A stretch of DNA of 46,142 bases from Candidatus Firestonebacteria bacterium RIFOXYD2_FULL_39_29 (GTDB lineage: Bacteria; Oederibacteriota; D2-FULL-39-29), in the NCBI GenBank assembly GCA_001778375.1, contig MFGV01000011.1, forward strand, positions 1 through 46,142, read 5' to 3'. The notes under the pieces are model-generated. The model saw only the letters and a list, made by a program, of their open reading frames with translations, was not told the DNA's origin and ran no database searches. The stretch's first letter is position 1; the number at the start of each line of letters is the position of its first letter. Below are positions 1 to 46,142 of this stretch, piece after piece. A program made the position numbers and the translations under genes.

Positions 1-92
1 CGGGAAAAATGTTTAAGTTCGGTTAAAAAACCGCTTCTTGGTTCCAGTTGTCAAAGAACGGTGTTTCTAGAAATAATTGCGACACAGTCTGA

Positions 93-236
93 ATAACTAA
101 ATTCTAAGCACTAAACAAATCTAAAATCAAGCAATAAGTCTTAAACAAAATCTTTGTACCTATATATAAACTTCCTTAAGTTTAGTGCTTAGTGCTTTAT
201 TCTTAGTTATTGTTTAGAATTTAGTGCTTAGTTATT
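93..236 (-). repeat. Dispersed 3'-end repeat, family 1 copy A
   Basis: AT-rich stem-loop-forming repeat built from variants of CTAAGCACTAAA and its complement. The 31 bases at 181-211 recur exactly at 17759-17789, and a shorter form occurs at 21735-21765. A second shared core, AAACAAAATCnTTGTA, lies at about 143-158. Read on the minus strand it starts at the stop codon of the neighbouring lipoprotein gene; the TAA at 228-230 lies inside the repeat. It holds TAA codons in several frames. Bases 1-92 hold no gene; the only structure seen there is a small hairpin (CGGTT/AACCG) at 20-33. Confidence 0.75.
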
Positions 237-935
237 AGTAATTGTCTTTATTTCTACTTTATGCAAGAATTTAAATTTAATTTCTTCGAGTTTAAGACCT
301 TCTGCGGAGCCGTTAGAATTCAAAGTAATTCCAGGAAGATTAACAATGATATTCCCCGCTTCCTGTTTTACCTGATCGAAGACTATGTAACCTTCTCTTT
401 TTACCCCGGGATAAATCTCTCCGTTGATAAAAAGGGTTTTTTCCACCCTGTTATACCTGTAATAGTCCTCGGTGTAAATAACAGTTTTATCGTAGAATAA
501 ATCACCGCGTGAAGTGTTTTTTGCCTGAACCATTGTGGCCACGGGATATAGGGACTTAAAATAATCTAAAGATAGAGAATTTGACTGACCGCCAAGGCTG
601 TCCAGCAACACAGTTTTTCCGGTATCAATAAATATTTTATCCTGCCTGGTGTTTTCCACCGTCAGTTTGAACACCGAAAAGAAGTACTTTTGCTCGCTTA
701 CATACGGATTCCAATTTATGTATTCAGACACCTCTTCTAATTTTTTTCTGGTCTCAAAGACAAGACTCACCTTAATACCTTCTTTCAGAAAAGAACAAAT
801 CCCTTCATTTGAGGTAATAGTATAATCTCCTGTGTTTACAGGCTCCATAGTAATAATTGTACGATAAAACGTACCGCACCCCGGAATAAAAGCTATCAGA
901 AAGAGACAGGTTATCAGACGGGATAAAGCAGACAT
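228..935 (-). CDS. Predicted lipoprotein of unknown function
   Basis: About 235 residues. The N-terminal signal peptide ends in a lipobox (IPGC), so the mature protein should be lipid-anchored at Cys and exported. The rest is a beta-rich soluble domain I do not recognise. I chose the ATG at 935 over a GTG at 938, because a GGAG Shine-Dalgarno sits 7 bases before the ATG and only 4 before the GTG. That start overlaps the cimA stop as TGATG, so it is the downstream gene of a translationally coupled pair. Its stop codon lies within a dispersed repeat, so the natural C-terminus may have been altered by that repeat. Confidence 0.8.
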   Translation of the reverse strand: MSALSRLITCLFLIAFIPGCGTFYRTIITMEPVNTGDYTITSNEGICSFLKEGIKVSLVFETRKKLEEVSEYINWNPYVSEQKYFFSVFKLTVENTRQDKIFIDTGKTVLLDSLGGQSNSLSLDYFKSLYPVATMVQAKNTSRGDLFYDKTVIYTEDYYRYNRVEKTLFINGEIYPGVKREGYIVFDQVKQEAGNIIVNLPGITLNSNGSAEGLKLEEIKFKFLHKVEIKTITNN

Positions 936-2500
936 CACTTAACTCCGTCTTTAAGAAGTTTATATTCTATACTGTCTAGAAGCGCATACCAGCTGGCTTC
1001 GATAAGATTAGTAGAAACTCCAACCGTGCTCCAGATAGTCTTTCCGTCTGTAGACTCAATATTAACGCGGCAAATAGCTTCGGTAGCCGCCTGAGGGTTA
1101 ATTATCCTCACTTTAAAATCCCTGAGATAAACCTGAGATAAGGAAGGATAAAACCTCTCAAGCGCTTTTCTTAAAGCATTATTTAAAGCATCGACAGGCC
1201 CGTTCCCTTCTGCTGCTGTATGTTCAGAAACACCCTTAACCGAAACTTTTATTGTAGCTTCCGAGACTACTTTACCGGCTCTACTTTCAAGTATTACCCT
1301 GAAACCTTCCAGATTAAAAAAGGTTCGATGCGTCTTCGTAGCTTTTTTCATCAAAAGCTCAAAGGAAGCTTCTGCGTCTTCAAAATTGTACCCCTGATTC
1401 TCCAATTCTTTGAGTTTCCTTAAAAGTTCTTTTGAAGCAGGATTATCTTTTCCCATATCAATATTCAGTTCTGTTGCTTTATAAAGAACATTGCTGATAC
1501 CCGACTGATCGGAAATAAGTACTCTTCTTTTATTACCGACAAATTCCGGTTCTGTATGCTCGTAAGTTCTGGGGTTTTTCTTAACTGCATCAACATGGAT
1601 TCCGCCTTTATGAGCAAAAGCAGAATAACCGACAAACGGCATATTGTCAGCAAGCATTACATTCGCAATATCGGCAACAAAAATAGAAAGCGAGGTAAGT
1701 TCTTTTAATTTACCTGCAGAAAGGCAGGAAACGCCTGACTTAAGCTGTAAATTTGGAATCACTGTACAAAGATTTGCATTCCCGCATCTCTCTCCAAATC
1801 CGTTTATTGTCCCCTCAACGACCATAGCCCCGCATTCAACGGCAGTTACAGAGTTTGCTGCTGCCATATCGGAATCATTATGCGCATGAATTCCAAGAGA
1901 TATTTTTACATGTTTTTTTACGTCTTCAATTATTGTTTTGATCTCGGAAGTCAGACACCCGCCATTGGTATCGCAAAGCACGAGATAGTCCGCTCCTGCT
2001 TTTTCCGCCGCTAAAAGAGTTCTAACAGCATATTCCTTATTTGCCTTGTATCCGTCAAAAAAATGCTCAGCATCATAAAATACTTCAAGCTTATTCGCTT
2101 TCAGGTATTCCACAGAATCAAAGATTAATTTCAGATTTTCTTCAAGGGAAATGCGAAGCGCATCGGATACATGAAGGTCCCAGGTCTTGCCAAAGATTGC
2201 TGCAGCATATGACCCGGACTTAATGATAGCTTTCAGGTTTTCATCGTCTTTAGCGGAATTTTTTGCCCTTCTCGTACTGCCAAAAGCAACACTCCGGGAA
2301 TGCATTAACTTAAGCTCCTTTAATTTCCGGAAAAATTCAGCATCTTTAGGATTCGCACCCGGCCAACCACCTTCAATATAATCAATCCCAATTTCATCCA
2401 GTTTTTTGGCAATTTTCAGTTTTTCATCAACAGAGAAAGTTACCCCCTCTCCCTGCGCCCCGTCTCTTAAAGTTGTGTCATAAAGAATAACTTTTTTCAT
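935..2500 (-). CDS. cimA: (R)-citramalate synthase
   Basis: 521-residue member of the LeuA/homocitrate synthase family, of the long CimA type. It condenses pyruvate with acetyl-CoA to citramalate, the first step of the threonine-independent route to 2-oxobutyrate and isoleucine. The DTTLRDGAQ substrate and metal motif is at residues 8-16. The HAH metal ligands are at 205-207, and the GFGERCGN loop is at about 234-241. A LeuA-type regulatory and dimerisation domain occupies roughly the last 130 residues. Family knowledge: this subtype is often labelled 2-isopropylmalate or homocitrate synthase; the DTTLRDGAQGEG form and the length favour CimA. It lies downstream of lysC in the same direction and overlaps the following lipoprotein gene. 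Confidence 0.92.
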   Translation of the reverse strand: MKKVILYDTTLRDGAQGEGVTFSVDEKLKIAKKLDEIGIDYIEGGWPGANPKDAEFFRKLKELKLMHSRSVAFGSTRRAKNSAKDDENLKAIIKSGSYAAAIFGKTWDLHVSDALRISLEENLKLIFDSVEYLKANKLEVFYDAEHFFDGYKANKEYAVRTLLAAEKAGADYLVLCDTNGGCLTSEIKTIIEDVKKHVKISLGIHAHNDSDMAAANSVTAVECGAMVVEGTINGFGERCGNANLCTVIPNLQLKSGVSCLSAGKLKELTSLSIFVADIANVMLADNMPFVGYSAFAHKGGIHVDAVKKNPRTYEHTEPEFVGNKRRVLISDQSGISNVLYKATELNIDMGKDNPASKELLRKLKELENQGYNFEDAEASFELLMKKATKTHRTFFNLEGFRVILESRAGKVVSEATIKVSVKGVSEHTAAEGNGPVDALNNALRKALERFYPSLSQVYLRDFKVRIINPQAATEAICRVNIESTDGKTIWSTVGVSTNLIEASWYALLDSIEYKLLKDGVK

Positions 2501-2566
2501 ATAAGCATTTCCTCGACAGACCGCCTTTCATCTGCCCGTTAATTGGTCGCTGTCCCTAATTTACTC

Positions 2567-2584
2567 GGCGGTGCGTTTACCGCC
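2567..2584 (-). other. Small hairpin in the lysC-cimA gap
   Basis: GGCGGT and ACCGCC face each other across a 6-base loop. There is no T-run on the minus side, so it is not a convincing terminator. The rest of the 126-base gap holds degenerate direct repeats built on ATTGAC/AATTGTCA units directly after the lysC stop, and no gene. Confidence 0.4.
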
Positions 2585-2626
2585 TTCCTAATTGTCAATT
2601 GTCATTCGTAAATCGTCAATGCTTTA

Positions 2627-3844
2627 CTAAATTTTGTCCAAGTTAAATTTTAAATGCAATTTCCTCACCGCATCTTCAGTTTTCGCTTTGTCAATCACTA
2701 CAGATATCTTTATTTCAGAAGTTGAAATCATCTCGATATTAACCCCTGATTCGGACAACGCCTCAAACATCATTGCCGCAACACCCGCATGGCTTCTCAT
2801 CCCGACACCTATTACCGATATTTTGGCTATACCTTCATCTATCATAATATTTTTAATACCTATCCTTGCTTTGACCTTCTCCACTGCCGCAAGAGATTTT
2901 TTAAGCTCCTCTTTCCCGATGGTGAAGGAGAGATTAGTAACACCTTCTTCACTTACGTCCTGAACTATCATATCAACATTAATATTTTCATCGGCAAGAG
3001 CTCTGAAAATCGCACCTGCATTTCCCGGTTTATCAGGAATGCCGTAAACTGTAACTTTTGCTTCATCCTTGCTGTAAGTAACACCGCTGACATATAATTT
3101 TTCCATTTCTTTTGCCTCCTTCGTAATCATCGTACCCATTCCTTCGTTAAAGGTGGGCCTTACCCGTACAGGCATATTATATCTCTGTGCATATTCTATA
3201 GACCTTGCATTAACTACCTGAGCACCGGCCGAAGCCATCTCCAGCATTTCCTCGTAGGAGATATTTTTAATAAGCCTGGCTTCCGGAACTATCTTAGGAT
3301 TTGTAGTCAGTATTCCGTCTACATCTTTATAAAGTTCGCAAACTTCCGCGCCAAGAGCCGTGGCAATTGCTACAGCAGTAAGATCAGACCCGCCCCGTCC
3401 CAAAGTGGTAATATCCTCATCAACATCCATACCCTGAAAACCGGCAACAATAACCACCTTATCAAGTTTCAGAGCCTTAACAATTTTTTCTCCGCCAATC
3501 TTGACTATTCTTGCTTTACCGTGTACATCATCAGTAACAATACCAACCTGCGGTCCGGTAAAGGAAATAGCATCGCAACCCAGAGATTTAATCGCAATCG
3601 CCATAAGCGCAATGGATTTTTGTTCCCCTGTTGCCAAGAGTACATCCATTTCCCTTTCATCCGGAGTATCAGTTATCTGCTTGGCAAGATCAATAAGATT
3701 ATCTGTTTCATCACCCGGAGCAGAAACAACGACAACCACCTCGTTGCCCTCATCTTTGCATTTAACGATACGTCTTGCCACATCCTTCATATTTGCCGGA
3801 GTAGCAACCGACGACCCGCCAAATTTCTGTACAATTATCCCCAT
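2627..3844 (-). CDS. lysC: Aspartate kinase
   Basis: 405 residues from the chosen start, which is normal for the monofunctional enzyme. It phosphorylates aspartate to 4-phospho-aspartate, the entry to lysine, threonine and methionine synthesis. The KFGGSS kinase motif is at residues 7-12. Two C-terminal ACT domains, at about 265-335 and 345-400, point to allosteric feedback control. The frame stays open for 25 codons upstream, but that part lies over a terminator-like hairpin and has no family similarity, so I start at MGIIVQKFGG. The Shine-Dalgarno is weak (AAGAAAG close by; a better GGGAGGG is about 16 bases away). hom and thrC, later steps of the pathway, lie about 18 kb away in this window. 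Confidence 0.93.
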   Translation of the reverse strand: MGIIVQKFGGSSVATPANMKDVARRIVKCKDEGNEVVVVVSAPGDETDNLIDLAKQITDTPDEREMDVLLATGEQKSIALMAIAIKSLGCDAISFTGPQVGIVTDDVHGKARIVKIGGEKIVKALKLDKVVIVAGFQGMDVDEDITTLGRGGSDLTAVAIATALGAEVCELYKDVDGILTTNPKIVPEARLIKNISYEEMLEMASAGAQVVNARSIEYAQRYNMPVRVRPTFNEGMGTMITKEAKEMEKLYVSGVTYSKDEAKVTVYGIPDKPGNAGAIFRALADENINVDMIVQDVSEEGVTNLSFTIGKEELKKSLAAVEKVKARIGIKNIMIDEGIAKISVIGVGMRSHAGVAAMMFEALSESGVNIEMISTSEIKISVVIDKAKTEDAVRKLHLKFNLDKI

Positions 3845-3888
3845 CTTTCTTAACTTTTTCCCTCCCGCTAAAAATGATACTACAAATA

Positions 3889-3910
3889 CAAAAATGCCCC
3901 CGCAGGGCAT
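3889..3910 (-). terminator. Intrinsic terminator or attenuator before lysC
   Basis: On the minus strand ATGCCC and GGGCAT form a stem around a TGCGG loop, followed directly by TTTTTG. It lies about 45 bases before the lysC start and about 110 bases after the stop of the upstream secreted protein. It could simply end the upstream transcript or act as an attenuator in the lysC leader. No L-box (lysine riboswitch) consensus is visible in the 175-base gap. Confidence 0.65.
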
Positions 3911-4019
3911 ACTTATCATTATATTAGCAAATTCTGGCTGGTTTTTCTATATTAAATATGGATTTTTATCATTTACATTGCAAACTTTATTAACCTTAAA
4001 ACCTTCTGCATATTCAATT

Positions 4020-5141
4020 CTATTTCTTTTCTAATGTTTTCATTGCGGAATCCGCAAGGTCATTTATCTCTTTTATTTCACCCGGACTGAGTTTTAAAAA
4101 CTGTTTACAAAGCATACCAATTGTCTGATATTTTTTCTTTTCAGTTATAATATCATTTACGGCTTTTTTCGTTTTATTTGCTATTATGGCAATTTTAACT
4201 GCCTGATCTATCTTATCTGTTTTTTTAATGCTCTCAAGAACAACAGATTGGTCAGCATTTATTAATTTGCATATTTTTTCCGCCAATTCCGTTTGCTCCT
4301 GATCCTGAGACATTTCTTTGTAACCTTCAGGAATGCTTACAGTTGAAGCCGCAGTCGCACACGCGCTTAAAATACCGTTCAGGTCTTCAACGGATATTTT
4401 GCCCTGTATCCTTTTGGGTACGTGTACTTTATAAAGCGAACCCACGTAACCTACTGTCTCCCCCGTCCTCATGCTGACCAATGGTATCCATCTGAAATAA
4501 TTCGATTTGACAAACATATTGCTTTGCCGGAAATCATATATTAGAGTCTCCCAATCAACCCCACTCATCCTCTTTTCCGCAATAGAAGACAAATCTTTAC
4601 CTGTTTTTGCCGCCACAACACAGGCAGTTATTGAATCCCGTATAGTTAATTTTCTGCCAAAACATTTATAACTGATATCGCTTTTATTTATGACGTTTTT
4701 TTCTACAGGACTCAGCGAATCCATTGACTGTATTGCCGAATACATCTCATCAGAAAGCTGTGTTTTATTGACATTCAAATAAATACCCTTTGTTACTTTG
4801 ACCTTAAATATCCGGTCGCAATAATTGCGGTATTTATCCTGAATGTTGTATATTACCGCTGTTGTCATATCCTCATTATTTGAGCCGGTTCCATCGCCAG
4901 ATAAAAAAGCATCAAGCGAACAAGAACAAGAATATGCCATCAACATATCTTTTAGATCAACTTTTTTATAATCTCCTTTTATATCCTTTTCACTGACTCC
5001 AGTTATACTCATGACTTCATGTACTGCCTTTTCCTCATTGGCAAGTTCCTCATATAAAAAACTGGTTTTAGTAGCAGCTTGAGCAAAGCCTGCAGCAGAA
5101 AAACAGGAAAATACCGCAAATATCATAAACAACTTTTTCAT
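4020..5141 (-). CDS. Secreted protein with three degenerate repeats, unknown function
   Basis: 373 residues, with a signal peptide ending near AFAQA (about residue 22). The mature protein carries three weak copies of a helical repeat, at about 45-85, 149-205 and 290-360. The best is the middle one: IRDSITACVVAAKTGKDL, then SSIAEKRMSGVDW. The same pattern (hydrophobic helix, AAKSG/ANKT, L, I-E-K/R, G) recurs three times in the secreted protein at 13449-14501, so the two are distant relatives. Several cysteines (SCSCS near residue 71) suggest disulfides or metal binding. GGGGG lies 4 bases before the ATG, and a tiny upstream ORF overlaps the start. I do not recognise the family. Confidence 0.8.
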   Translation of the reverse strand: MKKLFMIFAVFSCFSAAGFAQAATKTSFLYEELANEEKAVHEVMSITGVSEKDIKGDYKKVDLKDMLMAYSCSCSLDAFLSGDGTGSNNEDMTTAVIYNIQDKYRNYCDRIFKVKVTKGIYLNVNKTQLSDEMYSAIQSMDSLSPVEKNVINKSDISYKCFGRKLTIRDSITACVVAAKTGKDLSSIAEKRMSGVDWETLIYDFRQSNMFVKSNYFRWIPLVSMRTGETVGYVGSLYKVHVPKRIQGKISVEDLNGILSACATAASTVSIPEGYKEMSQDQEQTELAEKICKLINADQSVVLESIKKTDKIDQAVKIAIIANKTKKAVNDIITEKKKYQTIGMLCKQFLKLSPGEIKEINDLADSAMKTLEKK

Positions 5142-5185
5142 AAAACCCCCATTAATACTATAATACTAACTACTTCGAAATGCAT
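5138..5185 (-). CDS. Possible 15-codon leader peptide
   Basis: ATG at 5185 preceded by GAGGGGAATCAATT, a ribosome site like the one before hom. The peptide would be MHFEVVSIIVLMGVL, and its TGA stop overlaps the ATG of the secreted repeat protein as ATGA. This would couple translation of the two. No conservation evidence is available here, so it is only a candidate. Confidence 0.3.
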   Translation of the reverse strand: MHFEVVSIIVLMGVL

Positions 5186-5228
5186 AATTGATTCCCCTCT
5201 ATTCACCCGGTAAAACACTATTTAAATT

Positions 5229-5256
5229 ATTTTACCACAAAATTAAGTAATCTCAA
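5229..5256 (-). promoter_or_regulatory. Sigma70-type promoter of the secreted repeat protein
   Basis: TTGAGA (5251-5256), a 16-base spacer, then TAAAAT (5229-5234) preceded by TG as an extended -10 (TGGTAAAAT). The predicted start is about 5222, giving an approximately 80-base leader that holds the 15-codon ORF. Confidence 0.55.
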
Positions 5257-5340
5257 AGCATTTTTCAGTCGAAATTTGGAATGTTTGTCCAACCTTAAAG
5301 AGGGTTTTAGCATACGCAGTGGGTTTTCTAAGGATTTACG

Positions 5341-6531
5341 CTAAACCAATCCAGCAAGGAACTTATCTAGACTAATAACCCTTACGCCTTTAATAATAAA
5401 ATCTTTCCCCGGTTCCATCACCACAAGATAAGCAGCCGGTATACCAATCCTTTCTATAAAATATCTGAGAGTTTGGGGAATTTCTCTGTACGAAGATTTC
5501 ACCTCCACGGCAAACCAGGGCTTATTATCCACAGAAACAAGAAAATCTGTTTCTCTCTGATCTTTGTCTTTTATGAAATGAAGCTCTACTTTGTAGCCCT
5601 GTGTATCATACAGGTAGTCAGTAAGTTTAAGAAGATGCGACGCAACTATGTTTTCCAATCTGGCGCCTTCATCTTTAAGTTCTGACCAGTCCCATAGATA
5701 CATTTTAGTTTTTTTACTTAAAGACCTTATTTTTAAACTTCTAAAAGGCGCTATCCTGAAAATATAGTAAAATCTGGACAAAATATCCAACCAATGCTGA
5801 ACTGTCTTGAATGAAACCTTCAGATCTTCAGAGAGGGATTCAATCGATAACTCGGAAGAGACTTTTCCCCGCAATAATTCAACAAGCACCTGCATAGCGG
5901 AAATATCCTTTATACACTCAATATCTCTTATATCTTCTTTTATAATCCTGTCAGATCGTTCATTATGCCAGCGCCTTAGTCCCGCTTCATCCTGTTTCAG
6001 GTAAACCTCGGGAAAGCCTCCATATTTCCAAAGCCTTTCAAATATCTTGCCGTCAACTTTACCGTTATAATCAGGATTATCTTTTAAAGGAACTCCTTTA
6101 TAGGATATTCCTGCCATTTCTGCGGCACTAAAAGGATGCAACCGATAATAACGGTATCTACCCAAAAGAGAATCCCCGCCCTTCCTAAAAATGTCAAGCC
6201 GGGAACTTCCAGTGACCGAGATATTGAGCCTTTCTTTATTCTTATCGTAAATACCCTTTATATAATTCTTCCAATTCTTGTATTTGTGCAGCTCATCAAA
6301 AATGATGTACTTGCTTTTTGTTTCAAATTTTTCACTAAGAATTTTCGTTCTGTCTTCCCGGCTGTCCCAATTCAAGTACTGATAATTTCCTTTGTAAAGT
6401 TTATCTCCCAGTTGTTCCGCAAGCGTGGTCTTCCCGACCTGCCTGGGTCCGCCGATAAAAACCATCTTCTCAGAAAGATCAGCTCCTGTACTTGCTTCCA
6501 TATACCTGACAATTTGCTTGCCTGCGCCCAT
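5341..6531 (-). CDS. AAA-type ATPase with DUF4143 domain
   Basis: 396 residues. The N-terminal P-loop domain (AAA_14 type) has Walker A GGPRQVGKTT at about 27-36 and Walker B YIIFDELHK. It also has VTGSSRLDIFRKGGDSLLGR, typical of this family. The C-terminal half is a DUF4143-like, restriction-endonuclease-fold region (ETDFLV, AVEVKSS). These proteins are widespread in accessory DNA and their role is unknown. The ATG at 6531 with GGGGGA just upstream is preferred to the GTG at 6543. It has its own consensus promoter and an inverted repeat in the leader, so it is a single-gene unit under possible control. It lies in the accessory block beside tRNA-Glu. Confidence 0.88.
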   Translation of the reverse strand: MGAGKQIVRYMEASTGADLSEKMVFIGGPRQVGKTTLAEQLGDKLYKGNYQYLNWDSREDRTKILSEKFETKSKYIIFDELHKYKNWKNYIKGIYDKNKERLNISVTGSSRLDIFRKGGDSLLGRYRYYRLHPFSAAEMAGISYKGVPLKDNPDYNGKVDGKIFERLWKYGGFPEVYLKQDEAGLRRWHNERSDRIIKEDIRDIECIKDISAMQVLVELLRGKVSSELSIESLSEDLKVSFKTVQHWLDILSRFYYIFRIAPFRSLKIRSLSKKTKMYLWDWSELKDEGARLENIVASHLLKLTDYLYDTQGYKVELHFIKDKDQRETDFLVSVDNKPWFAVEVKSSYREIPQTLRYFIERIGIPAAYLVVMEPGKDFIIKGVRVISLDKFLAGLV

Positions 6532-6557
6532 ATTTTCCCCCACTCCATATTATACGC

Positions 6558-6587
6558 GTAAATATTGTAACACACTCCAATATTTAC
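6558..6587 (-). promoter_or_regulatory. Perfect inverted repeat in the ATPase leader
   Basis: GTAAATATT and AATATTTAC form 9-base arms around a 12-base centre, starting at the predicted transcription start (about 6588). It fits an operator or a 5'-leader hairpin. A direct repeat of AATAT(T)GGAGTG also spans this leader. Confidence 0.5.
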
Positions 6588-6594
6588 TTGTTGC

Positions 6595-6623
6595 ATTATA
6601 TCTGTATAATTGATTTTTGTCAA
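6595..6623 (-). promoter_or_regulatory. Consensus sigma70 promoter of the AAA/DUF4143 gene
   Basis: TTGACA (6618-6623), a 17-base spacer and TATAAT (6595-6600), a perfect match. It reads toward the ATPase gene and leaves a leader of about 57 bases. Confidence 0.75.
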
Positions 6624-6652
6624 CCGTAAAGATTTCCGATGATATTTGGAAT

Positions 6653-6677
6653 GGAAACACACAGGTATGAAAATAGA
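6653..6677. repeat. 25-base block shared with the Fic promoter region
   Basis: The block GGAAACACACnGGnATGAAA plus ATAGA occurs here and at 9503-9527, with 2 differences in 25 bases. Each copy lies upstream of a -35 box, here for the AAA/DUF4143 gene and at 9.5 kb for the Fic gene. It is either a shared upstream control site or the edge of a duplicated or mobile segment. Confidence 0.6.
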
Positions 6678-6714
6678 TCGTCCGCCTAGGCAGACTCTGC
6701 CAGAAAATATCAGC

Positions 6715-7059
6715 CTAATACTGAATTAATCCTGTTAACATTTTACCTATTTCATTCAGCTTTTCTTTAAGTTTTTTGTTGGGCTCTTCGCTTATTAGTT
6801 GTTTTCTCTTGCATAACTCAAGAATAGGCACACATTCAAAAGCAGAACCTCTGGCTATCCTGAAGAAATGTATACGGTCGGCTTTTTGGAAGCGACCGTT
6901 TCCTTCGGCGATGTTCGTTGCAATTGATAAAGATGCACGATTCAACTGGTCAACGAGATAATAGGTACCTTTCCGGAACCCTTCGGTAAGATTGCTGACT
7001 TCTTCAGCAAAATTAAGAGAATTTTGATAGACTTTTAGATTTTCGAAAAGGAATGGCAT
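6715..7059 (-). CDS. Four-helix bundle protein (S23 / 23S rRNA intervening-sequence family)
   Basis: 114 residues, the usual length of this family. Typical features are an N-terminal FENLKVYQNSL, then LTEGFRKGTYYLVDQLNRASLS, an S-I-A-TNIAEGNGR turn and a final helical segment. Members pentamerise as four-helix bundles and are scattered widely in bacteria, sometimes inside rRNA intervening sequences. Their function is unclear. The ATG at 7059 is preceded by GGGGG, held in the loop of a perfect hairpin, suggesting translational control. It sits in the accessory block with the AAA/DUF4143 and Fic genes. Confidence 0.88.
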   Translation of the reverse strand: MPFLFENLKVYQNSLNFAEEVSNLTEGFRKGTYYLVDQLNRASLSIATNIAEGNGRFQKADRIHFFRIARGSAFECVPILELCKRKQLISEEPNKKLKEKLNEIGKMLTGLIQY

Positions 7060-7078
7060 TTTTCACCCCCGTGAAAAA
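7059..7078 (-). promoter_or_regulatory. Hairpin presenting or hiding the ribosome site
   Basis: TTTTTCAC and GTGAAAAA form a perfect 8-base stem with a 4-base GGGG loop on the mRNA strand. The Shine-Dalgarno G-run lies in the loop, and the last stem base is the A of the ATG. This arrangement could tune translation of the four-helix-bundle gene. Confidence 0.45.
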
Positions 7079-7220
7079 CAGATAGTTTGAAAATAGAACT
7101 CGAAACTTCCACACAAGATCTTTTTGAACAATAGAACTAAGCAACATTCAAAAAAAGACTTTTGAGCAATAGAACGCAATTGAACTGGCTTTTATCTATT
7201 GTCTAATCTCGATTGTTCAA

Positions 7221-7457
7221 TTGCTCTGCCAAATTTCCTCTTTGGAAATTTGGCGTCCCCATTGTGAAGCGAATCGAACTCAAAGTTTAATTACAGCCAA
7301 TATTATCATTACCCTGTCTGATCATATCCCGCTATATATAGGGCTTGCGCCTAAAGCAACAGAATTGCATATGCTTGGCATGAGCATTACGGGAATTGCA
7401 AAAGCTCTCAAAGTATCTAAAGACACCGTGCTCCGCGCCCTAAACCTCAAGAATTAA
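7221..7457 (+). pseudogene. Fragment with recombinase/transposase-type helix-turn-helix
   Basis: Only the C-terminal half of this 78-codon frame looks like protein: KATELHMLGMSITGIAKALK, then VSKDTVLRAL, a helix-turn-helix like those ending resolvases or beginning transposases. The first part of the frame runs through the tRNA remnant and hairpin and is not credible coding sequence. It has no promoter or ribosome site. It is most likely the remains of a mobile-element gene; it could instead be a short DNA-binding protein starting at an internal ATG (7371 or 7380). Confidence 0.4.
7228..7285 (-). other. Decayed copy of the tRNA-Glu 3' end with its hairpin
   Basis: AAATTTGGCGTCCCCA (7246-7261) is identical to 9683-9698, the CCA end and acceptor strand of tRNA-Glu plus flank. 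Both copies are preceded by an 11-base-arm hairpin starting GCCAAATTT (here 7228-7254). On the minus strand a T-loop-like TTCGATTC follows, but the T stem no longer pairs. It is a remnant, possibly an old attachment site. Confidence 0.5.
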
Positions 7458-7491
7458 TATTAACATAACCGTTAATGCAGTCATTTTTAAA

Positions 7492-7764
7492 TTACTTATC
7501 ATACAATAATTTTATCAGAGAGTGTATATTCTCGGTTTTATCTGTAATTCTGACAGTTTTTTTGTCATTATTATTCTCTAACTTAGCCTGTGTAGTCAAC
7601 TTGTCTTTAATTTTGCTATAAAACTCCTCATAGCCTTTAAAATCCGAGTACTTGTATTCCAGCGACTTTGAGCCATCTTCGTTATTTTCAAAATACATTT
7701 TATCTATTAAACGTCGGCTAGACATGTTCATATCAAAAATGTCAGAAACAATAGTGTATGTCAT
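7492..7764 (-). CDS. C-terminal part of a frameshifted secretin-N-domain-like protein
   Basis: 90 codons in the same frame as the gene at 7831-8448, separated by stops. The end of the sequence (VRITDKTENIHSLIKLL) matches the close of a secretin N1/NolW-type domain, where a strand and a TDxxENI helix follow. In the neighbouring frame the bases between the two parts (about 7775-7855) read TGYKYDKSQDMYYFL, the expected end of an STN (N0) domain. So the two open frames were probably one gene of about 318 codons with two compensating one-base shifts. The shifts lie near AACAACG and AAGAAGAAG runs. It is either a pseudogene or has sequence or assembly errors. Confidence 0.6.
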   Translation of the reverse strand: MTYTIVSDIFDMNMSSRRLIDKMYFENNEDGSKSLEYKYSDFKGYEEFYSKIKDKLTTQAKLENNNDKKTVRITDKTENIHSLIKLLYDK

Positions 7765-7830
7765 TGGATATATTTTAGTTTCAAATTTCTTCTTCTTAAG
7801 AAATAATACATATCTTGCGACTTATCGTAT

Positions 7831-8448
7831 TTATATCCTGTATCCTTTAAAATCGTTGTTAAGTAAATCATCAAGTTTCATTTTTTCCATCAATTTATAA
7901 GTTACCTTAAAATCCATACTATTCTCAGCGGTCATAAAATTATTTCCGGTTTTTGCCAGAATAACCGACAGCACTTCAATTATTGGAATTTTTGCAAATT
8001 CCAAAGGAACATCCACTGTTTCATTCTTCTTTGTCGGATCCACACCCTTTAGATATTCCCGATACTGCAATTTATCTTTTACAATGTTCCAGGTAATATA
8101 TAACTTACTTCTGGCAATTATGTCGCCAAAATTATCATCTTCTTCATTAATCGCTTTCCCGGTTTTTATGTGATAAATGCCTGCTTTATCTTTTTCAAAA
8201 TCAAGTTTTTTCGATTCAAGAATCAGCTTCAATAACTCATCTAATTCCTGCCGCTCTTTAAAAAGCATTGTCACACTGCCGTAAGTTGAGAGATTCACTT
8301 CTATTAAGTATTTGGCCCCCGCTTTTAAAAACAGTGTTTCAATGGCTACTTTTACCGGAGTATTCGAAAAATCGATAGGGGGCTCGACAAATATTTGCTC
8401 AGAGAACAAAGCCCCAGTTAACACCATAATTATTATCAAGGTTTTCAT
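7831..8448 (-). CDS. Secretin/TonB short N-domain (STN) protein, N-terminal part
   Basis: 205 codons with a signal peptide (first about 16 residues). A first STN-like domain lies at about 24-95 (PIDFSNTPVKVAIETL ... VTMLF ... LDELLKLILESKKLDFE ... IYHIK). A second starts at about 147 (VPLEFAKIPIIEVLSVILA ... VTYKL) but is cut off by a stop after LDDLLNNDFKGYRI. Such domains form the periplasmic entrance of secretins (PilQ, GspD). No secretin barrel follows, so the intact protein would have been a soluble periplasmic N0-N0-N1 protein. Its ATG overlaps the Fic stop as ATGA, so it is co-transcribed with the Fic gene. Confidence 0.7.
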   Translation of the reverse strand: MKTLIIIMVLTGALFSEQIFVEPPIDFSNTPVKVAIETLFLKAGAKYLIEVNLSTYGSVTMLFKERQELDELLKLILESKKLDFEKDKAGIYHIKTGKAINEEDDNFGDIIARSKLYITWNIVKDKLQYREYLKGVDPTKKNETVDVPLEFAKIPIIEVLSVILAKTGNNFMTAENSMDFKVTYKLMEKMKLDDLLNNDFKGYRI

Positions 8449-9446
8449 TTTTTTACCCTGTATTTCACGTTTTTATGGCTACCTACCGCTTCTATCACAC
8501 TTGAACTAATCAGGGGTTTCATTACATAATGCGCTCCGGGCAGGGTTGTGCCTAACGCTTCGGCTATTTCTCTTATACCCGCGAGTTTCTTTTCCTGTAA
8601 TAACCTTAGTAATTTTTCCTGTCTGAGAGTCAGGGAAACATTTAATTTCTCATTTATGCCAACCGCTAGGATACGCTTATAAGTTCTTTCCAGTGTTTCC
8701 AGAACATTCTCGCACATATATTCCAACCAGATATCAATGGGGCGCCCTTCAACCTGGACATATTGAAGGTTGCTGATATAAAAACGCCGGTTTTCATTCA
8801 ACACTTCATCTAAAGAAAAAATATGAAGCGAGTCAAAACCTTTTCTGTATAAATCCCAGGTAGCAAAAGCTCTGGCGCTTCGTCCGTTGCCGTCCTGAAA
8901 AGGATGTATGGTAACAAATTGAAGATGCATCAACGCGGAAGATATAACGGCCGGCAGTTCATTCGCTTCTCCGTTTATCCAATCCGTGAATTCTTCCATC
9001 ATCCCGGGTATTTTTTTCCAGTGTGGGGCAAAATGAAGTCCGGCTTTAACATCCACTCTCCGGTATTCACCTGCTTTTCCGCCTTCAAGAGCTCCGGTCA
9101 CAATTATTTCGTGAAGGCGCAAAATATCCTTTTTATCTATTATCTTGTCCTTCTCTCTTTTAATTATCCACTTTATTGCGCTTAAATAATTTCTTGCCAT
9201 TACAACATGCTTTTCCGGATAACCAACCACTTCCTTTCCGTCAAAGAGCGATTCAACTGCTTCAATTGAAAGGGTGCATCCTTCTATTGCCGTAGACCCG
9301 TGTGCAAGGCTAACAGCTGCATCCCGAACAAGTGCAGGAATCCACGGAAGTTTCACACTCGCAGACTGTATCTTTTCCTTGAGCCCTGCAATTTCTTCCA
9401 GAAGCCGTAAGGTTCTGTTATTTATATTATACTTTGGTTTCCACAT
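8445..9446 (-). CDS. Fic family protein (probable AMP transferase) with winged helix
   Basis: About 333 residues. The Fic motif HPFQDGNGR lies at about 181-189. An upstream inhibitory helix motif, STAIEG (S/TxxxE G/N), lies near residue 51-56, as in class II Fic proteins that auto-inhibit. The C-terminal 70 residues form a winged-helix-like region (EIAEALGTTLPGAHYVMKPL), typical of Fic proteins that bind DNA. Family knowledge: Fic enzymes transfer AMP from ATP to target hydroxyls. I start at the second ATG (9446), because the first (9455) would lie at or before the predicted transcription start. No Shine-Dalgarno is present. It overlaps the secretin-like gene. Confidence 0.88.
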   Translation of the reverse strand: MWKPKYNINNRTLRLLEEIAGLKEKIQSASVKLPWIPALVRDAAVSLAHGSTAIEGCTLSIEAVESLFDGKEVVGYPEKHVVMARNYLSAIKWIIKREKDKIIDKKDILRLHEIIVTGALEGGKAGEYRRVDVKAGLHFAPHWKKIPGMMEEFTDWINGEANELPAVISSALMHLQFVTIHPFQDGNGRSARAFATWDLYRKGFDSLHIFSLDEVLNENRRFYISNLQYVQVEGRPIDIWLEYMCENVLETLERTYKRILAVGINEKLNVSLTLRQEKLLRLLQEKKLAGIREIAEALGTTLPGAHYVMKPLISSSVIEAVGSHKNVKYRVKK

Positions 9447-9448
9447 AT

Positions 9449-9486
9449 CTTGCATAAAGTATACATAAAGTCTTGCATAAAGTCAA
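9449..9486 (-). promoter_or_regulatory. Fic promoter made of three ACTTTATG repeats
   Basis: TTGACT (9481-9486), a 17-base spacer and TATACT (9458-9463). The octamer ACTTTATG on the minus strand recurs at 9483-9476, 9471-9464 and 9460-9453, 11-12 bases apart, on one face of the helix and overlapping both promoter boxes. The predicted start (about 9451) leaves only about 5 bases before the ATG. The repeats look like operator sites, possibly for the Fic protein's own winged helix. Confidence 0.6.
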
Positions 9487-9502
9487 TACTGATTTTTGAA
9501 AG

Positions 9503-9527
9503 GGAAACACACGGGGATGAAAATAGA
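9503..9527. repeat. Second copy of the 25-base block near 6653
   Basis: Differs at two positions from 6653-6677 and lies just upstream of the Fic -35 box. Confidence 0.6.
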
Positions 9528-9588
9528 AAAGATGTTTCAGCATAATGCGATATGAGGTTATTATATATTTGCTTCGCAAAGAGATCTT

Positions 9589-9608
9589 TTGAAAATCGAG
9601 AATCGAAA
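9589..9608. repeat. Exact 20-base repeat in tRNA 3' flank
   Basis: TTGAAAATCGAGAATCGAAA occurs here and at 17401-17420, each 70-80 bases past the 3' end of a minus-strand tRNA gene. Here a partial complement (CGATTCTCG, 9656-9664) could fold back on it. Confidence 0.7.
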
Positions 9609-9687
9609 ATGGACCGAATCGATATCCTCCATAATCAAATCTCGAATTTCGACTATCGATTCTCGGCCAAATTTGCCTAAGCAAATT

Positions 9688-9763
9688 TGGCGTCCCCAAC
9701 GGGACTCGAACCCGTCCGACCACCTTGAAAGGGTGGTGACCTAACCAACTAGTCTATGGGGAC
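9688..9763 (-). tRNA. tRNA-Glu (anticodon TTC)
   Basis: The minus strand folds as a full cloverleaf. The acceptor is GTCCCCA/TGGGGAC with discriminator G and an encoded CCA (9688-9690). The anticodon stem CCACC/GGTGG has loop CTTTCAA, anticodon TTC. The T arm is ACGGG-TTCGAGT-CCCGT. A perfect 11-base hairpin (9666-9691) starts within the CCA end. Upstream is a good promoter. Confidence 0.95.
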
Positions 9764-9788
9764 ACATTAAATACGACGATAGAGGGTG

Positions 9789-9817
9789 ATTATACTATAA
9801 AAACGGGGTTTGTTCAA
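9789..9817 (-). promoter_or_regulatory. tRNA-Glu promoter
   Basis: TTGAAC (9812-9817), a 17-base spacer and TATAAT (9789-9794). The predicted start lies about 20 bases before the mature tRNA 5' end. Confidence 0.75.
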
Positions 9818-9971
9818 GCTTAAAAGATTTCCTACGATTACACTACTTTAGGATCCCTCTGCTCATAAAGCAATTGAAAGATACTTAGCTCAAAAAAAAA
9901 GACAGCCATTTGACCGCCTTCTTATCTTTCTTCCTATTACCCAGAACCAAGCACCTAAAACCTTTTTTCTA

Positions 9972-10751
9972 TTATTTTAGCTTTTTTACGAAGAAATTTT
10001 CCAGTCTTTCCGAAATAACTTTTCTTGTGTTTCCGCTTAATATACCTTCCACACTTTCAAATTTATTTTTTATATCAAAACCTTTTTTATTAATCATAAA
10101 TTCCCTTATCTTCTCATCATGTTCGCTGCCTCTTGTCTTTAAGACTAAAATAGCTTTTTTGATGGCACCTTCCACCTCGACAAATCTGAGTGAAACGACA
10201 ACATCAACAACATAGGAAAAATCATGTGTCACGCTCACAACATCAACACCGCTATCGCTTGACTCTTCTACAAAGACAGAAGTAATATTTTCTTTTTCAA
10301 GACCATAAATCACCTTTGTGAATATTTTCCTTAATTCAAAAGCCTCGCCGGATAAGCCCTGAAAATAGCTAACGGTATCAACGAGAACTCTTCTGATATT
10401 CATTTCGGCAACAAGCTTTGTAATAAAAGCGCCGCTTTTTAAATCTTTTAAAAATATTTCCGGGCTGGTAAAGATAACTTTGAGTTTATTTTTTTTCTCA
10501 AGGTCCTTAAGATCCCAACCAAGGCTCAAAGCATCACGATAAAGCTTTTGAGGGAATTCCTCAAAGGTGACTATTAATCCGCTTTCATTAAATTTTGTAA
10601 TTCCATTATGAATAAATTGCAGGCCAAGAGTTGTCTTTCCTGTCCCGGGCGCACCTTTAAGGAGCATACTGCTTCCTTCATAAAGCCCGCCACCCAGCAT
10701 CTCATCAAGACCTTTTATACCGGTTTTTACCCTGTTTGTATCGTTTGTCAT
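9972..10751 (-). CDS. KaiC/RadA-like RecA-superfamily ATPase
   Basis: 259 residues, a single KaiC-type domain. It opens with RVKTGIKGLDEMLGGGLYEG, then Walker A GAPGTGKTT at 33-41, the catalytic EE pair (TFEE) at 64-65, a Walker B-like RRVLVDTVS, and the KTRGSEHD signature near the end. Single-domain KaiC homologues are common in archaea and deep bacterial lineages and usually act in signalling or regulation, not in a clock. I start at the ATG at 10751 with AGGAG 4 bases upstream, not the earlier TTG. The gene lies 19 bases after a winged-helix gene, so the two form an operon and may act together. Confidence 0.88.
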   Translation of the reverse strand: MTNDTNRVKTGIKGLDEMLGGGLYEGSSMLLKGAPGTGKTTLGLQFIHNGITKFNESGLIVTFEEFPQKLYRDALSLGWDLKDLEKKNKLKVIFTSPEIFLKDLKSGAFITKLVAEMNIRRVLVDTVSYFQGLSGEAFELRKIFTKVIYGLEKENITSVFVEESSDSGVDVVSVTHDFSYVVDVVVSLRFVEVEGAIKKAILVLKTRGSEHDEKIREFMINKKGFDIKNKFESVEGILSGNTRKVISERLENFFVKKLK

Positions 10752-10770
10752 AAAACTCCTGACTTTCCAG

Positions 10771-11148
10771 CTATCTTTTTGTCTCAATACTTTTATTCAG
10801 CAGATAACCTATTATCAACATACGAATAGAGTTCTTACTATAATAGGAGATAAACCGCTTAACCAGTTCCAGTGTGTTTTTATTTTGAGAAAGCTCATAC
10901 AATTTTTTCCCGTCAACATCTACTTCTTCTAAAACGTGTGCTTTCACAAGCTCTTTAATAGCCTTGCTTATTTCTTCTTTTTTATTATTTGTAACTTCGG
11001 TAAGGGTTTCTACGTCCACGCGGGAAGAGGAATTTAGACCAAAGAATCTGACAATATCAAGCTTCTCAAATGTATTAATATAATTCTTAATAAAATTAAG
11101 CATATCCTCATCAACATGCTTCTTTAAAAGTATTTCACCCACTTCCAT
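10771..11148 (-). CDS. Winged-helix protein, partner of the KaiC-like ATPase
   Basis: 125 residues. The centre (VDVETLTEVTNNKKEEISKA, then IKELVKAHVLEEV) has the helix-turn-helix plus wing pattern of small DNA-binding or scaffold proteins. It is followed by KLYELSQNK and a helical tail. No sensor domain is seen. It is the first gene of a two-gene operon with the KaiC-like ATPase and is divergent from the PPIase gene. An inverted repeat in its own promoter spacer suggests autoregulation. The assignment rests on pattern and context, not on a named family. Confidence 0.65.
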   Translation of the reverse strand: MEVGEILLKKHVDEDMLNFIKNYINTFEKLDIVRFFGLNSSSRVDVETLTEVTNNKKEEISKAIKELVKAHVLEEVDVDGKKLYELSQNKNTLELVKRFISYYSKNSIRMLIIGYLLNKSIETKR

Positions 11149-11195
11149 CGTTTTATTCCCCCCGGGTCACTCCTTTTGCAACCCCTATCTTATAA

Positions 11196-11224
11196 TTAAT
11201 ATCATAGAAAATGATATTTGTCAA
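11196..11224 (-). promoter_or_regulatory. Promoter with operator-like palindrome (winged-helix/KaiC operon)
   Basis: TTGACA (11219-11224), a 17-base spacer and TATTAA (11196-11201). The perfect inverted repeat ATATCAT-AGAAA-ATGATAT (11199-11217) fills the spacer, a classical repressor position. Confidence 0.6.
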
Positions 11225-11232
11225 ATATTATA

Positions 11233-11261
11233 TTGAATATTTCCTTTTTTGGTGATATTAT
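11233..11261 (+). promoter_or_regulatory. Promoter of the PPIase gene
   Basis: TTGAAT (11233-11238), a 17-base spacer and TATTAT (11256-11261), reading rightward with a leader of about 48 bases. Its -35 box lies 9 bases from the -35 of the divergent operon. Confidence 0.5.
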
Positions 11262-11315
11262 TATTCTATTGTTTTGGCTTTATGTAATATTACCTTCTAA
11301 GGGGGAACACATATT

Positions 11316-13082
11316 ATGGCAATGGAAGTATTTAGAAACAAGAAAGTTATGAAGTATATATATTTTGGAGTGGCAATAGCTTTTGTTTTAAGTTTAGGTT
11401 ATGCGGGAATAACGAGCGGTCTCTTCAGGCAGGATCCTGACACAGTGGCCGTAGTAAACGGAAAGTCAATAAAATACGATGAATTTAGTAAAGCATATAC
11501 GAGAACTCTGGAACAGTATCAAACAAGATTTTTTAAAGGTGAAGAAGTCCCTGAGATGTACAAAAAAGATATCAAAAAAGGGACTGTTCAGAATCTAATT
11601 AATCAGCATTTGCTTCTGGATTATGTAAAAAAGAACGGAATAACCACCTCCGAAGCTGAAGTAAAAGAAAAAATAAGAGAAACTTACACGGTCGAAGGGA
11701 AATACAATCCTAACTATCTGAAGTATGTTCTAAAAATGAATAAAATAACAGAAGAAGAATTAATCGCCGACTTTATTAATAATTCCAATCTTATAAAAGT
11801 ACAGCAGATGATTCGTGACTCTTCAAAAGTAAGCGAGAATGAACTAAATGAGGAACTTGACATCAAGTACAGCCAAAAAAAGGTGCGTTTCATAAAAATA
11901 GATACTGCTGCTTTTTCCAAACAATTTAAGATCCCTCAAGATGATATTTTAAAGTATTACAACGAGAGAAAAAATGAATTTAGTATTCCGGAACAATTTA
12001 AGGTTCAATATGTAATGCTGGATTTTACAAAAGAGTTTGATATCTCAGCCAAAGAAAAAGCGGTGATGCTTATCAAAAAGCTGTCAACAGGCACCGCATT
12101 TGAAGATCTGGCAAAAGAATATTCGGAAGATCCGGGATCAAAAAGTAACGGCGGGGATCTGGGCTTTTTTAAAAAAGGCATGATGGTCCCTGAATTTGAA
12201 AAAGCAGCTTTTTCGCTGAACCCGGGAGAATACACCATGGAACCGGTAAAAACAGATTTTGGTTATCATATAATAAAAGTTGAAGAAAAAAAAGGCGATG
12301 AGATAAGAGCCAGACATGTTCTGATTAAACCCTCCCCTGATGCAAAGGGCAAGACCAACGCCTCTGAAAAATTAATAAATATAAAAAAAGATTTTTCCGC
12401 AGGAGCTAAAATCGGCGGCTTTATCGTGAAAGAGAGCTCTTTTTCCCGTTCTGAGTTTTTAAACCCTAAAGACATAGACTCTGACGAACAGGAAACGGTA
12501 AAGGCTGCAATCCTTAAACTAAAGCCGGGTGAAACCTCCGAAGTTGTGGAAACAAAAAAAGGATTTTATGTTTTCAAACTGACCGGGTTTATTCCGGAAG
12601 GGTATAAGACAATTGAGACCGTAAGAACTCAGATTGAAGATAATATCAAAAAAGAAAAAGCATCGCCCATGGCGGAAGCCGAGGCAGAAAACATCTATAA
12701 GTCTATCAAAGAAGGCAAAACTACTTTTGATAAAGCATGCTCCAAGTATGGAATTAAAGATACCGGATATTTTACCATGAACGACAAGTCCATTAAAGAC
12801 ATAGACGATACTTCGGATTTTTTAAAGTCGGTTAAATCTTTAAGAGTTAAGGGAGAGCTTAGCCGGCCGGCAAAAAGTACATCAGGAATATATGTTCTGG
12901 AACTGGCAGATCTAAAAGAACCGGATATGAAGAAACTCGAAAAAGAAAAAGAGACTCTTAAAACGGATATATTGAACAAAAAGCAGCAATCTTCTTTCTC
13001 TAATTTCATGGAAGATATCAGAAAGAAAGGATCAATAAAAGATTATTCTGAGAAATTTTTAGCCGAAACTACAGCTGAGTAA
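11316..13082 (+). CDS. PpiD/SurA-like peptidyl-prolyl isomerase, membrane-anchored
   Basis: 588 residues. A short cytoplasmic start precedes one membrane helix (about 12-35). Next comes a SurA-N-type helical chaperone region (about 40-210) with [14 protein letters not shown] at its start. A clear PPIC/parvulin domain lies at about 225-325 ([40 protein letters not shown]). A second, degenerate parvulin-like part begins [11 protein letters not shown]. It should help outer-membrane and secreted proteins fold in the periplasm, which fits the many surface proteins in this window. The ribosome site GGGGGGAA is 9-10 bases before the ATG; the ATG two codons later is also possible. A terminator follows directly. 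Confidence 0.9.
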
Positions 13083-13087
13083 CCATT

Positions 13088-13128
13088 AAAAAAAGGCGCG
13101 ATGCTTATCAGCTTCTGCGCCTTTTTTT
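13088..13128. terminator. Bidirectional intrinsic terminator
   Basis: AAAAAAAGGCGC and GCGCCTTTTTTT form a stem with a 17-base loop. The A-run and T-run allow it to work in both directions, between the convergent PPIase and DUF4321 genes. Confidence 0.9.
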
Positions 13129-13131
13129 ATT

Positions 13132-13407
13132 TTATACTTTTCTTAGAATCAACCCTGCTATTACTATACCAAGAACACTGCTTAAGGTAAGTTTAAGTGT
13201 AAAACCAAAGGTAACTGTAAAGAACTTTAAATCTATCACTGAAGCCGGATTTAGACCAGGGTTAACCCCATTAACAAGTATATTATGAATAATACCCTCT
13301 TTTGGGCCTATCTGTCCGATCAGCTCCCCGATAACAGAACCAATGACCGCACCGACAATGAGAATAACTATGTAGAACCAGATACTGCCGCTTTTTCCTT
13401 CTGCCAT
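13132..13407 (-). CDS. DUF4321 membrane protein
   Basis: 91 residues with two membrane helices (about 9-30 and 65-88) around a short loop. The order of motifs, an early GSVIGELIG, then LNPASVIDLKFFTVTFGFTL, then LKLTLSSVLG and a basic end, is that of the DUF4321 family. The function is unknown. AAAAGGAG precedes the ATG. It ends in the shared terminator and follows the secreted repeat protein gene. Confidence 0.85.
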   Translation of the reverse strand: MAEGKSGSIWFYIVILIVGAVIGSVIGELIGQIGPKEGIIHNILVNGVNPGLNPASVIDLKFFTVTFGFTLKLTLSSVLGIVIAGLILRKV

Positions 13408-13448
13408 ATAAAAACTCCTTTTAAATATTTTTTAATATGAAACTCAAA

Positions 13449-14501
13449 TTATCTTCCATTTACCAATACTTTTTTTTGAACAGGCACAGGCGGTTTTATT
13501 TTATCATTAATTTCTTTAATGATACCGGCGATTTCATTCTGAGCCTGAACGCTTCCGACTCCATAATACGAATTAACTTTCATCCAGCCCCCGTCTCTTT
13601 TGATCTCAAGTATTGAAGTTAAATTGCCTCCTATTTTTTTTACTATTGCAATAGCCTTAATTATGTCAGTGCTGCTGTTGCCTTTTTTCATGGCATCAAT
13701 AATGCTGTTTTTCGTTACTCCGGTAATATCAGCAAGTTTTGCCGCTTCTAATATTTTATTTCCACTAATGTCTATTAAAGGCGTATTTCCTGCTCCTTTA
13801 GGTTTTCCCGCCATCTCAACTTCTTCACGACAGGAATTTACAACAGCTGAAATTTCATACTGCTTCTGGGTATCTATTGAAAGATCCTTATAGACATTCG
13901 CAATAGTACCTCTTTTTTTTCTTTTTTCTATGACAACTGAAAGGCTATTACCTGACTTGGCAGCTATAACACAGCAAGTGATAATATCATTCACGGGTAT
14001 TCCCGAGCCAAAACCATAATCCATAATCATACTACTGGAAATTCCGGTTTTTATAGATATTACGTCAGCCATAGCCCTTTTGTCTACACCGGCAGGTGTT
14101 TGTGCTGCCGTTTCTGTCTTTTCTAAATCAGCTTTCAATTTAGTATATTTTGCTGTTGCAGCTGTTTGAGCAGAAGCAGAGACAGAATACTTTTTATAGA
14201 AGTCGGTGAGGCTGGCACCTTTGTCGCTATTTTCATAAACCACTTGAAAACTACTCCCTGAAACTACAGCCGCAGCATGAATTTGCAAAACTATATCTTC
14301 ACTTATTCCATATTTACTGATTTGAGACGAAGTCAGCCCGGTAATAGTAAGAAGTCTCCTTGCTCGTTCTGTCTCGGTCTTTGAGACGGTTTTTTTCGCA
14401 TCAGTATTACTTTCCGCAGCAAAAAGCCGGTCCCCGGGAGAAATCACAAGCAGTGAAATTGAAAAAACCAGCAGAATCAAAATACCTGTTTTTTTTAACA
14501 T
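13449..14501 (-). CDS. Secreted protein with three tandem repeats, unknown function
   Basis: 350 residues with a signal peptide (to about residue 29). Three repeats of about 75 residues lie at roughly 52-125, 149-225 and 257-332. Each opens with ITG(L/I/V)(T/S)xxxI. Each continues with a helix (DIV/DII...A), the turn A(A/V)xxSG or KKIGGNL, then (V/I)xEx and a glycine, and ends with a tyrosine helix (FYKKYSVS, VYKDLSID, YYGVGSVQ). The protein at 4020-5141 shares this plan. The cysteines CC and SCREE in the middle repeat could bond. GGAGG lies well placed before the ATG. I know of no named family. The helical repeat may be a binding scaffold. Confidence 0.82.
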   Translation of the reverse strand: MLKKTGILILLVFSISLLVISPGDRLFAAESNTDAKKTVSKTETERARRLLTITGLTSSQISKYGISEDIVLQIHAAAVVSGSSFQVVYENSDKGASLTDFYKKYSVSASAQTAATAKYTKLKADLEKTETAAQTPAGVDKRAMADVISIKTGISSSMIMDYGFGSGIPVNDIITCCVIAAKSGNSLSVVIEKRKKRGTIANVYKDLSIDTQKQYEISAVVNSCREEVEMAGKPKGAGNTPLIDISGNKILEAAKLADITGVTKNSIIDAMKKGNSSTDIIKAIAIVKKIGGNLTSILEIKRDGGWMKVNSYYGVGSVQAQNEIAGIIKEINDKIKPPVPVQKKVLVNGR

Positions 14502-14548
14502 AAATCCTCCAAAAACACATTTATTTTACTTAATTATTCTATCACATT

Positions 14549-15061
14549 TTACCACGAAATTGCTTTTCTTTTTTTGTTTTTTGGCCGGCGGCTGCTTTTT
14601 TCCTCTTCATAGCCCTTAATGTATTTTTCGATATATTCAGGATCTTTATAATCACTCTGTAACGGAGTACTTTTTGACCTTATTTTAGAATACAATTCAC
14701 CGGCAGGGACTACATTTGCTCCGCATTGCTTTACATAGTACATTATTTCTTTATCAGAAGAAACAACCATAATATTTCTCGGATTTGAAGCTTCCGCTGC
14801 CATTTTTTTAATAACATCATCTGCCGATTCTCCCCCTGAAGAATAAAGGATCTCTACATTTCCAAAGTTTTCTGAATTAGAAAGGAGTTCACCTGTGCCG
14901 GCACCGTCAAAAACAGCAATTACCCGGTGTGTTACCCTTGAAGCATATTCGGATAAAAGAGAAAGGAACTTTTCCCTCTGATTTCTAAGTATTTTAAAAT
15001 CAAAATCATCCGCAAAAGCGGTGGAACGCATTACATTGTATGCATCTATTAATATTATCAT
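14549..15061 (-). CDS. YacP-like NYN domain ribonuclease
   Basis: 170 residues, the usual size. NYN (PIN-like) features are MIILIDAYNVMRS at the start with the catalytic Asp6, an AVFDGAG strand, a GGESADDVI acidic site, and VVSSDKEIMYYVKQCGA. Family knowledge: the Bacillus homologue YacP (Rae1) is a ribosome-associated endoribonuclease. The lysine-rich C-terminus (RRPKNKKRK) fits RNA contact. GGAGG lies 8 bases before the ATG and overlaps the palindrome upstream. It follows folC by 82 bases. Confidence 0.88.
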   Translation of the reverse strand: MIILIDAYNVMRSTAFADDFDFKILRNQREKFLSLLSEYASRVTHRVIAVFDGAGTGELLSNSENFGNVEILYSSGGESADDVIKKMAAEASNPRNIMVVSSDKEIMYYVKQCGANVVPAGELYSKIRSKSTPLQSDYKDPEYIEKYIKGYEEEKSSRRPKNKKRKAISW

Positions 15062-15070
15062 TGCCTACCC

Positions 15071-15084
15071 TCCGCCTAGGCGGA
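15071..15084. other. Perfect palindrome before the NYN gene
   Basis: TCCGCCTAGGCGGA directly before the ribosome site. TCCGCCTAGGC also occurs at about 6680 in a gene gap, so it may belong to a short dispersed repeat. Confidence 0.45.
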
Positions 15085-15143
15085 TTTCGCGAAGAATTGT
15101 GGTCTTATTATTTATACTTCGCTCAATTCGTTATCTTGTTTCT

Positions 15144-16493
15144 CTACAACCGGACTTTAAGGTATCTAAAAGCATCATAAAGAACATAGAAAGAACCTGT
15201 TATACAGACCAGATCCTTCCTCCCTGCTATTTTCAGGGCATAATTTATACCTAAAGGAACATCATAGAAGGCTTTTCCATTTTTAATATTAGAAACTTTT
15301 AATAGTTCCTCCGGATCCGCTGACCTGTAATTTGAAGATTTGACATAAACAGCCAGATCAGTTTCTTTTTCCAGAACTTGAATAAAGCCTTTAAAGTCTT
15401 TATTCGCCGACATTCCCAGAACCATGATGAGTTTATCATATTTAAATTTTCTCAAAGAATCCATAAGAACTTTTGCAGAAGCCGCATTATGAGCAGCATC
15501 AAAAACAACAAAAGGTTTTTTTGAGATAACCTGAATTCTTCCAGGCAGGAGCATCTTACCAAGAGCTCCAGGCACGATTTTTTTTAAAAGAGTACTTGTT
15601 ATTCCAAGTTTACCGGCAGCCAACTCTACGGAGGCAAGAGCAACTGAAGCATTTTGAGCTTGATGAGATCCCAGCATTCTTGAGTTTATATTATTAAAAT
15701 TCAAATTCAGACCTTTCAAATTGAAGCTTATTCCGTTATGCGTATCAGCTGTAACTTCATGGAAAAAGTCACGACCTTCGATTTTGAATACAGATTTTCG
15801 CTCTTTCGCTCTATTTTTGAGAATACGTAACGCTTCACTTTTCTGAAGGGCAGAAACAACAGGAACCCCCTGTTTAATTATCCCCGCCTTTTCCCATGCA
15901 ATCTTTCTTACAGTGTTTCCTAATTCCTTAACGTGATCCAGACTTATTGGGGTAATGACCGATACCAAGGGATGAACGACATTGGTAGCATCCAATCTTC
16001 CACCCATACCGACCTCAAGGACCATTACGTCAACCTTCTTTTTAAAAAAATATAAAATGCCCATGGCGGTATAGACTTCAAAAAACGTAGGCAAGCCGTA
16101 TTTTGTCTCTTTTTCTATTTTTTCAACCAGGGGTTTGATCTCTTCGGTCAGGCGGTCAAGTTCTTTCCAGGAAATATTTTTATTATTTATCTTTATTCTC
16201 TCTCTGAATGTCAGGATATGAGGAGAAGTGTAAAGCCCGGTCTTGATCCCTGCGGCCCGCAAAATAGAAGCGATATAATTCGAGGTGGACCCTTTGCCTT
16301 TTGTTCCGGTCACGTGGATGGAACGTACTTTTAAATGAGGATCGCCCATTAATGAAAGAAGATATTTCATTCTTTTCAGATTAAAATATGCGGCATTATA
16401 GGAATAACCTGTGGTTCTCTCGTAGTCATTTAAACCGTTCAGGAATTTTTCTGCTTTGTTTACCCTGTGTGCATAAGTTCGGGCAGGTTTCAT
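15144..16493 (-). CDS. folC: Folylpolyglutamate / dihydrofolate synthase
   Basis: 449 residues, normal length. Mur-ligase-type ATPase with P-loop GTKGKGST at 63-70. Also present are TSPHILTFRERI (substrate loop), EVGMGGRLDATN, TPISLDHVKELG and the C-terminal FDAAHN motif. It adds glutamates to reduced folates, keeping them in the cell and giving the forms used by methyltransferases. The AcsE-like gene that uses methyl-folate lies directly upstream with a 25-base gap, so they are probably one operon. GGAG lies 5 bases before the ATG. Whether it also has dihydrofolate synthase activity cannot be told from sequence. Confidence 0.95.
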   Translation of the reverse strand: MKPARTYAHRVNKAEKFLNGLNDYERTTGYSYNAAYFNLKRMKYLLSLMGDPHLKVRSIHVTGTKGKGSTSNYIASILRAAGIKTGLYTSPHILTFRERIKINNKNISWKELDRLTEEIKPLVEKIEKETKYGLPTFFEVYTAMGILYFFKKKVDVMVLEVGMGGRLDATNVVHPLVSVITPISLDHVKELGNTVRKIAWEKAGIIKQGVPVVSALQKSEALRILKNRAKERKSVFKIEGRDFFHEVTADTHNGISFNLKGLNLNFNNINSRMLGSHQAQNASVALASVELAAGKLGITSTLLKKIVPGALGKMLLPGRIQVISKKPFVVFDAAHNAASAKVLMDSLRKFKYDKLIMVLGMSANKDFKGFIQVLEKETDLAVYVKSSNYRSADPEELLKVSNIKNGKAFYDVPLGINYALKIAGRKDLVCITGSFYVLYDAFRYLKVRL

Positions 16494-16518
16494 TTTGGCT
16501 CCAAAACAGCTTTAACTT

Positions 16519-17316
16519 TTAGACAAGCTTTTCTTCTCTGGCTGCCGTAATATAATCCATACAGTATTCATCTTTATTAAGAAGCGCCTTCGCCGCATAG
16601 ACAAGTGACACCATCTTTTTATCAAGAGGATCAATAAGCGCTGAATCAAGCCCCGCAGTCATAAGCATTACAACAAAAGCCTGATTGATAAGAGCTCTTA
16701 ATGGAAGCCCATAAGAGATATTTGAAAGCCCGCAAGTAGTTTTTATCCCCGGGAACTTTGCTTTGATCTTCATAATGCTTTCAGCCGCATCCAATCCGTT
16801 TATACCGTTCGTTGACAACGGAAAAATGCAAGGATCAACATAAATATCTTCGATCTTTATTCCTATTTTAAGTATCTTATTAACAAGCGAATCAGCAATT
16901 TCCATACGGCGGTTTACGGTATCCGCAACACCTTTTTCATCTATAAGCAGCGCAACTACCATAGTGTCATATTGTTTAACAAGCGGCAGAATTGATTCTA
17001 TTTTTGGCTGCTCATCCGTAACTGAATTAACTAAAGGCCTGCCGTTTTTGTTTAATTGAAGGGCGGCAGCAACCGCTTTCGAATTCGCCGAATCAATACA
17101 GATAGGAAGCTTTGTATGCTTCTGGACCAGCTCCATAAGCCATTTCATATCTTCTACTTCTTTTTCCGGAGACTTGCCGGCATTAACATCTATCATGTGG
17201 GCCCCGAACTGTTCCTGTTCCGTCGCCTCTTTTATTATATACTTCTCATCTTTATTGGCAACAGCCGCGCCGACATGTTTTCTGGTAGCATTTATTCTTT
17301 CTCCGATTATAAGCAT
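16519..17316 (-). CDS. acsE: Methyltetrahydrofolate:corrinoid methyltransferase (AcsE-like)
   Basis: 265 residues, a single pterin-binding TIM barrel. GERINATRK is at 5-13, followed by the DVNAG strand, ICIDSANS and VNSVTDEQ, all folate-binding motifs, and TTCGLSNISYGLP near the end. It moves the methyl group of methyl-tetrahydrofolate to a corrinoid protein. In acetogens this is AcsE of the Wood-Ljungdahl pathway. No CO dehydrogenase/acetyl-CoA synthase or corrinoid protein gene is in this window, so it could serve another corrinoid methyl transfer. AAGGAG lies 6 bases before the ATG. It heads the operon with folC, consistent with one-carbon metabolism. Confidence 0.88.
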   Translation of the reverse strand: MLIIGERINATRKHVGAAVANKDEKYIIKEATEQEQFGAHMIDVNAGKSPEKEVEDMKWLMELVQKHTKLPICIDSANSKAVAAALQLNKNGRPLVNSVTDEQPKIESILPLVKQYDTMVVALLIDEKGVADTVNRRMEIADSLVNKILKIGIKIEDIYVDPCIFPLSTNGINGLDAAESIMKIKAKFPGIKTTCGLSNISYGLPLRALINQAFVVMLMTAGLDSALIDPLDKKMVSLVYAAKALLNKDEYCMDYITAAREEKLV

Positions 17317-17400
17317 GATGAACTCCTTGATAAGTGCAGGTCCTGGGTTCTAGGTTCTGGGGCCTGGGTTTGAATTAATGTGGTATATTTATGAAACACT

Positions 17401-17420
17401 TTGAAAATCGAGAATCGAAA
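17401..17420. repeat. Second copy of the tRNA-flank 20-base repeat
   Basis: Identical to 9589-9608, 71 bases past the tRNA-Leu 3' end. The nearby stretch 17339-17370 is a run of CTGGGTT/CTAGGTTCTGG units, another low-complexity repeat. Confidence 0.7.
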
Positions 17421-17490
17421 GTTGACATCTTCTTTTATTCAATATCTTCCTTATCTATTCTCTATTTTCTATTGTCGATTTTCTGCTTTA

Positions 17491-17575
17491 TGGTGCCGGG
17501 AGGGGGACTTGAACCCCCACGGGAAAGCCCATACGCACCTCAAGCGTACGTGTCTGCCAATTCCACCATCCCGGC
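17491..17575 (-). tRNA. tRNA-Leu (anticodon GAG)
   Basis: Minus-strand class II tRNA with a long variable arm. The acceptor starts GCCGGGA and pairs with the 3' strand TCCCGGC, with discriminator A and an encoded CCA (17491-17493). The anticodon stem has loop TTGAGGT, anticodon GAG. The T arm is GGGGG-TTCAAGT-CCCCC. A weak promoter (TTGCAA, 15 bases, TATACT) lies at 17612-17638. Confidence 0.95.
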
Positions 17576-17649
17576 GTTTGAAGCTTGATACAACATCAAG
17601 AACGAGGTTTTAGTATAATAACAGATTTAAACTTGCAATTCCATCCAAA

Positions 17650-17789
17650 TTCAATCACTAAGATCTAAATTCTAAGCACTAAACAAACACAAAATCAATC
17701 AAGACTTAAATTCTAAATCCTAAACAAAATCATTGTACTTATTTTAAATACCTTCATTTTTAGTGCTTAGTGCTTTATTCTTAGTTATT
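17650..17789 (-). repeat. Dispersed 3'-end repeat, family 1 copy B
   Basis: Same orientation and cores as copy A: 31 identical bases at 17759-17789 and AAACAAAATCATTGTA at 17723-17738. It overlaps the nuoI stop codon (17788-17790). Nothing else is seen between the tRNA-Leu promoter and nuoI. Confidence 0.8.
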
Positions 17790-18219
17790 ATTTTCTTACC
17801 AACTTGTCTTTCCCCAGCACCATCCCGGCTCTATCGTAAGAGACGAACTCATAGTCAGTCGTATGCACCAGGCATTTTTTTGGGCAGGACTCTACGCATA
17901 AGCCGCAAAACATGCACCTGCCAAAATCAACGGTATAACTGCTGGTTTTTCTTTTATTATCTATAGGATCTTTATAGACTTCCATGGTTATGCATTGAAC
18001 GGGACAGATCTTGGCGCAAATCTGACAACCATCGCAAATCTCCACGCTCTTATCATCACAGAGCTGTCTGAGCGTTCCGCGCCAGACCGGAGCAACCTCC
18101 CGCCTTTCGTAAGGATATTGCACAGTTACAGGTTTTGTAAAGTAATATTTTAAAGTAACGCCCATACCTTTTATTAAACTCCAGGTACCTTTAAATATCT
18201 TTACAAAGTAATTTACCAT
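17788..18219 (-). CDS. nuoI: NADH-quinone oxidoreductase subunit I
   Basis: 143 residues. Two 4Fe-4S ferredoxin motifs carry Cys at 62, 65, 68, 72 and 102, 105, 108, 112, which bind clusters N6a and N6b on the electron path to quinone. An amphipathic N-terminal helix (VNYFVKIFKGTWSLIKGMGV) anchors it. The start overlaps nuoH by 7 bases, so it is translationally coupled. It is the last gene of the cluster: the stop codon runs into a dispersed repeat and no nuoJ follows. The C-terminus is ordinary in length. Confidence 0.95.
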   Translation of the reverse strand: MVNYFVKIFKGTWSLIKGMGVTLKYYFTKPVTVQYPYERREVAPVWRGTLRQLCDDKSVEICDGCQICAKICPVQCITMEVYKDPIDNKRKTSSYTVDFGRCMFCGLCVESCPKKCLVHTTDYEFVSYDRAGMVLGKDKLVRK

Positions 18220-19283
18220 TTAAACACCACCATGCGAAGTCCGATAATAAATATGTTAAGAAACGCCAGAGGAATAAGAATCTTCCATCCAAAATCCATC
18301 AAGCGATCAACCCTTAATCTGGGAAAAGTCCATCTGAACCACATCAAAATAAAAACAATGAAATAAGTCTTAATTAAAAGTACAACAACACCCGGTAAGA
18401 AGGAAAGCCAGGCAGGTGCGCTCCAGCCTCCCAAAAATACCGTAGCCGCAACCATTGAAATAATAAGCATATTCGTAAATTCCGAGAGCATGTAAAAGCC
18501 ATATTTAAGACCGCTATATTCGGTATTATAACCGGAAACTATCTCGGATTCAGCCTCAGGAATATCAAACGGAACTCTATTAACTTCCGCTGTACCGGCA
18601 ACCAGGTACAATATAAAAGCCAGCGGTTGAGTAAATACAAACCAGAACTTACCGTCTCCGCTTTGAGCAGCAACCATATCATTGAGTTTCAAGCTTCCTA
18701 CAACCATAACAATGCTTAAAATGGAAAGCACCAGAGGGATTTCATAACTCACCATCTGCGCAGCCGACCGGATACCGCCAAGAAGGGTATATTTATTATT
18801 GGAAGACCAGCCGCCCATGATAATAGCAAGAACGGCAATAGAAGAAAAAGCAAATATTAAAAGTATCCCTATATTAAGATCTTGAACTATAAGGTTCTTC
18901 TCAAAGGGGATGACCAGAAATGCCATCAGGGAAGGCACAAAAACCACTATCGGAGCAATCCTATGAACCCATTTGTCCGCCTTTGAAGGGATAATATCCT
19001 CTTTAAACAAGAGCTTTACCATGTCTGCTATAGTTTGAGCCCAGCCTCTCCATCCGCCCACATGCATAGGCCCCATACGTGATTGCATATGCGCGGAAAC
19101 TTTTCTCTCCAGCCAGATAAGATACAGGACTGAAACCGCGATAAAAACCAAAAGAGCAACACCAAATATTATTTTTTCTATAGTATACGCAAAAATATAG
19201 GGAAGTCCCAGCCAGCTTATCAATCGTTCAATAAGGGAAACGCCCCATAACCATACTTTTTCCAATCCGTAATTTGAACTCAT
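18213..19283 (-). CDS. nuoH: NADH-quinone oxidoreductase subunit H
   Basis: 356 residues, about eight to nine membrane helices. The family signature WLERKVSAHMQSRMGPMHVG follows the first helix. The conserved acidic loop RVPFDIPEAESEIVSGYNTEYSG contributes to the quinone chamber and the start of the proton path. Overlaps nuoD by 4 bases and nuoI by 7, so all three are translated as a unit. Confidence 0.96.
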   Translation of the reverse strand: MSSNYGLEKVWLWGVSLIERLISWLGLPYIFAYTIEKIIFGVALLVFIAVSVLYLIWLERKVSAHMQSRMGPMHVGGWRGWAQTIADMVKLLFKEDIIPSKADKWVHRIAPIVVFVPSLMAFLVIPFEKNLIVQDLNIGILLIFAFSSIAVLAIIMGGWSSNNKYTLLGGIRSAAQMVSYEIPLVLSILSIVMVVGSLKLNDMVAAQSGDGKFWFVFTQPLAFILYLVAGTAEVNRVPFDIPEAESEIVSGYNTEYSGLKYGFYMLSEFTNMLIISMVAATVFLGGWSAPAWLSFLPGVVVLLIKTYFIVFILMWFRWTFPRLRVDRLMDFGWKILIPLAFLNIFIIGLRMVVFKW

Positions 19284-20416
19284 CTGTCAATCTCTCCGAG
19301 AGTTATATCAATAGAACCTAAAATTGCGATAACATCAGCAACTTTGACACCGACCAGAACTTTTTGAAGTATCTGTAAATTAATAAAAGACGGCGCTCTA
19401 AGATGAAATCTGTAAGGATTGGCAGAACCGTCACTTACTAAATAAACGGACAGTTCACCTTTGGGCGACTCTGTCCTCACATAAGCTTCTCCGACAGGAG
19501 GTTTTATTACTTTTGGAACTTTTGCAATAATTTCACCAGGTTCAAGTTTTTCCAGTACCTGTTCAATGATCTTTAATGATTCACGGAGTTCCAGCATTCT
19601 CAGTAAATACCGGTCAAAACAATCTCCATTTTCCAGAGCAGGAACATTAAAATCAAATTCATTATATACGGAATAAGTATCGTCTTTTCTAATATCATAT
19701 TTAATGCCTGAAGCTCTGATTATCGGACCGCTTAAGGAATAGCCGACACAATCTTCTTTTGAGAACTTCCCGACACCTTCTGTCCTGTCCCTGAAAATAA
19801 CATTATCCGTGACCAGATTATCATAATCTTTTAATTTAGCTCTCATAAACCTGATAAACACTTTTGTTTTTTCTACAAAATCAGACGGAAGATCTCTTGC
19901 TACGCCTCCCACTCTGAAATAATTATAAGTAAGACGGGCTCCCGAAACACTTTCAAAAAGTTCAATAACCTGTTCTCTCTCTCTGAATCCAAAAACCAAA
20001 GCTGTGGTTGCTCCAAGATCCATGGCAAAGAAACCAAAGAAGAGCATATGATTTACAACCCTGTTCAGCTCTGCCATCAGTATCCTTATATATTGAGCCC
20101 TTATTGGCGCTTCAACTCCTAGATGTTTCTCTATTGCTAACGCAACTGCAAAATTATTGTTCATTGAACAAACATAATCATACCTGTCGCTCATAGCAAT
20201 ATTTGCCTGATAAGTACGTTTCTCGGCAAGCTTTTCCATACCTCTGTGCAAATAGCCGATATCAGGTTCTGCTTTTACGATAACTTCACCGTCAAGCACC
20301 AGTCCAAGGCGTAACACCCCGTGTGTAGAAGGATGCTGAGGCCCCATGTTTAAATACATGGTCTCAAAGCCGTCTTTATCTAATATTTTAGTCGTATTGA
20401 TCTGGTTTTCTGTCAT
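19280..20416 (-). CDS. nuoD: NADH-quinone oxidoreductase subunit D (49 kDa)
   Basis: 378 residues. NMGPQHPSTHGVLRL near the start and ILGSIDITLGEIDR at the end are complex I signatures. The nickel-binding cysteines of related NiFe hydrogenases are not there, so this is a quinone-site subunit and not a hydrogenase. It overlaps the end of nuoC by 29 bases. The chosen ATG has only a weak GAGA ribosome site, and a later in-frame ATG (MYLNMG) would leave too short an N-terminus. Confidence 0.95.
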   Translation of the reverse strand: MTENQINTTKILDKDGFETMYLNMGPQHPSTHGVLRLGLVLDGEVIVKAEPDIGYLHRGMEKLAEKRTYQANIAMSDRYDYVCSMNNNFAVALAIEKHLGVEAPIRAQYIRILMAELNRVVNHMLFFGFFAMDLGATTALVFGFREREQVIELFESVSGARLTYNYFRVGGVARDLPSDFVEKTKVFIRFMRAKLKDYDNLVTDNVIFRDRTEGVGKFSKEDCVGYSLSGPIIRASGIKYDIRKDDTYSVYNEFDFNVPALENGDCFDRYLLRMLELRESLKIIEQVLEKLEPGEIIAKVPKVIKPPVGEAYVRTESPKGELSVYLVSDGSANPYRFHLRAPSFINLQILQKVLVGVKVADVIAILGSIDITLGEIDR

Positions 20417-20843
20417 AGTCTTTTCTCAAAGGATGTCCTTCCCATTCGCAGGGAAGTAAAATTCTTTTTAAATTCGGATGTCCCGGAAAGTCAATACCAA
20501 GCAGGTCAAAGGCTTCTCGCTCCTGCCAGTCAGCGCCCGCATGAAGAAGTGTTATTGATGCTACAGCCGGCCTTTCTTTTGGAAGTTTTACTTTTAACGC
20601 AAGCTTTACCTTATTTTCCAGGGAAGTAAAATGATATATCACTTCAAAATATTCTTTGTAATCCGTAGCGCAAAGATTCATAAGGAAATTAAGGCTCTCT
20701 TCCTTGAGGTATCTCACAACCTCAAATAAAGAAGCCGCCGGACAGCTAAGGGCAGGTATACCGTCCTTTAACTTTTCAGCAGGTACATCAGCGACGTCCG
20801 GGAACTTAGCTTTTATTTTTGTTAAATATTCTTGCGCGTCCAT
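20388..20843 (-). CDS. nuoC: NADH-quinone oxidoreductase subunit C (30 kDa)
   Basis: 151 residues, on the short side but complete. The 30-kDa signature [20 protein letters not shown] lies near the C-terminus, followed by [19 protein letters not shown]. It packs on NuoD in the connecting arm of complex I. Overlaps nuoB by 38 bases and nuoD by 29; such long overlaps are unusual within one operon. Confidence 0.95.
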
Positions 20844-21342
20844 TGTTCTTTATTGTATCCTTTTTTATTTTTTCCTGCAGTTTTATAATACCCTGAATGA
20901 GATTCTCGGGACGAGGCGGACAGCCTGTAACATAAACATCCACCGGAATTACCTTGTCCACTCCTTTTACAACGGAATAAGAATCATAGAAAGGCCCGCC
21001 GGTGTTTGAACAACTCCCCATAGATATAACATATTTGGGCTCTCCCATCTGGTCATAAAGTTTTTTCAGCCTTGGAGCCATTTTTTTTGTCAATGTTCCA
21101 GCTACAAATATAAGATCAGCCTGTCTGGGAGTGGGTCTCGGGAAGACCCCGAACCGGTCAAGGTCATATTTTGACATATTTGCTGAGATCATTTCGAAAG
21201 CACAGCAGGCTAAACCAAAAGTCAATGGCCAAAGAGAATTAGCGCGAGACCAGTTAATAAACCAGTCTGCGGATGTAATTACAAACCCTCCGCCGGGGAA
21301 CTTTTCCAGTATATATGGTGCTTCGTCAAGCAATATACCCAT
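20806..21342 (-). CDS. nuoB: NADH-quinone oxidoreductase subunit B
   Basis: 178 residues. Cys46, 47, 111 and 141 ([28 protein letters not shown]) bind cluster N2, the last iron-sulfur centre before quinone. AAGGAG lies 8 bases before the ATG. It is the first gene of the minus-strand nuoB-C-D-H-I run. No nuoA precedes it; the upstream gap holds a terminator and a repeat. The lysine-rich tail overlapping nuoC (NKNKS) looks like a frame extension. Confidence 0.96.
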
Positions 21343-21437
21343 CTATTTCTGCTCCTTGTCTCCGGATCTAAGTATACTTGCCCCTATCTTTTTTTCTCTA
21401 ATCACAACGTCTTTAAACCTTTCTCATTTTAAATAAC

Positions 21438-21461
21438 AAACCGCCTCAAACAGGCGGTTTT
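21438..21461. terminator. Hairpin terminator between thrC and nuoB
   Basis: AAACCGCCT and AGGCGGTTT form a 9-base stem with a 5-base loop. Short T-runs exist on both strands (TTTT rightward, TTTGTTATTT on the minus strand). It most likely ends the hom-thrC transcript before nuoB. Confidence 0.65.
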
Positions 21462-21509
21462 GCCTTAATAGTTCATTTTACCATTTAAAGGCCAAAATGT
21501 AAACCAAAA

Positions 21510-21765
21510 GTAAATCAATAACTAAGCTTAAAATCCTAAATCCTAAGCAAAATCATTGTAATATATGAACCTCTGCGGACTTACGTCCGGAGTTTCGGCG
21601 AATGGAATTCAAATTTATCCCGCTTTATGATATATTTCCTATCGGGAAAAGCTTTGCTTATTATTCATGCCGCATTCATCCACGGAGTTACCTCCGTGGT
21701 TTTCTGCGGCATACTCGCCATAAATTGTCTTCCTTTTTAGTGCTTAGTGCTTTATTCTTAGTGCT
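21510..21765 (-). repeat. Dispersed 3'-end repeat, family 1 copy C, interrupted
   Basis: The right arm (21735-21765) and left arm with AAGCAAAATCATTGTA (21546-21561) match copies A and B. They are separated by about 170 extra bases. The insert holds nested hairpins: GGAC/GTCC at 21577-21588, and CCACGGAG/CTCCGTGG (21680-21699) inside GCCGCA/TGCGGC (21669-21710). It begins just after the thrC stop at 21770. No gene is seen in the 304 bases 21466-21769. Confidence 0.7.
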
Positions 21766-21769
21766 TGTT

Positions 21770-22846
21770 TTACAAGGAAATGTGCTTCATTATTTCTTTA
21801 ATGCTAGGTTTAACCGTTATGGGTGGTTTGGAGACCTTAATTGCCCTGTCAGGATCTTTAAGACCGTGACCTGTCAGGATACAAACTACTCTGGCTTTTT
21901 TAGTACCGGCTTTCTTTGAAAAATATTTTTTTCCTGCAAGTTTATAGACACCGGCTATTGAAGCTGCTGAAGCCGGTTCACAAAATACGCCTTCTGTTGC
22001 CGCAAGTATTTTATAAGCTGCCACTATTTCATTATCACTCACCATATCAATAAGACCTTTGGATTCATCCCTCGCCGCCTCCGCCTGTTTCCAGGAAGCA
22101 GGATTCCCAATACGTATTGCAGTCGCTATCGTTTCAGGTTTTTCTACCGGATATCCACGGACAATCGGAGCCGCTCCTTCCGCCTGAAAACCAAGCATTA
22201 CGGGAGTTCTGTTAATCCTTCCGACAGCTCTAAACTCCTTATATCCCTTCCAATATGCAGTAATATTTCCGGCATTTCCGACAGGAATCGCGTGAAAATC
22301 AGGGACAAAATTCTCGCATATCTCAAAAGCTCCTGTTTTTTGCCCCTCTATTCTGTAAGGATTAATAGAATTAACAAGTGTTATCGGATATTTTGAGGAG
22401 ATCTCTTTAACAACATTTAAAGCATCATCGAAGTTACCGTCTACAGCAAGCACCGTAGCTCCATGCATAAGAGCTTGCGTAAGTTTACCCAAAGCTATCT
22501 TTCCGGCAGGAAGAATAACCACACACTTCATTCCCGCTCTGGCGGCATAAGCCGCGGCCGAAGCAGAAGTATTTCCCGTAGAAGCACAGATTACCGCTTT
22601 GGAACCTTCCTCCTTTGCTTTGGAAATTGCCATTGTCATTCCGCGGTCTTTAAAAGAACCGGTCGGGTTCATACCTTCAAACTTCAGATAAAGCTCAATA
22701 TCTTTACTGATCTTTCTTTCAAGATTAAAAGCGCGTATCAGCGGAGTATTTCCTTCACAAAGGGAAATCACCGGAGTCTTTTTTGTTACCGGAAGATATT
22801 TTCTCCAGGTGTCAATCAATCCTTTATAAATATTTATTTCTTTCAT
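21770..22846 (-). CDS. thrC: Threonine synthase
   Basis: 358 residues, the short PLP-dependent type. GNTPLIRAF precedes the PLP-lysine motif SFKDRGM (Lys66). A phosphate-binding [13 protein letters not shown] and [19 protein letters not shown] follow. It converts O-phosphohomoserine to threonine. The start overlaps the hom stop as TAATG, so the two are translated together. No thrB (homoserine kinase) is in this window. The stop codon sits at the edge of a dispersed repeat. Confidence 0.95.
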
Positions 22847-24153
22847 TATTCTCCCTTTTCCATACGCAGCGCCAGGGTTTTTTCTTTGGTGGCGGAAAGT
22901 TTATCTATTTCAGCAAGGGCCTTTCTCATCTCTTTCTCTTTTGCCTCATGAGTGGTTATAATTACCGGAACTTTACTGCCCGAATGCTGTTCTTTCTGAT
23001 CTACAGAAGAGATGCTGATTCCATGCGTTGCAAGTACTCCCGCTATTTTCGCAAATACTCCGGGTTTATCCAGAACTGTAAATCTCAAAAAATACCTGAA
23101 ATTTATTTCATTTATGGATTTAACTTTAATTTTTGCTTTTCCTTTTTCAAAAAATACGCTTGGAACTTTACCCGCTATTCCGTTTATTATATTCCTTGCG
23201 ATATATATAATATCACTTACGACCGCGGAAGCGGCTGAATCTCCGCCGGCTCCCTGTCCGTAGAACATAACAGGCCCAACCGCGTCACCGACGAAATAAA
23301 TACCGTTATACACATCATCAACCGCAGCCAACTGGTGTTCGCTGGAAATAAGCGCGGGATGAACCCTGACATCCAGGGTCCCGTCCACAGCCTTGGCAAT
23401 TGCAAGAAGTTTAATAACATATCCAAGCTCCCTGGCATTGAGCATATCTTTTCTGGTAATACGGGAAATTCCTTCCACGTAGACATCCTTAAGGTCAACG
23501 GCCGTATCAAAGGCAATGGAAGAAAGTATTGCCAGTTTGTTCGCCGCATCTTTACCTTCAAGATCCGTAGAAGGATCCGCCTCCGCGTAACCTTTTTTTT
23601 GCGCGTCTTTAAGCACTTCTTCAAAATCCTTATTGTCCTCGAGCATCCTTGTAAGGATATAATTGGTAGTACCGTTTACAATGCCATATATGGATTTAAT
23701 ATTATTTGCCGCCAAACCGTCATGGAGAGCTTGTATAACCGGTATTCCGGCGCCGACAGAAGCTTCGATATATACATCCACTCCGTTCTTCTTCGCTGTT
23801 TCCATTATCTCTTCCCAGTATTTAGCAAGCACAGCTTTATTGGCTGTTACAACATGTTTACCGTTATTCAGGGCATCAATAATAAACTTATGGGCAGGCT
23901 CAACTCCACCGATTAGCTCGACAACAATATCTATATCCGGATCATTTATGATATTATAGGCATCGGTGGTAAGTATCTTTTTGTCAATTTTAACACCCCG
24001 GTTAGTAGTAATATCTTTATCCGCGATCCTTGTTACAATTATCCTGCCGCCGGCGCGCCTGCTTACTTTGGCATTATTTTCATTAATTATCCTGACAGCT
24101 GAAGCCCCAACCGTACCAAAGCCGATTAACCCTACTTTAATATCGTTCTTCAT
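22846..24153 (-). CDS. hom: Homoserine dehydrogenase
   Basis: 435 residues. An N-terminal Rossmann domain ([16 protein letters not shown]) is followed by the homoserine dehydrogenase catalytic region ([37 protein letters not shown]). A C-terminal ACT domain (about 350-430, [23 protein letters not shown]) points to threonine feedback. It reduces aspartate semialdehyde to homoserine. AAAGGGG lies before the ATG. A block 40-100 bases upstream recurs near 26.8 kb and ends in an extended -10-like TGGTAAAAT. First gene of the hom-thrC operon. Confidence 0.96.
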
Positions 24154-24190
24154 ATTGATTCCCCTTTGAAAAGCAATTAAATCTAAACAT

Positions 24191-24253
24191 TGTATTTTAC
24201 CAGAAATTGGGCATTTTTAAAAGCGGCAAAAATGATTTATTTTATTGATTTTT
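24191..24253. repeat. Diverged 63-base intergenic repeat, copy 1
   Basis: It aligns with 26801-26864: TTTTACC, then GGGnATTTTT, then GGCAAA, then GATTTnTTTTA, in the same order and spacing with scattered changes. This copy lies in the hom leader and may carry its promoter; the other lies between convergent genes. Confidence 0.5.
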
Positions 24254-24310
24254 TCTCAACCTTCCTACAATAGGGTCTAAAATATGACTGGAAAGCAACT
24301 CTAACTACAA

Positions 24311-24347
24311 CGGAGCGATAATAGCAAAAACTGCTATTATCGCTCCG
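24311..24347. other. Perfect 16-base-arm hairpin without T-run
   Basis: CGGAGCGATAATAGCA and its exact complement surround a 5-base loop (AAAAC), between the oxidoreductase stop (24372) and hom. Neither strand has the T-run of a terminator. It could be a factor-dependent stop, an RNA-stabilising end or a small mobile hairpin. Confidence 0.6.
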
Positions 24348-24371
24348 CTAAAAATCTCTGCAATAATTAAA

Positions 24372-25427
24372 TTATGTAATTTTAACTTCTTTTTTTGTTT
24401 TTGACGACAAATATATCGCATCAATAACTTTTTGCACCTGCAAGCCATGCTCTCCCGGAGTTACCGGAGTCTTGTTATTTTTCACACTATCAATAAAATT
24501 ACTGAACTGATTAAACCAGTTATCTTCTTTTATATACTTTGGAACGATATCGGCGATTTTACCGTAATGTTCGGTGTAAATTTTTAACGGCTCGTCAATA
24601 TCCAATCTGGCCCCGCCCTTATCACCAAGTATAACGGAATAAAAACAGTCCTTTTCAACATTTGCCGCCCAGCTGACTTCGAGCGTCATGGTAGCGCCAT
24701 TTTCAAACCTTACAAAAGCAGTAGCATAATCATCCACGTCGTAAATTCCCTTTTCATTCTTTGAGCCCCACATAGAGATATAGTTGTAATCTTTTTTATG
24801 ACCGAACATCATATATTCGGAACCCGTAACGGATACCGGCTTGGGGAATCCCATTTCCCACATTGTAAGGTCTATGATATGAACTCCGATATCAATAAGA
24901 CCGCCGCCGCCTGATTTTGATTTGGTAGTAAACCAGGTTCCCCATCCCGGGACACCCCTTCTTCTCAAAGCAAACACCATGGAATGATAAACATTTCCCA
25001 TATCCCCCCCGGTAATAAGCTTTTTAAGCAGCAGGCTCTCAGACCTGAACCTTTGCACAAATCCTATTGCTAATATCTTTTTTGCTTTTTTTCCGGCAGC
25101 TATCATCTCCTCTGCTTCCCCGGCATTCATTGCCATAGGTTTTTCACAAAAAACATGACAACCCATTTCAAAAGCTTTAATCGTTACTTCCTTGTGGAGA
25201 TGATTCGGGAGTGCTACAGTTACCGCATCAAGTTTCTCTTTTTTTATCATTTCCTTATAATCTTTATATACTTTAGGTATCTGCCAGTTAGTTGCCGCAA
25301 CTTTTGCCCTTGCCTCGTCAATATCGCAGATAGCTGAAAGTTCCGCATCTTTAACCTGTTTCAATGCTTTTGAGTGCGCCGAGCCTATTCCTGCACCGAT
25401 TACTCCAATTCTTACTTTACCACCCAT
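24372..25427 (-). CDS. Gfo/Idh/MocA family oxidoreductase
   Basis: 351 residues. The NAD(P)-binding domain starts RIGVIGAGIGSAHSKAL. CEKPMAMN is the catalytic-lysine EKP motif. A C-terminal beta-sheet domain with GGGGLIDIGVHIIDL carries the usual substrate-site histidine. It oxidises or reduces a sugar, inositol or sugar-derived substrate; which one cannot be read here. GGGGGAG precedes the ATG. It diverges from a PfkB sugar/nucleoside kinase gene across 126 bases, so the two may share a substrate. Confidence 0.92.
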   Translation of the reverse strand: MGGKVRIGVIGAGIGSAHSKALKQVKDAELSAICDIDEARAKVAATNWQIPKVYKDYKEMIKKEKLDAVTVALPNHLHKEVTIKAFEMGCHVFCEKPMAMNAGEAEEMIAAGKKAKKILAIGFVQRFRSESLLLKKLITGGDMGNVYHSMVFALRRRGVPGWGTWFTTKSKSGGGGLIDIGVHIIDLTMWEMGFPKPVSVTGSEYMMFGHKKDYNYISMWGSKNEKGIYDVDDYATAFVRFENGATMTLEVSWAANVEKDCFYSVILGDKGGARLDIDEPLKIYTEHYGKIADIVPKYIKEDNWFNQFSNFIDSVKNNKTPVTPGEHGLQVQKVIDAIYLSSKTKKEVKIT

Positions 25428-25518
25428 AGCTCCCCCTTTTATTTACAAATCTTATAACATACTTTTACATCATTTAAATATTATCACAATAGATTTTTTT
25501 TAACAATAGATAATTTCC

Positions 25519-25547
25519 TTGATTATTCAATGATTATTGCTTAATAT
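25519..25547 (+). promoter_or_regulatory. Promoter giving a near-leaderless PfkB mRNA
   Basis: TTGATT (25519-25524), a 17-base spacer and TAATAT (25542-25547). The predicted start falls at about the ATG (25554). No Shine-Dalgarno is present, which agrees with leaderless translation. Confidence 0.6.
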
Positions 25548-25553
25548 ATCATT

Positions 25554-26732
25554 ATGAATAAGAGCATAGATTTTGTAGCGGCAGGACACATCTGCCTTGA
25601 TATTTTTCCCTCATTTTCTAAATCAAAAACAGGAGATATGAGTAAACTATTCTCGGCCGGCAGCCTTACAATTATCGATAAGGCCGTGCTTTCAACAGGC
25701 GGTTCCGTATCAAACACCGGCCTTTCCCTGTTAAAATTGGGAAACCGCGTGGAACTGATGACAAAGATCAGCGACGATATGTTCGGCGGGATTATTAAGG
25801 CCCTATTAAAGCAGCATACAAATAATTTATCCGGCATTAACACTATAAAATCTGAAAGCAGTTCCTACACCATAGTAATGGCAATTCCGGGTGTTGACAG
25901 GTTTTTCTTTCATAATCCGGGAACAAACAATACTTTCGGTTGTAACGATATAAACTTTAATACAGTAAAGAAGGCGCGGGTCCTTCATCTGGGATATCCT
26001 ACACTCCTACGGAAGTTGTATTTAAATAACGGATCAGAGCTCGTCAAAATATTCAAAAAAGCTAAGTCACTCGGGACCGTCACATCCCTTGATATTACTA
26101 TGCCTGATCCAAGCGAAGAAGCAGGTAAACTTAACTGGAATAATATTTTTAAAAAATTAATGCCGTATACGGACATATTCCTGCCGAGTATAGAAGAGGC
26201 TCTATACACACTAAACAAAAAACGCTATTACGAAATCAAAAAAGCCGCAGGCAGCAAAGATCCGGTGGATTTTTTCACTTTAAAAGATTTAACCCGGGTT
26301 GCAGATACATTACTCGATTACGGCGTTAAGATTGCAGTTATAAAATGCGGGCACCGCGGGTACTATTTAAAAACCGCAGGGAAAGCTATTATAGAAAAAC
26401 TTCCGGTAAAAATAAAAAATTGGGCAAAAAAAGAAATCTGGACGCCCTGCTTTCACGTTGAAAAAGCAGCAAGCGCAACCGGGGCTGGAGACGCGTCTAT
26501 TGCCGGTTTTTTAACTGCTTTTGTTAAGGGAGAATCTGCGATAACCGCAGTAAAATGCGCAACAGCCGCAGGCGCTCAAAATGTAACAAAAATGGATGCA
26601 CTCAGCGGAATAAAAGACTGGAAAACAACAATAAAAATGGCGCAAAGCAAAAAATTAAAAATTAAATATTTTAAGATTAATGATAAAAAATGGATATTTA
26701 ACAAAAAAGACCGGATCTGGATAAAAGTTTAG
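25554..26732 (+). CDS. PfkB family carbohydrate/nucleoside kinase
   Basis: 392 residues. PfkB features are IDFVAAGHICLDIFP at the start, STGGSVSNTGLSLLKLGNRV (substrate and first signature) and ASATGAGDASIAGFLTAF, with the catalytic Asp of GAGD and the anion hole, near 308-315. It phosphorylates a sugar or nucleoside using ATP; the substrate is unknown. About 60 residues longer than ribokinase, with lysine-rich inserts and tail. It is transcribed away from the Gfo/Idh/MocA gene, and a promoter sits so close that the message should be nearly leaderless. Confidence 0.92.
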   Translation: MNKSIDFVAAGHICLDIFPSFSKSKTGDMSKLFSAGSLTIIDKAVLSTGGSVSNTGLSLLKLGNRVELMTKISDDMFGGIIKALLKQHTNNLSGINTIKSESSSYTIVMAIPGVDRFFFHNPGTNNTFGCNDINFNTVKKARVLHLGYPTLLRKLYLNNGSELVKIFKKAKSLGTVTSLDITMPDPSEEAGKLNWNNIFKKLMPYTDIFLPSIEEALYTLNKKRYYEIKKAAGSKDPVDFFTLKDLTRVADTLLDYGVKIAVIKCGHRGYYLKTAGKAIIEKLPVKIKNWAKKEIWTPCFHVEKAASATGAGDASIAGFLTAFVKGESAITAVKCATAAGAQNVTKMDALSGIKDWKTTIKMAQSKKLKIKYFKINDKKWIFNKKDRIWIKV

Positions 26733-26800
26733 CCGGTTTTATGCAGTTTTCCCCTTGAAAGAGAAGCAAAAACACCCGACAGGGTCATAAATCAAGTATT

Positions 26801-26864
26801 CTGTTTTACCGAAAGATGGGTATTTTTTAATACGGCAAATAGGATTTGTTTTACTGTGTTTTTA
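26801..26864. repeat. Diverged 63-base intergenic repeat, copy 2
   Basis: See 24191-24253. It lies between the convergent PfkB and lipoprotein genes. Confidence 0.5.
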
Positions 26865-26877
26865 CGATATTTTCAAA

Positions 26878-27843
26878 CTATTTCTTGAGTACGTCTATAT
26901 CGTCTATATAGGCATAGGTAGTAACACTTGAGGTATCTTTAAGTACAACCGAAACCTTGTCAGTTGAATACTTGGCTTGTCCGGTGATAGTGTACGGAAT
27001 GCCCATGATTACATCCAAAGCACTATAAACGCTGTAAGCTACGCTCCCAGCTTCTTTGTCATAAACCATCTCTACGTAATAGAAGATGCCTTGTGCCGGC
27101 GCCCCAAATCCGGACAGAATTGATCCTGTGCCGGAAGGAGTTTTCCTATAGAAATTATTGTTATATATTCCTATTTCCGGTCCATTATTTGCTAAGTCTT
27201 TCAATCCAACCATGAAACTGTTTTGATTAATACTCGATACGTTTATTGCCGCCTTAACCCTTGCGCCTTTGGTACCATTTATACCGCTGTATACTAACTC
27301 TGAATAATCATTAAGATTAGTTCCGCAGGTAAACTTAACACTTTGAGAAGCACTGAGGCTAGCCGAGCTATCCACCGTCGGTAAAATACTTGCAGAGCCG
27401 AATTTATTTGTTGACCAGGGTGAGGGAGGTATCTGCCCGAAGGTATACGGGCTAAAAGCACAGGGAAAAGTATTAGAAGGTCTGCCGGGAGAAAGAGAGA
27501 AATCTACGGTCTTATGCTCCCCGATTGCCAAGGCTATCATTTGGGAACTATCAGAATACCAGGGATACGTCACCGTAAGGGTAATATTTCCAGTCGGTGC
27601 CTTATCAAAAAAATAATGACCTGAATCACCTGTGGTGTTTGTCTTAGTTGTATTTACAAGCGAGACGGTTGCTCCGTTAACAGACATCCCTCCACTGCTA
27701 TATCTTACAAAACCTTCTACGAAGCCTTCCCCGCCGCCATTATACAAAGGATCCATAGGATTGCTTCTTTGCAGATTTTCAGGACCGCAACCGATAAGAG
27801 CAACCGATAAAACTATCAATCCCAGTATATATATTTTTCTCAT
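26878..27843 (-). CDS. Lipoprotein paralog 4: carboxypeptidase-regulatory-like plus jelly-roll domain
   Basis: 321 residues from the ATG with AGAGGG upstream; an earlier TTG is not used. The signal peptide ends in LIGC. The lipid Cys is followed by the array signature GPENLQRSNPMDP. Next come a carboxypeptidase-regulatory-like Ig fold (about 45-120, GATVSLVNTTKTNTTGDSG) and a beta-sandwich (about 130-320) closing with YIDDIDVLKK. It is probably a surface-exposed or periplasmic lipoprotein that may bind carbohydrate. Fourth and last of four tandem paralogs. It lies 84 bases after copy 3, the largest gap in the array. Confidence 0.85.
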   Translation of the reverse strand: MRKIYILGLIVLSVALIGCGPENLQRSNPMDPLYNGGGEGFVEGFVRYSSGGMSVNGATVSLVNTTKTNTTGDSGHYFFDKAPTGNITLTVTYPWYSDSSQMIALAIGEHKTVDFSLSPGRPSNTFPCAFSPYTFGQIPPSPWSTNKFGSASILPTVDSSASLSASQSVKFTCGTNLNDYSELVYSGINGTKGARVKAAINVSSINQNSFMVGLKDLANNGPEIGIYNNNFYRKTPSGTGSILSGFGAPAQGIFYYVEMVYDKEAGSVAYSVYSALDVIMGIPYTITGQAKYSTDKVSVVLKDTSSVTTYAYIDDIDVLKK

Positions 27844-27927
27844 ATTTTTTTCCCTCTGCAAGAATTATACTATAATATAAAGAACTTTAATACAATATTC
27901 TATTATTTAAAAAACCAGTAAAAGATA

Positions 27928-28887
27928 TTATTTAGCGAGGGCTTTTACTTCATCAAAATAACAGGCGAAAACACCGCTGGTATTGTACAGGACAATGGAC
28001 ACCTTGTTAAAACTGTTATGCGCGCTGGTATTCCATATAGGTTGGGGTGAACTCTTCCAGACATTTGACCCGCTGTAATTATCTATACTGAATTCGACGG
28101 TATTGGCATCATTATCGGCGACGATAGTGAAAGAATAATAAGTACTCGCTGTCAAAGCAGAGGTGCAGATAGCATAAGTAGGGCTTGCCGGAGTCCGTCT
28201 ATAGACACCCCAGCTTCCTCCCGGATTGTAGAAACCGAGTTCGATAACTCCGGTTCCTGCCGTATCTGTCAGCTTAAGAAAACAAGAACTGTCCTGACCG
28301 CTTATTTGCATAGCAACTTTTGTTTTTATTCCGCTGCCGGTTGATATAAGTTTGGAATCAAGAAAGTAATTTTGTCCGGAACCCGTGGAAATTTGACAGC
28401 CGTTGGAACCGCTTACACCTACCCCACTGTTGACATTGAACGGGCCAACATACCCTGGCTGCCAAGTTGGAGTTGCAGGAGCTCCGGTATAGCCATTAAA
28501 ATCTTCAAAGAGCACCGGATTTTCATTCATAGCCACGGCATACCCGCTTCTTTGTTCCCCTGAACTCAATTTTGTTATAACAACAGCTCCGCCGGTCTGC
28601 CTGAGGAAAGAAGCTGAGGCCGCCAAAGTATAATCTCTGCCTGCAGGAACACCCCGGATACTGAAGTCCCCTGTCCCGTTTGTCTGAACAATAGAACCAG
28701 AGAAAGAGGGCGTTAAAGCCACAGTTGCATTAGAAAGCCCTATTCCACCAAGCATTACTCTTCCGGATACTACGCCGCTACCCTCACTGCTATAATTAGG
28801 ATCTAGAGGATTAATCCTCTGCAGATTCTCAGGACCGCAACCCGAAATAAAAAAACACAAAAAAGTCAACATCAATGTTTTTTTCAT
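27928..28887 (-). CDS. Lipoprotein paralog 3
   Basis: 319 residues. The lipobox is ISGC, then GPENLQRINPLDPNY, the same motif as its neighbours. A carboxypeptidase-regulatory-like repeat follows (VVSGRVMLGGIGLSNATVAL, TGDFSIRGVPAG), then a beta-sandwich (FEDFNGYTGAP ... YFDEVKALAK). The ATG overlaps the stop of paralog 2 as ATGA. The RINPLDP version (I for S) is a small difference from the others. Function unknown; the shared plan suggests the four recognise related ligands. Confidence 0.85.
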   Translation of the reverse strand: MKKTLMLTFLCFFISGCGPENLQRINPLDPNYSSEGSGVVSGRVMLGGIGLSNATVALTPSFSGSIVQTNGTGDFSIRGVPAGRDYTLAASASFLRQTGGAVVITKLSSGEQRSGYAVAMNENPVLFEDFNGYTGAPATPTWQPGYVGPFNVNSGVGVSGSNGCQISTGSGQNYFLDSKLISTGSGIKTKVAMQISGQDSSCFLKLTDTAGTGVIELGFYNPGGSWGVYRRTPASPTYAICTSALTASTYYSFTIVADNDANTVEFSIDNYSGSNVWKSSPQPIWNTSAHNSFNKVSIVLYNTSGVFACYFDEVKALAK

Positions 28888-29873
28888 CTTTCCGTCACCT
28901 TGAACTCGTCAACATTTATACTGAGTGGTATCTGAGCCGGGGACTGTGTATCCATTATAATGCGGGCTCTGGAAAGCATCGCCGTTCCGGAATTATTTAA
29001 AACCGCGGTTCGCCGGATTATAATACTTTTCGTAACGGCATCTTTGACTGTAAATGTAGCTTTGTTCTCCTGACCGTCCGCTTCAACTTCAAGCAGCCAG
29101 AAAACTATTGTTCCCCCGCCCTGCGTCCCGAGTGATTGTGTCGTATCATCTTTTGTGCCTTCAGCCTTAGTCTGATACTGCATTCCGACAATCGAGGTAT
29201 TGGTAAATCCTATTCCTGCAATCTCCTCGTTAGAATTTGTGCAGAGGGCTAATCTAAAACAATAAGTAGCCATATTGCTTTGTACTTTTGCGGAGATTTT
29301 ATAGGAAGAATTATCTGTAATAACCCTATAGACATACGCCGCACCGCTGGCATCCGGTTTGGAAAGGTTAAGTTCATAAGAACCGGAGGTACCTCCCGCC
29401 ATCACATTGGCACCGCCGGAAGCTGTGATTGATACGAACCAGGGCACAGACAACTGGGCGACAGGCGTGTAGGTTTCAAAACTATCTTCTATTGTAGGAG
29501 GTTTCGGTGTCAAAACCCTCTCATCATAAACCGTACTGTTCGTGGCCGTAAAAGTATCCTGTATGCCAGAATGGAAAGCAGCCGTGACACTTCTTGTAAG
29601 ATTTTGCCCCATTGGGATGTCACTGATAAGAAAATCCCCTGTATCATTTGTGTACGCCTGTTTGTTAAAATTATTGCCTGAAAGGGTCACTCTAGCATTG
29701 ACAAGAAATGTATTACCGTCGGTGCTTCTTACTTTACCGGTGTAAGTCGCAGTACCCAGCGAACTGCCGTTATATTGCGGATCCAGGGGATTGCTTCTTG
29801 TAAGGTTATCCTGTCCGCAGCCAAGCAAAACCAAAATTATTACTACACAAACGGTCAAATATATTTTTCTCAT
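28884..29873 (-). CDS. Lipoprotein paralog 2
   Basis: 329 residues from the internal ATG at 29873, which has AGGAA upstream; the earlier ATG at 29894 has no ribosome site. The lipobox is LLGC, then GQDNLTRSNPLDPQY. It has a carboxypeptidase-regulatory-like domain (TYTGKVRSTDGNTFLVNARV, TGDFLISDIPMG) and a beta-sandwich ending INVDEFKVTER. It follows paralog 1 by 34 bases and is coupled to paralog 3 by ATGA. Confidence 0.85.
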   Translation of the reverse strand: MRKIYLTVCVVIILVLLGCGQDNLTRSNPLDPQYNGSSLGTATYTGKVRSTDGNTFLVNARVTLSGNNFNKQAYTNDTGDFLISDIPMGQNLTRSVTAAFHSGIQDTFTATNSTVYDERVLTPKPPTIEDSFETYTPVAQLSVPWFVSITASGGANVMAGGTSGSYELNLSKPDASGAAYVYRVITDNSSYKISAKVQSNMATYCFRLALCTNSNEEIAGIGFTNTSIVGMQYQTKAEGTKDDTTQSLGTQGGGTIVFWLLEVEADGQENKATFTVKDAVTKSIIIRRTAVLNNSGTAMLSRARIIMDTQSPAQIPLSINVDEFKVTER

Positions 29874-29907
29874 ATATTTCCTGATTGGAACCATTTCGCA
29901 TTAATTT

Positions 29908-30876
29908 TTATTTCTTTATAATCTCTATTTCGTCAATATAAGTATTAATGGTAGTCCCCTGAGAGTAGTTGGAATTCTTAATGTAGAATTTGTCTATACT
30001 CCTGTATGTACCGCTGAAAGTAATCGTTCCGGAATCCATCATCTTTATGGTTTTATTCTGGTTCCAGAGTTCAAACCTTGCAGTCCTGTCCTCATAATTC
30101 ACCTCAAAATACAGATAGTACCACTCATTACATGCAGGAAAAGGAGATACAAAAGGTGTACCGGTGAATCCCGAAGGAAGCAGATATTTCACATAATCCG
30201 CTGCCGAGCCGTCGAAACCAAACTCCGTGGTTTGATTATTCATATTAGTCACACCGATTTTCATATTACAAATTAAACTAACCTGATCCGTCTTTACTTT
30301 TGCTGAAACCCGGACTCCTGTTGTATTAAGTCCATAAAGCTCAAGTTTCGAGTATTGATTTGCCAGACTACCGCTGTCAAACCTGCAGGATTTAATTCCC
30401 GCAGAGGATGTACTGGAGTCAACAAATACGGTACCTCCGGAAGCGGTGTTGCTCCAGGGTGAGCCCGGACTGGTCGCACTTATATAATTTTCAAATCCCT
30501 CAGGATTGCACGGAGCCTGGTAATTAGGAGTCATATTCGGCGGATTAAAGTTAACGTTAATAGTGGAACCTGCTATCACGGCTTGCTGCGTAGAGCTTAT
30601 AGGATTAAACCAGGGTGCTTGCGCTAAAACAGTATACGTTCCGGGGGCAATTGAAAGCATATATGTTCCACCCGCATCCGTTGTGGCAATTTTCGTAGCA
30701 GGTGTAGTAAAAACAGTTACTCCGGACATAGGTTGACCGTTTAAGTAGAATGAACCCTGAACTACCCCATTACCGCCAAACTGCGGATCCAGTGGGTTGC
30801 TTCTCTGAAGATTCTCCTGGCCACAACCAACTAGAATAACTGCAGTCAAGCCAATTGCAAGAATTAGTTTTCGCAT
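29908..30876 (-). CDS. Lipoprotein paralog 1, head of the four-gene array
   Basis: 322 residues. The lipobox is LVGC, then GQENLQRSNPLDPQF. It has a carboxypeptidase-regulatory-like domain (GSFYLNGQPMSGVTVFTTPA, GGTYMLSIAPGTYTV) and a jelly-roll-like domain (PCNPEGFENYISAT ... TYIDEIEIIKK). AGGAG lies 9 bases before the ATG. First gene of the array, whose members run in the same direction with short gaps. Nothing in the sequence shows enzymatic residues; the proteins look like adhesion or binding components. Confidence 0.85.
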   Translation of the reverse strand: MRKLILAIGLTAVILVGCGQENLQRSNPLDPQFGGNGVVQGSFYLNGQPMSGVTVFTTPATKIATTDAGGTYMLSIAPGTYTVLAQAPWFNPISSTQQAVIAGSTINVNFNPPNMTPNYQAPCNPEGFENYISATSPGSPWSNTASGGTVFVDSSTSSAGIKSCRFDSGSLANQYSKLELYGLNTTGVRVSAKVKTDQVSLICNMKIGVTNMNNQTTEFGFDGSAADYVKYLLPSGFTGTPFVSPFPACNEWYYLYFEVNYEDRTARFELWNQNKTIKMMDSGTITFSGTYRSIDKFYIKNSNYSQGTTINTYIDEIEIIKK

Positions 30877-30952
30877 ATTAACATCTCCTGATCATTTCTT
30901 ACTGTCAACTCTTTTGTATATTTCTTGTATAATAACATAAATTCCGGTTTTT

Positions 30953-31411
30953 TTAAACTTTTTTATGCCTTCTTATTATTTCAAGCGTTATAAAATATGA
31001 AACAACGGCAAACACGGCCGATATTATGATATTTCCAAGCATATAAGCGAAAAAAGCAGGTCCAATTGCTTTAAAGATATTTCCCGTTTTTAGTTCTCCA
31101 AGTATAAGGGCTCTTTCTGTTCCTATCAAACTCCCGCCCAATATCGAAGAAAGCGTCCAAAAAAATGGCGTTGTCAACGGATTCATTATTAAGCTTCCCG
31201 CCACAGCGGCAGCTTTATTAATCCTAAATACCACCGCCAAAACATACGCAAGTACCAAGCCAAGCCCAAAAGTCGGAAAAATCCCCAGAAACACACCTAC
31301 TGCAACTCCGGCTGCAACTCTAGGAGGCGAATCATTCGCCCTGACAATCCTTAAATACATGAACCTGAGAATCCTTTTAAATTCAGGCCTCTTACATCTT
31401 AATTTTAGCAT
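30953..31411 (-). CDS. DUF2062 membrane protein
   Basis: 152 residues. The family features are SPPRVAAGVAVGVFLGIFPTFGLG near the N-terminus and GSLIMNPLTTPFFW in the middle, with three or four membrane helices. The function is unknown; some members lie beside glycosyltransferase or lipid genes. GGGG lies before the ATG. The 203-base gap to the next gene upstream holds no supported gene. Confidence 0.88.
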   Translation of the reverse strand: MLKLRCKRPEFKRILRFMYLRIVRANDSPPRVAAGVAVGVFLGIFPTFGLGLVLAYVLAVVFRINKAAAVAGSLIMNPLTTPFFWTLSSILGGSLIGTERALILGELKTGNIFKAIGPAFFAYMLGNIIISAVFAVVSYFITLEIIRRHKKV

Positions 31412-31614
31412 TTTTCCCCATGAATGATGTTAAATAACTCACAAAACTTATGTGTTTTTTAGCTTTAATGATTTTAACAGCAAACGCCCGAAATAACAAG
31501 CCAAAACAACCGGCTGATATCACAAATATGGAAATAGATGACACAGATAAATAAATATATGGGGTATTTCTAAAAGATGAAGGATGTCTGCTTTCTTTAA
31601 TTCCTTTTCTTGTT

Positions 31615-31995
31615 TTACTTGCTAAATGCAAGATATCCAAGTACTACTAAATTGACACCGGGAATTATCATCAAAATACCAAGCCAGCTTTCCTTGCCTC
31701 TGGCTTCGGCTACTCCTATTGCTAAAAATATACCCGCAACTATATTAACAATAGGGACAAGGCACAGTATTGCCCACCAAGCCGGTTTTTTGGCTATATT
31801 CGCCGCTAAAAATAAATTTGCAATCGGAATCCAGGCAAGCCAACTATCTGCAGTATTCGTCTTCTTCGCAATTGTCTGAAGGCAAACCGCGCAAAATATA
31901 TAAACTGCCGCAAAAGCAAAAAGAAAAACCACAAAAAACGCCCCCATCATCGCCATCATCCCGCCTGATATTGCCGGTGTTTCCATCCCGTTCAT
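31615..31995 (-). CDS. DUF5684-like small membrane protein
   Basis: 126 residues with four predicted membrane helices. The pattern LQTIAKKTNTADSWLAWIPI, N-LF, KKPAWWAILCLVPIVN, GVAEARGKESWLG and a closing LGYLAFSK is that of the DUF5684 family. The function is unknown. GGAGG lies at good distance before the ATG. It is on its own between PorV and DUF2062, in the same direction as both. Confidence 0.75.
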   Translation of the reverse strand: MNGMETPAISGGMMAMMGAFFVVFLFAFAAVYIFCAVCLQTIAKKTNTADSWLAWIPIANLFLAANIAKKPAWWAILCLVPIVNIVAGIFLAIGVAEARGKESWLGILMIIPGVNLVVLGYLAFSK

Positions 31996-32125
31996 ATTTC
32001 CTCCGTGGAAATTAAATCTGAATAAATTATATCCTATCTTTTAGAATTATACCACATGAATATACAGGCAATTGTTTTATCTGTGTCATCTCATTTCCAT
32101 CAGAGCCATCAGCCGGCTGTTTCGG

Positions 32126-33007
32126 CTAGAAACCGGCAGAAAAAGAGAACCTGTGCACGTCCGCAAATCCGTCATTATCCATTAAAAACGAATAATCTAT
32201 TTTATAGTTCTTATAATTTACACCAAAACCTGAGGTCAAATCTCCATGATTTAATCCGATACGAAAAGCTAAGAATTTATTTAAAATGAACTCGCTGCCA
32301 ATCCTATATTTTAAAATCAAAGCAGTATTACTTTCTATATCCGCTGAGACAGAAAACTTTTCAAGAATAATACTTTGCGCCGCGCCAAAAACAAATAATG
32401 TTTCAACATAGTCTGTCCTGCCGCCGGACCAGGTAACACCTGTATTAATATCTTTGACCGCCATACCTGTCGAGAAATACGGGCCAAATGGTTTGTATAT
32501 TATTCCAAGATCCCCTCCAAAGCCCTTTCCTATTGAATCCAGCGAAGAAGCATAATAGTATTTTAAACTTATACCTGCTTTCATTCCTTCAAATATAATG
32601 TTTGCATAACTGACAGAGAGCACTCCTGCATTAAAATCAATATCTCCCGTCACAGCACCGGAATCATCCCTTCCCTCTATGCCGCTTACTCTGAAATAAT
32701 GCAGGCTTAACCCGGCTGAGCCCGCGCAATTATCCATTTTTTCATAAATACCGGCAAAACCGTTCAAGCGTCCATAGTCCATATTGCTGAACATCCCCGT
32801 AAAATGTGTCTTATAAACATTCAGTTGGGCAAGACCGGCAGGATTCCAATACAATGCCGAAGTATCATCGGAAAGTGCGGTAAAAGCCCCGCCCATAGCC
32901 AAAGCTCTGGCGCCTGCGCCTGCAGATAAAAATGAAAACGAATCCGAAGCTTCCGCAAAAGAAAAATAACCCATAGCAAAAACAGATAATATAATTTTTT
33001 TTAGCAT
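32126..33007 (-). CDS. PorV/PorQ-like outer-membrane beta-barrel protein
   Basis: 293 residues with a signal peptide (to about 20). The family signature FLSAGAGARALAMGGAFTAL is at about 26-45, then YWNPAGLA at 53-60, and alternating beta strands to a terminal phenylalanine (FSFSAGF), as in outer-membrane barrels. Family knowledge: PorV shuttles type IX secretion cargo to the surface in Bacteroidota, and relatives occur in other phyla. The two upstream genes, co-directional and 2-6 bases apart, encode secreted proteins with FlgD-Ig-like tails that resemble type IX sorting domains. That makes PorV-like function with them a fair inference, not proof. Confidence 0.85.
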   Translation of the reverse strand: MLKKIILSVFAMGYFSFAEASDSFSFLSAGAGARALAMGGAFTALSDDTSALYWNPAGLAQLNVYKTHFTGMFSNMDYGRLNGFAGIYEKMDNCAGSAGLSLHYFRVSGIEGRDDSGAVTGDIDFNAGVLSVSYANIIFEGMKAGISLKYYYASSLDSIGKGFGGDLGIIYKPFGPYFSTGMAVKDINTGVTWSGGRTDYVETLFVFGAAQSIILEKFSVSADIESNTALILKYRIGSEFILNKFLAFRIGLNHGDLTSGFGVNYKNYKIDYSFLMDNDGFADVHRFSFSAGF

Positions 33008-33013
33008 CCAGCC

Positions 33014-34693
33014 CTACCTGATCAAGGAAAGTTTTTTTATCGGGAACCTAATAATATTCCCGTTATTTTCAATTTTTATCAGATAAAAGTACACACCTGA
33101 GGAGACCAGGGAAGCATCCCATTTTGTCTCGCGAAAACCGGCCAGTGTCTGGTTTTCTTCGATAGCTGCCACTCTTTCCCCTGCTGAATCGTAAACATTT
33201 ATAAACACTTTTCCCGGTGTATCCACCTTGTAAACAAAAGTAACAGTTCCCGTCCTACACGGATTTGGATATGACGCAAGACCGTCTGCGCCGATATTTT
33301 GAGCAGTATTGATGATTTTATTAAAAACTACCGCGGTTGTATTTTTCGAAAGTGTGAAAATTTCAGTTTCATAAGGATTAAAACCGGCTTTATATATTTT
33401 TAATTTGTACTCTCCAAAAGGTACGCAATCAAAAGTATAATTGCCAGAATTATCTGTCCGGCAGGATTTTACGGCCAAAACACCGGACACGAGATCCATG
33501 CGGGTATCTTTCAACGGTGTTATTCCATCAGCATCATACATTATACCGTTGATTGTACCGGAGGTACTTATAACTATCTTTTTCGAAGCAGCAGCACTCT
33601 TGTTTCCCGCGTAATCTTCAGCAAGAACAAAGAAGTACCAATCTCCGTCAGCAATCATATCATAACATACTGTAAGATCATTTTTAAAAACCCAGCTGCT
33701 GCTGAAAGTCTCCGTAGAGTTCCTGCTTAAAATAAAGTGATAGCCTTTGACCCCTGTAGCCCCGTCTCCCGGCGCCTTGGAATCCTCCGACTCTACCCAG
33801 GAAAAATGGGGACAGTTATCAACACCGGGCAAGGAGTCAGGATGAGAAGAGGAATTAACTACGGGTATAGCCGGAGCAACGGCATCACATACAGAGGATG
33901 CCTGATTATTCCCGATCTGCTGTTCGTTAAGAGAGCTATCAACCCCTTGAACGGTATAGTAGTATCTCTTTCCATCAACTAAACCGCCGCTTAAAGATTG
34001 TGAAAAACTTTCAGTAACTGTATTTCCATCAGTATTTACCTGAGTCCCTTTTTCCCCGAATACTTCTGATCTGTATATTCTATAATAAGAAATACCCGTC
34101 ATTCTCTGCCAGCTAAGCTCTACCCCGCCTCCAATTTTTGAAACAACAACAAGGGAGGTAATGGAAGTACTCAAACTCTTTGAAAGCGCAGAGACCGCAA
34201 TATTCCCGATAACACTTTCATTTCCCGCTAAATCAACCGGCTTCACCCTGTAATAGTATGTAATTCCATAAATAAGACCGCTTGTATCAGTAAACTCATT
34301 TCCGTCAATCTCCGTAATCAAGCTCCCATTCGCAGACTGTTTTATCGATCTATAGACACGATATACTCTTGTAAAGGATTCGTTATCAAATACACTCGCC
34401 CAGGCAATCTTTATACTACCGTTTAAAAGGGTCGCAGAAGTAAAACTTTCGACTGCAGAAGGCGGTGTATCATCAATATTAACCGTAAAATACCAACCGT
34501 TATTTATTTGATAATGTGCGGAAGAAAACTCGCCGTTAAAAGCTCCGGCATCCCCGTTAATAAGATAATTTGAGGAGGAGGCTTCTGATATTCTGCCGGA
34601 ACTATCCCCTTCATATTTCAAATCATACGTCAAAGAGGAAAAAGTTCCAAACATCAGGGAATTTAATAAAAATAATAAAAATAAAATTCTCAT
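33014..34693 (-). CDS. Secreted fibronectin-like protein with FlgD-Ig-type C-terminal tail
   Basis: 559 residues. A signal peptide is followed by two fibronectin type III-like domains (about 85-265, GITYYYRVKPVDLAGNES, GKRYYYTVQGVDSSLNEQ). Next are an Ig-like segment, a carboxypeptidase-regulatory-like domain (about 380-460), and a C-terminal FlgD-Ig-like domain with the marker SYPNPCRTGTVTFVYKVDTP and GVYFYLIKI. Such tails serve as type IX-like sorting or attachment signals in some phyla. GAGG lies before the ATG, 2 bases after the stop of the sialidase-like gene and 6 bases before PorV. Confidence 0.82.
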   Translation of the reverse strand: MRILFLLFLLNSLMFGTFSSLTYDLKYEGDSSGRISEASSSNYLINGDAGAFNGEFSSAHYQINNGWYFTVNIDDTPPSAVESFTSATLLNGSIKIAWASVFDNESFTRVYRVYRSIKQSANGSLITEIDGNEFTDTSGLIYGITYYYRVKPVDLAGNESVIGNIAVSALSKSLSTSITSLVVVSKIGGGVELSWQRMTGISYYRIYRSEVFGEKGTQVNTDGNTVTESFSQSLSGGLVDGKRYYYTVQGVDSSLNEQQIGNNQASSVCDAVAPAIPVVNSSSHPDSLPGVDNCPHFSWVESEDSKAPGDGATGVKGYHFILSRNSTETFSSSWVFKNDLTVCYDMIADGDWYFFVLAEDYAGNKSAAASKKIVISTSGTINGIMYDADGITPLKDTRMDLVSGVLAVKSCRTDNSGNYTFDCVPFGEYKLKIYKAGFNPYETEIFTLSKNTTAVVFNKIINTAQNIGADGLASYPNPCRTGTVTFVYKVDTPGKVFINVYDSAGERVAAIEENQTLAGFRETKWDASLVSSGVYFYLIKIENNGNIIRFPIKKLSLIR

Positions 34694-34695
34694 AA

Positions 34696-36360
34696 TTACC
34701 TCAACAGTAATATTTTTTTGACTAATTGAGCGGAAACTCCGGTTTGCACGCTCTTAACCTTGAGCCTGTAAAAGTAAACCCCGTTTGCCCTGTCATTTAT
34801 ATTCAAATCTTTAATCTCGTTAATTCCCATAAGTGCATTTTTTTTAACAAAAGCCACAATATCTCCGGCTTCATTAAACACGGTCATTTCCACTTCTGAA
34901 GGATCCGTGACAAAATACCTGACCACAGGATTTTGCCCGGATCTGACCGGATTTGGCGCAGACCAAACCTCATTTTCAGGTAAAAGCGAGGTATTGTTAA
35001 TAACCATTCTAAAATGAGATGTTTCACTCCAATTACCAAGCAAATCCATTGCCTTGACATGAAGATACCAGCTACCATTTTCTGTCTTTGGAAAGGACAA
35101 GGTATTCGAAGGGCAATTTATAACTTCAGACGGTACCGTAGCCGCGCTTTTATCAAAGGCACAGCTAAACCCCTTCACCCCGGTTCCTCCGTCATTATCG
35201 GAACTCTCAAAGATGAAGACAGGGCAATTGTTATTGCATCCGCCCCCGGAGGGGTGATAGGCGGGACTTTTGATGGACACCGGGGACGGAGCAGAGGTAT
35301 CTTTAATTCGATACATTACCTGACCTGATTCTTTATACAATAAATGCAAATTCTTTTTAAACGAGGTAAAAAGCAGTTTGCCGGGTTGAGTAAGCGTACC
35401 TAAAATAATTTCGGAAGAAAAAGCAAGACCCTCATCCTCACTCATAGAAAGATATATTTTATTCGCTCCGGTTCTATTGTCAGACCAAACTACATATATG
35501 ATTCCGTCTGTATCAATTGTGATAGCAGGGTTTTTTGCAGTACCTGAAACATTTGTCGAAACCGTCTTTTCCATCTCCCAGCCTGAAATTTTATACTTCT
35601 TGAAATATACTTTGTCAGCCTGTTCCCAGACTGCATACACAACACCTTTAGAGTCCACGGAACAGGAAAGTGAAGCAATTCCGGAAGAGGAAAAATTACT
35701 TTCTCCGCTCCAGGTAATACCACCGTCGCTGCTGGTAGAATATTCAGCATAAGATGACCCGCCTCCCTGCCAGAGGACAATCAACAAGTTTCCTGATTCA
35801 AACACAAAAGGATTTTCCGAACTCCCGCTACTTATTGTTTTAACGTCAGACCAGTTACTTCCGTTATTAAAACCTTTTTTGTAATAAATCACACCATCTT
35901 CACTCCAAACCGCGTGAACAGACCCGGTACTGCCTGAAAATATGTTAACGGAAGAACAATTACCTCCTCCACTCAGCTCCAGAGGATCCCCTGTCAAACC
36001 TCTTCTCAAGAAGACCCGGTAAATTCCCAAATTATTATCCAACCACGCATTATAAACAAAACCATTTATACCGGCAACTGAAGGGGACAAAGAATCATTG
36101 TTCACCGTAGAAAGAAATGAGTTTAACGACCAGGAAAGTATATTTTCCGTAGAATTCTTAAAGTAAACCCCGTTATTTGCGCTTCCCCCGTTACAGGCAT
36201 AAGCAAATAGACCAACCCCTTTATCGGCAGAAACAGAAAAAGCAAAATCTTGAATACTTCCGCTGACATTAGTTATAGGTAAAGGATCCGTCCACCCGGT
36301 TAAAGCAAATAGAGCAATAGGAAAGAGATTAAATAATACGGTCAATATAGTTTTTCGCAT
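34696..36360 (-). CDS. Secreted sialidase-fold (BNR-like repeats) protein with FlgD-Ig-type tail
   Basis: 554 residues. The signal peptide is followed by about six Asp-box or BNR-like blades (WSEDGVIYYKKG, STSSDGGITWSG, WSDNRTGANKIYLSMSEDEG). These give a beta-propeller like those of sialidases, but I see no set of catalytic arginines. A cadherin-like middle part and a C-terminal FlgD-Ig-like domain (SAPNPVRSGQNPVVRYFVTD, GVYFYRLKV) complete it. First gene of the three-gene surface cluster with the fibronectin-like protein and PorV. AAGGGG is upstream. Likely exported to the surface; its ligand is unknown. Confidence 0.82.
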   Translation of the reverse strand: MRKTILTVLFNLFPIALFALTGWTDPLPITNVSGSIQDFAFSVSADKGVGLFAYACNGGSANNGVYFKNSTENILSWSLNSFLSTVNNDSLSPSVAGINGFVYNAWLDNNLGIYRVFLRRGLTGDPLELSGGGNCSSVNIFSGSTGSVHAVWSEDGVIYYKKGFNNGSNWSDVKTISSGSSENPFVFESGNLLIVLWQGGGSSYAEYSTSSDGGITWSGESNFSSSGIASLSCSVDSKGVVYAVWEQADKVYFKKYKISGWEMEKTVSTNVSGTAKNPAITIDTDGIIYVVWSDNRTGANKIYLSMSEDEGLAFSSEIILGTLTQPGKLLFTSFKKNLHLLYKESGQVMYRIKDTSAPSPVSIKSPAYHPSGGGCNNNCPVFIFESSDNDGGTGVKGFSCAFDKSAATVPSEVINCPSNTLSFPKTENGSWYLHVKAMDLLGNWSETSHFRMVINNTSLLPENEVWSAPNPVRSGQNPVVRYFVTDPSEVEMTVFNEAGDIVAFVKKNALMGINEIKDLNINDRANGVYFYRLKVKSVQTGVSAQLVKKILLLR

Positions 36361-36725
36361 CCTTACGCCCCTTGAGAATAAATAAATACGTCCGTAAAGT
36401 CTATAACATCCATAAAGTCTATAAAAGTGACAATGAACTTGTCATCCCGTGCTACGACACAAAAATTCGAATGATCGTGTCAGTTTAGCATCAATGTCTC
36501 AAATCAGACCTGGTTAAACATTAAGTTTAGAATTTCTAATTTAGAGCTTAGAGTTTGCCTTAAATGCCCCTTAAGTAATTATCTGTATTATATCAGAAAT
36601 TTATGAGAGGTCAAGTAAAAAATGCAGTAAAATATTTTATGCTTTCTCATTTTGCTTGGATTTTCACTTCAGGCATATTTAATACAGTATTTTCTCGTTA
36701 AAAAGTCAAATGTATTGCCAGAGAA
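36361..36725. other. Gene-free gap with remnants of both repeat families
   Basis: No supported gene. At 36440-36482 a partial family 2 repeat (GTCATCCCGTGCT) runs into ACGACAC/GTGTC, a weak hairpin centred on TTCGAA. At 36513-36562 a diverged family 1 piece (TAGAATTTCTAATTTAGAGC) folds on itself. The remainder is AT-rich and featureless. Confidence 0.6.
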
Positions 36726-38327
36726 TTACTTTCCTTCCCATTTTACCGCAATAACATTTTCAGGAAGCCCGCCGGATTTTCCCCAATCTTTTTTCAAATC
36801 CTCAAAACGATTCTTATTCAACTGAAAGAAAGAGAAACCTTTTTCCGTAAATTGAATTCCCGTATAATTATTATCAGCCATGCATTTAAACACTTTTTCT
36901 TTTGACCTTTCCTGTACATATACCCCCGGGTTTTCAGTATCATATTTGCAGAAAGTCAGTAAATCTTCTATGTATACCAAACCAAGAGGTCCTGTACTCC
37001 TCACAAAAAGAAGCCTCGGCATTATTAAGTGATATTGCTGCATGTATTTTGGTCCGTTAAAATAATAGCTATTCACATATACCACCATTTTATCTTTTGG
37101 AACCGACTCCATTAGCGGCATAATTTTGTTTACAAGTTGTTTATGGTAATCCCCGAAGGTTTTATATCCCTGTTCTTCAAGATCAATATAATACACATTT
37201 GATAACGCATATACCAGGACAACAGACACTGCAATTATTTTATAACTATATTTAAACAAATTCTTCTTTCCTGATGTTATTTTCATATTATATAATTTCA
37301 TAACTACCGCGGAAATAATTATAGCGAAACCGGCAACGGGGATATACCTGTAGCGCGAATATTGAAAATATTTCACGGTAGGCACAGGAAGATAAGGAAT
37401 TAATGTTATAAGCATCCAAAAGAGTCCAAAACGTATCATTTTGTCTTTTATTAATAATAGGCAGGAAAAATACGCAATCAAAACAATAATACTTACAACT
37501 ATCACGGAATTGGAATTATAATCAAAGATACGGTAATTCAAATACATAAAATCAATATAATCAAAGATATTTTTACCAAGCTGAACCGGGATGGACATAT
37601 CAAACTTATAATAAGATGAGATTGATTGCGTATTTTTCACAAATAAATAAATAATAATATAAGCAGCTGTTATCATAAAATAAGGAAGCAGTATTTTTAT
37701 ATTACTTAAATAGTTCTTCTTTGAAAACGGTTTATTGTTAAACAATAAAACATAAAGCATTAATAGCACCGGTATTATAACTGCATTAAATAAAGCAAGA
37801 TGGGCAAGTAAAGCGAAAAATATAGAAATATAATAAATAATAATCTTTTTCGTTTTCCTGTAATATATAAAACCGGCAATGGTTAGAAGTATAAAAAGCA
37901 TTAGAGTTGAATGTCCCCTGCCGGAAATCCAGGCAATAGCTTCAATCCCTTGAGCGCTCAAGCCATAAAAGAACATGACCAGGAGGGATAATACTTTATT
38001 ATTTGAAACAAGAAGAACCACCAGCCCCAGCATTAATACATTTAAAACATGCAGAATTATGTTTGTGATATTATATCCGGCCGGATTAATCCCAAAAATA
38101 AGCATATCAATATAAGAGGACAGGGACGACATAAGCCAGGAATACCTTTCGACACAGGAAAGAAAATTCATTCTCATTTTTATAACAGAGGTAATTCCAA
38201 AAAAATCATCACCCGAAAAATAGTTATTAATCCACCTGCCATAAACAATCAATATAATTGCAGTAATAAAAAAACAGGCAAAAACATACTGCCTGCCGGT
38301 TAAGTCATCTTTTTTTAAATATTTCAT
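36726..38327 (-). CDS. Polytopic membrane protein, probable GT-C glycosyltransferase
   Basis: 533 residues with about ten membrane helices. An acidic pair in the first periplasmic loop (NYFSGDDFFG) is the usual GT-C catalytic Asp position. Next comes VERYSWLMSSLSSYIDMLIFG with the helical pattern of the protein mannosyltransferase/ArnT group. The soluble C-terminus of about 130 residues is unrecognised. It would transfer a sugar from a lipid carrier to a surface molecule; donor and acceptor are unknown. It has a perfect promoter whose start lies about 4 bases before the ATG, with no Shine-Dalgarno. It stands alone. Confidence 0.7.
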   Translation of the reverse strand: MKYLKKDDLTGRQYVFACFFITAIILIVYGRWINNYFSGDDFFGITSVIKMRMNFLSCVERYSWLMSSLSSYIDMLIFGINPAGYNITNIILHVLNVLMLGLVVLLVSNNKVLSLLVMFFYGLSAQGIEAIAWISGRGHSTLMLFILLTIAGFIYYRKTKKIIIYYISIFFALLAHLALFNAVIIPVLLMLYVLLFNNKPFSKKNYLSNIKILLPYFMITAAYIIIYLFVKNTQSISSYYKFDMSIPVQLGKNIFDYIDFMYLNYRIFDYNSNSVIVVSIIVLIAYFSCLLLIKDKMIRFGLFWMLITLIPYLPVPTVKYFQYSRYRYIPVAGFAIIISAVVMKLYNMKITSGKKNLFKYSYKIIAVSVVLVYALSNVYYIDLEEQGYKTFGDYHKQLVNKIMPLMESVPKDKMVVYVNSYYFNGPKYMQQYHLIMPRLLFVRSTGPLGLVYIEDLLTFCKYDTENPGVYVQERSKEKVFKCMADNNYTGIQFTEKGFSFFQLNKNRFEDLKKDWGKSGGLPENVIAVKWEGK

Positions 38328-38337
38328 AAGCTAAACG

Positions 38338-38366
38338 ATTATAAAAGCTTTATATGCTTTTGTCAA
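38338..38366 (-). promoter_or_regulatory. Perfect promoter of the GT-C gene, near-leaderless
   Basis: TTGACA (38361-38366), a 17-base spacer and TATAAT (38338-38343). Only 10 bases separate TATAAT from the ATG. Just upstream, an imperfect inverted repeat (GGTTTTATCGT / ACGATAAAAACC, 38369-38418) may be an operator. Confidence 0.8.
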
Positions 38367-38471
38367 ATGGTTTTATCGTGGTGTTTTCCCATGATTTTGA
38401 TATAAAACGATAAAAACCAAATATTATCAAGTAGTATTGGAAAAAGAAACTGAAAGTATTATTTTGTCATC

Positions 38472-38481
38472 TATGTAAAAG
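38472..38481 (+). repeat. Left subterminal inverted repeat of the IS
   Basis: TATGTAAAAG, the complement of CTTTTACATA at 39885-39894. Confidence 0.75.
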
Positions 38482-38599
38482 TTTGTCAAGACACAAATAT
38501 ACCACTAAGGCAAAATAAATGTGTTTGCCAAAACTCCTTCCGTAGCTAATCAGCAGAGTTCTTTTTTTGCCTTTTTTATGCTTTAATTACTTTAATTTC

Positions 38600-38721
38600 T
38601 CTTGGTCTTCAGTCATCTATCGGTGCTCTCTAAGAGCATTGTAATCTATGATTTAAACCAAGGGCAGATCAACCATTCCGTTGGACCTCTAGGGTCAATG
38701 ACAAAAAGGATCTTGCCCTCA
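38600..38721 (-). ncRNA. Candidate bridge (seek) RNA of the IS
   Basis: Transcribed strand minus, downstream of the transposase as in IS1111 elements. First module: outer stem GGGCAAGATC/GATCTGCCC (38709-38718 with 38662-38670) and inner hairpin GACC/GGTC (38684-38696). The first loop strand carries TTTTGTCATT (38697-38706), identical to the left flank. The other carries ACGGAATGG (38673-38681), complementary to the right flank. Second module: stem ACCAAG/CTTGGT (38657-38662 with 38601-38606) and hairpin GCTCT/AGAGC (38625-38637). Its strands carry ATTACAAT (38638-38645; the element's right end reads ATTACCAT) and ATAGATG (38614-38620; complement of CATCTAT at the left end). All guides include an AT core. 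The fit is by eye but has the geometry known for IS110-family bridge RNAs. Confidence 0.75.
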
Positions 38722-38753
38722 ATCAAGCATTTTTTGGCAAAAAAATCACAAGC

Positions 38754-39758
38754 CTATCTGATTAACTTTAATATTTCTTCTTCATTGAAGTATTTTTTGT
38801 TTTTCCACACTGCAAGGCTTATCGCTGCTATCTTTCTGGATATATCATTGTAAGCATTTTTATCATTATAGCCGTTCTTAGTGAGATGATCAAAATATTG
38901 CTTAAAAGCGTTATTGCTATTAACTGCCGACTGTGCCGCCATTTTGTAAACGCACTTAAGTATACTGTTACCCCATATTTTACTGCTGCCATAACTAACG
39001 CCATCACTAGTTCGCTTGTGACGAACCAACCCGCAGTAACTGTAATATTTGTGCTTGTTTGCAAAACGCTTCGGATCAATTACGTATGCAACTATCTTTG
39101 CGGTTTGGATATCACCAATACCGGGTATTGATTTAATATAATCGACTTCTTCAAATTCTTTAGATTGTTCTTTAATTTCTTTCACATAAGAACCTCTCAT
39201 TGTTTCCATTTCTCTCAGCAATTTATATATATTGCTTCCCACAAACTTATGTCCGGGATCCGCTATGTCTTCTATCAAGCTTTCATCGTTGTAAAGCTTT
39301 TTTCCTGTTTGTTTTTTTCCGGATCTTCTAAATATAGATTTATACCGATTTTTCATTCTTACAGCATCTTCAACCAATGCCATATAACCTGAGATTAATA
39401 TCTTAAATTTTTCCCTCTTAGATCCATCATGATATACAGGAGTCAGAAAGCCGCCTCTTAAAAATCTTGCTAGCTTTCTGGCATCCAATTTATCAGTTTT
39501 TTTCTTTGTATAATCTTTGTTAGCGACTGGATTGCAGACCAATACTTCTTCTGCTTCCGGCCTTATTATGTCAAAGAGCCAACTGCTTATCTCAGATTCT
39601 TCGAAGGTTACTATCTTTTTTCCGGTAAAACTCCTCAGATAGTTTTTAATTAGCCTTCCGTTTGTTTCTATTTGAGAGCTATCCTTTTCGCAGCCCTTGT
39701 TGTCCAGAACACACATTGTACATGTTGACGAATGCGCATCAATTGCTATATAATTCAT
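38754..39758 (-). CDS. IS110 family transposase (RNA-guided recombinase type)
   Basis: 334 residues. The N-terminal RuvC-like DEDD domain (DEDD_Tnp_IS110) has Asp7 (AIDAHSS), Glu53/54 (TFEES) and the pair Asp89/Asp92 (KTDKLDARKLA). The C-terminal Transposase_20 domain has SIPGIGDIQTAKIVAYV at about 210-226 and the serine motif GSSKIWGNSILK (Ser259 by position). The lengths and order match intact IS110-family enzymes, so the element may be active. AAAGGAGG lies 4 bases before the ATG. Known family role: with its bridge RNA it recombines donor and target DNA. Confidence 0.95.
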   Translation of the reverse strand: MNYIAIDAHSSTCTMCVLDNKGCEKDSSQIETNGRLIKNYLRSFTGKKIVTFEESEISSWLFDIIRPEAEEVLVCNPVANKDYTKKKTDKLDARKLARFLRGGFLTPVYHDGSKREKFKILISGYMALVEDAVRMKNRYKSIFRRSGKKQTGKKLYNDESLIEDIADPGHKFVGSNIYKLLREMETMRGSYVKEIKEQSKEFEEVDYIKSIPGIGDIQTAKIVAYVIDPKRFANKHKYYSYCGLVRHKRTSDGVSYGSSKIWGNSILKCVYKMAAQSAVNSNNAFKQYFDHLTKNGYNDKNAYNDISRKIAAISLAVWKNKKYFNEEEILKLIR

Positions 39759-39884
39759 GTGGCCTCCTTTCGAAGTTTTTGTGTGGGATAGTATCTCTGA
39801 TACTAAGCCCGTCTTCGTGATATATTAATATCACAAAAAAGGTCTGCTCTTAAAGAGCCTTATGTACCTTCTTCGGAAGGAGGT
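39759..39884 (-). promoter_or_regulatory. Right end of the IS: stacked hairpins before the transposase
   Basis: Four short hairpins: GTATC/GATAC (39791-39803), GTGATAT/ATATCAC (39817-39834), GCTCT/AGAGC (39846-39858) and CCTTC-TTCG-GAAGG (39867-39880). The third has the same arms as the hairpin inside the second module of the candidate bridge RNA. They may protect the gene from outside transcription or be an alternative RNA site. Confidence 0.5.
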
Positions 39885-39894
39885 CTTTTACATA
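39885..39894 (-). repeat. Right subterminal inverted repeat of the IS
   Basis: CTTTTACATA, complement of the left repeat at 38472-38481; five bases (TTACC) then lead to the AT core. Confidence 0.75.
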
Positions 39895-39898
39895 TTAC

Positions 39899-40027
39899 CA
39901 TTCCGTGCTTGATACGGAATCCAGTGTCTTTTTTTCATTTATTCATACTAAAAAAAGGAGACAAAGACGTTGGATCCCTAATCCCTCCAAAAAGAATGGC
40001 GGGCAGGCGAGTCGAGAATGACAGAAA
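39899..40027. repeat. Dispersed palindromic repeat, family 2, split by the IS
   Basis: CATTCCGTGCTTGATACGGA with stem TTCCGT/ACGGAA, then ATCCAGTGTC, then about 75 bases on CCTCCAAAAA...GGCGGGCAGGC, also found in the copy at 41855. Its first bases (TTTTGTCAT) now lie at 38462-38470, beyond the IS. The rest of the gap to 40125 holds only a small CCGTC/GACGG hairpin (40062-40076). Confidence 0.75.
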
Positions 40028-40125
40028 AATGAGTTTTTCAGCAACCTGTTAGTTTGTTTTGCCGTCCACCAGACGGATGCATACAAAAGTCATGCGGCTA
40101 TCATACAATTGATTACACATTGCTT

Positions 40126-41835
40126 TTATTTAATATCCTCCATCTTCTTTATGATCCATTTGTAAGTACCGGCATTAACATATGCAATATTTCCGTCAGA
40201 GTATTTTGCTGTCAGCTTTTCAAACATTTTTTTGGCAATCTCGGTTTCTTTTTTCATGAGAAACCTTTCGATAGTTGTAAGATTACGGTCAATCTCATCC
40301 ACCTGACTCGTTGAAAGGATTCGATCCTTATCGCCGATAACTATTTCCTCTTTTTTCTCGTCTACTTTCTTTTCTTTCATTTCCTTTTTCACTTCTATTC
40401 TCTCGTCTTCTACCTTTTCTATAAACATTGCATCAAGAAGTTTAAACCACTTCCTGCCAAAATCATCATATAATGGAAGGACCTCCTCGTTGCACCAGGC
40501 TTTGCCCGTCACCGGCTTATCATCCCAATAATCTTGAGTATAATAGACCTTGCATTCGCAATCCGCAGGAAAATTAACGGTCTTTTCGGAATAGTAGTTC
40601 CTAACAGGATTAAAAACAAAAAGCTTTTTTACTCCATTTTCTTTTATTTTTGCGGTTTCATTCAATAAAGTAAGACCTGACTCACCAAACCCCACAGCAT
40701 AAAGCTTCTTATTCTCTTGTTTCGCCTTATTTCTCGAATAATCCAGGGCTTTAATTATCCTTTCTTTACATATTACATAATCATCCATGCTGATGTCTAT
40801 GGTGACAACATTATACCCAAGTTCTTGAAGGTAATATATATTATCCATTAGATTTGTTGAAGTAAACTTCTTATCATGCAAAAACAATATAATATTTCCA
40901 TTCTTCTTAACCGGATATTCCATTACATCATCTTTTGCTGAAGGGTAAAATGTTTTCTTTATAAAATCATGAGGAAGTTCTTCCCATTTTTTCCTGAACC
41001 CCTCTGAAGGAAAATTAAGTATTTTGCCTTCAAAAGAATACTTCACAGGCCATTTTTCAGCCGAAGGCAGCTTATTGTTATTCTTTCTTAAATCAATTAT
41101 TCCCTTTACAAATTCAAACAGATATTCTTCCGCCATTTTGCTTGCGCCATGATGAAAATCCTGAGCTCCCATATTGGCATATATCGGGGGAGTTACCGGC
41201 CTCAACACTTGCATATTAAGAGCAGTTGAATCTTCCATGAACTTATCATTTGCTTTTTTTGTATCATCCCCCCAGGTATTTATCATCAACCATGCTACAT
41301 CAGTCTTGACCGTTGGTTTATCATAATTAGCACCGCCAACTACAGCGACCGCATCAACCTTATCAGGATAGTATATTCCCATTTGCTGAGCCATGCTCGC
41401 ACCACCGGATTCACCGACTATAATTAGTTTTTTCCTATCAAGGCCATAATCTGCTATTAATTTATCCTGAACTTTAAACATAAGGTCATGCCAGCCGGAT
41501 TCCTTATAATAATACCATTTTGTCCTATTTTCCGGTTCTTCCTTTTTGTATTTATACTCAAAAGTAAAGACAGTACAGCCCATATTCTTCACAAAGTAAT
41601 TATTAAACTCCCTGACGAAAAACTTTCTCTCTCCGACAAAAGGAGCGCAAAACACGATATTACTTGCGCTAGACATAATCCTGTTAAATTTCATAGGAAC
41701 AGCATAAAAGACAGTAACTGTAGTATTATTTTCAAACTCTGTTGTAAAAGTATATTCCCCCCGTTTCACTGTAAATTCATCATCACAAAATAATGATAAT
41801 ATACTCATAAACAACAGAACCGCTGTCTTTTTCAC
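40126..41835 (-). CDS. Secreted protein with two alpha/beta-hydrolase-like domains
   Basis: 569 residues, GTG start with GGGGAG upstream. Signal peptide about 1-17 (the Cys after it is not a good lipobox). The first alpha/beta-hydrolase domain (about 35-260) has the nucleophile elbow GESGGAS (Ser143) and a histidine in AQDFHHGASKMAEE. A second hydrolase-like domain (about 310-470) has GFGESGLT. A lysine/glutamate-rich helical linker (about 475-510) leads to a short C-terminal helical part (KMFEKLTAKYSDGNIAYVNA, repeat-like). The substrate is unknown; both domains could be esterase, peptidase or thioesterase types. Single gene with repeats on both sides. Confidence 0.7.
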   Translation of the reverse strand: MKKTAVLLFMSILSLFCDDEFTVKRGEYTFTTEFENNTTVTVFYAVPMKFNRIMSSASNIVFCAPFVGERKFFVREFNNYFVKNMGCTVFTFEYKYKKEEPENRTKWYYYKESGWHDLMFKVQDKLIADYGLDRKKLIIVGESGGASMAQQMGIYYPDKVDAVAVVGGANYDKPTVKTDVAWLMINTWGDDTKKANDKFMEDSTALNMQVLRPVTPPIYANMGAQDFHHGASKMAEEYLFEFVKGIIDLRKNNNKLPSAEKWPVKYSFEGKILNFPSEGFRKKWEELPHDFIKKTFYPSAKDDVMEYPVKKNGNIILFLHDKKFTSTNLMDNIYYLQELGYNVVTIDISMDDYVICKERIIKALDYSRNKAKQENKKLYAVGFGESGLTLLNETAKIKENGVKKLFVFNPVRNYYSEKTVNFPADCECKVYYTQDYWDDKPVTGKAWCNEEVLPLYDDFGRKWFKLLDAMFIEKVEDERIEVKKEMKEKKVDEKKEEIVIGDKDRILSTSQVDEIDRNLTTIERFLMKKETEIAKKMFEKLTAKYSDGNIAYVNAGTYKWIIKKMEDIK

Positions 41836-41854
41836 AATATCTCCCCTTTTTTTC

Positions 41855-41976
41855 TGTCATCCCATACTCAGATACGGGATCCAGCGTCTTTAATAATATT
41901 CGTAGTTGCCTGATTCCCTCCAAAAACTGGCGGGCAGGCATCAGGCCGCTCGATTTATCGAGCAACTACAACTTTT
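41855..41976. repeat. Dispersed palindromic repeat, family 2, intact copy
   Basis: TGTCATCCCATACTCAGATA with the complementary TACGGGATCCAG, then CCTCCAAAAACTGGCGGGCA. The second half forms nested stems: GTAGTTGCCTGAT (41902-41914) with ATCAGG and CAACTAC (41940-41968), around CTCGATTTATCGAG (41949-41962). It fills the 158-base gap between the hydrolase and MauE genes. Confidence 0.75.
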
Positions 41977-41993
41977 TTTTGTCTTTTGCCATG

Positions 41994-42464
41994 TCAACCC
42001 AGTTTTTTTGAATACTTAAACCCACTATTCCCAGTTTTCAAATAAATCAATACGGTTAACCCCAATAACACAAGATCTCTAAAAATAACAATCACGCTTA
42101 TATCCTCTTTAAATCCAAAGACATCAAAACATCCACAATCATGAATAAGTCCTCTTGCAAGATTCAATAAGATAGCTCCTATGAAAGCAATTAAAATCGC
42201 AGACAATATCAAGGCACTACTTTTTGCATAACAATTCAGAACTATCAATATTCCACAGACAAATTCCACCCAGGGAAGAACTATAGCAAAAATAGAAACC
42301 AATACATCAGGAAGTATTTTATACATCATTATAATAGCTTGAAAATGCTCCGGGTCGTACAACTTATTAAAACTTGAAAGGATAAACAATCCCCCTATTA
42401 TCAACCTTAAAACAAACAAAGCCTTTTTATTTAGATATTTTTCAAATATTTTATTTTTTCTCAT
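41994..42464 (-). CDS. MauE/DoxX family membrane protein
   Basis: 156 residues from the internal ATG at 42464, which has AAGGGA upstream; the longer frame begins inside the rhodanese gene without a ribosome site. Four membrane helices. The MauE-type motif is NLARGLIHDCGCF, with a Cys pair near the end of the third helix. Family knowledge: MauE-like proteins help form disulfides or electron transfer in the cell envelope. It overlaps the upstream rhodanese gene by 14 bases; this pairing is recurrent in bacteria and suggests shared sulfur or thiol chemistry. Confidence 0.85.
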   Translation of the reverse strand: MRKNKIFEKYLNKKALFVLRLIIGGLFILSSFNKLYDPEHFQAIIMMYKILPDVLVSIFAIVLPWVEFVCGILIVLNCYAKSSALILSAILIAFIGAILLNLARGLIHDCGCFDVFGFKEDISVIVIFRDLVLLGLTVLIYLKTGNSGFKYSKKLG

Positions 42465-43008
42465 TTGTTCCCTTCTCCGTCGGATACCTTGCTTCCGACC
42501 ACTCACCCCATCCACCGCTGTAAACCTTAATATTTTTATGACCTTTAAGTTTCAAAAGAATTGCCACTCTTTCACTCAATGGACAAAATGAGCTGCTGCA
42601 ATAAACAATCAAAGCAAAACCTTTATCTATTTTCACTTTTGAACGCTTATATTGTTCTTCAAAACTGCCGACAGGAAGAGATATCGCCCCTCTTATATGC
42701 CCATAAGAATATATATCAGAGGTTCTTGCGTCGATAAAAACAGCTCTCTCTTCGTCGTAATACAATTTTGCCATCCGCAAATCAAGATACTCCAATTCAT
42801 TGGTATAATCATGATTGACGATATTCTTTTCAGCATCAATAATTTTTCCGTCCTTATATATAATTATTTTTTGAGTAATGGTAGATTTTTTTATCTCCAA
42901 CCCGAAAGGATTTATAGCGTTAAAGAGAAAGCCGACAGCAATACTGCATAAAACAATATTTAACGCAATCAGAGTGCCTTTAAACATAGTATTTCTATTA
43001 TTTTTCAC
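42451..43008 (-). CDS. Membrane-anchored rhodanese-domain protein
   Basis: 185 residues. An N-terminal membrane helix (about 10-30) places the domain outside. The rhodanese domain (about 75-178) has IDARTSDIYSYGHIRGAISLP, and its active-site loop begins at Cys137 (YCSSSFCPLSERVA). A second cysteine at 142 could form a disulfide. It probably moves sulfur or redox equivalents. Overlaps the upstream gene by ATGA and the MauE gene by 14 bases, so the three are translated together. Confidence 0.88.
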   Translation of the reverse strand: MKNNRNTMFKGTLIALNIVLCSIAVGFLFNAINPFGLEIKKSTITQKIIIYKDGKIIDAEKNIVNHDYTNELEYLDLRMAKLYYDEERAVFIDARTSDIYSYGHIRGAISLPVGSFEEQYKRSKVKIDKGFALIVYCSSSFCPLSERVAILLKLKGHKNIKVYSGGWGEWSEARYPTEKGTNEKK

Positions 43009-44564
43009 TCTATTACCTTTGTTATAAACTTATCAATCTCTTCTAACGCTTCTTTTCTTTTAGGTCTCAGATAAGTATCCGCGTCTTTATATATAATTGA
43101 TTTAGAAATACCCATTTTTGCTGCTTTAACTAAAATATTTAAGTTTTCTAATTCATATTTTTTATCATTACCTCCATGAAGCAACAATATTGGTTGTTTT
43201 ATTTTACTAATATACTCTTTTGTTGAAAGCTCAATGAATGGCCATTTTGCCGGAGCTCCAATAGAAGCAACAGCCTTTATTCTAGTACCCTCGTGGCTAG
43301 CTGCAGCTATTATTGAATATTGCCCACCTTCCGATTGTCCAACTAAAATGACAGGCAAACAATTCATCTCTTTTTTTCTTTCTACAAACTCAATCGTTTC
43401 TTCCAATTCTTTAGGAGCCCTAATATCAATATCTGTAAATTGTGGTGTCACAACAACATAACCTTTTTCCGCCAGAAACCTGATCGTACTTCGGGCCTCT
43501 CTTGTAATAATATTATTCTTATTGTCATACGAATAAATAATAACTGCTTTTACTTTACTTTTTGTAGGAGCAATCCGATAAACATTAATTTTATTAACCC
43601 CTATGTTCTTATATATAAAATACTTTGTACTCGAATATTCCTTGAGCCAAAAACCGATCATTAACAGAATAATACAACTCATAAGTGAAACAATCATAGG
43701 ATACTTTAATGTTTTAAATACTCTTTCTAAATTTGCTCTTTCTTTTATCCAGATTCTTCCAATATATCCGAGGCTTAATGTTGTGAGAATGACAATTACG
43801 ATATTCAGGCAGGGAGAAGCAAATAAAGTACTCGAAAATCCACAGATAAAATACCCTATTTGAGCAAAAGCAAATGAATAAACAATAGGATTGCGTTTTA
43901 TTTTGTTTTCAATTATAAGCCCAATAGTAGATATGCAACTTAAAAACATAAACAAGAAAAACAGAAATATTCCTCCTCCTGCAGATATTGTTAAACAATT
44001 ATTTACAGGAGTAGTATATTCTTGAAGCATATTCAAAGGCTGGTACCAAGCAATGAAGGTATCACCGAATTTACTAAAACCCGTACCCAATAGCCAGTTA
44101 TCATAAGTTATTCCAATTGCACTTTTCCAGAGTATCAACCTATTCCCTATTGAGTCATCATCACTAAATATTGAGCCGGCTCTAGACATACCAAAAGGGA
44201 CAATTGCTAGGAAAATAAAGAATATGGCAAGAAAGAACAATATAACAAGTCTTTCTTTTTTATCTTTAACTGCATAAATAAACATCATTGCCGTAAGTAC
44301 GAAAGCAATAAATGCGCCTCTTGAGTATGTCAATACGAGCAGATATTCTGTAAATATTCCAGACAATAGAACAGATAAAAATAACATCTTAGAACCAATT
44401 TTATGCGGTTTTTTATTAAACAAATAAAACGTAACACCTATTAAAACAAAGACCACGATAATAAAAAACGCCCCGCAAAAATTGGGCGTTTCAAAATCAA
44501 GCTTTAATCTTTGATTATATAAAATAACTACCTCGCAAAATATTCTGCCTTGAATAATAAACAA
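43005..44564 (-). CDS. O-antigen ligase-like protein fused to an alpha/beta hydrolase, N-terminally short
   Basis: 519 codons. The first about 330 residues have 8-9 membrane helices with O-antigen ligase/polymerase marks: ETPNFCGAFF, VLTYSRGAFIAF, the loop GNRLILWKSAIG and DNWLLGTG. A C-terminal alpha/beta hydrolase domain (about 350-519) has the elbow GQSEGGQ and ILLLHGGNDKKYE. This fusion is not one I know. The reading frame opens only with a TTG without ribosome site, and the usual first 150-200 residues of ligases are missing, so the 5' end is probably truncated. The region is markedly AT-rich. The start overlaps nothing upstream; the end is coupled to rhodanese. Confidence 0.65.
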   Translation of the reverse strand: MFIIQGRIFCEVVILYNQRLKLDFETPNFCGAFFIIVVFVLIGVTFYLFNKKPHKIGSKMLFLSVLLSGIFTEYLLVLTYSRGAFIAFVLTAMMFIYAVKDKKERLVILFFLAIFFIFLAIVPFGMSRAGSIFSDDDSIGNRLILWKSAIGITYDNWLLGTGFSKFGDTFIAWYQPLNMLQEYTTPVNNCLTISAGGGIFLFFLFMFLSCISTIGLIIENKIKRNPIVYSFAFAQIGYFICGFSSTLFASPCLNIVIVILTTLSLGYIGRIWIKERANLERVFKTLKYPMIVSLMSCIILLMIGFWLKEYSSTKYFIYKNIGVNKINVYRIAPTKSKVKAVIIYSYDNKNNIITREARSTIRFLAEKGYVVVTPQFTDIDIRAPKELEETIEFVERKKEMNCLPVILVGQSEGGQYSIIAAASHEGTRIKAVASIGAPAKWPFIELSTKEYISKIKQPILLLHGGNDKKYELENLNILVKAAKMGISKSIIYKDADTYLRPKRKEALEEIDKFITKVIE

Positions 44565-44720
44565 AATTAATAAATATCGTAATTGAAAACCCCGAGAATG
44601 TTATAAAGACGTTGTTATCAATTTCTCAATAATTATCGAAATTTTAATAACACCTTGTAAGATATCATAGAAACTCTTCAGCTAAATACAACAACTTTCA
44701 TGATTATGAGCCAACAATTT

Positions 44721-44756
44721 ATCAGCACTGCATCCTTTTAAGTACGCAGTGCTGAT
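44721..44756 (-). terminator. Terminator-like hairpin after the small secreted protein
   Basis: ATCAGCACTGC and GCAGTGCTGAT form a perfect 11-base stem with a 14-base loop, 15 bases past the stop at 44771. The following AAATTGTTGG is not a full T-run, so its strength is uncertain. The rest of the gap 44565-44720 holds nothing recognisable. Confidence 0.5.
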
Positions 44757-44770
44757 AATATATTATTATT

Positions 44771-45139
44771 TTATTCGTCTGGAGTAGGTCCACTTTCGCC
44801 ATTTACATGATTACATATCCACATCGCACTAGCATGAGAAAAATATGACGTTGTCCAATCCGCAGTATAATTAGAACACAAAACATATGATTGCGCATAT
44901 CCAGGTATAATTTTAACTAAAATCAAATAGATAACCCCACCGTAAACAGGTAATGCAGTTCCCCCTACTTCAGAAAGGCAAACAAAACATGCCGCTTCAT
45001 CAAGAACCACTTGTGCAGCATCAATTTCTGCAGATTCTGCTGCTCTATCACACTCACCTTGCGTATAAGAAAACAACGACACGGATGACACAAACAGCAA
45101 GCTGAACACAAATACTATACCAAATATACATTTTCTCAT
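44771..45139 (-). CDS. Small secreted cysteine-containing protein, unknown
   Basis: 122 residues. A long hydrophobic signal peptide (about 1-25) precedes a short mature part with cysteines in GECDRA, AACFVCLSEVGG, YVLCSNY and MWICNHV, probably disulfide-bonded. A hydrophobic stretch (LPVYGGVIYLILVKIIPGYA) in the middle could enter a membrane. No family recognised. It is coupled by ATGA to the upstream lipoprotein gene, so the two probably work together. Confidence 0.6.
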   Translation of the reverse strand: MRKCIFGIVFVFSLLFVSSVSLFSYTQGECDRAAESAEIDAAQVVLDEAACFVCLSEVGGTALPVYGGVIYLILVKIIPGYAQSYVLCSNYTADWTTSYFSHASAMWICNHVNGESGPTPDE

Positions 45140-45966
45140 TTTCCATCTCCTTTTTTAATATTTTTATACATATCAATAATATTTTCAATTTCCACTATCT
45201 TCATATCTCCAGGTATTTCAAATAATTCATTACTTAATTCACAATTTATTTTAACTGAAGAATAATACTTTTTTGACATACATTTGCCTTTTCCATTATA
45301 TGTAGTTGTTTTATATATAAATTTATCTGCTTTTCCAATACATAATTCAGTTGCAATAGGAAGCATATCTTCAATGTTAATATGCTTCATTTTTTCCATA
45401 CGATCTTTTGGAATATATTTTCGTAAATTATCTGCCTGTTTTTTCAGGTCCTCTTTCGACGCTCCATTATTGATTGTAACATTAAAGCATGAAACACCAT
45501 CGTATTCAGATTCATCCATGGAAAGCATAGTCTTATCATTCTCTGGCTTAACATTATTTACCGGATTAGGTTTATCAATTTCCTTAAACACTTTCGATGA
45601 TATCTCTTTTTTCATCTTAATTGGTGACACATACTTATAAACTTGTCCATCATTAATAATATACATTCCGCTAGGGTTTTGTATTGTTATGCTTTTTTTA
45701 TTCAAAATGACGGTTTCAATTCTCGTTAATATACTCCCATCATATATTCTTTTTTCATAATATTTTGAATCTACCGGACTATCACCCCTGTTTGACTGAC
45801 TTAATGTGGCAGAAAATGTTTTAATATCTTTCATATTGTATTCGTTCACGGTTTTCAGATATTCCCTAATCTTTTCCTGATCAGTTTCGATTGTCTGCTT
45901 TTCCCCACAATGCAAAAGAGAAACAATAATGACACTTAGTAAAACTACGGCTATATTTTTAAACAC
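45136..45966 (-). CDS. Lipoprotein with LolA-like fold pattern
   Basis: 276 residues, GTG start with GGAGG 8 bases upstream. The signal peptide ends in LLHC, giving a lipid-anchored mature protein that opens GEKQTIETDQEKIREYL. The alternating strands (ESEYDGVSCFNVTINN, ATELCIGKADKFIYKTTTYN, SSVKINCELSNELFEIP) and the final FEIPGDMKIVEI resemble the LolA/LppX-like beta fold used to carry lipids. Sequence identity to any one family is not claimed. Under a near-consensus promoter and coupled to the small secreted protein. The gene is strongly AT-rich. Confidence 0.7.
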   Translation of the reverse strand: MFKNIAVVLLSVIIVSLLHCGEKQTIETDQEKIREYLKTVNEYNMKDIKTFSATLSQSNRGDSPVDSKYYEKRIYDGSILTRIETVILNKKSITIQNPSGMYIINDGQVYKYVSPIKMKKEISSKVFKEIDKPNPVNNVKPENDKTMLSMDESEYDGVSCFNVTINNGASKEDLKKQADNLRKYIPKDRMEKMKHINIEDMLPIATELCIGKADKFIYKTTTYNGKGKCMSKKYYSSVKINCELSNELFEIPGDMKIVEIENIIDMYKNIKKGDGK

Positions 45967-46009
45967 TCACCAATCCTCCGTTTGATTTTTTCAAGAAACA
46001 AGCAAACAT

Positions 46010-46039
46010 ATAATACTATGATGCCAACGTGTTTGTCAA
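46010..46039 (-). promoter_or_regulatory. Promoter of the LolA-like lipoprotein operon
   Basis: TTGACA (46034-46039), an 18-base spacer and TATTAT (46010-46015). The leader is about 37 bases. The remaining bases to 46142 hold no gene. Confidence 0.7.
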
Positions 46040-46142
46040 TCAATTCTTCGTGTACACAGCGATTCCGCAACAAGCAAATTAAGCCATAACTTTTGCACTG
46101 AAAAATCAAGGATTTTATTCTTTTGTGACCCGTGTTAATAAT

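What the first reader, a model, noticed from the sequence alone, without database searches (positions are those of the whole stretch)
38462..39910. Insertion sequence whose bridge RNA guides can be read and match the interrupted target
Seen: the downstream region (38600-38721, minus strand) folds into two modules. One carries TTTTGTCATT and ACGGAATGG. The first is identical to the left flank and the second is complementary to the right flank. The other module carries ATTACAAT and ATAGATG, matching the joined right and left ends of the element (one mismatch). All four segments include an AT, which is also present at both junctions. The pairing geometry (5' guide like the top strand, 3' guide complementary to it) is that reported for IS110-family bridge RNAs. 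Inferred: this is a complete RNA-guided element in a lineage where such guides may be uncharacterised, with core AT.
Basis: partly seen in the sequence, partly recalled or inferred. Interest (0 to 1): 0.9.

Follow-up and report, generated by a model that had tools for sequence, protein, structure and literature searches.

The report
IS1111-type insertion sequence with readable guides
This is a complete jumping gene of the known IS1111 kind whose small RNA spells out its landing site, a repeat scattered through the host genome, and a sister copy in a related bacterium shows guide and landing site changing together; the mechanism is already known.

Summary
The window carries a 1,431-bp IS110-superfamily element encoding a 334-aa DEDD recombinase (38754-39758, minus strand).

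Two corrections apply. (1) In the element's own orientation the guide order is that of IS1111 seekRNAs (top-strand match first), not IS110/IS621. The 10-bp subterminal inverted repeats and the downstream RNA also say IS1111. (2) The junctions share CAT on the + strand. Four relatives narrow the shared core to TG in element orientation (CA on +), not AT.

Strongest evidence: a sister element (81% aa, Candidatus Firestonebacteria) has one base changed in its guide (CGGAATG to CGCAATG) and the same change in its target. In that genus all three left flanks found at contig ends read CTCGCAATG and all six right flanks ATGACAG. Across nine elements, own guide-target matches beat 19,999 of 20,000 random pairings. 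The target is a dispersed palindromic repeat, uninterrupted elsewhere in this genome and in a same-genus genome. Joining the ends would create a TTGACA-17-TAATAT promoter.

RNA guidance, natural retargeting, REP targeting and junction promoters are published for IS1111/IS110. This is a new member of a known kind.

The parts
38470..39898 (-). The insertion sequence, between the two core copies (1,431 bp counting one core)
   Evidence: Junction comparison with the sister element and relatives; uninterrupted repeat copies
38468..38469 (.). Core dinucleotide at the right end (CA on +, TG in element orientation); the junctions share CAT
   Evidence: Exact junction overlap TG in L004, L005, L006, L059
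39899..39900 (.). Core dinucleotide at the left end (CA on +)
   Evidence: As above
38754..39758 (-). Recombinase (transposase), 334 aa; DEDD/RuvC-like N-terminal domain plus Transposase_20 C-terminal domain; serine motif reads GLVRHKRTSDG
   Evidence: Pfam PF01548 1.4e-14 and PF02371 1.5e-12; NCBIfam NF033542 142.6 bits, cutoff 140; IS621 PDB match 7.8e-9
38596..38735 (-). Bridge RNA / seekRNA region: target-binding module then donor-binding module
   Evidence: Fold; 27 of 27 proposed pairs kept in the sister element, 2 double changes
38697..38706 (-). [quoted passage not shown]
   Evidence: 10-base exact match to the rejoined target
38674..38681 (-). [quoted passage not shown]
   Evidence: 8-base exact match; sister element has CGCAATG with target CGCAATG
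38638..38645 (-). 5' donor guide ATTACAAT (left end of the joined element; one mismatch, in the core)
   Evidence: Sequence; retained in the sister element
38614..38620 (-). 3' donor guide ATAGATG (right end of the joined element)
   Evidence: Exact match to CATAGATG; ATAGATG, ATAGACG or ATAGAGG form seen in relatives
38472..38481 (+). Subterminal inverted repeat, right end (TATGTAAAAG)
   Evidence: Sequence
39885..39894 (+). Subterminal inverted repeat, left end (CTTTTACATA)
   Evidence: Sequence
39901..39927 (+). Right part of the interrupted palindromic repeat (TTCCGTGCTTGATACGGAATCCAGTGT); the left part ends at 38469 with TTTTGTCA
   Evidence: Uninterrupted copies in this genome and in same-genus G001

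Best explanation
An autonomous IS1111-type insertion sequence. Inferred cycle: the recombinase excises the element as a circle. Joining the ends makes a promoter (TTGACA in the right end, TAATAT in the left end, 17 bp apart) that transcribes the recombinase gene and the downstream RNA. The RNA's first module pairs with both strands of the target around the core and its second module with the joined ends, so the recombinase exchanges strands at the shared core and inserts the element. Shown by sequence: gene, ends, guides, target, guide-target co-change and the interrupted repeat. Inferred from characterised relatives: RNA production, the circle, strand exchange and current activity. The guide is tuned to a palindromic repeat dispersed through the host genome, which would give many mostly harmless landing sites.
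For: Recombinase domains and IS621 homology. Target guides match the rejoined site (p about 4e-4). Sister element at 81% identity: guide and target share the same base change. Three of three left flanks CTCGCAATG and six of six right flanks ATGACAG in the sister genus. Nine-element own-versus-other guide matching: total 125 against a permuted mean of 80.7, 1 of 20,000 permutations as good. Two relatives 85% identical to each other (L005, L059) differ sharply in the RNA at the two guide segments, each matching its own flanks. Repeat abundance: TGTCATTGCG occurs 26 and 44 times in the sister-genus genomes (controls 2 and 2); TGTCATTCCG occurs 12 times in the window's genome (control 3). Junction promoter, 0.5% of shuffles as good.
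Against: The RNA fold is not significantly more stable than shuffles. No Rfam family matched. One core mismatch in the 5' donor guide. The recombinase motif has SD where IS110/IS1111 members have SG or TG, and lacks the motif's proline. Only one complete copy is held in the window's genome, so movement within it is not shown. L061 gives no clear guide match and L003 only a partial one.
Confidence: 0.94

Rival explanations
1. The recombinase protein itself, or the hairpin shape of the repeat, selects the target; the guide-like matches are chance or fossil sequence.
For: The interrupted site is a palindromic repeat, and at least two relatives (L004, L006) also sit in palindromes.
Against: The guide changes with the target between sister elements. 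L005 and L059, 85% identical, have different targets, each matched by its own guides. Own guide-target pairing beats permutation.
Confidence: 0.04
2. A decayed, immobile IS1111 relic that merely keeps readable guides.
For: Single complete copy in the genome; SD instead of SG in the serine motif.
Against: Open frame of 334 aa, intact ends, guides and junction promoter. A sister element with the same SD motif has close relatives that are multicopy (eight element ends at contig ends in G003). The compensatory changes in the stems imply selection.
Confidence: 0.15
3. The element belongs to the IS110/IS621 group.
For: NCBIfam names the protein IS110 family; the structural matches are IS621 and ISCro4.
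Against: RNA lies downstream of the gene, right end 284 bp against left end 140 bp, 10-bp subterminal repeats, and IS1111 guide order.
Confidence: 0.05

Closest known systems
IS1111 family with seekRNA (ISEc11, ISPa11, ISKpn4, ISPst6; PMC11187229)
   Same: DEDD recombinase of 330-350 aa, subterminal inverted repeats, RNA region downstream of the gene, top-strand guide before bottom-strand guide, junction promoter; ISPa11 also targets REP repeats; natural retargeting reported (ISEc11/ISXne4).
   Different: Host lineage (Candidatus Firestonebacteria); serine motif GLVRHKRTSDG lacks the P and G of GL-P----S(t)G; target repeat is of a different sequence.
IS621 / IS110 group with bridge RNA (PMC11208160)
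   Same: Same recombinase superfamily; target loop followed by donor loop; each guide includes the core dinucleotide.
   Different: In IS621 the RNA is upstream of the gene, the ends carry only very short inverted repeats, and the order of the strand matches is reversed.
TIGR-Tas nuclease (NF052498)
   Same: The C-terminal part scores 57.8 bits against the model.
   Different: Below the curated cut-off of 100; the element carries its own ends and a bridge-type RNA.

Membership tests
IS110/IS1111 superfamily | DEDD (RuvC-like) N-terminal domain and Transposase_20 C-terminal domain | tested here: met
   PF01548 54.6 bits (cutoff 29), PF02371 48.2 bits (cutoff 21.3); NF033542 142.6 bits (cutoff 140)
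IS1111 | Subterminal inverted repeats of 7-17 bp | tested here: met
   10-bp perfect TATGTAAAAG / CTTTTACATA at 38472-38481 and 39885-39894
IS1111 | Long non-coding region downstream of the gene (right end longer than left end) | tested here: met
   284 bp downstream, 140 bp upstream
IS1111 | RNA with top-strand match 5' of bottom-strand match | tested here: met
   Guides in element orientation against the order given in PMC11187229
IS1111 | GL-P----S(t)G motif in the C-terminal domain | tested here: not met
   Window reads GLVRHKRTSDG and the sister GLVRHQRVSDG: GL and the serine kept, P and G not. PMC11187229 presents the motif as a consensus that varies (SG, TG, occasionally TA), so I treat this as a departure in detail and say IS1111-type rather than claim strict membership
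IS1111 | Recombinase places inside the IS1111 clade of a reference tree | not tested
IS1111 | Promoter formed when the ends join | tested here: met
   TTGACA-17-TAATAT, 0.5% of shuffles as good; activity not testable here
IS1111 seekRNA systems | RNA co-purifies with the recombinase and is needed for transposition | not testable with these tools
   Needs expression and RNA sequencing
IS110 group (IS621-like) | RNA upstream of the gene, bottom-strand match first | tested here: not met
   Opposite on both counts

The most novel reading that the evidence does not exclude
The window element and its distant relatives (L003-L006, L059-L061) may form a distinct IS1111-like subfamily of little-studied phyla, with an altered serine motif and a mostly fixed TG core, whose guides follow the abundant dispersed repeats of each host by point changes or whole guide replacement.
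Probability: 0.25. Interest if true: 0.45.

Novelty: new member of a known kind. Interest (0 to 1): 0.36.

Why it matters
It shows that guides and targets of IS1111 elements can be read directly from metagenome-derived genomes, without experiments. It adds natural guide-target co-change in a candidate phylum, and a closely related pair elsewhere (L005/L059) in which both guides have been replaced while the RNA around them is kept. Such pairs show which RNA positions are free to be reprogrammed. The mechanism itself is already established.

Tried and rejected
Rfam scan: only two tRNAs in the window. My first search string for the flank-joined site, TTTTGTCATTACCATTCCGT, found nothing, because it contains element bases (TTAC); the correct rejoined target does not. 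Viral contigs: no relatives. Plasmids: only about 24-27% identical IS110-family proteins. Core AT: rejected because L004, L005, L006 and L059 have CT, GT, TT and CT at that position of the left junction and AT at the right, while TG is shared by both. RNA fold stability as evidence: rejected (z -1.58 and -1.17). A covariance model was not built, since only two close complete RNAs exist. Structure prediction was judged unnecessary given the clear family matches.

Full report
WHAT IS THERE. The window carries one open reading frame of 334 aa on the minus strand (38754-39758) with Pfam domains DEDD_Tnp_IS110 and Transposase_20. It passes the NCBIfam model for IS110-family RNA-guided transposases (142.6 bits, cutoff 140) and matches IS621 and ISCro4 in the PDB. 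It is the only match in the 3.0-Mb genome. The nearest relative found is 81% identical, in Candidatus Firestonebacteria AM-2014_bin-3360, a genome of the same family as the window's.

BOUNDARIES. Aligning the window element with the sister (L007) shows identity beginning and ending at the same points: AATGGTAATATGTAAAAG on the left and CTTTTACATAGATGACA on the right, in element orientation. The two junctions of the window element share ATG (CAT on +). In L004, L005, L006 and L059 the bases shared by the two junctions are exactly TG, so TG (CA on +) is the likely core and AT is not. The element is then 38470-39898 plus one core, 1,431 bp. It interrupts a dispersed palindromic repeat, GTCATTCCGTGCTTGATACGGAATCCAGTGTC. 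Eleven relatives of this repeat elsewhere in the same genome and nineteen in same-genus G001 run uninterrupted through the insertion point. One is a 129-bp, 86% identical uninterrupted relative of both flanks (G000:C92:5206-5334).

GUIDES. In the RNA sense, the first module carries TTTTGTCATT and ACGGAATG, matching the rejoined target over 10 and 8 bases across the core. Among 8,258 other AT sites of the window, 3 score as well against this region. The second module carries ATTACAAT (one mismatch) and ATAGATG (exact), matching the joined ends. Free-energy folding gives two modules, but not more stably than shuffles. In the sister all 27 proposed stem pairs are kept, two through changes on both sides and one through a one-sided change.

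DO GUIDES FOLLOW TARGETS? Yes. (a) The sister's second target guide reads CGCAATG and its target CGCAATG, where the window has CGGAATG in both. (b) In the sister genus, element ends at contig ends give three left flanks, all CTCGCAATG, and six right flanks, all ATGACAG, in otherwise different surroundings. The guides of these partial copies are not on the contigs. (c) For nine elements, scoring every non-coding region against every target gives an own-pair total of 125 against a permuted mean of 80.7; 1 of 20,000 permutations did as well. The junctions were placed by eye from the conserved end motifs before scoring, and I had already seen some of the matches, which is a limit of this test. (d) L005 and L059 (84.8% aa identity) have RNA regions that agree around the guides but differ at both guide segments, ACGAATG..ATTCGTG against AAGGGGTCA..AAGTCTG, each matching its own flanks.

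HOST REPEATS. TGTCATTGCG, the sister's target type, occurs 26 and 44 times in the two sister-genus genomes (controls 2 and 2), and 7 times in the window's genome (control 2). TGTCATTCCG, the window's type, occurs 12 times in the window's genome (control 3), and 4 and 5 times in the sister-genus genomes. The guide thus fits the commoner repeat of each host. The enrichment in the window's genome is modest.

PROMOTER. Joining the ends places TTGACA 17 bp before TAATAT, with the TG core giving a TGn extension. 0.5% of shuffles do as well. The other eight junctions show similar, mostly weaker, arrangements.

CLASSIFICATION. In element orientation the first guide pairs with the top strand and the second with the bottom strand, which is the IS1111 order in PMC11187229 and the reverse of ISEc21/IS110. 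Downstream RNA, the longer right end and the 10-bp subterminal repeats agree with IS1111. The serine motif departs from consensus (SD for SG, no proline), so I file it as IS1111-type with that reservation. A reference tree was not made.

NOVELTY. RNA guidance, natural retargeting (ISEc11/ISXne4, ISEc21/ISMch6), targeting of REP repeats (ISPa11) and junction promoters are all published (PMC11187229, PMC11208160). A full-text search for the host phylum with insertion sequences found one paper, on mercury methylation. This is a new member of a known kind, unusually well supported by sequence alone.

Noticed in passing
L005 and L059 (G073:C9, G355:C209): Two IS1111-like elements with 85% identical recombinases whose RNAs differ sharply at the two target-guide segments, each matching its own flanks: natural replacement of both guides.
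   Followed up: yes
L014 / G000:C92:5206-5334: An uninterrupted paralogue of both flanks of the element, reading GTCATCTATGCTTGATACGG where the repeat would read GTCATTCCGTGCTTG; the CTATG equals the element's right end and could be an imprecise-excision scar or coincidence.
   Followed up: partly
38365-38470: The left flank is itself a longer dispersed repeat (relatives at G000:C92, G000:C18 end, G004:C54) with an inverted repeat GGTTTTATCGT/ACGATAAAAACC; it may be a small non-autonomous mobile element.
   Followed up: partly
G003 contigs C107, C72, C98, C114, C23, C146, C109, C113: Eight ends of a close relative of this element sit at contig ends, so its multicopy insertions seem to break this assembly; the interior was not found in the bin.
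   Followed up: partly
L003 (G174): Its two junctions differ in the second core base (CG left, CA right), hinting at exchange with a mismatched core.
   Followed up: no
36726-38327 and 40126-41835: Neighbouring genes of 533 and 569 aa with no Pfam match; the first looks like a multi-span membrane protein.
   Followed up: no
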